Shown piece by piece: positions 1 to 64,000 of a stretch of 64,000 nt of DNA (within the stretch, counting starts at the first letter, position 1; each line of letters starts with the position of its first letter). The stretch is taken from contig NC_092675.1 in assembly GCF_964355755.1 (NCBI RefSeq), positions 22,484,412-22,548,411 of the forward strand, given 5' to 3'. The position numbers were made by a program, and so were the translations under genes. Under the pieces are notes generated by a model, which worked only from the letters and a program-made list of their open reading frames with translations, did not search any database and was not told the DNA's origin. Source of the DNA: Antedon mediterranea (taxonomy: Eukaryota > Echinodermata > Crinoidea > Comatulida > Antedonidae).

Positions 1-2294
1 TATATTCATTTAAAAAAAAATTATAATTTAAACATAATATGAAATAAATAATATTTAAACAGATATAATGCCCGATCAGTGAGATGGAGTTCAAACGATA
101 TCATCCACAACAATCAGCAATAACCATGATGGTACTCTAAATAATGACCGAGTGTTTAATATAAATATCAAAGTGATATACATAAACACCTAATGTTCAT
201 AATGTTTAAAAGGCGTTTAATCGAAAAATATGCTTTAAAAAAGAAAACGTATTCAATAAAGTTACAATTACTTTATATAACATTTCCAGGCTCTTTTTTG
301 AAAATTTATCTTTAAATGATGGAATCTCATTCCTGTTCGATTTTCCTTCCGTTTTTGAATCAGTGCACTAGTTTGGGATGATTAAAATGAAATAGGCCTA
401 AAATTAACTCATCATATTTAAACTGTATAATAATTATATTTTTTTTCCAATATTGTGTAGATGCAAATCTTTCTTGTGGATGAAGTGTGTGTTTAGTAAC
501 AACTAAAATAATGCAATTCGGTTTAAAAAAATCCATGTCTTATAAAACCACATCAGAATGCTAATGTTTAACTGGAGGGTCTTGGATGAAGATTAGGCTC
601 AACAATACACAATGTTGTGTCACTCGTTTCTTAGGCCTAATGCAAAATTTAAGTTCGGATTATCTGATACCTCTAAAAAAAAGACGAAGACGACGAATGT
701 TAAATCCTGAGCTTTTTCTGACGCCCTTTGTCCGATTATCTCCAAAATATTCGGTAATACAGCATCTTATATGTATCACACTGTATTATGCAAGGTTAAT
801 GATAATAGGCGATACATGTGAAACATGTGCTGCTGTACATAAACGGAATCGAAACCTGTTTACAGTAGGCCATGTGCAGGGGACATCGACAAATCGGGTG
901 ATGTGCCTAGGTTTCATTAACGAACCATAAAATCCCAAAATGATACACAACACAATATACGAAAACACAAAGGAATAACATAACAAACAATAAGCACATA
1001 AAGCACTTACATTTTTTGAGTCATCATGGCCTTGTGTCACGTGCAAAGTTATTTCAAACGAATTACATTAATATAACTGTAATCATAATCAGTCATAGAA
1101 GAAATTTAAAGTCCAATAATCTCCCATGAGCTTTCAAATGAAAATGAATAAAACTGTTTAAAATATATTTTAGGCGACTTGAAAAATGATTTATGAAAAT
1201 TGCATAAGAGTATTACTCCGTCTTCTTTTGATTCATAATTCGATTGGGAATGGTGTATAACCAAATTAATTTATTGAATAAGTATCTCAGCAATTTCTTT
1301 GTATTTTTCCGAATATTGCAAAAATGCAATCAAACTCAGACATTAGTCGAGATGATTTATGGATAAAACATAGCAATTTGAACGATTAATGTGTGGATAT
1401 CCTTTTATGTATTATTGACTAACAATAAATAGAGCAAATCACAGAAATTGATTTTTTTTTCTTTCAAAAAATCCCATTAAATTAAGATTTAAAAGTTGTT
1501 TGATTTCAATTTTGTATTATGACTTCCTCAAGCCGATTTCAACTGTAAATAAAATACAATGTATGCATAATATAGATAGGTCATACGCTTAACCTAACTT
1601 TAATATAATACAGACATCACATGTGATACATATGTGACACTGTGTATCACATTATGCCATTGGATATCCAGTACAACGAATCTGGTGTTGAATACTGTAA
1701 ACTGTCAATAAAAATGATATAAAAAGCACGAAAAAAAATTTGATATCACTAAATAAAAGTGATATTAAAATTGTTGGTGAAAATTTAAAAGTGGAATGTC
1801 AATATAGGCCGGTCTATTGCGCACATAAGGTCAGCAGACTGACACGGTGAAAGTCTGCTCCAACACCCTATAGACCACTACCACCTTATATGTAAATTCC
1901 ATAAAAATTAAGACAATTCTCATGTTCCATTTATTATTGAAGGTGTCTATACTCATCAATTTGCCGATTATAGTTAACTGGCCAATCAGAGAAATACAAA
2001 AATATCAGATCATGCCATTTTGGCACTAATAAAAACAATCAGCCGTAAATGTATGTTACCTAATAACTGCTCCACGTTACAATACATTCTTATTTTCTGT
2101 GTATTAAAGTAATTCGTAGGAGACATAAAAGTGAAATATTAAAATTAATGTAGCAAAATAGATTAACCTATTTTATAACAATGCTCAATATAATGCCGCA
2201 TAGATGCATTCTCATAATATCAAATCGCAGAATGGGTGGTACAACTGTATTGTATGAGGGCAATACTTCTTTTGCTGCAAATTACGCCCTAAAG

Positions 2295-2430
2295 ATTGGT
2301 TCCCGGAACGCAACGTGAGTACGTAAGCGCAACGCAATACGATCCGCAGTAATAATCCATCGCTTGTGATTGATTGATCAATTTACTTGCGTTGCGCTTA
2401 TGTCATAGCGTTGCGTATAGGGAACCAATT
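2295..2430. mobile_element. Palindromic MITE, family A (copy 1)
   Basis: The ends are inverted copies: it opens with ATTGGTTCCC and closes with GGGAACCAAT. The arms carry GCAACGC-rich sequence on the left and GCGTTGCG on the right, around a centre reading ATCGCTTGTGATTG. Similar sequence recurs at 22255-22383, 45309-45441, 51846-52213 (split), 52227-52386 and, degenerate, at 63834-63990. No coding capacity. The superfamily cannot be named without target-site evidence. Confidence 0.8.
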
Positions 2431-4129
2431 ATTAATTTAGGTCGATATGATTTAATTTCTCTTAGCGAACACTTTTCTTCTGTCCCAATCTAACCCTCCA
2501 AGAAAAAATAATATCGAGCAGACATGCAAAAGAGATTCTTACAAAGGGCAATTGTTGAAAAATAATAGACAATTTCATTTATATATATTAAACATTATCA
2601 AGCTGTTCGTCATCGGAACAAATTGAAAAACAATACAGAAATACCTGTTCACAGGCTCTACATTTAACAACTTAAGTTTCCTAACTTTGATGGCGAATAT
2701 AACAATTTTAGCAAACTGTATATTACTGCAGTACTGTTATCATTATAAATATTATAATTATTGTTGTGATTGAATTACTGTATCTACTGTTTTATCATTT
2801 CGAAAAACAACGAAAAGTTTAATATTTTTAATATAGTAAATAAATGAAATCAAAACGTTATGTTATTAATGCCATTTTCAGGAAAATACTGAATGCAGAA
2901 CCATCATGTTATATAAAAATGTTTATTGATAATTCAATCCAAACATCAGCAAATTAAGTGCCATTAGAAAATACCATGCGAAATATACAAATTAAGCGAA
3001 ACATAGAAATATAGGTCTACCAATAATAATACCAAATAATTTAGATTCAATTATGTTATTAAATATAATTACAGTTGCGCCGACTTTGCCAGAACACAAC
3101 TGAAATTTAAGATGTACAATATTGCAGAAAAATTATGAAAAACGAGAGTGGATTATCGACTGCGTCTTTGTTAATTTTCCAAACCGATATACGACACAAT
3201 TAGACACAAATGAAATTAACTATAAAGCCTTTTAGGCAGTAAAAATATTATCTTTCCTTAGCGTCTCAATCGCTATTTCCACTAACAAGTGCTTTCGAAA
3301 TATACTCAACAATTAAGTAACTTATGTTTGAAAAGCAATAAATTGAGCAGACTTCATACTTAAATCGAAGCAATAAATCTGGTATTTTATTACACATTTA
3401 GTAAATGAAGCCCGGTGGCTCACCTCTTAGTAAGTTTTGTATAATAATACTGTAGTTTACGATGAACATTTATTTGTTTAGCGATGATAGAACTCGGTAA
3501 ATTGAGACACACGTAAAGCATGAAAGATATAGTAAAGATAGGCCACTTTTTTCTCTCTCTAATTATTTAAATTCAGTGTTATTTTCAATTTAACTGAATG
3601 TAGGTGGTGTCATTAAAATTATCTTAAATCTAAAAGTTCTGGGCTACAATATTCGTTATTGAAATTAGTTGTCACGTGCGTACTAAAAGATGATAACAAT
3701 AGTAAGAAATTTTTTTCATTTTTCGCGGTATAAAGTGAAACTAGTGTAAAAACACTTGTTTTTCAGGGTTTTTTGTTTTTCTTACGACAGGTTGTCAGTT
3801 TAATGCAATAGTGCGGTTGGTGCTAAAGGGACACAACAGTTGACATACAAACATACAAACGTACAAAAGTAGTACACTGTCTTTTATTAGCAGTCAGTCC
3901 TACCATCATTTCACTCGTCTTTTTTTTTCACTCGTCTTGCTGTTCCTAAAACTAGTAGACTATTAATTGGTGATAAATCATGTTCTGTCATTAGACCTAA
4001 GTTATGAATTAATTTACCTATTACTGTGCGTATAGCTCCAAGTGTACAATATTTTAAAAAATTATTAAAAAGTTTTCTTTTTCCTAAGGAATAATATATG
4101 TTTTGTTTGTCTTTGTATACTGCTCTGAT

Positions 4130-4180
4130 TAATGTACAGCGCTTTGGTCTTTTTTCGGAAAAGCGCTTTATAAATCTATA
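4130..4180 (+). mobile_element. SINE/LINE-like 3' tail fragment
   Basis: The stretch contains GTACAGCGCTTTGG and AAAGCGCTTTATAAATC, two AGCGCTTT blocks like those at the 3' ends of many invertebrate SINEs and their LINE partners. Related AGCGC blocks occur near 47526-47570 and 52035-52070. No tRNA-like head was identified in front of this copy, so it is a fragment at best. Confidence 0.4.
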
Positions 4181-6221
4181 TAGTATATTAGTATAGTATA
4201 GTACGGTATGTTATGACCAAAGGAACATTAACAGTAAGAACATACATACTACATGGTTAAATTCTTCCTGGACATTCATTCATTGATGGTAGGATAGTAA
4301 GAATACAACACTGTACTCATGTTTTTAAGAGGCCAGCAAAAAGTAGTAAAATAAATTATTAGTGTCACCTGATCTTCTTTACCGAATTCCTCAATTTTAA
4401 AAGATGACTAAGATGTGAGACCTACCCGTACTCTCACTCATCGACATAATACCATACCGAATTCATAAGAATAGTCACTGTGTATACGGCATTATTACAT
4501 AAATATATACATAACGCATTGTTTATATTTGCCAATTATAGTTAATTCCTTAGGCCTAATCACCATATTTATTGAGTATGACCTATCCACTGTCTGAGTA
4601 GAAACTAATAATTTAGAGCTCTCGGTAAAGATATACCGTTGTGACAAAGACATAGGCCTACAATTAGTTTTAGTAAGTTTTGTAAGTTTCATACTCATAA
4701 TGTCGTAATTAGGCCACAGAAAGAGTTTGAACACTTTCTGATATGGCAGGAAGTGGACTTTCTCACTTTGTAGGTAGATCATAAGTTGACTTTTAAAAAG
4801 TGAATGTGAGGGTGACTTACGGATTAAGGGGAAATTTGTTCCAGAATTGGTGCTCGAGGACAGAAAACGAACTGTAGTGGTAACGGTACCTGGTTTTTAT
4901 TAATGGAACCGCAAGTCAGTGAGTTTCCATGGCAGACCCGAGTCCACAAAATGGAAATAGAGCAGGTTAAAGTTACGCAATTTCAACCAAAAGTTAACAA
5001 ATTTGATGTTTTGCGGAAAATGGGCGGTGATTGGGAGAAAACAAAAACTTTCAGACGTCATATCTTTATTCTTTTTTTGTATTGGATTCCTTTTTTACCA
5101 CCTTTTTTCAGTTCGTTCGACTCGAATGCAGTTTTATTAGATAGTTTTTTTAAATATTAAACTCGCATTTTTCAAGATCTATAAAAATGAAGATTTGTAC
5201 TATTAGAAACCAAAAAAACATTATTACTGTGATGTTTTGAGATAAGAATTAAGTGTTATAAAATGATAAATAGATTATGAGTCAATTTAGTTATTTTTAT
5301 AGCTATAAACAGGTATTGTTTTTAGCGTTCCATCACGACTAAAAAGAATGAGTTGAGCATACGGGTCTTGTCATGTTACCGATAGTATCATTAATTTAAA
5401 CACACGATCAGAGAAAAAAAAATACAAGGCGGAATTTGTTTCTACTTTCAATCGTTGCCAGCGGCCAGATATAATTCCCGCGTTATTAGATCGATGCAAT
5501 TAATGTAATTGGGAAGCGATGCAAACAGATAATGATAGGCGACTTATTGAATAACGCATAATAGGACTATTAGTGATATTATTACTGAATTAGCTCTGAT
5601 ACTTAATTCAAGCTAACGCAACAATGTTGCGGCAAGATTCTTCTTCAGAAAGTGTGAACCGCCCTGTATGATCTATATACGCATGCGTACACGATCATGA
5701 AAGGAGAACGCATTCATAACAGTTTATGTTGGAAAATATCATTGACGCGAAAACAACAAAACATTGACAGTGACACTATACTAGCTCACACGAAGATTAG
5801 CGCGCACATTCAAGAACCGGTCATTTTATCCGCGATAGAACGCGCGCGTGTCAAATTTTGTATCTCTGTGGTATCCCCAATGCCAATTTTACTCATTTAT
5901 ATGGCTACTATACTTTGTACTCTGTCACCTATAAACCTAGTAGATAAATTAAACGTAATAACACTTAAACATAATAAAACATTAGGCGTGTAAATGAAGT
6001 GTTTTAAAAGACTAAAGTGAAACGGAAAACAAGACATCGATGCAGTTTTCAGTAAAATTAACTAAATGACTGGGCCTACATTTGATAATTGTTCTAATGA
6101 TTCTAATGTAATTATAGTGAGAATATAATGGAGGTAATAACAAGGTACAGTACATTTTAAATTACCCATAACCGGTAAACCTGCATTGATATTCTGTACA
6201 GCTAATATATATATATATAAT

Positions 6222-6266
6222 CTGCAGACAGTACTGTTTCGATCTTATTAGATCTCGTCAGTGCAG
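6222..6266 (-). ncRNA. Type I hammerhead ribozyme (minus strand)
   Basis: Read 5' to 3' on the minus strand, the parts in order are: stem I strand CTGCA, core CTGACGA, stem II GATCT/AGATC closed by an AATA loop, core GAAA, short stem III CAG/CTG around TA, cleavage triplet GTC, and stem I return strand TGCAG. Every invariant core element of the hammerhead family is present. All 45 nt are identical to the plus-strand copy at 36331-36375. Stem I can be prolonged through the flanking AT-rich sequence with one bulge. Predicted cleavage falls between plus positions 6226 and 6227. Hammerheads of this minimal type are known from Penelope-like elements and retrozymes in animals, so a retroelement origin is likely, but no reverse transcriptase is nearby. 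Confidence 0.85.
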
Positions 6267-8411
6267 ATATATCTATATATATATATATATTACTGTTAGT
6301 TTTAAAGAAAATTAATTCAGCGGTGCGAATGAGTTAAATTGCCATTGTGTGCTTGTTGAAATTCGTTCAATTGAATTCAATTCAATTCAATTTCTTTATT
6401 GCTGCAAATGCCATCAAGGGCTAATATTCGCTTAAACATACTACATCATACAAACATATACATATACACATTAAGAAATTGTTGTTATCATTAGTGAAAT
6501 AAGAACAGTGTGCCTGTATAAAATATGATAAAAATGGTACGCATTTGTACGTGACGCATGCGTATGACCAAGCACGGTAGTACTACCAGCGGAAATCTGA
6601 AATTACGTAATCTTTCTCTCTGGAATACAAACTAAAATGTTTAGGCTGAATTCTGTTATGCTATATGCAAAATATTTTAAATCATATGATGATGACAGCG
6701 CATGGTCCAATGTTGTTTTTTTATATGATTTTTTTTTTACTTTGTCTAGGCATAACCATAACTTAGCTATTTACCCTTTAAAATTGATTGAAATATAATG
6801 TAGGCCTACATAGATTCAATTTATGATGACGTTTTTTCCGACAGCTCCCCATCAATTTCCTCCAAATTATTGAGAAACACCGATTATTATAAACGCACCA
6901 TTGGTAATGTGGTTAGGGGTATGGATAATGAATTGAAACTACGCAGTATTTTGATAATTGCAAGTCAGTTCTCATCTGTAATAATCAGCAATGTGTTTCA
7001 ATTAGAGCCGAATTTTCTCACCTTCAGTCAGCGTGCTTATCCACCCGTGTTTACTTGCATTACGCACGCCTCGTTTCACGACCAGCCAAATTGAAAACGA
7101 ATTCTCAGAAGGGACTACAGCGCAGGTCATCATTATTTCGAAAGCTATGCTGCTTAAGCGAATACCATCTTACGCCCTACAAATTATATTCTCATTCGTT
7201 AATAGTCAACATTTGTTTTCGCACGGTTAAGCCAAATCGTCATATATTTTTGCATAATACAAATGCGATTATTGGAAAGTATAGAATATGAAATAATAGC
7301 CGAGATTAAATAGGAGAGATTTTTTAGCAACATTTAGATGAAATAAAGACGTATGAATAAAATATTGAACCATAAAATATTGTAATTATTAGTAGAAGTT
7401 CAATAGTTGGACTATTTTCAAGAAGATGAAACCTCTGTAATTTGATTAGAACCATTTTAATGAGCCATTAGTTATGCATTATTTAATAAGCTAATCCGAT
7501 TATCGAATATTATGCGACACAATCTGGTGAAGTGTTTTTGTGATGTAGTTCTTCTTCTACGTTCACGCGACTCACAGATCAAGATATCCATTCTACTGCT
7601 TCTTCAAATCATATATGGTGCGTTATAGATTTTTTTGTGTTATATCAATATTGCTCTGTGTGTTTTAATTAGTTAATTTCGTTGGTGGTGGACATGGGCC
7701 AGATTCAACTGGCCATACTAGTGGCGTTCACATCGAACTATGGCTAGTTAATAGTTAAGTTAATGTAACTAGATAGTGACAGTTGCTGAAATGAACCACT
7801 GTTGGAGAACCTTACTCCGACTGAACGATGTTGCGATTGAGGTGAAGACGCATTTTCATCCATCCGAGCAGTTAGAATCAAAGCCGGGACTAAATAAAAA
7901 TATCCGCTTTGGGCTCAAGCAAGGTGACATTTTATCAGGGATATTCACTCTTCCCTGTCTTATATAAAAGGATAGGCTGTTCAGAAGCAAGAACAATTTG
8001 CTGTATAGTGTCACCGACAAGAGCCTGTGTCAAGAGTAAGAATAATTACAGAGAACCGTCCAGCGGAATTCTTCCTGATAAACTAATCGAAGAAAGGATG
8101 AACACTTTTTAGTTATTATTATTATTTTCAATCATCTTTAAAAATGCACATTAAATTTGATAATGATGTAATAATTAAAATATACTTCTATAGAGAGCCT
8201 TCATTGTTGTTGAAAAATGTACTATTTAGTAAAGTACAGTTATACTGTATTGTAACTTAAGCCAGACGGCAGTCTATATAATAATACATTATATATCTAA
8301 AGGTACTGATAATGTTGCTAATGTTTGCTAAACATACTAACGTTTTTATGACTACTTTGTTGCTGACTTTACATTAATTAACTCATAAATGTATCTTTTA
8401 TTTTGTTTAAG

Positions 8412-11400
8412 ATAGCGATATGAACGCTGGTAATGCAGACTTCGACGAGAATTTCAATAGAAGGAAACAGCGCCGCAACCGGACAACGTTTACAATGCAA
8501 CAGGTACGTATTTCATCTGGTCAGAGATGTTACACACTACAAACGTCTGCGTATTCTCGATACGATAAACATTTTACAATTTTGCGTAGTTGTGAAAATA
8601 ATAAAGACTTTTTTGATAAGGCGACGCAGCTCTCGAGTAGAAAAGTCATTTCTACTCAAGTTTAGAAACATACTGAACATGCGCAGAATGAAAGTTAGAC
8701 CCTCCACAACGCGTATTTGCGAAACTATGTTACTGTTATTTCCTCATTTAATCACGAGTTAACACATTTTAACGCGGGAGTTCAAACTCTGATTATTGCC
8801 ACTACTTTTGTACGCCCGCGCCAACATGATACCTGTTTCTTCTAAAGCTCTATCTACACTATCAAACTAGTTTGACCAAAACAGTTTGATGGTATGGTAG
8901 TGATATTCTCAAATATGGTAGTGATATTCTCAAATATGGTAGTGATATGACAGCGTCATGTTTTTCACATCACATGTTTTTGTCACATAATGTTTGATAG
9001 TGTAGACAAGGCTTATAGGTTGAAATATCACTAATTCTAATTCACTACAGTAGTACTACATTGCATACTTTGTCATGGTATATCTATAGGTTCAAATTTC
9101 TTATTCTTCTTTGAAAGTTTATATCTTCATTCAAGAAGTGTGCCACAGTTGATTGTAGATTTGTAGAAACTGTAGGCCTAGATTCCAAATAAATTATTAT
9201 TATTATTATTATAATTATTGTTAGAAGGCTATAGTATAAATATGGCAATGACAAGACAAGAATGGCGTTGGTATAACAACGATCATAATTAAAATTGTAA
9301 TTAATTGTTTTGCTTAATTTTTCATGATAATAACATAATTTTTCTGTTTTCGTTTATAGGTTTACTTTTTAATTACCTCCCTTTCAGATATCATCACTTG
9401 TCGTTATCTTACTGAGGCTGTAAAGAAAGAACTTCTAATTATTATTTTCTAATTAAAACATGAAAATGAAATCATAAAGTAATTAATTTATGATTTATTA
9501 TGTAGCTTGAAGAGTTGGAGAATGCTTTTACTAAGACCCACTACCCTGATGTGTTCACACGTGAGGATCTTGCCATGAGAATAAACCTTACAGAAGCTAG
9601 AGTACAGGTATAATTGTTGTTTCATTGTTAATTATCAAAAATTATCAAACTTTATGTGACAAAACAAAATGTGATTTTCCCATATATGGATATGATGATG
9701 TCATATAACTACTATATGCATATCACTACCATATTTGGGCACATTTTTTTGTGAAACTAGTTTGATAGTGTATATAGAGCATTACAGTGGTTTTCGATTC
9801 AGTGTTGGATTCAGCTAATGAAATTCATAAAAATCATAGGGCTATACAACGTACACAATTTTTTCATAGAGAATTCGTTCCTGAAACCCACGACAAAATA
9901 CGAACTTTGACGAACCCATTCGAAGCGATGATAAAATGTCACAACTTGTGTTATGAATGTCCCTTCATAAAAGGTAAACGACGAATAGCATGTTACAAGC
10001 TAATACCCAGTGTATACTAAAACTAGATACAATGCTAAAACTAAATCATGCTAGAACTAGATACAAAAACTAGATACATTCTTATGCTAAAACTAGCATA
10101 TTATTTTAAACTAGATACAATGCTAAAACTAGATACATTTATGCTAAAACTAGATACATTTACGCTAGAACTAAAATTAGGTTACTGCCTCAATAGAAAT
10201 GTATTTAAATTTAAATGATAAGCTACCGTAATAAACCTAAGATGCTACAACTTAGATACATACGATTATGCTAAAACTAAGATATGCCTACATGCTAACA
10301 CTATAGATAAATGCTCAACTAGATATATACATGCTACAACTAGATATATACATGCAACAGCTATATATAATAAATGCTACAGCTAGACATGCTACAGCTA
10401 GACATGCTACAACTAGATATAAACATGTTACAACTAACTAACTAACATGTTACGACTAGACATGCTACAACTAAGTAATATACATGCTACAACTAGATAA
10501 TATACATGCTAAAACTAGACATGCTACAACTAGATATATTATTATCAACTGGATACGTTCATCATGTCCACCAGTAAGGACAGCACACTCGCAACGTGGT
10601 TTCTATCTAGAGAATAGTAGAAGTTCACCAAACTAATTAACGAATACCAACTGTTAATCAAAATTGATATGAGCAACGATTAAAAAAACACCCTAACAAC
10701 AGAAAATGAATTTGAATGATTATAGCCTACATTACTTATACCCAAGAGTGTTTATAGGACTTCCCACGCTGGACTTGAGAGTGACTAGGTATTTTTTTAC
10801 TATCTTATTTTGACGTGATTTATATACTGTACATCCTTTTGTTTAGCGTTTTAGGTAGTTTGTTTTTAACATGCATTAAATCAATAAGAAATGATGGATT
10901 TACATCTCTGTAGACTATTACTAATGACAACAACTAAATCAGCCTGAAAATATTTGGACAGAAGGCACCACGACACGATGTTGCTAATTAACGCTATTTC
11001 ATAATATGATTAATTACTTCATTATTTCAATAACTTTCCCATTATCATCTTCACTACCGTAACGACATCAAACACTTTTATTTTCGCTATCTATCATCAT
11101 AAACCTAACGATCTATGGTGCGCCATTAATGACGATTGCTTTTATTATTATTATTAGTCCATTAATTTTCACAACTTCAATTGAGGTTACAAGTTCAGGA
11201 TGGAAGTTCGTATGCGCACGAACATTAAGGGGACAAAATGCCACTTTTAACTCACATAAAATAAATTAAATTTTGGGAAACAATAAGGCCATCTCAGCGA
11301 AAATGTGGAAAAAAAATAATATGTGATGAATATAAAAAAATTGATTGATTGATTGATTAAATTACGTATGATAATTGTTCGTAATAATTATTGTTAGATA

Positions 11401-14400
11401 CAATCACAAGACACGCGCTCTGTATGGTTTTCATCAGTCAGCGGGCGTCGGAATGTTTGTATTTTGTGTTTACTTTCGGAGTAAATTTATAATAATTTCC
11501 CGCAGCCCTCAAAATAGTGTCGCTCGATATTAATTCCTTCATTTATAAAACATGGTGTCCATAGAAATTATTAGTAGGCCTACAGTCAATTTTCCCAATG
11601 TCGGACATCATTGGCCTAATATTTGGTTTTCCATATGCTGATATTTTTTGAATTTGTTTTTATGGTGAAAGGTCTTTGGACATCTACAGAAAAAAATATT
11701 GTGTTTGGGTGTAGGGAGTACATGAGTACATTGCAAATATGTTTATTTTAGCACTGTTTTCAACTATATTAAAAATATCCATAGAAAATTAACGATGTCG
11801 TTTGAATAACATTGATTTTACAACCATTTAAAAAATAAGCTTAAAACACTTACTCGGACGTTTCAATCGCTATTAAAGTTAATTTGAATTTAAATCAAAT
11901 TAACGGCCACTTTCCCAATTGTATAAGTAAATTGAGGTTAATTGAGCATTTCTTACTAGGCTTAATTTGTCAATTAGTGTTTGTACGTTTGTTGTTTATT
12001 GCTTTAATTATTTAATTTATTTAATTATTAAGAGTTATTTAATTAAAATGGCCTTTACAGCATTGATAAAAAAACTTGTTTGTTTGGTTTTCCTTAAAGA
12101 TGCACACTGTAGGGCCTACATTCAACCTGTTACCACATTTCAGTGTTGAATTCTTCACTTTTTTTTAAACAGAAAAGATGCGGTACCTTCTAAATCTGGT
12201 GGTAAAAAAGAAGCATATTTTATGAATAATTAAAAAGTGTCAACTTTAAAAAAAAACAGGTCGAAACTAAGTTTTGGTTGATATAAAAGTTAAAGTATAC
12301 AGTAGCTATCAAAGAATTGGAAAAGAGGAGGACAATAGGTAACAAAATGTCGTCCCTTCCCACCATCATCCCCATCCTTAAATGATTCCCATAGGCTTAC
12401 AATTTTAGTATGATAATTCGTGTTTGATCTAACGACTAAAACGGTGATTGAAAGTGGATGAATAATAATTAGCAATGAATTTCAATTGAGACAAAAATAC
12501 AGATGTCAATTTGTCAATTGGCATCATTACAGGTATAACAATTGTTTAAATTTCTATTGTTTATTATAAAATATAAACATTTTCAACAAAATTGATAATA
12601 AATCCCCTTGTTTTCCGACAGCGGTGGAGCAGAACAAACGATGATTCCACTACCCCCCACCCCCCTTTTTTTAAAGTCTAAGAGAGGAAATTCACAAACA
12701 CTGACTATCATATAAATTTATTTATTATATACGTCAATCAATTTGAACAAATTTTACTAGTGAGACAAAAGAATGTGATGTGCCAATAATTATTTGGGAA
12801 TATCACCACCATATTTGGGTACATCACACTTTTTTTTGTCAAACTAGTTTGATAGTGTAGACAGAGCTTAAGGAAATATTATTTTTATTAAAATACCGCC
12901 GATTAACGATTGTAAGTCACGGACGATTCAGTATATTTTCGTTTCATAACAAATATATCGATTAAAACTATTTGTCCAGTGACTGGCAAAATTGAACTCG
13001 TCTTGCGTAAATTAAAACATGTTAACCCTATCCTTCCGAGTATGTAATCTCATTTTAACACTACAAACGTCTTCGTCACTTGAAAATTATAATTTTGTTA
13101 TCCGTCTGATCCAGTGCAATGCAGTATTTATGTTATTTCTCTTACACTTACACAAATTACATTAACTAATTTTCCTTACACAAACTCCGCTAAAGCTAGC
13201 GCCGAATGATAGATTAAATAACCGTACAAAATAATTGCGGAAATTCGATTAATTGTACAATTAGATGATTCCTATTAAAATAAGATTCAGGGTCCTACTA
13301 ACCAATGATAAAATGACAAATCTATTATCAACAGCAATTTGATTGAGAGAAATTTTAGTCACAAAATTGTATAAATAAATTAAGTTGTAATTCGATTACT
13401 TAATTAGTTTTACATTCGTATGTTGTTTTTAACGATAGCATTCATGTCGAAAATCCCACACAATGAATGCATTGCCATAATTACATAATTGTCTTCGTAT
13501 ACATTAAGACACACCCTAAATGATAATCGGAAATGTCGTCATTAAAAATTGTACAGCAGAAACATACAGTCAACGCTCGCGTATAAATACATCATCGCAT
13601 AAACACGCGTAGATGTGTGACATATTTTATGTACGTCATCATTATTAGTATGCGTACCGTTTCTTAATTCAAATATTGTCCTCCTTACAAAAATGGTCAA
13701 TTTACAAACAGACCAAAGTTGTATAATGTAACTAATAATATATCGGTGGATGAAATTGATTTCAATAATTAGTTGAAACATCGGAATGAAAATATAAATT
13801 GAATAATAGTGTACGCACTTACTAAAATGTAATTTCGTATGAATCTTTTGTTTGTATGTCACTCTTTTCTGTATTAGTTTTGTTTGGCCATGGATTGCTT
13901 ATAACTTAATTTCACGCACATCTAATTGATAATTATCGTATATATTACTTTGTGTGTACGGTCTAGTTATTCAGGAAAGTGACAATAGTCATCATGTTGT
14001 TACACCCCGCAAAAGAAATAAAATTACAGTGTCATCTCAGCAAGAACATTTAAATCGTCATCATATCATCGCTTTCGTCATAAATTACCGTTAACACCAA
14101 ATTTTCCACCTTCCTCATTGTCATCAATACCTTCGTCATAATTTCATCCCGTGTCTAACACAGTTGTCACCGCCGAAATACTCATTGTCACCAACATTAC
14201 ACTCATGCTGACTGCCACCGTCGCGATGGTCGTCATCACAAACCGTACTTGCCAATTGCCACCGACGACGGCATCACACTAATGCTGATTTCCACCGTCG
14301 TCATCACAAATCATATATGGCAATTGTCATAACCTTCGCCCTAATCACACTTATGCTTATTGCCACCATCGTCATCACAAACCATATATGGCAATTGTCA

Positions 14401-17400
14401 CCTTTGCCCTCATCACACGTATGCTTATTGCCACCATCGTCATCACAAACCATATATGGCAATTGTTACTTTTGCCCTCATCACACTTATGCTTATTGCC
14501 ACCGTCGTCATCACAAACCCTATATGGCAATTGTCACCTTTGTCCTCATCACACGTATGCTTATTGCCACCATCGTCATCACAAACCATATATGGCAATT
14601 GTCACCTTTGCCCTCAACACACGTATGATTATTGCCACAATCTTCATCACAAACCAAAAATGGCAATTGTCACCTTTGCCCTCATCACACGTATGCTTAT
14701 TGCCACCATCGTCATCACAAACCATATATGGCAATTGTCACCTTTGCCCTCATCACACGTATGCTTATTGCCACAATCTTCATCACAAACCAAAAATGGC
14801 AATTGTCACCTTTGCCCTCAACACACGTATGATTATTGCCGCAATCTTCATCACAAACCAAAAATGGCAATTGTCACCTTTGCCCTCATCACACTTATGC
14901 TTATTGCCACCGTCGTCATCACAAACCAGTATGCATGTGACAAAATGATTGCCGAGGTTATGGTCATCACATTCAAAGCGATTGCCACCGTCGTCTCACA
15001 AATGATACATGACAATTGACGTCATCCCCATTCATGATACTGATTGTCACCGTCGTCATTGTCACATATCAGACAGTTTTCACCGTCGTCATTACATTCA
15101 TCATTATTATTTTTGTCAATCAATGTTGTCATAATTTCCTTCATTTTTATAATCAGTAGCAGTATCTCGCTAGTAAACTTCCATTTGCGTCATAATCATT
15201 TTTTTTTAAATGCTACATTATTAATAATAAGTATCTCATCTCTAATCAATATCTTCAAAAGGTTAGATCTCATTACTTATATTTTATTTATTTATACAAA
15301 TTTTGCATTATAAAACATTAAAGCAGTTTCCATTTCAATTCTTACGTAATAACGAACTATAATATCAATAAACATATGTATTTATAAATAGAGTAAGCAA
15401 TTAAGAGATATTATGTTTATTTCGGTTTAATCAATTTGTTGAAAGTTATATTGCATTTAAATTAAATTAAATATGTAATTTTATTCTTCCCTTCTTCGTT
15501 TTTTCTTCTAAATATTACATTATTTGAATGTTTTTCATGTTAATTCACTATAATTAAAGCAGGAACAAAACCATAATTAAATTATATGTATAATCATGTA
15601 CAACTGTGTAAATTTGAAATAATAAAACCAAGACACGTGTGTAATTTCTTACAATTTGTCTAAAACATTAAAAACAAAATTAAACTATTAACAAACAATT
15701 ATGGCGTAAAATTCGTCAAGGACTGATTTAAAATATTGATATGGATTTTTCTGCGCGCTCGTGTTTTATGTAAAAGACAATGATAGGTGAGCATTTCTCT
15801 ATGCCTAATATTGGCATCCAATTTCCAAACGGACGAGCGATTTTCGCTGTGTAAATACAGATTCTACGTAGGCCAAGCTACGCGGGTTTCCGCTTAACGT
15901 CGGCTCGCCTGTGTAAATTGACTTTTAAGGTGACTCTCGCGCGTACAAAAGCCGTTGAATTATCTGAGAACATATGCATTATACGGTTATTATTTTATTG
16001 TTGTTTTAGGCCTATGTCAACATAATTATTTTAAAAAAAAGTTTCATGCATTGTTTTTTAATTATGGTTCATATAATTGTGTTATTACTTTTGTTTTATC
16101 ATACAGACGTAATAGGAATATTAAAGTTATCACGAACAGTGTAAACAAAACCTATAAAATATAGTTCTCCGAGCAACGATTGCAATTTATTTGGAAACCG
16201 CATCGTGTTGTGACAGGTGTAAATAGCGAACAACAGAACATAATGATGTGTAATTTGTACTATATGATAATGTGACAAACGGTCGGTACTGCTGAACACA
16301 ACAATAGAACCGCCAGTTAACTTTCAACTAATTAAAGATAATGAACCGGCGAATAAAAGTAAACCATAAAAATAAGTTCAGACTTAATTTAAGATAAGTA
16401 GAATGAAATAATGATATCAAAATTCAATAATAAAAACAAAATACCAAACGGCGGCAGGTGAATAATTAAATACAATAATTATACAAAAAAAAAGTATCTT
16501 TGTGATTATGATAATTAAATGTATTTTTAATAGTAGTCTCTACTAAAATATCATTAAGTAAAGTTAAAAGTATAATCAACGAAACAGCTTTTATATCCAT
16601 TACAAAATAAATAAAAGTCTATGTATCACCAATGTTTTTTCTAAAACTGTTGTCTCATAAAACAGTTCGATATTGGAACTTTGAAAATAATTCTTTTTAT
16701 TATATAGCCCATAAAATTATGTATTTTGTTAAGTCAACTTTTACATTTTACATCCAGACGGACGCATCATAATATGATGAGTGCAACGCCTAATAGGAAT
16801 GAGGCTTTGGAAACTAACTAAATACGATAAAAGTTACGTAAAATTTAAAAGATACAAAGTTTTAATAACATTTACCCTGTGTTAATATACAAACAAAGTA
16901 GGCCTACTACTTTATTGAGTAAAATAATAATAATAATCTATTTTAGTGGTAGGTAAAATAGTAGTACATATTAAAGTTCAATGATTTCTTTAAAACCCGG
17001 TGTGATAGAAGTGAATATTCAGTTTGAGAATCTGTAGAAGCATAAGGTGAAATTATTTTAAACTGCATCATCTGATCCCGTACCACATTCTCTTTTTATT
17101 TTCCAAATCGGCAACCTTCAAAGGCCAATCAGAATGTCCTAATTTTACTAACTGAAACGCTCACAAATTACTATATTACGAATCATATCATATCCACGAT
17201 GTTTTAATAAGACATTTCGACAATTTTACATCGCCGTGGGCATGATCTCAATAGTTTCGACCTACTTCCAATAATAGTATTTTCATTTATTATATCTAGC
17301 CTTGTCAAAGTAACTCGATCTTTCTCCAAATAAATGATGGAATTAGAATTGCCGATCATAAATACTGTACCTAATTGACAAAGTAGTTGATTTCTACGCA

Positions 17401-20400
17401 CTTGTCTTTTTGTCCGTCTGTGCGTTTCATCGGTCTTGATGTTGATAGACATATCAATACCAATTCTGAATGAACATTTCAATCAAATCTATAAACACAA
17501 ATTATACAGATATCACAGGAAGTAGTACGAAAAACAATTATGTAGGGTAGTGAAACTGAACTGAGTACATATATCTATGAACACTTCGATACGAGTTCAT
17601 TGCCAAGACTCCCTATTGTTGGTTTAAATTCTATTTACATTGTCTTTTCCTATCTTGATTTAGACTTGTATGTCTCTCACGGGAGATGTAAACTTTATCA
17701 ATCTTTCTCGTCCCTCCATAACAGAATTTAATTTCCGTTGCAAATAGTTCTGGCCCAGTTAGGACATCGTCACATGTCACGGACATATATTTATTAAATA
17801 AAACCATTGAATGTCATACTTGACCCGTAAGGAGTCTGGTATGATTGTTGTCATGAACAAAAGAATTGAAATTTGTTGGTGATGAGCTATGCTTAATGTG
17901 ATTATGACATCATCTTTTTATTTAAAATATTCAATATTTTCTTAATTATATACCTTTACCTGTCAAACCTCCAAAAGGTTTTTGCTTTTTATTTGCTTAT
18001 AAAAATGATGGTCTACTACACACACAAAACACAGTCGGGTGTCACGAAAACTAAGACCCCCTAAGACCCAAGATCACGAAAGCTAAGACCCAAGACCTAA
18101 GATTACAAGTATTTATCTTTCGCACCTGCCTTGTATTTTAACTCCCAACATTTATTCTGAATACCAAACCTTAGAATTGGCACTTTCATGAAAAAGAATC
18201 ACATAAAAAGTAACAAATACATTTTTAAATTGATGATTTTACAGACGTTTTTCTCGCACACAAAATGACTAGCCTACAGTACAGTAGGCCTACCCCATGT
18301 TCAATGTTTTTGTTTCTATGGAACGTCAAAAGAGCAAAAATTATATAGAGGGCTGAAAACTCTGTGGAGTCCATCTACAGTGTGGATGGAACAATGTAAA
18401 ATTAAAATTGTAATGATAATAGTATAATCATGCAAGTACGAGGAAATAAATACTGGCAAATAAATTTTAATTAAAAAATCATGATAAGTTTTTTTGTTTC
18501 GTTTTCTTTCTGTTTTTATACTTGTACTATTATTGTTGCTCTTTTGGCGCTCCATAGAAACAAAAACATTGAGCATGGGGAGCTCGAGGAGTTACATTAC
18601 AGTATACAAAGAAACACATCTGTAAAATCATAAATTTAAAGGATTTATTTATTTGTTATTATGTGTTTCTCCTTCTGAAAGTACTTATAAGTCCTAATTT
18701 TAAAGTGTGGTGTTCAGGATAAAGTTAGTCAACAAATTCGTAGTCAAAATACAAGAAAGGCAGGTGCGTAAGAAAAACATCCTCTGAACCAACACAATGG
18801 AGTAAATATATACAAACAAACACCCCGTCAAGTTTGTTTGTTGTAAAGAAAAAATATACATTTACTCAACGGGCGAAAATAATGTGAGTTTATCTATGTT
18901 TTGCGGTGGTATTAAATTATATTTATGGTAATAAATGAAACCTACTGTGTTTAAAATTATGTATGGATAAACAAGTATTGTTTTTAAGCTGTAGTATATC
19001 TTAGAATTTGTAATCTTAGGTCTTGGGTCTTAGCTTTCGTGATCTTAGGTCTTAATGGGTCTTAGCTTTCGTGGTCTTAGGTTTCGTGACACCCAAACAC
19101 AGTCGAGTCAGGTACACTTCTGGCCTTTCTGGGATGAAAAGGCCTATATACAAGTTAAATTCGCAGGCCTAATGGTTGTCTCATTTTCATTTGTTGCAGT
19201 ATTTTGAAAAAAAATAACCATAAGCAAAATGAGACACGTGACAATAACTGTTTCTTTTACTTACATTTTGTGATAAATTATACGTTTATTGTTTTTCTAT
19301 ATATATTTCTTTAGGTTTGGTTTCAGAATAGACGGGCAAAATGGCGAAAACATGAGCGAATAAAGCAAGAAAAGAAAGTGGACAGTGTTGATTCATCAAA
19401 TGAAACGGTACATGGTGGCGCTATATCATTAGTCCCTCAGACCGATTCTACACCAGTAAATAGTACTTTATGTGAGAAGGAAGAAATCAGAAGAGAGCAT
19501 TCAGACGATGATAGTCAAGTTCTTAGTAAAGATGGTATTGATAGGATGTCTTCTTACTTAAATCGACCAGTAATGTTAGGCGGACCAATACCATATGATA
19601 AGTAAGTGAGACTATACGACAACTTATTCAGTATAGATACTTCCCTGTATCAATCAATTCACCTACCCTTAATTAGTAGTTTTTCAGTTGCTTCAATAAA
19701 AATAGATTCCATCGATCGGCCAAGTCATGCATACAGATACAATGAAATTTTTATGTAATTCGTTGAATGGGGATTTTAAAAAAAAATGAAAAGTCGGCTG
19801 GTTTATTTAACGAAGTGGATTATGAGGTTTTCAACGAAATGAAATATTCCCTCTATTCAACGAATACAATTACAAACTATTAATTATTTTGATTTAAAGC
19901 ATACGTACTGTTCTTAAGTAAAAAACCATCAGTCAACAACCCTACCAAAAACCTTTACAAAATACTCACCTGAACGTTAATTATGATCAAATACGCCCAG
20001 GTGTCTGCGGCTTTTTGATTGGTTAATTGTGTATAACATTATAGGTTGATAAATAAAGCTGGTTGATACTACATTAGGCTGAAAACAGATTACAATCACT
20101 TGTGACACCTGATAATAGGTTGATGTCTAGACCGAAATTACTAAGCGAATGAGGATAAAACAGCGATTACGGTGTAATTTAATTTTATAAATTAATACTT
20201 GTTAAACGTAAGATTAGAAAGGATAACATTTATAGGCGGAACATGTACTTTTACCCTGAAACTTGAGTTTATGGTTAAATATGTTATCATGATAGTACGC
20301 GGATTTTGTCTACGTACGTTATCCTGAAATAGTGCGCGATACCAAATAAAAATGACGTTGACATGATAGTACCTGACATTTATGTACATAATCATTTTAG

Positions 20401-21189
20401 TTTCTACGCAACATTTATCAATATTTATTTATTTTGTTCATCTACAGAACTGGTTTTAGACCATTAAGTTGGTTAAATGGCCTTCATCCTCTCGTGGCTA
20501 CGCCTTATGCAACCCAGCTAATGACGTACGCAGCTAGAAAAGGTAAAAAGAATATCAACAAACATGTACATTGTCAAATGATGCGATTGATCACCACCGT
20601 AAACAAACTGAAACACCATCTTTAGGCCTATACATAGTAACAAACAAAAAGGCGTTTCTACCTTCTCTTTTCAAAATTATAAAAATGACTACAGTGGTTC
20701 TTTCATATTATTAAAACATCTGATTCACGACTGTCACTTTGCACCAATTCCTATCCTGTAGTTGAATGCGAACCCCCGAATTGGAACTTTAAGAGTTAAT
20801 TCCAATTTTCTTTAGATATAACTTATACTAACAATAAAAGATGTTAATACATTTAGACTTGTATTCAACTTACTTGCAATAGTCAGTGAGATAGTATCTA
20901 GTGACAGCTGAATAGTTAGGAGGTTAAAGTTAATTTTTAGAGAAATTGTTTTAAAAAGCGCCACCATAAAGAATAGTGTTATTTTTTTCCAGGACCCTAT
21001 CAGCATTTATTACAAAGGTATCCACAAGCACTATACTCTCCTTCATCAACGATGGTTATCACGAAAGAACATGAAAAAAGATCAACAAGTCTTGCTCTAC
21101 TTCGCATGAAAGCACGTCAACACTCTGAGGCAATAGTTAAATCTTCAGCGATACCTGGTTCACCTTCTGACACAGGTGACGCGTCATAG
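8412..21189 (+). CDS. Drgx: Drgx-type paired-like homeobox protein (5' exon missing)
   Basis: A transcription factor of the PRD-like class; vertebrate Drgx (DRG11) acts in dorsal-root-ganglion and nociceptive sensory neurons. Five exons: 8412-8503, 9506-9607, 19315-19601, 20448-20542 and 20993-21189. All have GT/AG borders and matching phases, giving 256 residues after a 2-nt split codon; human DRGX is about 263. The homeodomain spans exons 1-3: [11 protein letters not shown] in exon 1, [20 protein letters not shown] in exon 2, [14 protein letters not shown] in exon 3, with glutamine at homeodomain position 50. The acidic [12 protein letters not shown] lead-in resembles Drgx rather than Alx or Arx. 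The last exon carries an OAR motif, [16 protein letters not shown], ending 25 residues later at TAG. Exon 1 starts with two bases of a split codon, so the initiator lies in an upstream exon that I did not find. Intron 3 is about 9.7 kb and full of repeats. Orthology to Drgx is a strong inference from the homeodomain and OAR. Confidence 0.92.
8844..9014. mobile_element. MITE, family B (copy 1, Drgx intron)
   Basis: Inverted ends: left AGCTCTATCTACACTATCAA and right TTTGATAGTGTAGACAAGGC. The interior repeats a motif TATGGTAGTGATAT three times, so this copy carries a small internal expansion. Other copies lie at 9641-9781, 12750-12869 and 22801-22969. It sits in the intron between the first two homeobox exons. 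Confidence 0.8.
9641..9781. mobile_element. MITE, family B (copy 2, Drgx intron)
   Basis: Starts about 34 bp after the donor of homeobox exon 2. Left end ATTATCAAACTTTATGTGAC is decayed; the right end AACTAGTTTGATAGTG is intact. The centre has CATATATGGATATGATGATG and ATATCACTACCATATTTGGG as in the other family members. Confidence 0.7.
10020..10555 (+). repeat. Degenerate 18-20 bp minisatellite
   Basis: Dozens of variants of ATGCTAAAACTAGATACA and ATGCTACAACTAGATATA follow one another with small indels, changing gradually from CTAAAAC to CTACAAC forms along the array. It lies in the large Drgx intron. No coding potential. Confidence 0.85.
12750..12869. mobile_element. MITE, family B (copy 3, Drgx intron)
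   Basis: Right end reads AACTAGTTTGATAGTGTAGA followed by CAGAGCTTA, the same terminus as the 22801-22969 copy. The centre has ATATCACCACCATATTTGGG. The left end is eroded. Confidence 0.7.
14317..14931 (+). repeat. 68-bp minisatellite, about nine copies
   Basis: Repeat starts fall at 14317, 14388, then every 68 bp from 14456 to 14864. Each unit begins ATGGCAATTGTCACCTTTGC and contains TATGCTTATTGCCAC and a CATCACAAACC block. The unit is not a multiple of three and lacks stops, so ORFs of up to 219 codons run through all three plus frames with a shared [10 protein letters not shown]-like sequence. These are repeat artefacts, not genes. A looser ACCGTCGTCATCACA-rich sequence flanks it from about 14200 to 15100. 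Confidence 0.9.
18037..19094. mobile_element. 1.06-kb foldback DNA element (copy 1, Drgx intron)
   Basis: Begins GGGTGTCACGAAAACTAAGA and ends TAGGTTTCGTGACACCC, with inverted repeats continuing inward: AAGACCCAAGACCTAAGATT on the left against AATCTTAGGTCTTGGGTCTT on the right, then GCACCTGCCTTGTATTTTAA against its complement near 18755. A second hairpin near the centre pairs TTTTTGTTTCTATGGA (about 18306-18321) with TCCATAGAAACAAAAA (about 18551-18566). It is flanked by a perfect 10-bp direct repeat, AAACACAGTC, at 18027-18036 and 19095-19104. A 10-bp target-site duplication fits Mutator-like elements; that assignment is inference. No transposase. Confidence 0.88.
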
Positions 21190-21415
21190 ACGGATTGAAG
21201 ACGTCCAGTTTTTTTTTAAATTGGTTTCTAATTAATGTTTGATTTTGAATTTCGAACAATTTCAAAGTTATAAACAAAAAAACCATTGCGAGTGTATGAA
21301 TAATACCAATCGACTAGATTGAATTGCATATACGGGAACATAAACAGTATACCAGTGAAAACGTAATCATATCGAAAATGTTGTTGGCTATAACTTAGGA
21401 AAGTGGAGAAACGGA

Positions 21416-21421
21416 AATAAA
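21416..21421 (+). promoter_or_regulatory. Polyadenylation signal, candidate for Drgx
   Basis: AATAAA lies about 230 bp downstream of the Drgx stop codon. It is the first such hexamer I see after the stop. Position and sequence fit, but the transcript end is not proven. Confidence 0.4.
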
Positions 21422-22254
21422 ACTTTAAGAATCTGAGCACATGAATAAGAATAAGGTGAAGTGTATGAGACGCCAGCCGTGCAAAATGCGATCAATGTGT
21501 GACGCCACCAATCGTGCGATTTCTTCTCCCTTTTCTGAGTAAACAAAGGGCAAATGATATGTTTGTCTATTATGTATCTATCGGTTTGTACAGCCGTCTA
21601 TTATTGCATACGAAATCGAATTGAAATTAGGAAAATAAAATACAAGAAAGGCCAACACATTGCCAAAAGTCAACAAGCACGTATAGAATGGTACAGTTAA
21701 GTTATGGATGCTATATTCAATTAAACAAATATAACACTGTTTATTTATATGAAATATGTATGAAATAGTCTGTTGATAGATGAGATAATAATACAAATAG
21801 TGGATGTCTATTATGTAATATTGTTTGTACATAAGTTACTTTATTGTAATAATACCAAGAGCCAGTTGCCTCTCTCCACCGCGCTGAATACTAACTAGTT
21901 GCACCATTATTTTATTTTTGTTGTATTTTATTCAATCGAAACCAACAGCGATAATTACCGCCACTAACAGGTTTGATACAAACAAAGCCAGGACTGTTTA
22001 AAGCACCTTGATTGGTGCTAACATTGATCAAGGGCTTCTCTCGTCCAGTGCCCACCTTGACCAGAGGTCTGTGGCAGATACTAGATGCAGGGGCTGACGA
22101 CATAAGAGTCAGCAGCAGTGCTGACTTCAAATGCCTAACGGGACCCCAGCTCCGTATGTTATATGTTATATTTATATGTTTCTAGAATGTTTACAGCGCA
22201 TTGATAACTTGCTTATATGCGTTATATAAATGCTTGAGTATCACTAGGATGAAA

Positions 22255-22383
22255 TCAAGGACGTAGCGCACAACGTAAGCAATTTTAAAAATCACTAGCG
22301 ACGGATTATCCTAACTGTCGCTTGTCATTGGTCAACTTGCTTGTGTTGTAATTACGTCTTTGCGTTGCGTCGTGGGAACCAAA
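22255..22383. mobile_element. Palindromic MITE, family A (copy 2)
   Basis: Right end TGCGTTGCGTCGTGGGAACC plus AAA matches the family terminus. The centre CTGTCGCTTGTCATTGGTCA is typical. The left end, around GACGTAGCGCACAACGTAAG, is decayed or truncated. Confidence 0.7.
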
Positions 22384-22800
22384 CTAAACTATTACCACAT
22401 GGGATACGCGCAAAGATTACCTTCAGGTATGTAATGGCATGCACTCGCGTGTCGCACGGGAATGGCACGCGTGATTGTTTTAACAGTATTGTACATTATT
22501 TGGAAAGCTGCGCTGTTGAAACTAGTTTGATGTTTGAAAGTCCAGCCAGCTGCAACAGCTGCTGCAAGTGCGCATTTTCTTATTAGTAATATGAGACTAA
22601 TTGCATACCAATCTGTTTTAGTTTTTACCACGTGTTGTTCACAACCTCATCTTATTTTTCGTGTATAACGAGAATAATAAAATTAACAGTAACATGTCCA
22701 CTTCTTGGAACTACATTTTTAAAAAGTGATAACATTTTAATAGTTTATTTTATTGACGATGTTACCGTCGTCGTATTGCGACCGAGTTTGTTCTTGATCT

Positions 22801-22969
22801 AAAACTCTGTCCACACTATCAAACTTTATTTGACAAAAAAATGTGATGTGCTCATATGTTGACATGATGATGTCATATCACTACTATATTTGGGTAGGCT
22901 ATATCACTACCATATTTGGGCAGATCACACTTTTCTTTCAAACTAGTTTGATAGTGTAGACAGAGCTTT
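22801..22969. mobile_element. MITE, family B (copy 4)
   Basis: Both ends are intact: left AAACTCTGTCCACACTATCA and right TTTGATAGTGTAGACAGAGC plus TTT. Between them are GACATGATGATGTCATATCA and two ATATCACTAC-type boxes. This is the best-preserved member in the window. Confidence 0.82.
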
Positions 22970-23408
22970 ACGTCGGTAATCAACCAATGAATGTTTACTG
23001 ATAAATAACGAAGTTAAAAAATCTTATACCTATAGTATAAGCATAACTGGTTTCAAAGGGTGTTTGTATTTTTTAAAATGTTACTCGCAAACTACGAAAA
23101 CAAATGTTACTGCTGCACCGTCTGCAATAAGCGCGCCTAATTTGAAACTCACTATGTGACCTGGAAGCTAAAAATACTTTTTGTAATTATTTATTATTTA
23201 TTTTCCGCTACATTATTGAATGTGCATTAGGTGGTGTGGCTTAAGAATTTACCGAGACTATTGATGCATACTATAGTTACTGTATACCATAATGCTGTGT
23301 ATAATAACCAGTAGACCTACATTTTATCCAGGTTCACTGGACTGTACTTTCCACACAAAAACTGGTATATCATGACTACAAATACAACTAGAATAATAAA
23401 AATGTACT

Positions 23409-23926
23409 GTTATTACCGTAAATCTTCTAATAGTAACCCATACTTTATTAGTAACCCTCCTTCTAATAGTAACCCACCTTATAAGTCAATCTATAATAAT
23501 AACCTGCCCACTACTCTAATAGTTACCCATGTGGAATAATATTAGAGTCACAAAAACTATTGACAAAAATGACATTATGAAGGATGCGTTTAGGATGCAG
23601 GAGGAATAAGGAGTTAATGCATGTTGATCTCGGGAGTGGGGAGGATTGAGTGTTTTTGAGTGTATAAAATATAGTTCAAACAAATTTATTTATTCGTACT
23701 GTTTTATTATTTTGCTATGATTTGCTGACCGGAAAAGTTGGAGTGGGTTACTATTTTCAGGTGTCTAAATTAAGATCTGTAATACCTGTAGTAACCCACT
23801 ACTCTAATAAGAACCCCCCCCCCCCCCCCGCCAAAAAAAAAACCCCCTTCTAATAGTAACCCACCCTAAAAACAATCAAAGAATAATAACCCAGGGTTAC
23901 AATTACAAGATTTACGGTATTATTAC
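23409..23926. mobile_element. ~0.5-kb foldback element with TAATAGTAACCCA repeats
   Basis: The left end contains TATTACCGTAAATCTTCTAA and the right end contains its near-complement, ATTACAAGATTTACGGTA. Just inside both ends are repeated TAATAGTAACCCA-type boxes. One internal stretch, about 23815-23845, is a run of C then A then C. No coding sequence. Confidence 0.65.
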
Positions 23927-24786
23927 TTTAACAAAGGTTTTGTATCTACTGATTTCTCCTAGTGATAACAATTCGTTATAAGTTTTAATGTGTCATTCAC
24001 CATGTGCGTATAAAGTGTATGGGGTAAAAAAGGCCCTGCGCTACCTAGCTAAAAATGAACAATAATAGCGCTAGCTAGTGGTGACTATTTGGTGTCGTGT
24101 ATAGGTTTATTATATTGAATGCAATACTGTTTATAAATGAATGAAACTCATGGCAACTTAATTAGACTTTTATTTATGTATATAACATTGTTTTCCATGT
24201 TTTATATTTAAAGTATGTTGCTGCTTTTTAATAAATTTTAATCTTATGAACTTCCAAATGTCTAAATTTGGATCAATTATGTGAATAATGATTACCGGTA
24301 CATTTTGACAACCAAATGAATACAAATCAAACTCACTGTAAGCGTGGACGTGTCTATTTAAACAAGCACGACTGTGCGATACTTGGGGTACAGAAAAAGA
24401 AGCTGTAATGACGTCATAAAACCGGATGTAACGTCACATACACGTACATCAATAACCTCGCTACCAAATACGGCTATACGGTACCATCTTCGAGACGTAA
24501 AATAGCTGCATCCGGTTTGAAATTTTAAAATCCGTCTCTATAGCTTTGAGGACATGTAGACCTGTAGATATTCATGCCAAATCTCAGCTTAATACTACAA
24601 CGAATGGAAGGAGTAGTAGGCCTACTTTATAATCGCACTTCTTACTCAATAGTGTCAGGATGGAAGAAGAAGAGGAAAAGATGAGAGAGTCCTAGACCCA
24701 GGTACCCCGAGTAATAAAACGAGATATACTCTATATCATATTACGTATACAGTATATTTTACCATAAAGTTTAAGAAAAATAGGTT

Positions 24787-24862
24787 TCCCCATGGCTCAT
24801 ACCAGGAACCTTCTGCGTGTTAAACAGGCTTGATAACCACCACACTACGAAACCTCTTACAC
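24787..24862 (-). pseudogene. tRNA-Val-like pseudogene, degenerate copy
   Basis: The minus strand shows an A-box-like GTAGTGTGGTGGTTATCA and an anticodon region GTTTAACACGCAGAAGG related to the copy at 25059-25136. The T arm is largely destroyed. It is interpretable only by comparison with its neighbour. Confidence 0.5.
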
Positions 24863-25058
24863 AAAAAATGTGGGTTACACAAAGTTTTTTAATCCATTTA
24901 CATTACAAATAAATATGGTAATAAGCACAAAGCAAAACAAACATGTGTAAAAGTTATAATTACCGATTACACAAAATAAGTATGTAAAAAAATAATAAAA
25001 ATAAGATATACTGTGTATTGCATACAGTTATACTTTTCACCTTAAAGTTTAAAAAAAA

Positions 25059-25136
25059 GGTTTCACCCGGGCTCGAACCGGGTAGCCTACCTTCTGCGTG
25101 TTAAGCAAACGTGATAACCACTACGCCAAGATTCCG
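25059..25136 (-). pseudogene. tRNA-Val(AAC)-like sequence, probably pseudogene or SINE head
   Basis: The minus strand reads TGGCGTAGTGGTTATCA (D arm and A box), a five-pair anticodon stem TTTGC/GCAGA around loop TTAACAC (anticodon AAC, valine), and a perfect T arm CCCGG-TTCGAGC-CCGGG (B box). The variable region carries an extra AGGCTA-type insertion and the acceptor stem does not pair well (GGAATCT against TGAAACC). Function as a tRNA is therefore unlikely, although Pol III transcription is possible. Confidence 0.65.
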
Positions 25137-26639
25137 CATGAACGCTGTGGTGTGTGTCACACATTGTGGGTTCTTAATTAAACAAATTAATTAACAAACA
25201 AAAAAGCATGAATGTGCGATACTCGGGGTACAGCAAATGAAGCTGTAAGGACGTCATAAGACGGGATGTGACGTCACATACACATCAATAACCTACCAAA
25301 TACGGCTATATGGTACCATCTTCGAGACGTCATATGGCTGCATCCGGTTTGAAAATTAAAAATCCGTCTCTATAGCTTTGAGGACATGTCCCTGTAGTAT
25401 ATTCATGCCAAATCCCAGCTCAATACTACAACGAATAAGGGAGGAGTAGTACTTTAAACATTTACTCAATAGTGTCCAGATTTTTATTGTTTATTAATTT
25501 CTTTTGTAATTTATCATTGTATAGAAAAAATGTAGTGCAGAGTAAAGGAACCATGTCAAAATTATTATACTGCAAATACTACACTTTTATCCAATAATTT
25601 GTTTGGTTAATCATACACATTGTTTAAAAAAAACTTTTAACCTAACCATAAACCAACATTGAAACAAACTGAAAGCATGCATTACTGCAGTAAACAAAAT
25701 GTCGTTACTGCAGTAGAATAATTCCGACATGATCCCTAAGTGTGATTGTTTAAACTATTTTATTTTGCGCTTTTTAATCCGATCAAAGATGATGGTATCT
25801 AAACATAGTATATATAACTATTTATTTTGTAGTTTTTTTTAAGTCGCCTCCATTTTACTTATTCAGGATGGATATAGTATTATCATACTGCATGTATAAA
25901 CATTTAGTACTACAAACACGACTGATTTCAATATGGTACTATATAAACGAATCATTACAAAATATGATTTATAATTTTTCTTTTGGTAATAAAAAAAAAA
26001 GTGAAATAGATCATGGTTTTGGTATTTGCCTCTTATATATACAAATATATTTTATAAAAAAATAATATATGACGTCTAAATGCATACACATTATGTTGAC
26101 TATATTTTAGAAAATAATATAGCGCTTATTAAATAATATGAAATTATACTTTAAAGATGTATTTTCTCATAAAAACATGAACAATGAAAATTACTAAAAT
26201 CAAACTTTCCGTAGAAAGAAAAACTCCAAAAACAATGTTTTCACTTATAAAAAGACAAAATAAACGGTTAAATTCAACGAAAACCTGGCAACCAATTTGA
26301 CTATTTTTGCTTTAAATGTTTTCAAGTATTAAGTGTTTTTCCGAGTATTAAAAATAAAAATTTTTGTTTTCAGGGAGACAATATATCTTTAAATAATACG
26401 GTACTTTAACTTCAATCTTTAGATTCGATTGTGAACGGTATATGTAATATGATGCATTTATTTGTAAATGTGTTCTTTCATATTAATTGTTCTGGTTTTA
26501 TTATATATTAACCCACCATATTATATTATGTTTTTTATTCACTAATTGTGTACAATGACTGTAGCCAAATGATGTATATAGTATTGGTGCTCTTTCTTTG
26601 GCTACGGTATCCTAAGGGGAAAAGAGCGTTTTAGACCAG

Positions 26640-27090
26640 CAACAAACACCTATACACAAGGCTGTGGTAGGCGTAAGTTGATTGGTGGAATGTGAATATT
26701 TATTACGTTTAATCATGTGACACGTCATCATAACGAGGCGGTCATTATAATGTGTGCGCATTGTCCGCGTTCGTTTAAAAGGTGCGGACATTGACTATGT
26801 AGGCCAATAGAATGTGGATATCCGTAAGTTGTTTGGTTGAATATTTGTGAATATTTGTAGACGTTTGTCATGTGACACGTCTTCATAACAAGGCTGTCAT
26901 TCATAGGCGTATACGTACGCAGTGACGGTGTGCGTTTATACACATCAACAAGTGTATACGTACGGACATTGAATGTGTAGGCCGATCGGATTGGTTTATG
27001 AATATTTTACTGTGTTTGTCATGTGACACGTCTTCATAACCAGGCTGTCATCACAATATGTACGCAATGACATCGTGAGAATGTGTGTAT
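26640..27090 (+). repeat. Three-copy ~150-bp tandem repeat
   Basis: CATGTGACACGTC followed by ATAAC and GGCTGTCAT-type sequence recurs at 26714, 26869 and 27020, spaced 155 and 151 bp. Each unit also contains a version of GTGAATATTT and GCGGACATTGA.TATGTAGGCC. The copies are diverged. Confidence 0.75.
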
Positions 27091-27368
27091 ACGCTTAAAC
27101 CTACTACATACAGAAAATGTGTAATATTTTATATTATACAATTATTACAGGTTTCAGGTGATGTATATTTCTTAGAATGACTTCCAAGGAATTGTAATAA
27201 AAGTTTTTACGAGATAATAAAAGATGAGAATTGATGAATTATTATTTTAAAAGTATTTTTACATCGATTAAGCATATTTGAATACCTACCGGTGTGGTAC
27301 CATACATGTTCGACAATACAGTGTCACATATCTCTCTTTAAAAAAAACAATATTCATTAAAAAAAAAT

Positions 27369-27431
27369 ATGCGTCGAGGTTCGAACCCCAGCCGATAGCA
27401 CTCAAAACTGAGCATTACCCGTTACGCCACC
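27369..27431 (-). pseudogene. tRNA-like sequence with A and B boxes
   Basis: On the minus strand an A box, TGGCGTAACGGGTAATGC, is followed by a TCAGTTTTGA hairpin in the anticodon position and a B box, GGGGTTCGAACCT. The T stem is only partly paired here and better paired in the copy at 29072-29133. The anticodon cannot be assigned reliably, so this is annotated as tRNA-like. Confidence 0.5.
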
Positions 27432-27531
27432 AAGTACATGACTGAAAAGCTGATAATAGTCTATTTATACGTGTATTACGTAATTGATCATTACGTCATA
27501 AATATCCTATTAACCTTGCTAAAACCAAAAT

Positions 27532-27604
27532 GATCAGTTAGCTCAGTCGTCTGAGCGTCGTGTTAACAACACGTATGTCGTGGGTTCGATTCCCACGCTG
27601 GTCG
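27532..27604 (+). tRNA. tRNA-like gene, anticodon AAC (Val); possible SINE head
   Basis: All four arms form in 73 nt: acceptor GATCAGT/GCTGGTC pairing at all seven positions with G-T wobbles, D arm GCTC/GAGC, anticodon stem CGTG/CACG around loop TTAACAA with anticodon AAC, and T arm GTGGG-TTCGATT-CCCAC. The outermost anticodon-stem pair is T-T. The duplicated copy at 29233-29285 has lost exactly 20 nt including the anticodon. The sequence is followed by a repeated body, so this may be the tRNA-derived head of a SINE rather than a working tRNA-Val gene. Confidence 0.6.
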
Positions 27605-29030
27605 GTGGAATAGAGTTAAGGCTATGCGAGCCACTGTGTTTGGGGTTCACAGATAATACGTCCCCCTTTCCACCACACATCATGAGGCGACAACATCAAT
27701 GCATCCGGTGATGTGGTGGAAACGACCCCAAAAGGCTGTGGCAGGGCCTTAGTGCTGAGGCAGGGAGAGCACATTTACCATCTTTTTTTTTTGGCTCTCG
27801 CCAACTGCTTTGATTGTGTTTAGCGCCCTCAATTTATTTAAATGTTAAAAAAGGGAATTAATTCTCTTCGTTACGTGTTTAGAAGAGAATTAATTTTATC
27901 TCATCGTAGTTTGGTATGCCGTGCGTTTGTTATGCAAATGAGTGTGCACATGTGCTGTGGGAAAGATGGTATTGTTAGTTATTCGCGATCAACACACAAC
28001 ACTGTTCAATTTTTATTTGTTAATCTTTTACATTAGAATTGTAATTCTACCGTTACACATTATTGTATTTTTAAATATCCGCTTCATGCAAGATATTGTA
28101 TTGTAGGCCTACTAATATGTTGTGAATAAACGTTTATGGCAGAATAAATAAATAAATAAATATGTTTTAAGCAGATCTTCGAAATTGAAGCATATATGAA
28201 TAGTTGAAATTTAACATTATAATTATCAATGGTGATATGATAAATCTAATTTTTTTCTAAATTATATAAATATTAAAATTAGTAAGTAGGCTTTTGTGTG
28301 CTAGCTCTGTTTGTATTTCATAATTTTGTTTTGTTGAATTACCGTCACGGCCGCGTGCATTGCATGTCTCACACTTGGGAAACAATCACCATTGGTCCTG
28401 AAGACCTTTATATTTCGTTTCATAATTTCCGGGGACTAAGCTTTCATTCTTAGCTCTGCCCCAACCATGGTGAGCTTAACTGGAGACTTAATATTTAATT
28501 TCATATTTCAATAAATATTTTTTTCACAATTGTCTTTGCTCAGCCTCAATCATGGTGTGGTAGTGAAGACTCTTATATATTATGTTTCAAAATACTATAG
28601 GTGTCATTTCTGGGGCCCTTGTAGCTATTTTAAACAGTTTGGTAAGCCCTGCGTTGTTATGCAAATGAGTTTGTGCAGGTGTAATGGGGAAGATAGTATT
28701 GTTAGTCCTACGCGGTGAACACGCCACAAATTAAAATTTAAAAGTTAAATTTTGATTTTGTTAATCTTTATTAGAAATTCAAATCATACAATTTTCCGGG
28801 CGGGAATCTAGAAACTCCCCTCCTTAAGTTTACAAAAGTAATCTTGAAAAGAACCCCAAGTGGAAAAGCAGCTTATCCGTTGAAAAGAAGCCACCGTACC
28901 CAAGAGTACTAAAAATGAGGAATATTTGGGGTGTTATGTTGTCTATTTAATGGAAAAATTAATGCCATACACTTTTGTTTATGATTTAAGGTCCACTTGC
29001 CTAGGCCTGACATTTTTAACCCTCCAAATA

Positions 29031-29720
29031 TCTCTCTTTAAAAAAAACCCCAATATTCATTAAAAAAAAATATCCGTAGAGGTTCGAACCCCAGCTGATA
29101 CCACTCAAAACTGAGCATTACCCGTTGCACCACAAACTGAAACATGACTGCTGATAATAGTCTATTTATACGTGTATTACGTAATTCATCATTACATCAT
29201 AAATATCCTATTAACCTTGATAAAACCAAAATGATCAGTTAGCTCAGTCGCCTGAGCGTCGTGTGTTCGATTCCCACGCTGGTCGGTGGAATAGAGTTAA
29301 AGGTATGCGACCATTGTGTTTGGGGTTCATAGAATTATACGTCCCCCTTTCCACCACACATATTGAGAAGGCACTAGCAATGCATCTGGTAATGATGTGG
29401 TGGAAACGAACCCAATGCTGCTGCAGGGCCTTAGTACCGAGTCAAGGAGAGCACAATTTTTACTCTTTTTTTGGCTTTCGCTACATGTATTTGATCTTGT
29501 AAATGTTATGTTTAGCGGCCTCAATTTTAATGTAAAAAAGGAATTAATTATCTTCGTTACGCGTTACGTGTTGAGAAGAGAATGTATCTCTCATCATAGT
29601 TTGGTATGCCGTTCGTTGTTATACAAATGAGTTTGTGCAGGTGTGTGGGGAAGATGGTATTGTTAGTCATTCGCGGTCAACGAGCCCCACTGTTAAATTT
29701 TGATTTTGTTAATCAATGCT
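29031..29720 (+). repeat. tRNA-bearing duplicated block, copy 2
   Basis: Direct copy of 27333-28035, in the same order and orientation, ending where the second 1-kb foldback element begins. Within it, 29072-29133 (-) is the tRNA-like A/B-box sequence and 29233-29285 (+) is the tRNA-like head that lacks the anticodon arm. Confidence 0.8.
29233..29285 (+). pseudogene. tRNA-like copy lacking its anticodon arm
   Basis: Acceptor stem, D arm and T arm are retained relative to 27532-27604, but 20 nt covering the anticodon loop, 3' stem and variable loop are gone. It cannot be a tRNA. The A and B boxes for Pol III remain. Confidence 0.75.
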
Positions 29721-29730
29721 GCAACATTGG

Positions 29731-30807
29731 GGGTGTCACGAAACCTAAGACCACGAAAGCGAAGACCCCCTAAGACCTAAGATCACGAAAGCTAAGACCC
29801 AAGACCTAAGATTACAAATATTTATCTTTCGCACCTGCCTTGTATTTTAACTCCCAACATTTATTCTGAATACCACACCTTAGAATTGGCACTTTCATGA
29901 AAAAGAATCACATAAAAAGTAACAAATACATTTTTAAATTGATGATTTTACAGACGTTTTTCTCGCACACAAAATGACTAGCCTACAGCACACTAGAAGT
30001 AGGCCTACTCCATGTTCAATGTTTTTGTTTCTATGGAACGTCAAAAGAGCAAAAATTATATAGAGGGCTGAAAACTCTGTGGAGTCCATCTACAGTGTGG
30101 ATGGAACAATGTAAAATTAAAATTGTAATGATAATAGTATAATCATGCAAGTACGAAGAAATAAATACTGGAAAATAAATTTTAATTTAAAAATCATGAT
30201 AAGCTTTTTTGTTTCGTTTTCTTTCTGTTTTTATACTTGTACTATTATTGTTGCTCTTTTGGCGCTCCATAGAAACAAAAACATTGAGCATGGGGAGCTC
30301 GAGGAGTTACATTACAGTATACAAAGAAACACATCTGTAAAATCATCAATTTAAAGGATTTATTTATTTGTTATTATGTGTTTCTCCTTCTGAAAGTACT
30401 TATAAGTCCTAATTTTAAAGTGTGGTGTTCAGGATAAAGTTAGTCAACAAATTTGGAGTCAAAATACAAGAAAGGCAGGTGCGTAAGAAAAACATCCTCT
30501 GAACCAACACAATGGAGTAAATATATACCAACAAACAACCCGTCAAGTTTGTTTGTTGTAAAGAAAAAATATACATTTACTCAACGGGCGAAAATAATGT
30601 GAGTTTATCTATGTTTTGCGGTAGTATTAAATTATATTTATGGTAATATGAAACCTACTGTGTTTAAAATTATGTATGGATAAACAAGTATTGTTTTTAA
30701 GCTGTAGTATATCTTAGAATTTGTAATCTTAGGTCTTGGGTCTTAGCTTTCGTGATCTTAGGTCTTATGGGGTCTTAGCTTTCGTGGTCTTAGGTTTCGT
30801 GACACCC
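29731..30807. mobile_element. 1.08-kb foldback DNA element (copy 2)
   Basis: Nearly identical to 18037-19094 over its length, with the same ends GGGTGTCACG and CGTGACACCC, the same internal hairpin and the same ACTTATAAGTCCTAATTTTA segment. No flanking 10-bp duplication is visible here, so one flank may have been lost or rearranged after insertion into the tRNA-bearing block. It ends about 500 bp before the CAMLG start codon and may affect that promoter. Confidence 0.88.
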
Positions 30808-31311
30808 GTTATAGAGGAGTATGGATGTGTGTTTATTAAAGAAATGACCGAGCACGCGATAAGATGGAGATGGACAAGCCCAGTTTGGAACGGAGTTTAT
30901 TTACATGAAAAGAAAAAGATAAATTTGAATCAATGTGAATGCCAAGATGTTTCTGTTTGTCAGTTTGTGATATGGGTATATACCACAAAAGTACTATATC
31001 ACACCATGGAGGAATACCTCCATGATCACACTATCGTTATAATAGAAAATTGCATACAAATAATGAATGTTTATGAGTTAATTGGATGTTGATGAGTTGA
31101 GAATATTTCATGAGTTTAAAAATCGACTGCTATATTTGTAACCGAGTTGAAAATAGAGCAGTCAATTTTTCATCGAATGAAATATTCTCTCTATTCAATG
31201 AAAAAACATTCATTATTTGGTTTTTTTAGTTTTTCATCTTTCGGTCACGGCAGAGCAAAATTAAAAATAAGGCACGCATGGCGTCTCATACCCTCACCGC
31301 TAAAATTAAAC

Positions 31312-33903
31312 ATGGCAGAAAACGAAGCAGCTAAAAGGAGGGATGCAAGACGGCGTAAAATTCTTCAAAGTTCAGAAGAACGGATGAAAAAAATAGCCGA
31401 TGTCGCTTCAGTTGATGATATTAGTCATAATGGTGTGTATTTGTTTATTATTTATAACGTAGATTAACCAAATTAAAGCTAATAAATTAAAGTGGTAGGC
31501 TGCGGTTGCCAGGCTGCGAGGCCCCATCCCCATGCTACATCATGCAGGATGGGCATCATCAGTGTTAAGGTAGCTTTAGGCCTAGCTTGGGGCACATGGC
31601 CACAGATAGTTTCAGCCACAAACGATTTCTATGGCGTGCCAAATCACGCATTGTATTATTAGAAAGTTATCTCAGATTGTACAGTAGTTAAGTTTTAACT
31701 ATTTAACAATTTAAATGTTCTATAAAAAAAAAGTACATTTATTAGTGTATTACAAATTTTGGTATACTGTATTAAGTACATTATTATTAGAAATATATTA
31801 CAATTTTTGCTTTTTTATTGTTAATTATGTTGTATCTCATAATATTTAATTACATTATAATACTGCCTTTAATAATTATCCTTCTTAATTATAATTAAAT
31901 AAATTAATATATTAATATACTATTTATACGTAGGGCCTAGGCCTATATAATAATTTAATATTAATTACGTTAATTATGATTATTAAATACATTATTAATT
32001 ATACTGTATACTGTAAGTTTAATTATTATTATCATTATAATTTCCAGTTTTATCTTATTACAGTCTTCTATTCCAATTTACATTTTAGGTATATTTCCGG
32101 AACCATGGGCGTTCCATAGATATTGTTGTATTAATTGTATGTGGCCAAAGTTGGCCTAATCCGGCGAAATACTGTCCTGCTTACTACTACTAGGAGAGAG
32201 GCCCTTGAATTCCGGTGGTAGCTACTAGCCAATAGAATCATAGGCCTATCATACATTTTATTAATTAGAATCTGTTACAGTATATTTTCAAATTTATTTG
32301 TTAATACTGTAAGTCAGTGAGAATCATTCATTCTGCTGTAACCAGGCAATGTTTATATTTTATAAAACAATAGAAATTTCAAACCCGGCGCTAAAGTTTA
32401 CTAGATACAATGCGATACGGTAATATTTATTGTCATTTAAACAATTTAGTATTCATCATGTTAATTCATTGATACTAAATTTAATTTATATAGATGGAGA
32501 CCACGAAAATAGAGTTGGAAAATCTGAAGAAAATACATGTTTGCACAATGCGATTGATAACAAATCTGCAAGCAGAATATTAAAAGATATACAGGGAGAT
32601 GGAGGAGGCGGAGTAAGTGAAACAAAAGATAAAAACAATCCGAACTCAACAGATGAAGTCAGTGAAAATATGACTTCAAAAGAACAATTGTCTGATGAAC
32701 AATCAAGTAATGAAACACCCAAAAATAATGAGGTTGTAAAGTGGCTTGCAACACGAAACAGTTTACTTGCAGTTGGGTTGGGAGTACTTTTAAGACTAAT
32801 TCTGGCTCTCAACATTGCAGTTATTAACAAACAGGTAATTATTAAATTATTATAATTATTAAAAAATCAATACAATATATACTGTTTATGCGTAAAATCC
32901 ATTTAGAAAATCAGTCTAGGATAGAAACCAGAAATTCTATTACAATACAAGGTTGTGTCCAGTTTTGGCTTTTTTTTGTTTAACATACCATACAGTAAAT
33001 TAGGTCTGAAAAATTCTTCAAAATTTATCACAAAAACAGGCCTTTTCTTTTGAGATTAGCGAGTTTGATCACTCATCTAACACACTCCTAAACTGCCCCT
33101 TCAGGAATGTGATTTACAACACAATTTGGTAAACTTCTACACACCATAAATCAAACGACACACCTACAGAACCCATGAATGTATGGAAGAGTGCAATTTG
33201 TAGCACACCTACAATTTTAAAAAGACAAGGCCTGCAAAAATATCTTTTATTCATCAAATTATGGTAAATAAATTTCAATTGTAGAATCACACTTTACTGT
33301 ATCATTTTTTTCTTGCAGTCTGTTGTCAGTGTTTTTATCATTTCCTATACCATATGGGTGATATACAGTCCATGGAATGAAGTAAGTGTTTAATTTTCTT
33401 TTGTTAAGTGATTGATCTATCCAAAATATAATATACAATAGCAACGTGCTAAAAAAAAGTTACATTCATTTTTAAAAAGCGAAGTAGGGTACAAATAAAG
33501 TACAGAAATAATTCAGAGGAAATTATAGGCATACTAGGGAAAACACTGAAAATATTAAATTTAGATTTCCAACATTTTGGGTAGATCAAAAATGTTAGAT
33601 GCCATCCTTATTAATATTAAAAAACCATACTGTATATTTTTAGCTACCACAAATGTGTCCTCTGTCCATCTCCACTCTGTGTTATAATAATACATTCTTT
33701 TTTTTTTTCAGCTTGTTCGACCATCTCGACCAATACCACTGCCTGGCTTGATAACAACCTTACTCTTAGCTTACGTTCAAAATCCAACACTTGCTTTCAT
33801 TTCCAACATTTTTAACACTGTAACCGAGATAGTCACAAATTTTGCTCTCTTTTTATTTACTTTTGTATGCACTCATTATTTGTTAGAAGTAGTAGTTACA
33901 TGA
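31312..33903 (+). CDS. CAMLG: CAMLG/GET2-like tail-anchored protein receptor subunit
   Basis: ER membrane subunit that, with GET1 (WRB), receives tail-anchored proteins from the GET3/TRC40 ATPase. Four exons: 31312-31432, 32494-32834, 33319-33381 and 33712-33903; phases close to 238 residues, against 296 in human. The N-terminus AAKRRDARRRKILQSSEERM is the basic GET3-binding motif of the family, with the RRRKIL core. A long acidic and polar linker, about residues 42-120, is followed by three hydrophobic segments: about 128-150 (LLAVGLGVLLRLILALNIAV), 155-170 (SVVSVFIISYTIWVIY), and a C-terminal one containing FALFLFTFVCTHYLLEVVV before TGA. The start is the first ATG directly in front of the conserved basic motif; an upstream in-frame ATG at 31147 is less likely. 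Identification rests on motif order and topology. Confidence 0.88.
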
Positions 33904-34137
33904 AAGATTATCCTTGTCACTTTGCCTCTTGGCTGACAATATTGTTCACCCGATTCTATGTAATGTATCTATATTTTTCCAGTATTATAGAAAAATGGGG
34001 TAATACAGCATAACATGTGTTTCACATAATCACCTAGTATCATAAATCAAAACCTAACCCTTGACTTACAATAACATTACATGATACAGGCATCACTTTG
34101 TGATACACATGAGATTCTGTATATTGTTACATGTGAA

Positions 34138-34143
34138 AATAAA
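34138..34143 (+). promoter_or_regulatory. Polyadenylation signal, candidate for CAMLG
   Basis: AATAAA lies about 235 bp after the CAMLG stop, in GTGAAAATAAAGCACTGAG. Confidence 0.45.
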
Positions 34144-34647
34144 GCACTGAGAACTGGGTACATCTTTAATATTGAAAGCCTAGTCTACACTGGCAAAAGT
34201 GTGTGATTAAACATTTTTAATTTGTAAACATTTTAAACAGGAAGTTTATAACAGAGTACTATTTCAATTAGAAAAAAAAGCACAACCTTTTTTTAACTTT
34301 AACTATAGTATATGGATTTGACCTAAAAAAGGTACAGCAAAACAAACAAACAAACATAACATTTTGTTTGAGGGTACTGCTTCTTATTGTAGTACAATGT
34401 TATTTTCCCTTTGTACTTTTCATAAAATTCATTCTAGTAGTGGTGAGTGTTTTAGTTTTATCATTTTAGTGGGACTGTGTAACTTACCATGTAGCTCAGC
34501 AACTTTTACTGTTAGGAAGTTACTGTGCTGCTTGTAAACTGATCCCTACTTTAGTTTTAGCCAGTTTTTTTTTTAATCAATTTTTATGAATTAATATAAA
34601 CTATCTTGAAATCAATTAATTCGATTACACAGCTCCAATAGACACGT

Positions 34648-35428
34648 TTCGCGCTCGCGAGGTCACCGTCAGTTTGACCTTTTAGTGGGTATACAATGGT
34701 AAACAAACACAGCGAGAGGTATGTTAAAGCATGGGAGAACTGAGAGATGATCATCTTAAAAAGCAATCGTCAAAACTAGCCTTTTGATGGAATGGCATGG
34801 TAAGGATGTTATTTATTTTCTAAACTTATGTTTTATATTCACTGTAGAATTATTTGGGCATTTGGTTCGGAATCATCGACTTTATTTATGTATCGTCATT
34901 TTTGGTTTGACACATATATATTACGGTGCATTTAATACATGTTAACTGTTGATTTTATTTACAAATGTTGCGTAAATATATTAATTATTATCTTTCATTC
35001 TTCTTCATGCTCCTATTGCATCTTCCATGTATTATGTGATGTTTTTCGGCGCTTAAACAGACACCCAAGCCTCCTAGGCCTAGTAGACGAAGTACCGCAT
35101 CAGGCAACGCCACCGGGCGGGCAGAGAGACACGAGCACATCGTGGACGTACCTTTCCTTGAAAAAAATCCAAGATTTTGTGCCACTATCCTTCGGAGCCG
35201 ACGCAAATCACTCGGCAAGTGTTTGAAAATTAAAAACAGGAATATTAATCAGTGATTTTGTGTAGTTAAATTCACGATTTATCCAACATATACAACATTT
35301 ATGATGCACCTTGCAACAAAAGCACTCGGCAGTCGCCATTTCGCTATGCTTCAACACGCACTAGGCGAGAGGTGTTCGGTTTGTTTACAAATCTATACCC
35401 ACTATTTCTGATTGGTCGCGAGCGCGAA
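34648..35428. mobile_element. ~0.8-kb TIR element with a possible zinc-finger remnant
   Basis: The ends TTCGCGCTCGCGA and TCGCGAGCGCGAA are inverted. The similarity continues inward: AGTGGGTATACAATGGTAAA on the left matches the complement of the right-hand sequence TTTACAAATCTATACCCACT, and both then have CGAGAGGT-type sequence. On the minus strand, just inside the right TIR, an ORF starts ATGGCGACTGCCGAGTGC and encodes MATAECFCCKVHHKCCICW, a cysteine-rich start stopping after about 45 codons. A donor-like AAAGGTACG follows at about 35150. This looks like a deletion derivative of a DNA transposon. Confidence 0.65.
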
Positions 35429-35649
35429 GCAAGTACATTGTTATTAAGATACATATTTCTGTTGGTGGTGATATCAGACGAGCCTTTTTAACAACTGGTG
35501 CTACAGGACTGAGGGATTTATTACAATTCATTTAGTTTTCTTACAATAAAATGTACTATTTCACTTAAGTATATATTAAAGGATTTTCCTTAACTGGTAG
35601 GTTGTTTTGACTAAAATGAAGTTAGATTTTGTGTTTTATCAAAACAATT

Positions 35650-35800
35650 GGTGGCACCAGTGCACTTTTGCACCTGTCTTGTATTTCGACTGTCCTTAGT
35701 CCTTCATAAGAGTGCTAAAGAGGCCGAATTCTTAGGTGTGCTGTACACGATAAAGTTGGTTAACAAATTTGGGAGTCACGCAATACAAGACACTTAAAAT
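35650..35800. mobile_element. Diverged fragment of the 1-kb foldback family
   Basis: TTGCACCTGTCTTGTATTTC and, further on, GATAAAGTTGGTTAACAAAT followed by TTGGGAGTCACGCAATACAA match internal segments of the elements at 18037-19094 and 29731-30807. Here the two arms lie next to each other with the centre missing. Confidence 0.6.
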
Positions 35801-36330
35801 GTTGATTAACACCCAATTAATAGCCATAGGCTAAATTGCAAATTCCAATGAATCCAATATAAAATCTTGCATTTTATACATAACATAGGAATACGTTTAA
35901 ATCTTTCATAACAAACAAATAGTAGCATATAAACAGCAGGTTTTTAGGCTTGTTCTTGTTCAGTTATTTAACTGGGTAGGTTAACGATATCTGTGAACGA
36001 TATCTGTGCCATGATGAAACCAACTCACCTGGGTAATAACTAAACCAGAATGAGCCCCTAGACAACTGGATAAGTTATCGATAAAGTTCATCTGCAGATT
36101 GGATATTACGCTCCTCTACTATCTGCTATATACAATAGTATGTTGTTTTGTAGAGCACTCTTCAGTTCGAAACGGTGCATTTTTGTTGTGAATACTATTA
36201 GCATTTTGCAAAGCACGCTCGTTGAGCTTGTGCACTCTTTGTGTTCATAATCAGTGTACCATGTCCCGCATACCTGGCTCAGCCTATATATTGTGCCAGT
36301 TCTGCGGTACATTTCATTTCGAAATCTGAG

Positions 36331-36375
36331 CTGCACTGACGAGATCTAATAAGATCGAAACAGTACTGTCTGCAG
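36331..36375 (+). ncRNA. Type I hammerhead ribozyme (plus strand)
   Basis: Stem I CTGCA (36331-36335) pairs with TGCAG (36371-36375). The core CTGACGA (36336-36342) is followed by stem II GATCT/AGATC (36343-36347 and 36352-36356) with loop AATA, core GAAA (36357-36360), stem III CAG/CTG (36361-36363 and 36366-36368), and cleavage triplet GTC ending at 36370. Stem I extends seven more pairs outward into flanking sequence (36324-36330 with 36376-36382, including G-T wobbles), which supports a real fold. It is identical to the minus-strand copy at 6222-6266. No protein-coding retroelement is adjacent. Activity is predicted, not shown. Confidence 0.88.
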
Positions 36376-37511
36376 TTTGGATATATATAATATAGGTAAT
36401 TATAATTATAATAGTAATATATAATTCACAAAACAATTGTCTTTAATTGAGGTGTCTATTATAAATACAGTATAAAGGTTTAACTTTGATGAAATTATTG
36501 TTATGAAATGTAATTATTTTAGGCTAAAATCTTTCATATTTTGTGTATTTTTTCTTTTTAAGCCTTATTCATGTTGTTCATACTGCTATTTAAAAAAGTC
36601 TCTTTTTAACTTCATCGCGAAAGGTTTCTGGAAGTTTTAGACCAGTCTTTCTGTCTAGGAGAACATAAAATAATACAGTATATATAAAACATTATCCAAG
36701 TCGATCAAATGTCTAGGTAAAAAAAACTTTTGCATTTTATACAATATTTATTACACATTAAAAAAGTGATGTATTTTTATGATCAGAAATTAGATAAAAA
36801 TTCAATGAATTGGGTATTTGCAATATTATTTATATTAAAATTGATTATAAATGGAATATTTTGTAGTACAGTATTCATACTAAAATTTGATGAAAATTAT
36901 TTGATGAAATTGTTATACATGTATTGACTTTGTTTTGCACAGTACTTGTAATTAAAATAATGTGATTGTAATTGGGATGTTTGACTTTTTACTCTTTAAA
37001 TGTGGTGAGTACAGGAGCATGACATTGCGCGAGGAAGATACATTTTACAATTGTTATCTTATGATACTATTTAGCTACTAGAATAAATTGTTATTAAATA
37101 AAATTAAAATACAAATTGAAAATACTGGTTTCGGCTCTAAGAATGTGTATTTCTAACAGGCACTTACGGCGCGCCATACATAATTATTTGGCAAACCGGC
37201 CCTCAACGTGCAAGAAGAGTCGTGTTTGTTGTGTATGATGATGTATGTCGCGCGCGGGGATTCAGCGACGATTTAAACTAAAATGTAGGCCTAGCCGGAG
37301 AAGGAAGTCACAAGTGTATATTGTTTTTTATAATTATACAGGTAAACCGCTAGACATAATTATGAGGGATAAAAGCGTAAGTGATCAAAATGAAATAATG
37401 GTTTATTAAACTTGTAATCTATTATATTTTAGGGGCTAGGCCTAGCTAGAGTAGGCCTACTACTACAGACACTAGTTAGGCCTAGCCCTACCTACTAGGG
37501 ATGCTAGTCAA

Positions 37512-37735
37512 GTCGCCCCATCGCAAAGTCGCCCCATCGCAAAGTCGCCCCATACAAAGTCGCCCCATACACAGTCGCCCCATCGCAAAGTCGCCCCAAA
37601 ACAAAGTCGCCCTGACACAGTCGCCCCATTGCAAAGTCGCTCCATCGCAAAGTCGCCCCAACGCAAAGTCGCCCCATCGCAAAGTCGCCCCAACACAAAG
37701 TCGCCCCATCGCAAAGTCGCCCCAAAACGTTAAAA
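37512..37735 (+). repeat. 16-bp tandem array, left (about 14 copies)
   Basis: Unit GTCGCCCCATCGCAAA with variants at the ATCGC part (ATAC, AACGC, AAAAC). Spacing is 14-16 bp. The unit lacks stops in several frames, which produces spurious ORFs on both strands. Confidence 0.92.
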
Positions 37736-40700
37736 AATAGTTTAAAAGTGCGTAAAATGTCGCAATGATAAACAAAATAACACGGAACGTGTAGGCATAA
37801 AAGGGGAAGCCCCGCCATGTAGTCTCAGGTCACACGATCGGCACGCTCTCCAATCATCAGAGAGGAAGCCCCCAACTAATCACTCCGCGGTCGCACTAAC
37901 GTGCTAGCTCTCACCATGGATTAAAGAATAGAAGGATATGCATCGACGGTGACATCAAACGATTTTACAACGCGCTTGCCTATACTAAAGCACTGCTGCC
38001 AATCAAACAAACACGTTCATTGAACTCCGTGTCTCTAACCGCGGCCCTCTGTAAAACGCTGCGAATCAACTGTTACATTTTTTGAGACCAAAACGTAACC
38101 ATGTAGAAATCGTATGCGCAGTCTGAATGTTCTATTGACATGTCTGCGTCGATGATTAATTGATAACAAACATATATTGCTGAATAATTCTGTTTTAGTT
38201 TCATCACAATCGGACTACGAAAAGTTCACTTTCTTACGACTGGTAATTTTAGGTAGTTGGTAATATTAATAAAATATGCCATTTTTATATTTGAATTATC
38301 ATTATTTGCCTGCCATCTTCTGTCATTAAAAATTGCGTTAATCTATAGAATATTAAATTATGCATTTGACCATGTATGTTGTTAGCGTGGCCGGTGTTCA
38401 GACATACAACAATCGTGTTTTTTAATATATGGCTAAGCAGTGGTTTCTTCATAAATCTCCTTAATTATCGATGTGATTATATTTAAACTGTAGTGCCTGG
38501 TGATTGGCTAGTGGTTATGTCATCCACATCACATCCAATCACCGGGCCTAATTGAATGAAAACAGCGATCCCTGATCCGGGATTGGCTGGCTATGTATAG
38601 TTGCGATTCGTTACCTAGCGGTCGTTTTGAAAAGTACACGCAGGGCAAACTTGATCACGAACAAACGAAGTAGGCCTACCTATTATTATTATTCACACAA
38701 GAAGTAAGACAACGGTGAGTATTTAAGATTAGCCTAGGCCTACCTAGGCAGTATCAATGTCGGCAAATCATAGGGTTTACTAGCCCAGTTTAGCCTAGTT
38801 AGTACAAGGCCTGGGCCTAGCTAGGCTAGCATTCTTGCTGATTTTGTAATTTTACAACAAATGAGACAACTAATAGTTATTGTCTCAGATGTAGGGCTAC
38901 TACAGGTCATAAAATGCTACTTTAATCATCATAAAAAAATCATTAGCGTAGATCAATCGCGGCAGAAACCAACATAGTCAATAGTTGACCATCTACAAAC
39001 ATCATGCCACCAAAGAACGCGCGAAAGAAGCGTAGTAGCCAACAAGGTTAAATGTCGTTGCACATGTGCAGTAAACAATATATTAGGCACGCGACCGTTT
39101 CGTTGTTACCATGCGGTTAATTAAACTGTAACATTGTGGGCGGTCCGCGGTCTGTCGGCGAGAGTCAAGGAACCCTTGATCTCACGTCGATGCATATCCT
39201 TCTATTCTTTAATCCATGCTCTCACCAGAGAGAAACCCCCGTAATTACTCCGCCGTTGTCGCACTACAACGCACCATCTGAAGATGGGGAAACCCCGTCG
39301 GAGTTTTACGATGATATCAGTCGCGTTCGAAATCGGTGGCGTTTAATTTTGGTCGCGATAAAATGATGTTATACGATCTAGATTATTTTTACTTTGGTCG
39401 ATGAATATTTATTATTATTAGGCCTATATTAATAATTGATTTTTGTTTTTATTTTACACTGAGGTCTATGATGAGAGAAAGATGTGTGCCTTAAAAATGA
39501 CAATTTGTAAACATAGTTTAAGATTATAGTATAAAGCCTATTATTCAGCATAATGTCATTTAACAGTACATAAATTTAAATGTGAAATATTTTATAGGGA
39601 ACGTAGGCTACGTCTGTGTCTTTTATTTTTTGTATGCAACAAATTAGGTAAAACAATTTATTTATAAACATTCAGTTTACTATTATATACATAGTATTAC
39701 AATGAACATTGATTATAAGCCTGGAAATGCAATCTCATCATTATATCCATTATAAAATTGCATCATATCGCCACTATTATTATGTCGTAAATGATGACGT
39801 GCATGTGTGTATTCGTCGTACGTCCGTGTACGTATTATTCCGTGCCTCTTCACTGCACTGTCTTGTTTATTAAAATTAAATAAACACCCGATATGAGGAT
39901 ATTTATTAGGCATGATAATTAGAATGTTCTATAACCAAAAGGGTTGAAAAGAATTTCTTCAGTAAAATGATCATTCTGCTGTTGAATAAAAAGCGACTCG
40001 CAATCTGAAACATTCTCTGAAACCAATCGGAGCTGCTCCTTCTGGTATCTGTTTCCTTCTCACAGCTGCTACGTCTTTCTGCTGCCCGTCGGGGATTCCC
40101 CTTTTTAAAAAACACGCACACGATAATCATACTGTACGATGGTTTTTCCATGGTCAAAATGTAGCGTTTTAATTTTACTAAAATACCTGCATGTGTAAAA
40201 CGATCATATCGGCGAAGAAATCCCCTTTTTTTTATTTCTTCATTTTGAAAAGTCATAATTAAAATTAAATAACTATAGACACATAACTTGTCAATAAATG
40301 CAAAATGATCAATAAGTAGCCTATATAACATTTATTGTCTTACAACGCTGTTATTGTTTTAACTACTGTAAATATACGAAGGCCTACTATTTATACACTT
40401 ATTATATTATCCTAAAAAATTAGCTGGTATCCACGCGTAGGTTGAAGAAAGATTCGTAATTGTGGCTCTGGTAACTAATTTTAAAATCATATTAAATTAA
40501 CATTTTCGAAACTATAAATCAGGGATAATCTTTTCGAAATCTTTTTAGAACTTTCAAACAAGGGACTATTTTTTAATGATTTTTAAAAAGCACATCACTC
40601 CATTAAAACCTGTAAAATAAAAATTAAAACAAAAATTATGTATATAATAGGATAAACATTATAATGTATACGACATTTAGCGCGACCAAAGTAACAACGC

Positions 40701-40774
40701 AATCGATATCAAACGCAACCGCTATATGATTAAAACAGCGTACTACTAGCGGCGGCACTTCCGAAATAAAACCG

Positions 40775-40926
40775 TGGGCGACTTTGCGATGGGGCGACTT
40801 TGCGTTGGGGCGACTTTGCGATGGGGCGACTTTGCGATGGGGCGAGTTTGTAATGGGGCGACTTTGCGATGGGGCGACTTTGTATTGGGCGACTTTGTAT
40901 GGGGCGACTTTGCGATGGGGCGACTT
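40775..40926 (-). repeat. 16-bp tandem array, right (about 10 copies, inverted)
   Basis: The same unit as 37512-37735 in opposite orientation: GGGGCGACTTTGCGAT repeated, with TTTGTAT and TTTGCGTT variants. It ends GGGGCGACTTGACTGGATCC. Confidence 0.92.
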
Positions 40927-41519
40927 GACTGGATCCCCCTACTAGCTAGGCCTGCTAGGCCTAGCCTAGGAAGGCTAGTTTGACAAGGCAAGAGATGGCC
41001 TACTAGCGTGCGTAGGCCTAGAGGGCCTAACTAGGCTACTTAGACCTTCCTGTAGCTAGGCCTAGGTTAGAGAGAGAGTAAGCTAGTGCCTACCTAGGCA
41101 GGTTAATAATAATTAAAAACGCCCTGCTGCTGGAATTCTGACTGTCTGACTAGGCTGGTGTACATCGTGTTCTAGGCACAGCAGGCTGAGGCTAGGCCCC
41201 TACTAGCCTACTGACTACACAAATGTATTATGACTTATTATGTAATGTATAACTAATTAAATAGAATTGGCTTTCTTTTTGGTCTAGTTCTAGTAGCTAG
41301 CTCGGTAGGCTAGAGTAGTGACCCTCTATTGGTAGTGGTAGGCCTACTACTGTAGACTGTAGTAGGTAGACAAAAAATCTTTCAACTCATTAAAATATTT
41401 TCTCAATTCTGAATCCAACCTCATCATAAATATTTTATTATCAAATACATACTAATACTATTACTAATTTATTTTTAATTTGACTATATTGATTATGTTT
41501 TCAAAGTGAAAAGATAACA

Positions 41520-44500
41520 ATGCAAGGTAGAAGAAATAGTTCATCAGTGATTGGTAAGGCCCAGGAGCTACTCAAACAATCTAGACGCTTTAGTCATGTA
41601 CCGACAGCTACAACCAAAACAAAGGCCAGTACCGATGGTGGATCTGAGCTTGATGTGAGTTTATTACTACGGTTGAGGAGGATTACAAAGCCATTGCTAA
41701 AGCTCAATGTAAACTGTAGAAATTTCATTGCTTTGAAACAAGTATTTCTTGTGCAAAATTTGAATTTTAAACAATAAGATAAAATGCATTATTGTGTAAT
41801 AAATAAATATTCTTGAAAATAAGTCACATATTCATTCTGAACATATAATATAATAGGATGTTAAGAACTCATTGTACTAAGCCTTGGCATTATGTGGTAG
41901 GTTGTCCAGTTCATTTCCATGCGGCCTTATCCTCCCTAGTATTTCAATCAGGTACTTATTTACAGCTGAGTTGACTGGGAGTTGTTCTTATAGGGAACCC
42001 AGTTCTTTCTGTATGAACGTCAAGTGTCTTTACCACATTCACGTTTTATTTTAACAATTTATGGTTTTATTTAGGCATATTTATCCCAACTATCCATGAA
42101 AACATCCGGAACACAAGTTAAAAAATCAAAAGTCGAAGGCCTGAGTGATATCAGCTTAACCACTGATGAAGAAGATGACCCACAGCCGGTCTTGCAGAAT
42201 AGATTTGTTAAGAAGAGCCTTAGTCAGACCTTAGTAAACACTAAGAACACTGGGTCTTCTAAACAGCCTACATCAGAAAATCTAAATAAAACACTACCCA
42301 ACTACAGTTCATCAGCGTTACATAAGGCTGCAGCTTTTAATGCTAAGTATGGCACAAAGAAAAAGTCCGCAATTAAAACATTGGAGAAGGATAAGAGTAC
42401 AATTATTAATTCAACTGACAGTGATGATAATGTAAGTAATTTTTTACATTTTAACATGTTTCTAATGACTCTGGTGACACTGACATTATTGGATCAAACT
42501 TGGGAGTTGGATCCAGGATTTTAAAAAAGGGGTGTAGGGCAAAAAATGCTGAATTTAACCTGGTGTCCTATCTTATTTACTGGGGGCCTGGGCTGTCTCC
42601 CCTTAAATCCAGTTATGAGTTAGTCTAATATACCCTCAACATATATATACTTTTTCTAACCTTAGGATGTGTTTAGATACCTATATAGTAGATAGACAAT
42701 TTTTTTAAGTAACAATGAGAATAATAGTCAATTGTTATTATATATTAGATTGAAGAGCAGAATTTAAGGGAACCAGCTGAAGAAATTAAACCTGTTAAAA
42801 AATTAGCAAAAAAGAAGTACCTGGAGAAAGACAAAGTTAGGTCATCAACACCTAAGAAGAAAGACAACAAGTCATCTTTTCATTCTATCAGAAATTTTAA
42901 TGATAGTGATGATGAAATGCAAGCATTTATCATGAACTTATCACCTGTGACCTCACCTGATATCCCACCCATCAGAAAGAAGCAGGCACTAAAACCAAAG
43001 GATGTACCAAATAAGGTTAGCAGTTTAATGTTTGTCTGTATACAAAATGTCTCAAAAGGTTCTGACCAAACTTTCATTAATAAATTATTATTAGAAATCA
43101 AATATAATATGTTATTATGTATTTCTTTCTGCAGGTTAAAGAAAATGTTGATGTAAATAAAAGCTTTTTAAGGGACAAGAAAGGTAAAGACTATACATTT
43201 TTAAATAATGTTTAATAGTAGTACAGTAGTATAAATAGATTGATAGTTCGAGATGCTTTTTGAATTATTGGAATAGCTCATCAAATCGAAAAAAATGCAC
43301 TTTGGCAGGCAGAAGATTTCTTAAATTAAATGAATAGAATGCAAACTAAAAACAGATTATTCTATATATACTTGTACTGTATTATTATTATATTACTTAT
43401 TTCTTTTACTGAAAAACGTATTTTAATTAAGCACTGCACTTTCAGTGAATGTTTAAATATTATCTATTTTCATAATGTTATTTCAGATAGTGTTAAGAGA
43501 GAAAAGGTGATGGAAAAAGCACCAAGAGAAATAGTAAAAGAGTTATCTTCTTTGTCGTTGGCCTCTAGCATTCACACAATTGAGGATGATGACATGATAG
43601 AGGAGATTAAGACCGAAAGATCTGTACCAAGTCTTAACAAGTTCGCTTATCAGACGATTGATGATCTTCAGCTACCATCAGTTGAAGAGTTTAATACGCC
43701 ATGTAAAAATAATTATGAAAGTGATTTCGAAACTGAAGCAACCGATAAGACTATCTCTGAAATAAAAACTGAAGATGCTGATAGCATAGAGGAATTAGTA
43801 GATACGTATACTGACTCTGTAAAAGAAAGAAAAAGCTATTTATCTGAATCAATATCGTCATCTATTGGTACGCAAACACCTGACAAATCAAAAAGAAAAT
43901 CAGAGAAATCTGAAAATAGAACTAAGGAGCAAGGAAGCTATGGTTACACAGAGGACTTTGATAGTTACTCAAAGCATAGTGGAACCGACTCAGAGGTAGA
44001 AGAGCTTCCAAATGATTCAGCGAGATCAGAGATTTACACCCGTAGTTATACTTCATACTCTGAAACAAGGACTTTAACGGTTACACCAAGAAAGATGAGG
44101 AGGAGTCAACCCAGAAATCCAGGTATTGATGTTGGAACACAAGTAGCCGAGGGAGATATACGCCACCAACGAAATGCTGGTAAGATTAGTTTTTAACTAC
44201 ACTTTTTTGTATTGTTTGACTTTGGCTATCAGCTGAATTGACCATAAAAAATATGTCTATAAATAAGAAATTCAGTATAATAAATGGGGCTTTAACAGAC
44301 AGTGCTCATTCACTAAATTATTATATCAATTTAATCACATCAAGCCAAATAATAATCATTGTCCAAAAATAGAGAAGTATTCCCCTAATATTTGAATGAG
44401 GCTGTCTCTTCTTTGCAGTCCAATATAATTTTGTCAATTTCAGCTATCCAACCTCAACTTAACACATACCGTATCCATCCAGTATTTCTGTGAGCATGTC

Positions 44501-45719
44501 AATGTCTATTTTAACATATTGAACAGTAGAGCTATGATTTTCAGTTAGTATTTGATAAAATGTTTGATTTGGTTATATATAGTGTTTATATTTTTATATT
44601 ATAGTTTGTGTTATCTATTTTTTTATATAGATTCTGAAATCCCAGGCCTCGCCCCGTCAATAGTTGCTGGATTCATGGAACCAAAACTGGTTACAAGCCA
44701 TGTCATTTCAACAGAGGCCTTAGAAGGTATGTTAGTGAAGCATTTATATTGTATACTCTGTAGTGAAATAGGGCAAAGAGACAGAGATCTTTTTATTAGC
44801 ATAGGCATACCCAGCACAAGATACCCACATCTTCTCGGTATTATGCCTTCCTCCATAGCCTCTTTTCTTTTGTCCATCCAACAATCATCAATATCCATAT
44901 TTTTTTAACCTTATCATTTCTGTATACTATTTTGTATTGTTTTGCTATGGTGGAAACTAAATGTCTTTTGAAATGAAATGAAGGAGGAGAGAGTGAGATG
45001 ATAAGTAACGGTAAAGAACCAAACTTCAAATCTTGCCTTTGTTGTTAGCAAAGATTAATAATCAATGAAAAACTCTATAATGAGACAGAGCAGAATATCA
45101 CCTCTTTGTTTTATTATTTTGATACAGCACTTACTGGTTACAGTCCAAGCATTCTTGCAATGAATGACCTTTTGAGGGCACAGCTAATTGGAGCACAGTC
45201 AGCTGTACAGCATATGCAGTATTCCCACCAGCAGTTAGTTGATTCAATCTCACAAGATTATCAGTATACAACACTTGAACAGACCAAACAGGTAAGAAAT
45301 CAATTTAGAGCTTGGTTCTCACTTGGACGCAAGTAATCTGACCAATCACAATTGATGGATTATTTAAGCCTTTGTGTGTTATTGGTCAACTCGCTTGTGT
45401 TGTGCTTACCTCTTTGTGTTGCGTCCTAGTGGGAACCAAGTGTACTTGTAAGATGTAACTAATCATTGAGTTTTGTTATTTTTATTAGTATTGTCAAACA
45501 TACTTGAACATCAATATCATATATACATATCAATATGATTAGCAGTAATAACAACATAATCTTTATTGCATTATATTCAGCCTTACCTACTAAATTCACC
45601 TGAGTTGTAAATAAACTAATTTCTTTTTACAGTATATTAAAATGCATAAGAAATCCAGGCTCACGATGGAAGACGCCCTTAAACAAGTAAAGGAAGAGAT
45701 GGATGAAGGGTATAGGTAG
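41520..45719 (+). CDS. C19orf44: C19orf44-like conserved protein of unknown function
   Basis: Function unknown in any animal. Eight exons: 41520-41654, 42075-42431, 42749-43015, 43135-43183, 43487-44179, 44631-44726, 45128-45291 and 45633-45719; all phases agree and give 615 residues, close to the human protein's length. Most of the chain is low-complexity, rich in Ser, Glu and Lys, with acidic clusters such as LTTDEEDDPQ, and is probably disordered. Three parts recall C19orf44: a GYTEDFDSYS segment, a VGTQ segment, and the C-terminal region starting EPKLVTSHVISTEALEALTG and ending LTMEDALKQVKEEM. The C-terminal ~90 residues look helical, with YTTLEQTKQYIKMHKK before the end. Start: the first ATG of exon 1; no stop lies just upstream in frame, so an earlier coding exon cannot be excluded. 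The gene converges on the ST8Sia gene, 579 bp away. Confidence 0.8.
45309..45441. mobile_element. Palindromic MITE, family A (copy 3, last intron of the C19orf44-like gene)
   Basis: Left GCTTGGTTCTCACTTGGACG and right GCGTCCTAGTGGGAACCAAG. It begins about 18 bp after the donor at 45292, so it occupies much of the 340-bp final intron. Confidence 0.8.
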
Positions 45720-45910
45720 CATTAAGGAAATGCCAAGGGCTTAGCAGTATGTACCCTTTGTTTGTCAGTTAACATTCTATCGATGATATTAATTTGATAT
45801 ACATAATTTTTTTGAACAATTCATTGTTTCAGACTCGCAATGTCCATGTCGGTAATGCATGTATTACCATTCATAAAAGTATATATACAGTACATTGCAG
45901 ATTTAGAGTA

Positions 45911-45916
45911 AATAAA
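45911..45916 (+). promoter_or_regulatory. Polyadenylation signal, candidate for the C19orf44-like gene
   Basis: AATAAA in GAGTAAATAAAGTTCC, 192 bp after the stop. The remaining 380 bp to the ST8Sia stop (about 45917-46297) hold an (AT)n run near 46155 and nothing else identified. Confidence 0.45.
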
Positions 45917-46297
45917 GTTCCTGCATAAAGCAACCAATCATCACAACAGATACATACCTCATGCTGTATGGAGACTGCTTAGTGGAAAATATAAATGTTA
46001 AACTTAATTGCACATAAAATATAGACAGTTATGTTACAGTGCAAAGTCCTGATGATCTCCATCCTTTAAACATAACTCTATGTGTATATATAAACACCAC
46101 TGGCACAGAACAGATTCTAAACTGCCTGGTGATATACTGAAAATTTACTAATATTATATATATATATATCAATGCCTTCTCTCCACATAGAGAATATGGT
46201 CTAGAGAGTATAGTGTATACTGAAGTAAACACCTTCTCCCTCCCCTCAATCCAACCCTACCAGTTGAAGTAGAAACAATTTTAGAAACCATTTTTCA

Positions 46298-49200
46298 TTA
46301 TTGACATTTACCAATGTGTAACTTCAGAACACCATTCATGTGCATTTGCCAGAGTATCTGAAACTCTGATGTCATATTGTGCTTCTTGGCCCATGGAAGG
46401 TGCTCATAATAATGATATTGTACGTCATGTGTCTCTGGGTAGTATTGTTTATTAAATGGCCAGAAACCAAATAAATGAACTTCATTGCACAGATCCAAAG
46501 CTGTTGTTGTTAAATAGAATCCTATAAAAAAAATGTTAAAAAATTATACAAAATTAAATAATACGATTTTAAATGATATTAAGTTAAGTTGGTTGTCCAT
46601 GCGTAATTTTTTAGCCTCTAGTTTTTCTAGACAATTTATATTTTCTTGTACAAAAATTGTTTGCTTTGTGTTTGGGAATATCGGATTCAACATAGACCAG
46701 AGAGTGATGGTGTAATAATACATCGTACTAGCATGTGATTGAGTTCGAACCTGTTTGTGCCTTTGTATCCTTATGCATGATGCCTTACTCATTGCCTCGT
46801 TCTTCGGACAACAAGAGGCGGTTCCATGTGTAATAAAATAATTTACCTGTTGATGGCCATGTCTGTAAACCTTGTTTTGTCCAAAACCTCCAGATAGCTT
46901 TAAAGTGTTCTGGATGACCAAACACAAGTTTTGAATTTGACGTCCGATGGTGATAAAAGGCCCTAAAAACTGTTTTTGTCCAATAATTATCACCAAAGGC
47001 AGGTATCCATATTAAACCTTTATACTTGGAAGTATCTTCACGAAAATCACTTATATTTTGCTGCCTATCAAATGTATTATACCTAAAAACAATTATATAT
47101 TTATCAAGAACTGAAATTGATACAAAAAAACACTGACTTTTATTCAAATGCGATTGAAAATATCAAAAAAGAAAAGACAAGATAATTCCAACAATTCAAA
47201 TAGTTACATGGAACTAAGAAAATGTGAGTAATGTAAGACAGTGGAACCGTAATCCATAGCCATAACATCGGCAAGGGTTCGAGGCTCACTCGCTCAATGG
47301 TTCCGGTGGTTGAACAAAGTCTTCTCTATAAACCGTAGGTCCAGTGTATGCATATTGCTCGTGTGCACTTTAAAGAACCTAGTACATCTTTCGAGACGAG
47401 TAGGGCGTTCCCCGGTGTACTAATTCACACACACTTTCATGGACAGATGTAATGGTGCCGTAGTTGGCTGCCAATGACACGATGTAACCCTTAGGGGAGA
47501 AGAATGTTGTTGAGATAAGTCCACAGCGCTCTAATCTTCATGAAATAGCGCTAAATGAATGTCACATTATATTACAAAATGTCATTAAAGCATTTGAGAA
47601 ATCTTTAAATGTGAAATCCTTACCTGTTTTTCAGTAGACTTGGATTCATGGTGGTGAAATGCATCTGGTATCCTGCATCATTTCCAAACTGTTTTACTGG
47701 AGCCATGTTACACCTAATAAGTAAATACAATGTTTATTTGTATTGTTTGACAGTTTGCATGGCGAAATCAAATGTTGATATAAAGTTTGCGGTACACCAC
47801 GTATATTAGTTCTGAAAAGAACTGTTGAGTTTCTCAATGCTTTTCTCACTCCTGAGGACGATCAAAGCATATTGATGAAACGTCTAGAACTAATATACGT
47901 GGTGTACTGCAAACTTTATATCAACAATATTTATTTATTTTACAATAATTATAAGTTGTTTTCTTATATTATATATTAATAAACAATGAAAGCACAATTT
48001 GTTTTTACAATATTTAAGTTATTAAATATGATTTAATAATTATATAATTATTCCAAAAATTAAATGAATTAATGTAAATTCAGTAGCATTGCCAGTAGTA
48101 CTGTCCGTAATAGCAACACAAAATACAAACATACACAGAAGATACTCTACATAACAAAGGATTTGGATGATGTTTTGTGGACAAAACTTTTGATAAATCC
48201 TACAAGGTATTGCGCCCTCTACATCGTCACCAGTTTTGGTTCGTTATTATAATTTGTTGCAGAAAAAAACTCCCTGGATGCAGCATATGATATTTACAGT
48301 GTATTCTTTGTGAAGCTGGGAAACAACCTGTACTGACTACAATTCAACTACTGCTAATTGTGAATGTTGAATGTGTTATACTTTATAACAAAATATAGTA
48401 TAGTTGGCGTTTGTTTTACAATAAAAAAATAAATACGATACCTAAATACGTAATCACTTTTATCTATTTCTGAACCACATTTACTGTCTTGCAAAATACC
48501 ACTGTTACCAATTACACTGCATCGTTTGAAATGTTTCCCCACTAACGGTGACCTCTGAAAAAAATAAGAAGAATTTTGTGACATTTTTAGAAAATTGTAG
48601 GCCTAGCTGTTGTGGAATTTTAAAAAAATGCGCTCGACTTTTAAGTGAGAAATATGATCGGGTAATGTACGTTATTATGCGATTAAAAGTTACGTAAACA
48701 CGGTCATTTCTCTATCAGAGTTCTAAATCTTACGGTTTAGCTTCATAATAATAGCTTCTTCTGCGTTTGATCGCAAAAAGTGACCATTTAAACTTACTAG
48801 TTGTACATCTGAATTGGAGTTAACGACACACAGTATGATCATACGAGCCCTTAGGTCGGTTGTATCCCGGACATGACTCGGGTCAGCTTAACTCCGTTTT
48901 ATGCACCCTTAACTCTTTTTTAAAAACCATATTAAATGAGAGGGTGATCCATCCAGCAATTGCTGATCATTAGGGACTGTCAGAGGTTCACAAGACAAAC
49001 ATATACACAAGATGCTCTACATGAACAAAGTCTTATTACAAGTCTTTTAGTGTGGAGTTGTAATTTTGTCCTTAGAAAAAATCCTGACATGTGACGGGAC
49101 TTGAACCAAAGCAAAGGAATTATGTTAAACACTAGAGTGTATTGTATTAACTTACATCTGGTAAAACGTTTAATAATTTTTTATTCACCACGAAAAACTT

Positions 49201-50442
49201 CTGCCCTTTGGCTAAATAATACTGGATACTTTCATTGATATGAACATTGTTTTTTGCCATCACCAACATATCTGCTGAACTGTTTGCTTCCTGTCTTAGT
49301 TGATATCTGTAAGATATAATATAGTAGAGCCTCTGTTCACCTCCAGGATCCAATTAACAAAGTTTCAAAAAGGGTCCTCTCAATAGTGGTGTCCCTAGAT
49401 TGGGTCGTCGTCACATTGCTCTCGTTCATCACATTTGCCTTTCGTACCTTGACTCGAGAGTGTCCTTATTATAAGTAACTCCTTAATAGTTATAATTGAG
49501 GATTGGTTTACTATACAGTATTTACGATAACTAGGAAGGTAAAGTCGAAACCTAAGCTAAATCTAACGGCCGTTGTGCCCATCTCCATTTCTTTAGCGTT
49601 TGGGCCAGACTCAACTAGGTTGAAAGGTTTCTACATAGGCCTACTGTCACATGTTTTTGTCATACATACCTGAATATCTTGCGATGTTCCTGATTAAAAA
49701 TCCGACAAGATTGGCATAATAATGACCGTTCAAGTGTTTGTAGCCTATCTTCAGATATATTACTATATGTATTTTCTAAACGAAGGTCGTTTGTCATCCA
49801 TTTGATATCCCTTTGAATGAAACAAATAATCATTGATAGGTGGGGTTGGTAGTTAACATTGGAATATCATTTTCAATCAATTGTATGCGCCTTTGTCTGT
49901 AAACATTTCCTATTTTAGAATACGCAATACTCAGTGCTGTAGCTCAACATACGATAATATTGGAGAATTCTAGATATAGTACCGGTAACCGAGAATCGGG
50001 TGTTTTTAAAGTAAACTTATATACCGTCAATATTTTAGTTAACCACAAGTTGTTAAATTTGTTATTTTTTAATTAAAAATACTGAATTAAGTAGGAATTA
50101 AACATGTCGTCGCTTAATGATCCTCCATTTAGTTGTATACCATTCTTATCAAATCTTTGTTTTCAAAAGTAAAGTGTTTCTTGTTGTGTTTGCTGACTGG
50201 TATACTGAGACTCTATATTGTTTATGATCAAATGTACTATAATTGACTTACCCTTTTGGTATCTGAAGCTGGTATCCGTTTGGGGTAATGAATCCATGGA
50301 GTTGATACACAAAAACTATTACTAGTATCGCTATTGCAACATTAAGCGGTTTAGGCTTCTTTTTATAACGTATAAAAATGCCTACAATAATTATTTTAAC
50401 AAATATTACTACTAGCACGAGTATAGGGTTTAGCGTAAGCAT
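46298..50442 (-). CDS. ST8Sia-type alpha-2,8-sialyltransferase
   Basis: A Golgi type II enzyme that transfers sialic acid from CMP-sialic acid onto sialylated glycans (GT29 family). Seven exons on the minus strand: 50442-50252, 49810-49670, 49306-49156, 48554-48442, 47713-47624, 47082-46847 and 46521-46298. Phases close to 381 residues, near the usual 350-380. Sialylmotif L runs from about residue 172: RCSVIGNSGILQDSKCGSEI, then DKSDYVFRCNMAPV. Motif S is at about 307-330: GFYLTTTALDLCNEVHLFGF then WPF. The HYYE motif is at 344-347 and motif VS is H355/E360. Cys173, 187, 200, 319 and the penultimate Cys380 fit the ST8Sia disulphide pattern. Which ST8Sia subtype it is cannot be told. The N-terminus has two hydrophobic stretches, about 5-22 and 32-48, around RYKKKPKP; one membrane anchor is expected, so the start may be wrong or an upstream exon may splice to a TAG at about 50391. 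Confidence 0.9.
47228..47575 (+). mobile_element. tRNA-derived SINE (ST8Sia intron)
   Basis: A B-box-like GGCAAGGGTTCGAGGCTC follows an A-box-like GTAATCCATAGCC. The body contains GTGCACTTTAAAGAACCTAG and GGGCGTTCCCCGGTGTA, and the tail has CACAGCGCTCTAATC with a second AGCGC block before AATGTCAC. Length and order fit a SINE of about 350 bp. It lies in the intron between exons 5 and 6. The family name is unknown to me. Confidence 0.65.
47774..47925. mobile_element. Palindromic element with 40-bp inverted ends (ST8Sia intron)
   Basis: The left arm starts GTTGATATAAAGTTTGCGGT and runs through ACACCACGTATATTAGTTCT; the right arm is its complement with one mismatch. Between them, GAAAAGAACTGTTGAGTTTC and CTGAGGACGATCAAAGCATA lead to TTGATGAAACGTC. 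Related sequence is at about 62190-62275 in a PIF1 intron. The interior resembles the repeated terminal sequence of Penelope-like elements, and CTGAGGA plus GAAAC recalls a hammerhead core; both points are weak inferences. Confidence 0.7.
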
Positions 50443-51845
50443 GATAACTGTTGTGTCCACAGGTTGGACGGAGTAGGCATGGATGTCAAGTCTGGAAACC
50501 AATCAATGCAATTTGCTCTCTATCTCTAAATTAATAAATAGCACGTAAGTTAAGCTCAGAATTTAAAACAATTTTTGTCCTAAATTGATTGCAAAACCGC
50601 ATATTGTGAGGCTTATTTCTAGAGTAAAACACAATCACACGTATTAATACAAAAAGACTTTGACCCGTTTATCAATCTGTACTAACATTTTATTCATGGA
50701 TCAAGCCGTATTGTCAATATTGGTCTTAAATAATTTCAGCAACCATTCAATGCAATGATATGAAGCTCTACATTGTTACGTAATAGTCCATATGTTGTTT
50801 CCACCACCCGGCGTTCTTTTCATGGTTGATCAATTCTACGTATTCGAGATTCCTTTTACTGCAAAATGACAATAACTATACTAATTATATTTAAAAATAT
50901 TTAAAAACAGAAAAGGTTACAGAATGCTGCCTGTTTTTTTTCCATTAACGCTAAATTATTCTTCACCTGGAAAATGTACATAATCATTTGAATATAATAC
51001 TTCCTTAAAGATCACATGTATTTTTGTTTTACTACCGTATATTAATGACATGAGCCGCTGAGTACGTGATGACGAACGCGACACACCAAATGACACTACC
51101 ACCATTTACAGAGTTGGTTGGTGGAATTGTATCTACACGTTACCAGCATGTGGCAATCGGTGTATATTCTTAATGCCATTTGATACATATCTCATCTGTA
51201 ACAAAATACCATCTTTTTTGTCAAAACAATCTTGTATGTATTTTAAAGTATACATATTATTAGTGTAATTGCTTCCGTTTGTGTCTAGCGAAAATATTTC
51301 ATAGGCCTCATTTATACTGAAAAGATTCTTAATAATGACCTAATGGTAATCGTTTTGATATCTTACAGATTGTAATTCTCTATAACATTATTAATGTACT
51401 ATCGTTTATAAAGTTACTATACACATGCGCACGAACATTAAAAAGATTTGCATTTTGGGTCATGCTCAGTCAGACATTTGCACTATACTAGTCCTACGTG
51501 ACCACATGATGACATTGTCATGATATTCTATTTGTTCCTGAATCATATACTGAACAGAATGTGAGAAATAGCATCTGCTTAATACGTATATATTTGTACA
51601 AGTTAACCAGCCGATTCTCAATAGACCTATTGCCCAGTCGTATCATATATACCGTTAGAAGTTGGATTTTTAAGAGAATTAGAAAGACCCGATGTCATGA
51701 ATTTAAATAATCATTTATCGTAGCCCGTTACTAACTATTTTATTATTGTAGGCCTATAAAAACGATGTTAAGCTCAATTTTAATTTTAACTCTAAAGAGT
51801 TGCATGTCTAGTACGTAGTGTAGAACGTAAGAATTACCATTAAAG

Positions 51846-52213
51846 TTTGGTTCCCACTAGAACGTAACGTAAGGACGTAAATGCAACGCAAGCGTTTTAA
51901 CCAATGACAAGCGAAGTTATAGACAGTTAGCAGTCACAAGCGAATAAGCCATCGCTTGTGATTGGTCAATTCACTTGCGTTGCGTTACGTCGACCTTATA
52001 ATAATAATAATAATAATAATAATAAGATTTTTATAGCGCACATACCACTCCAGAGTGCTCAAGGCGCATTTAAAAATAAAAATAAATAAATCATACAAAT
52101 TCCTGATTACGTACGTAAAATTGTGCAAATTGTTATGACTACGAAGGGGAAATACATAGAATACATATTAAGTGAATTAAGTCCTTGTGTTGCGTCGCTA
52201 GTGGGAACCACGC
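51846..52213. mobile_element. Palindromic MITE, family A (copy 4), split by an insertion
   Basis: The left part, 51846-51992, opens TTTGGTTCCCACTAG and reaches CACTTGCGTTGCGTTACGTC. The missing right end, TCCTTGTGTTGCGTCGCTAG then TGGGAACCACGC, resumes at about 52182. The intervening ~190 bp is a (AAT)n run plus SINE-like sequence containing TTTTTATAGCGCACATACCA and GTGCTCAAGGCGC. Confidence 0.78.
51993..52181 (+). mobile_element. SINE-like insertion inside a MITE
   Basis: (AAT)n, then ATTTTTATAGCGCACATACC and AGTGCTCAAGGCGCATTTAA, then a tail containing AAATTGTGCAAATTGTTATG and GGGGAAATACATAGAATACA. The tail reappears in inverted orientation at about 52387-52455, so this insertion or its neighbourhood was duplicated in inverse around the next MITE. 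Confidence 0.65.
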
Positions 52214-52226
52214 TTCACTCTCTAAT

Positions 52227-52386
52227 GCTTGGTTCCCACAAGAGACGCAACGCAAGGACGTAAGACGCAACGCAGGCGAATTGAGCAATCGAAAGCAATG
52301 GATTATTCAAACTGTCGCTTGTGATTGGTCAATTCCCATGTGTTGCGGCTTACGTCCTTGCGTTGCGTCCTAGTGGGAACCAAGCT
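52227..52386. mobile_element. Palindromic MITE, family A (copy 5, best preserved)
   Basis: Opens GCTTGGTTCCCACAAGAGAC and closes GCGTCCTAGTGGGAACCAAG plus C. Arms: GCAACGCAAGGACGTAAG on the left and CTTACGTCCTTGCGTTGCG on the right. Centre: AACTGTCGCTTGTGATTGGT. At 160 bp it is the reference copy for the family in this window. Confidence 0.88.
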
Positions 52387-52568
52387 TAATATGTATTCTA
52401 TGTATTTCCCCTTCATAATCATAACAATTTGCACAATTTTACGTACGTAATTAAAATCGGGCTATAATAATTTGGTAGAATAGTTCTAGCTCGTATTCTA
52501 CAAATTTACCTAGCTCATAATTGAATAATAAGAATAAAATTAATATTTATAACTTTTGTCTAATACTC

Positions 52569-55500
52569 CTATTGCACTTGTTGTATGTGTGTATCATAAT
52601 AATACAGAAATATTTTAGCTCTGTCGACAATTACATTGAGTAAATGTTCTATACCAGGTCGTCCACCAACCCCATCCCAGTAGGCCTTGTCGATAAACAA
52701 CGATTGTAACAGCTTGAGTTTCAACTTGCCTTTCCGCATAATATCAACTGCTCCAACAGGAAACCTGTGAAAAGAAGGTGTGAACATGATACCATAAAAG
52801 CAGAGAAAACAGAATATGTCAAGAGGATCATTTATCATAAAGAAACCTCAAAGGTGGAGCTGTAGCTTGGTGGTTAACGTGCTTGCCATCCAATCCCAAG
52901 GTCCAGGGTTAAATCCTGACCAAGTGCCAGGGTTGTAACTCGCCACTCTTTCAAATCCACTCCCTAAGCCTCAAATAAGACTTTATAAGCATGATAAATT
53001 ATAAAATAGTTTACCCATCCTGTAATTTGATTGGATGAGTATGAAATAAATAAAAAGAAGCCTAGGATATATTAAATGCTATTTAATTTGTAATACGAAC
53101 AAAGGAAGTAATGGCCGAATTAAACTTCATATTTATTTAATCGTATTTTTAATTGTATTCTTAACATGAATGAATTTAAAATGAATCTTAAACAGAAGCT
53201 ACGATAATAAGCACATAATAGTCCATCCGGTTTTTTTTTAGTCTCAGTAGTGTTTTTCTTAAAATTTGGATACCTCTACTACTGAGCTGTTCATTAAGAG
53301 AAAACATGTTTGTAGATTACGAATGTGTAATTACATGATTTTAAATTAACAGATGATCTAACGTTCTCATGTTAAAGAGTTGTTGTTGTTGGTACTCATG
53401 TGCTACTTAATTGCTAAAACTGGTAGTAATTAATAATTGTTATATTATAAGTAGCTTTATAAATTTAAACAAATATATTACAAAACTTTCTCTCAAGACT
53501 TGTAATTAGTTTTTTTATTCTATCTTAAAACTTGTCTGTAAGTATAATTCATTGTAACTATGTATTTCTGAGTTTCAACAACTATGCTTCCAGTTTGAAT
53601 TAAAACCATTTCTATATAAGAATTGGGAACTGTGTATTTAGAATTTGAATTGATATTTATTGCGTTCGATGTGAAACGCTACGTCATCAAACACCATAAT
53701 CTTTGATCTGACAGAACTCGATGGGTACATGCCGGGTGCACAACATGCTTGCTGCGAGTAACCACTTTATTATGAAATAGCCTAATTAGTTTTTCCGCAC
53801 GAAGCTGTTAAAAAATTAAAATGTGCTGCTGGTTGTTTTAACCAAAATGCCGCTTTTGACCTTTCTGAGACATCAGGTCATTTAAAGTTGAAATTAAGGG
53901 TAGGCCTATAATGTTGTACGATGGGGCTCAAGCCTCTGGAGATGATATTGTAGGCCTACACATGTATTTGTTGCGTATAATGTAAGAAATGAATACTTAC
54001 TTTCGAACTCTGTTAAGAATCTCGAAATCAACTGATTTTTCTGAACGTATGATATTCATGTCATTTTTTAAAAATAATAGTTGATTGCTGTTTTGTGATT
54101 TGTGTACAGTACCAATATTTGTGTTGGAGCAATCTTTAATATTGACAGTATTCAAACATTCGTTTTCAGCTGGCTGAATCCCACAGCAGTGTTTATTCAA
54201 TCGATTGTGGTTCTAAAGAAGATAAAGAACAATGGTGTTGTTGGGACTACATCAATATTTCTACCGAAGCTTGATACATGATATTATGTCTAGTGACAAT
54301 AAACAGCCTACATTACCGTGTCTTCTGACTGTAACATTCGTCACACTATGTGTTAGGCTAATATGTAGATGTTAATAAATATGTATTGACATCAGTAGAC
54401 ATGGTAATATAGACTCTTTATTTTCGCCGGGTACCGAACATCGGATGAATTTTTTCTTTATTCAGTTTATTAACATATATTTTGGAAAGTTAAAAATTGG
54501 ATAGAAACATTGTTCGTATAGTGTAAAACTGCTTTACTACAACTTCTTTTTTTAGTTTCATCAATCGCGAATAACTAAACCTTTCTTAAATATTACCTTG
54601 TGGTGTGGAATTTTTAATAAACAGAGCAAATGGTTTAATAAATCCATTTTAAACTAATTTGAGTAGTTTGTTTTAAGATAATAAAATACGTTTGTCGCCA
54701 TTAATTCAAACAAAAAAGTTGTTCATAACTTACCTGCAGGAGAAAATCAAACAATGCCAGCTTTCCCCACTCTAGACCGTCAATTCCGCCACATTTCCTA
54801 GACCTACTGATATCCGAAAGCTGGACATTTTTACATGATAAAACATCTTGCTTTAAAAGATCACCAACTGCTTGAATATCTAAATTATTTCTCATTGCCA
54901 CCACGGAATGCAGTGAGTTCTCTGGAATGTTTAAAGTTCTTGCAACATTTCCTTTCATACGTTTTGCCACAGTTGGCATTACTCTACGTAAACCAAGAAC
55001 TCTGTCCAAATGAAAAGCTAGAACTTCATGCAAAGATAACGAGTGTGATGTCAGACCATATACTTTAACATCTGACGGTTTGATTCCTAAACCTTCAATG
55101 GCTTTGTGTTGAAAAGCATCGTGATGAGTTTCGTGTGTAAATCGTAGTGTTTTCCAATTTATGTCGTTTGGAGTTAGTTCTAGATTACTAATACGTAGGA
55201 CATCTTTATCTTCTGAGAGTGTTATCATTGAATTAATGTCTTCAACAGAAAACCATTCTGGCTTTGCAAAAAATCGTATACTTCCTTTGACGTAGGCGGC
55301 AGATTTTTGTACCATATTTTGGGTTTTTCGAATGTTTTTACTCAGACCTAACGGAGAATCAAAAAGGCCACTTCTATCTTCTCCTATTGACGTCTGAGTA
55401 TAGTGAAATTTACTTCTTATTGCTCGTTTATCTCTTTCTCTCATACGTTTTAATTCGACTTTGTCTTCTTTTTTTGCTCTTACAATTGGCTTAGGAGTAT

Positions 55501-55792
55501 GTTTACGGGTATCTTCAATAGTAACGTAATGCACGTTTGAAATACTTCTATCCAAGGTCAGTCGTTTTAAACTTCTTTGATTTAATTTGTGCTTACGTAA
55601 ATCTTCATTATTGTTCGATTGTTTTTGCAGTATCCCCTGCCTACTACCTGATGCCAAATGCTTTCTAGAGTTTGCAATGACGTTTTCGCCAAACTGATTG
55701 TATATCGCCAAACTGATCATAACAGAAACTGTAGCAACATAAATGATCTTTCTAAGTCTCCTTGAAAGGTATAATTTATGTCGCCAACGCAT
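52569..55792 (-). CDS. GASK1: Golgi-associated kinase 1 (GASK1/FAM198) family protein
   Basis: Type II Golgi protein of the GASK1 family, related to the FAM20/Four-jointed secretory kinases; the vertebrate members GASK1A and GASK1B are poorly characterised. Three exons on the minus strand: 55792-54734, 54212-54001 and 52764-52569. GTAAGT donors and matching phases give 488 residues, against 519 in human GASK1B. A short basic N-terminus is followed by a membrane anchor, about 15-33 (KIIYVATVSVMISLAIYNQF), and a basic stem to about 165. The conserved region begins near PEWFSVEDINSM and includes EVLAFHLDRVLGLRRVMPTV, GIDGLEWGKLALFDFLLQ at the end of exon 1, NKHCCGIQP in exon 2, and KLLQSLFIDKAYWDGVGGRP then GIEHLL in exon 3. 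These blocks, in this order, match vertebrate GASK1. Catalytic residues cannot be assigned with confidence. It is one of at least two vertebrate paralogues, so A or B is not specified. Confidence 0.9.
52855..52950 (+). mobile_element. tRNA-related SINE head (GASK1 intron)
   Basis: A-box-like TAGCTTGGTGGTTAACGTGC and B-box-like GGTCCAGGGTTAAATCCTG are spaced as in a tRNA, followed by AAGTGCCAGGGTTGTAAC. The T arm CAGGG/CCTG pairs only partly. It lies within the second GASK1 intron. Confidence 0.55.
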
Positions 55793-58160
55793 CTCTTGAA
55801 AGTTTAAGAACTCGCATATTATTTTAATTAAAGTTAAGATTTAGACGTTAGACCACTAATCTTACAGACAAACAAAATGCCAATTTGTAAACTTTCAAAA
55901 AGCGAAATAATGATCAAATGTTACTCAAAGTGTACTTACTGTTCGGTATGGTTGAAAGCTCAGTATTATATTAATACTAGCTGTTCTAAATCGGTGTTTG
56001 AAACGTCATTTGACGAAATCTTGCTTATAAAAATCAAAATAGTGACTCAGCGTCGAGACGCTTGAACTCATTGGTTAACCGTGTCGTACTGATCGGCGGG
56101 GGAGGGTCTATCGTATGTTTCACATAAGTAATAGGCCTACTGGAGAAAGTGATTCACCGGGGTGTTGTCTAGTTTAGCTGTATTTGGTAATCGAACGATG
56201 AATGCTAAGGGTCAAATCACCACTGGAAACCTATCGAGATCAACTAGCCAAAGAGCTCAATTTCTTCTTTCTTGAAGGCCCTGCTGAGTTTAACCTTCGG
56301 TGTCGCCAATTATTTACCATAGCTTGTACTGAATCTCTTGTCTAGCGACAATTTTGAATTATCATCTGGGTGACGAAAATAAACAATAATGTTGAGAGTT
56401 ATCGCTGTAATCTTACGTCTCTCCTGGTTACTTACTGTCCTGTACCGAAGTACAACATCCATGCAAACAAGTCTTACGCAATTAAGTTGATTTAAATTCA
56501 ATTAGTTGTCAAGAATGTTCAAAACAATATTCCTAAAATATAAAACGTAAATACTAGCAAACAATTCCGATTTTGTAAATTGTCATGATCCAAAGACTTC
56601 CAAGTTGATTGATCTATCCCTAAAATCAACAAGACAATTACACACTAAATTTACAAACAGTAACTTATATCTACACACGCTCCAGTGTTTGCTCTGTGTT
56701 TCTGCACTTGAAAGAATGTAAGTTATACTATCTTCGTCAGTGTTAATATTACTTCTGTAGAGTATTTTTACGAACTAAATATTATATATCACTGCTCCAA
56801 AAAACTAACAATTCACGAAAACCTAGTCTGCTAAAGTTTGTATAAAATCTTTATATATCATTGTGGTTCGTTTTCGTTTCTATATATTTTTTTTCTAGAA
56901 AAAAACACAACAATTTTTTGACAAAACCATGAATCCAACTTCCCACTAGACATCCAGTTGATAATCAGAAGACAGTGAAACAATCAATATAATTTATTCT
57001 AGACACCCTTTTGGTCTAGCTAAGTGAGTGATGTTAGGCAGCCAAGTGAAATAAATGAAAACTGAAATTAGGCCTTTTTGTTATTTATTGCCGAAAACAA
57101 ATAACACAGTGCCTATTCCTTTTGGGGTACCGTAGGATTAATCTATTTTTATCCTCTTGATTATTCAACTGATTTATTCAAGATCGACCGCCGAACATAT
57201 TAGGCCTATATCTGTTATTTTCCTTCACTATAGTGATTGGAATGATCCGTCTCCGCCACTGCCCTCATGTGCTTATTATTGATTTTTACAATACTATTAT
57301 TTAGCATGGTTATATTCTAACCGTTTAAACGGACTATATTGTGTTTTTATAATTTAGTTTTAAAACAAAACAAAATCATCCAATTTTCCTTTAGATTTCC
57401 ATTTTTGTAAACAAAGAATTCTGAAGGTACATTTTGCGCGCCATATTTCACGCTTCAATGACGACCGTTGTTGTGATTGGACAACTACCGTGACATAAAT
57501 ATATATGTGGCCGGGAATTTTAAAATTTAAAATACTTTTTGTTTTGTTATGATCCGTGGTCATGAATGCTGTTCATTTTAGTGATAATCGTGTTTTATAT
57601 TTTATTTTAAGGTAAATTTTGATTAGCACATTAGATAGAATATAATGTTTTGTTATCGTTTGTATACGACGTTAAGGAGTAGACTAAGACTGATGTGTTA
57701 GTTGGTGCTAGTTAGGCTAGGCCTCTAGCCTAGCCTGTCTGTTATTTTTCTGTATTATTTTATGTGTCTACTAGCGGCGTACTGTTGCGTTGGCTAGCTA
57801 GGCCTAGGCCTAGTAGTAGTAGGTAGAGAAGGTCATCGGATCCATTCATGATCCATAATAGACGTGGCCTGCTTTGAGGTCTCTGAGTCAGCAAAGTACT
57901 TGTTATTGTTAAGCATCCATAGGCCTAGGCTTTTTGCTTGGGAATCCTTATAGACTAGTTAATATAGTTAACCTAATTATTTAGCTGGCCATATATATGC
58001 AAGCATGCTAGCATATGATTTATATGATGCTAGTTAGTAGTAAAACTGGTATTTAAGTCCCTACACACTACAGTTTAACCACACTACTAGATAGACTGCA
58101 GTCTACTACTAGCTTGTATATTGTATAGTCATTTTGTATTTTTGTTTACAGTGATTTGAA
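55793..58160. other. Divergent intergenic region between GASK1 and PIF1
   Basis: No ORF with recognisable features. It must contain the promoters of both genes. A cluster of GCTAGGCCTAGCC-like words lies at 57710-57830, close to the likely PIF1 transcription start. No defined core promoter element can be assigned. An acceptor-like TTTGTTTACAG just before the PIF1 ATG suggests a non-coding 5' exon upstream. Confidence 0.5.
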
Positions 58161-61100
58161 ATGGAAAGTGCAGAACTTAGTTGCAGTATTACCATGCAAA
58201 CACTAAATGTTAGCGGAGAAATCATTAAACGGCACACATCAAGAACAGCAAATGTGATTGTTGGTCGCAACCAGTTTAAAGATGTCATTCTCAAAGTGAC
58301 AATTAACAATAATGTCACAAAATACTGTATGACTGAAAATGTTAAAGTACATAAACGATTTGTAAGAGAGGGCAAAGCAACAATAGCATTCCCACAAAAA
58401 AGAATACAACTTCTTCTGTCAAACTGCCCTCCACACAAACTTAATGCCCTCATAAAATGTGTTGCCTTGAAAGTAGAGTGTAGTAAATCAAAAAAACCTT
58501 TAACTGCACGAATGAGACTTCTCTCAGATATGCCACATACTTTCGAGGAGATAAGTCCTTTGAACGAGAAAGATGTTAATACAGTTAATGATATGAGAGC
58601 AAAGGCAGAAGAAGCTAAGGGATCAACGACAACACCACATCAGGCGAAGAGAAGAGTACAGAAACGTCCAAGACCTGATTCAGAAGATACACAGAATGTT
58701 GTAAGAAGTACTAGATTGTCTTTTGTTTACTGATTGCTCATTCTACACAGTATTTAGGCCACAATCCAAGCACAGTGTTCAAGACCTGCTACTGTATATA
58801 TTTATTTATTAATTCTCTCTGAGCACTAAATCCTTTTACCCAGAACTATGTATGCGACTAGTAGTTAAGTGCAATGATCGATTGTTTACAGATATTTGTT
58901 TTATATTCTTTTATTTAGATGCCCCGAAAGAAGCTAAGTGTGTCACTACCAACAATTAGGTTAAACAAAGGTCAGATGAAGGTGTTAGAAGCTGTGTTGT
59001 CAGGCAGTAACATCTTCTTCACTGGCAGTGCAGGGACTGGCAAGTCATTTCTACTGAAACACATCATTGGTGCTTTACCTCCAAACAGTACATTTGTTAC
59101 AGCAAGTACTGGAGTTGCTGCATGTCACATAGGTGGCACAACTGTACATCAATTTGCTGGTGAATAACGATAATAAATATTTGCATGGTTTTAAATATTG
59201 TTATATGCATTGTGTGTGTTTCAACAGCAGTGTTTATTTTTTAAATATAAAGTTGTTTTCTTCATTTAAAAAAACCAAAAAAGACATTTTAATATCATAC
59301 AGCTCTTTCTATACAATGTACATAACAATTATAATATGATTTACTAGGAAAGATACCTTTCCCAAAAAGGTTGCCCCTCCTCAGTTTAAAACCTTTCCAG
59401 TACAATTCCAATTATTTTGATGTGTGGATGATGTGTGCAATAGTAAAATGAACATTTACTTATACATAGAAGCAACACGTGCTTTTTACTCTTGTGTCAA
59501 TTTTATCCCATTTAAATTAAGTTTGTCAACAAAATTTCTTTCAATAGATTTGTCTGCATTTTCCATTAAAGCAATATCAGTTTTAATTGGTCAATCCATA
59601 ACAACAGAACAACTGAATGATTATATTATCAATTGTAGGAATTGGATCAGGTGCATTACCAGTGGAACAGTGTATTGAACTTGCTTCAAGACCAGCAAGA
59701 AGGAGCATTTGGTTGAGGTGTCGCCATCTGATTATAGATGAAATTTCAATGGTTGATGGAGAAATGTTCACAAAGTTAGATGTAAGACATAAATAAATAC
59801 TAAAGATTATTAAAATAATACAAATTCCATTCATTCGCCTTCATGACTTTTCAAATATGTCTTTATGCCTTCAATTGGCCTATTCGATTGTTGACTTTAA
59901 TATTGTTTTCCCATTGAGTACTGTATTTGGTTAATAGAGTATTTTAACCATTCAGTTAATAGTACTTGACAAATGTTAATTTATCATTTGAATAAAAAAT
60001 GTATCAGTACTTAGCAGATTTTCTGGTAGCCACAAAGGTTTCCCAGTCGATTTCATCAAAATGGGACAATCTTCAGTACTGTACATATTTTACTATGCTT
60101 GTAGAAATAAAAAAATGTTATTGTGTACTTTAGGCAGTGGCACGGTCAGTTCGTAACAACTCACAACCATTTGGAGGAATTCAAATCATATTAAGTGGCG
60201 ACTTCTTCCAGCTACCACCAGTTACTAAAACTGGAGAAAAGAAGTTTTGCTTTCAGGTTTGTGCAAACTAATGTTTATTACATATTTGGTAAAAGATTTT
60301 GGTTCAGTTTTAGGATAGCAGGATCTGTCCACATAGACCAGTAATAATTTAGGGGATTACCATTAGAGACAACCTACACCTGTCTCCCAATCAGGGACAG
60401 CCTACACCCATTAAACGAAACTTAACACCAGTTGGAAAAACTAAAGTTAATATTATTTATTAATCATATTACAAAAACGAGTCATTTTAAGGTTTGAACA
60501 CAATCATTTTAATTATTAAACTATGGTCCCACATTAATTAATGATGCAACTCTTATGTTATACTTTTTACAGTCACCTGCTTGGAACCGAAGTATTGGGA
60601 CAACATTTGAACTCACAGAGGTCAAGAGGCAGAGTGACCCAAAGTTCATTCAAGCATTACAAAATATTCGTACTGGAAGGTAGTAAAAGTGAAATATAGG
60701 CCCTATAATTCTTTTGTTGGTATTGAATATGTATTTCAGTTAAACATTATATATTACTATAAACTTCTTGATTTATATGTAGGTGCCCTCCAGAAGTTCA
60801 GCAGCAACTGACCGCAACTGCATCACACTCAATTGATAGTAATGGTATCCTAGCAACAAGACTGTGTACACACAAAGAAGATGTCAATCAAATTAATGAA
60901 ATTCAACTTCAGAAGCTCCCAGGTCAGAATTTTAAATGTTTACTACAGTATCAGTCTACCTGGCAAGGCATCAACTTTAAGATGTTTAAAGGCTTTCTTT
61001 GTAGTTTAAATGTCATAGTGGTTTGAAAAAGTTGATGTGTACTGTTCAATGGTTTTAAGCTGGTCTGGACAGTATTATACCATAGAGATATCTCTATGAT

Positions 61101-63763
61101 TATACACACTTAAGTAGATTCTTGTCATTTGATTGGACGATTATGGGTCACATGATATGTAGAACTCTCGATGTTGTGTAGAGTGCAGTGTTGTTATGTA
61201 GTCCAATGGGATGCACATTCATTTTTGTTACACAGCAGTGAGTGAGCAACAACAGCTGGCTATTGTTGACTGATCAAATTCCAGCAATCTGTATAGTGTT
61301 TGCCATCTATTGTTTTATGCCACATCCAGAATTGAAATGCTGCCTCTACCAATGGTTTAGGATTTTGGCCTAGCCTCTCTTTGCTTTCCCCTTGTGAAAT
61401 TATTTTTTATAATTTCAATCATAAACATTCATTTTTTGTATACTATAACATCCTGAGAAAAGTTGAGGGATATTAAATTACAGTATAATTATTTAGTTTA
61501 TTCTAAATTAGACCATCTATATTTACAAATTTGGAAAAAACAAAACCTAATACAAAGTATACAAGAAAGAAGAATTGAACCCAGAACATTGAGATTGGTG
61601 CATCATCACCATCACTACTACTAGTTTGCTGTTCTGAACAGTGCCTTACAGTCAGTTGTTATGCTAATTCTTTGTTATAGGGGAAGCCCGTGTGTTTAAA
61701 GCCTTTGACAGCAATCCAGACCTCTCTCATCATATTGACAAACATTGTCCAGTTAATGAGAAAATTATGTTGAAAAAAGGAACACAGGTACAGTAGATGT
61801 TTGATTACAACATGTTAAGGAATGATTAATTACCAGGGACACCCACAGTATTTTAAATTTATAACACATCCTTACATTGTTTTGCTGCTGGATAATATCA
61901 TTATGTTAGTATGGTATTCAGAGTGCCTGAATAACTCCACAGGCATTTGAACATCTTAAAGATATTCTAAAATGATAAAGCTTGTCTCACTTTACTGTTT
62001 CACACCTCTTAAAAACAATGCTCTTCTATAGTTAGTTTCCATTCATCATTGTTCATGAGAAACAATGACTCTTCTGATAGCTAGTTTCAATCCCTCCCAC
62101 TGTGAACCTTCTTATTGTTTTAGCTTTCACACCAGCCCCACCCAATTTCACTTAATATTCCCATTTTCCTGGACTTTATGCATTCTTCTTTCTTGGAGGA
62201 CCATAAAAGTATATTGATCGAAACGTAGAGAAACTCAACAGTTCTTTTCAGAACTAAATATACATGGTAAATCAACATATTCTAAATGAGCGCTATTTAA
62301 AAAATTTGTTTATAGCTTGTGTAGTTAAAAATGTATGATTTATTTTGTACTTGTATCTGTAGGTGATGTTAGCTAAGAATCTTGATGTATCAAGAGGCTT
62401 GGTTAATGGTGCTAGGGGAGTTGTGACTGGTTTTCAACCGGGAAACCATGGTTTGTTGTTGTTTTTTGTATTGTATCTAACATGGGATTTATAATTGTGT
62501 TGTAAGGGGATATTTGGCGTTCTTCCTTGTTGTGGGTAAAGGAAGCAGGGTCCATATTGGTTTGGCAGATAGTTCACCTGCACTTCCTCAAATTTAACTT
62601 AGTGAACAGAAATGGTGGTGATTCTATAATGTCCTTGTTCATGGCAAATTATTGTATTGTTTTCAAATATGTTACTTGTCCTTACACAACTGTAGTCTTC
62701 TCGCAAGACTGTTAAATGTGAGTCCCTGGAGTAGGTCTGGCCTGAGATTTATTTCTCCTCCTTTTGTTCTTGCCATCCTATTCTCACCTTTAGTAGCGAT
62801 TATTAATATAATAATAATGATAATAAATTAATATATTTATTTGTTATTTACTAATTATATATGTTTCCTATCAGGTTTTCCTTTGATAAAGTTCTTGTGT
62901 GGGGTCCATGAACCTATTAGAGTTGACAAGTGGACAATCAAGATGGGAGCTGGTGTGGTATTGACAAGAAGACAACTACCTGTCAAACTCGCCTGGGCAA
63001 TCTCAATTCATAAAAGCCAGGTTTGATTTTTTTTCTTATCATATTACTTACTTAAGCCTCTTTACGCCTGACATTGCATAGGCCATCAACTACAGTATCT
63101 ATCTCACACGGTTCTGGGCAATTCCTTCAACCTCTGTCCAGTTTTAGCCACCATCCCTCACCTCCTTATCATATTACCATGTATAAAGACTTTTGAACTA
63201 CAGATTGTCAAATCATGTTTAGCAGCACAAGTATGCACGGTGTGGGTTCTATTTTTGGCTGTACAACACTGCCATTCAGTAGGCTATGGTAATTTTCCAT
63301 TGGTACAATTCAAGTTCACCTCAACCCTATAAAATAAGGGTTATCTTACCTTACTCTAAACAATTTTATTGTATTCAAGTTTTTTTAAATGGTGCTAGCC
63401 ACCTAGTTGCTATAACTTTTTCAATGAACAAAGAAATCTGCTATTAGATGATACCTACAACGGATTCCCCCTACAACATACTCGACAACTGTGCAATGGT
63501 AGACAGGCATGTGGAAATCTACACACTATGTTTATACTATTGAGTGTCCATGAACTTTTCTCTTCTCTTATGTTTTTCAGGGTATGTCACTAGATTGTGT
63601 TGAAATGTCTCTGTCAAGAGTCTTTGAGTGTGGACAGGCTTATGTTGCTCTATCAAGGGCTCGCAGCCTACAAGGACTTAGAGTGGTTGATTTTGAGAAA
63701 TCTTGTGTCAGAGCCCATCCAGATGTTTTGAAATTCTATGGTAAATTACAACTAAAGCGGTGA
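58161..63763 (+). CDS. PIF1: PIF1 5'-to-3' DNA helicase
   Basis: Superfamily 1B helicase acting on G-quadruplexes, replication forks and telomeres in the nucleus and mitochondria. Ten exons: 58161-58700, 58919-59159, 59639-59781, 60134-60256, 60573-60679, 60783-60922, 61681-61787, 62363-62450, 62875-63020 and 63581-63763. Phases close to 605 residues, against 641 in human. The first exon encodes the N-terminal domain found in animal PIF1 (e.g. [20 protein letters not shown]). Walker A GSAGTGKS is at 216-223, Walker B LIIDEIS at 291-297, motif [12 protein letters not shown] at 330-338; later motifs are [23 protein letters not shown] and [13 protein letters not shown]. The start is the first ATG after the acceptor-like site. 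All catalytic motifs are intact. Single-copy orthology is an inference. Confidence 0.95.
62190..62275 (+). mobile_element. Partial copy of the 47774-47925 repeat (PIF1 intron 7)
   Basis: TATATTGATCGAAACGTAGA, then GAAACTCAACAGTTCTTTTC, then AGAACTAAATATACATGG match the interior and one arm of the palindromic element in the ST8Sia intron. Only one arm is present. Confidence 0.6.
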
Positions 63764-63817
63764 TGTTAGTGGATAGAAAAGGAACACAAAAATAACTGAA
63801 ACGCGATGGTTACTGCC

Positions 63818-63823
63818 AATAAA
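63818..63823 (+). promoter_or_regulatory. Polyadenylation signal, candidate for PIF1
   Basis: AATAAA in TGCCAATAAAAGACCG, 55 bp after the PIF1 stop codon. It is the first after the stop. Confidence 0.55.
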
Positions 63824-63833
63824 AGACCGATTG

Positions 63834-63990
63834 TGGAACCTTTTATTCCAACTAGAATACAATGCAAGGACCTAGTATGTGTAATGTAAGTAATTTGCCC
63901 ATATACAATTGATGCTTGGATGATCTTCTTGCAATTGTTGGTGGTTAAATTACTTGCCTGTACATCCTTGTGTTGCATCCAGAGTAGGCT
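63834..63990. mobile_element. Palindromic MITE, family A (degenerate copy 6)
   Basis: GTGGAACC, then ACAATGCAAGGACC and GTAATGTAAGTAATTTGCCC on the left, and GGTTAAATTACTTGCCTGTA then CATCCTTGTGTTGCATCC on the right, keep the family's arm order with many substitutions. Confidence 0.5.
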
Positions 63991-64000
63991 TAACTTAACT

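Follow-up and report, generated by a model that had tools for sequence, protein, structure and literature searches.

A hammerhead ribozyme of Antedon mediterranea very probably processes a non-coding retrozyme whose copies share a fixed 3′ end in TA-rich DNA

Results

A type I hammerhead and its recurrence in the genome

The window, the whole stretch of 64,000 nucleotides analysed here, contains on its plus strand the sequence CTGCA-CTGACGA-GATCTAATAAGATC-GAAA-CAGTACTGTC-TGCAG, a complete type I hammerhead core. Its elements are as follows.

36331-36375, plus strand: type I hammerhead (sequence; RF02275, 30.9 bits; motif scanner)
36331-36335/36371-36375, plus strand: stem I, CTGCA/TGCAG; if extended, 12 pairs, 36324-36335/36371-36382
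36343-36347/36352-36356, plus strand: stem II, GATC(T)/(A)GATC, 4-5 bp
36357-36360, plus strand: core GAAA
36360-36362/36367-36369, plus strand: stem III, 3 bp closed by a GUAC tetraloop; the stem ends in the GTC cleavage triplet
36360-36369, plus strand: perfect palindrome ACAGUACUGU forming stem III (sequence); conserved in relatives about as well as the body
C36370/U36371, plus strand: predicted cut site (sequence)

Stem III is limited to three pairs because a fourth would leave an impossible loop of 2 nt. As its strand is a perfect palindrome, two molecules could pair as a dimeric ribozyme and cleavage as a dimer is possible. Such cleavage has been reported for amphibian hammerheads (PMC7229834).

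The best-scoring covariance model is RF02275 (Hammerhead_HH9), which shares the layout of the core and stem I and gives E-values of 5.9e-6 (401 bases searched) and 9.4e-4 (whole window). The match at 36331-36375 and that of a second copy (30.9 and 33.6 bits) lie below the gathering score of 52 bits and are seen at relaxed thresholds only, so the motif is not a member by Rfam's rule. At gathering thresholds, Rfam reports nothing but one tRNA in the whole window; at relaxed thresholds, the hammerhead is the sole RNA gene found in the surrounding unit. A whole-genome search with RF00163 gave no match at E≤0.001 in Antedon or in any control genome and so carries no information. For the consensus as for the window sequence, the plain minimum-energy structure pairs the core CUG with stem III instead of forming the hammerhead fold.

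The covariance score by itself would not decide whether the hammerhead is real. Within the window, a motif scanner detected 36331-36375, the second copy and a single weak candidate; in 684 kb of reversed control sequence (both strands) it gave one match. The 35-nt core occurs in 216 copies with up to 3 mismatches in the 354-Mb genome, while the reversed-pattern control gave none, and this recurrence establishes the hammerhead as real. The complete plus-strand type I hammerhead described in an earlier note on this DNA is therefore upheld by its intact core, its RF02275 match and its genomic copies. The note had named a low covariance score and a lack of further copies as grounds for rejection; the score is low in the formal sense of lying below the gathering value, but further copies are clearly present.

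Stem I of the window copy differs from the family consensus

The 12-pair stem I, which the earlier note had also pointed out, is present in the window copy (fold z −3.0). It is peculiar to this copy, since two substitutions relative to the family consensus create it (TCTGAGCTGCA...TGCAGTTTGG in place of CCTGAGCTGCA...TGCAGATTGG). In the consensus, stem I is interrupted after 5 bp, where CCTGAG faces ATTGG. Canonical type I hammerheads have an interrupted stem I and require loop contacts there. In type I hammerheads, this position serves for the tertiary contact with loop II (PMC7229834, Figure 1 legend). With this site closed by the two substitutions, the window copy may be a poorer ribozyme than its relatives.

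The hammerhead lies in a repeated unit of about 280 nt

A comparison of the 301 bases around the motif with the genome yielded 40 copies scored among 329 candidates, mostly 91-98% identical. Nearly all of these best 40 share an end point just beyond the ribozyme. The units mostly measure 275-287 nt (about 280) and also occur as head-to-tail repeats, with mostly seamless joins. Among 105 collected copies, 11 hold two or three hammerheads and 15 are longer than one unit, while most, including the window copy, comprise one unit or less. Internally deleted units of 167-179 nt are present in copies L017 and L018. All copy counts are minimum values. Base-by-base inspection covered roughly half of the ribozyme copies, which were picked by intact core or long similarity, and the reference unit, drawn from observed copies, approximates the consensus only.

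The unit has a GC content of 41%. It is non-coding, with no open reading frame of at least 110 amino acids overlapping 36070-36384. No long flanking repeats or LTRs were found around the window copy, and no primer-binding site was apparent in the unit by eye. Folded as a circle, the unit is more stable than 100 of 100 shuffled sequences (z −3.9), with 63% of bases paired compared to 60% in the shuffles. Divergence between units of the same element was compared to tell rolling-circle copying from array transcription; there are hardly any shared derived changes, too few to separate the two, the exception being a recent duplication in copy L017. A Pol III promoter for the unit was considered and dropped, as the T runs of the unit would terminate transcription.

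These properties make it very probable that an animal retrozyme of about 280 nt, non-coding and non-autonomous, carries the hammerhead and uses it as its processing ribozyme. Elements of this kind spread via small self-cutting RNAs that probably also close into circles. The family is new. It is not an undescribed kind of element, since the class, the metazoan non-LTR retrozymes, was described in 2020 (PMC7229834). The earlier note had recognised no retrozyme at the site and suggested an undescribed non-autonomous carrier. The non-autonomous carrier is confirmed in the form of about 290 bp around the motif, which correspond to a retrozyme unit with many relatives genome-wide, some of them tandem; the other two points do not hold.

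The copies of the window are as follows.

36093-36384, plus strand: probable retrozyme copy, non-coding; a full unit beginning with the first base behind an equivalent cut site, and a further 14 nt beyond its own cut (97.6% identity to the unit over 295 nt; relatives genome-wide)
36070-36092, plus strand: degenerate sequence, probably left over from the 3′ half of a preceding hammerhead (alignment against random 23-mers; BLAST)
36379-36384, plus strand: GGATAT, fixed 3′ end of insertions and putative start of reverse transcription, 14 nt past the cut (family-wide end, see below)
36385-36394, plus strand: TA-rich target DNA after the element (sequence; family-wide enrichment of TA runs)
6213-6266, minus strand: second family copy, hammerhead only (0.19 unit), within a (TA)n run (RF02275, 33.6 bits; 96.3% identity to the unit over 54 nt; sequence)

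Just 5 of 5000 random 23-mers from the window align as well as the remnant at 36070-36092. BLAST alignments of the window copy extend to 36070 or 36077, leaving the 5′ boundary of the insertion uncertain. The window copy alone among the 105 may have its 5′ junction within 5 nt of a cut site, an ambiguous assignment. It shows no target-site duplication. Its body diverges from the consensus by 0.6%, and the median of copies selected by their body is 1.7%; this low divergence indicates a young family. In the second copy, the predicted cut falls between 6227 and 6226 on the minus strand, and the RF02275 match covers 6205-6278 (minus strand).

Insertions share one 3′ end and lie in TA-rich DNA

The end TGCAGATTGGATAT (up to 3 substitutions) directly follows the ribozyme in 97 of the 105 distinct copies. 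Of these, 93 terminate at an identical base, 14 nt beyond the cut, and in the remaining 4 the unit runs on. Genome-wide pattern counts gave 167 ends leading from the ribozyme into (AT)n and 34 joins from the ribozyme into a next unit. In 65/93 copies the terminal ATAT opens an alternating TA run of 6 or more, compared to 9/93 at a control position. As ATAT itself supplies 4 of the 6, runs of at least 8 give a stricter count (57/93). The 5′ flank carries a TA run of at least 4 in 40/93 copies and in 10/93 at the control position. The 5′ ends are scattered, at 0.17 to 2.9 units, where the lower bound is set by the ribozyme core required for copy selection.

Clear target-site duplications were seen in only 9 of 97 copies, with 4.7 expected by chance, and (TA)n targets hide them. 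Neither copy L105 nor copy L074 lies in a plain TA repeat; both have a readable duplication and carry no added TA, which suggests that the TA runs are probably mainly target, with slippage as the alternative. Copy L073 sits in the (TA)n centre of a palindrome, and copy L107 has similar palindromic flanks. The copies point with unusual clarity to one start position and a TA-repeat target for the return into DNA. In PMC7229834 and PMC7761336 we found no description of one constant 3′ end lying 14 nt beyond the cut in TA-rich DNA.

The insertion template would be continuous across the cut site

Copying appears to start 14 nt 3′ of the cut, and insertions continue back through it. An open RNA cleaved at this site therefore cannot be the template. 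Judged from the junctions, the template must be continuous across the cut site, either religated into a circle or never cut, and the TA-rich target DNA is probably the primer.

The 5′ ends include a cluster at one full turn of the unit (6 of 20 ends at risk, compared to a pooled rate of 5.2% per 8 nt; P 4e-4). In the set selected by body similarity, 8 of the best 40 copies begin there, at query 61-66. The one-turn point holds ATAT, and a second TA-rich point (query 90-91) also collects starts. The cluster favours circles but is suggestive only, since TA microhomology may also explain it; as proof of circles it was discarded for this confounding. The copies examined show no start at any other AUAU of the unit, so that something beyond annealing to TA-repeat DNA would have to decide the start.

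The ribozyme sequence, copy number, tandem units, fixed 3′ end, scattered 5′ ends, TA-rich target and continuity across the cut site are all observed in the copies. In the cycle that we infer around them, tandem copies would be transcribed and the hammerheads would cut the RNA at GUC^UGCAG, releasing units with 5′-OH and cyclic-phosphate ends. A host ligase could close these units into circles. The reverse transcriptase of another element might then nick TA-rich DNA and anneal its ...ATAT end to GGAUAU, 14 nt 3′ of the ligated cut. Copying would run backwards through the ribozyme and round the unit, mostly falling off early to give 5′ truncation and at times passing one turn. We tentatively suggest that the junctions record such target-primed reverse transcription on closed circular RNA, with a single AUAU as start 14 nt beyond the ligated cut, nicked TA-repeat DNA as primer, a frequent stop after exactly one turn, an occasional second turn and an enzyme other than the Penelope-like elements (PLEs) sampled here.

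It is also quite possible, if far from certain, that the same element inserts from an uncleaved multimeric transcript and that ribozyme cleavage is unneeded for insertion. On unprocessed RNA, a Penelope-like enzyme in purified form initiates at an internal site downstream of its hammerhead, and mutants of the ribozyme insert just as well (PMC11167929). Continuity across the cut site fits a linear multimer as well as a circle. The one-turn cluster, however, is not predicted by a linear multimer, although here the ATAT/TA microhomology alternative applies.

Sampled Penelope-like elements are not supported as the source of the enzyme

PLEs are published candidates for the mobilisation of animal retrozymes (PMC7229834, PMC7761336). 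According to a review by the authors of PMC7229834, the repeats of animal retrozymes carry no conserved motif pointing to an autonomous partner (PMC7761336). PLEs are present in the Antedon genome, with a reverse transcriptase (RT) plus GIY-YIG open reading frame and about 90 related places. Two families, A and B, have fixed 3′ ends as read by eye, one of them with an alternative tail extension, which is typical of PLEs. Their flanks are AT-rich, not (TA)n. The PLE flanks sampled, among them two complete intervals separating tandem copies, yielded no hammerhead, and the unit shows no similarity to the sampled PLEs except for one 17-nt match at chance level. As the flanks are not (TA)n and those sampled yielded no hammerhead, families A and B, though conceivable, are not supported as mobiliser, and another element may serve.

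PLEs elsewhere carry type I hammerheads, and with RT and GIY-YIG elements present in this genome the motif could be a pseudo-LTR fragment of a PLE. This is very unlikely: the unit (281 nt) contains no RT or GIY-YIG coding sequence, is self-contained and forms tandems by itself, and its hammerhead has a stem III, absent from the minimal PLE motifs. The lack of similarity to the sampled PLEs beyond chance and of hammerheads in the sampled flanks also argues against it.

A third PLE-like family (L066 1-2058 and L122 1-482) has GIY-YIG and an RT 30% identical to that of L063. It bears exact inverted terminal repeats of 170 bp and is found at many sites genome-wide, some of which have 857-amino-acid open frames. 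Inverted ends are unusual on a PLE-like element.

Accidental resemblance and domestication

The dispersed copies with short arrays and the covariance score under the Rfam threshold would also suit an ordinary short interspersed repeat or satellite whose hammerhead look is accidental and inactive. We consider this highly improbable, as against it stand a family consensus with full core and stems, seamless units, a fixed 3′ end adjoining the ribozyme and the lack of any other RNA gene in the unit in the relaxed Rfam search.

A domesticated ribozyme with a host function at 36331-36375, raised in the earlier note and compatible with the intact core, can be set aside almost entirely, because the site is one of at least 216 dispersed copies of a young family in which the core decays as fast as the body (2.9% and 2.1% divergence from consensus in 35 copies picked by body similarity). 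The intact core of the window copy is explained by its youth. Among core sites, mutations are most frequent at the second G of CTGACGA, which lies within a CpG, and the substitutions give no sign of selection on individual ribozymes.

Other repeats

Two exact 34-bp inverted arms (CATGGATTAAAGAATAGAAGGATATGCATCGACG) lie 1.2 kb apart at 37915-39218. Their inner 31 bases occur 263 times in the genome (up to 2 mismatches) and not at all in the control, very often in inverted pairs spaced by 1.24-1.46 kb; the family is perhaps a non-autonomous DNA transposon. The element is enclosed by a 16-bp minisatellite, AAGTCGCCCCATCGCA, at 37510-37728 and 40776-40926, in reverse complement on the other side. 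A 68-bp tandem array at 14230-14928 (10 copies, 89% matches) is open in more than one reading frame. Positions 27532-27604 hold a tRNA gene or tRNA-derived repeat (50.4 bits, Rfam; anticodon AAC by eye). A tRNA-like repeat (GTGGTCTAATGGTTAGGACATCTGCATATCAA...) at L067 355-426 and 40-109, probably a tRNA-derived SINE, also adjoins retrozyme copies L022, L093 and L095.

Discussion

Circular RNAs have been published for metazoan non-LTR retrozymes of coral, mussel and axolotl (PMC7229834). The Antedon family shares with them a type I hammerhead with short stem III in each unit, non-coding head-to-tail units (170-400 nt in PMC7229834 and about 150-450 bp as limits of the class, mostly 275-287 nt here), a GC content below 45-50%, the absence of LTRs and the presence of PLEs in the same genome. 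Their target-site duplications exceed 4 bp when present; here they are clear in a few copies, close to chance overall and masked by (TA)n. Their unit RNA is highly self-paired; the circular Antedon fold is more stable than its shuffles and close to them in the fraction of paired bases. They form long arrays, in contrast to the mostly single or 5′-truncated copies here, with their single fixed 3′ end in TA-rich DNA. Self-cleavage and linear and circular RNA are further features of the class and would be predicted for the Antedon family.

PAc-type PLEs with minimal hammerheads (PMC11167929) likewise start inside the RNA, downstream of the hammerhead, leave the cut site intact in the copy, use AT-rich targets and form tandem copies. 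The Antedon unit differs from them in lacking a protein, in its stem III and in its TA-repeat target. The sampled Antedon PLEs differ from the retrozyme in having another 3′ end and no hammerhead. Plant LTR retrozymes (PMC4918200) are also non-autonomous, hammerhead-bounded units thought to move via circular RNA, but they have type III hammerheads, LTRs, units of 600-800 nt and tRNA primer sites.

How animal retrozymes return to DNA, and via which enzyme, is the question that this family addresses. It is young and mostly single-copy, with a shared 3′ end and recognisable TA targets, which makes both the start site and the target testable and offers a way to ask whether circles serve as template. 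If the circular-template reading is true, the junctions would be genomic evidence for a step so far only postulated in the retrozyme model.
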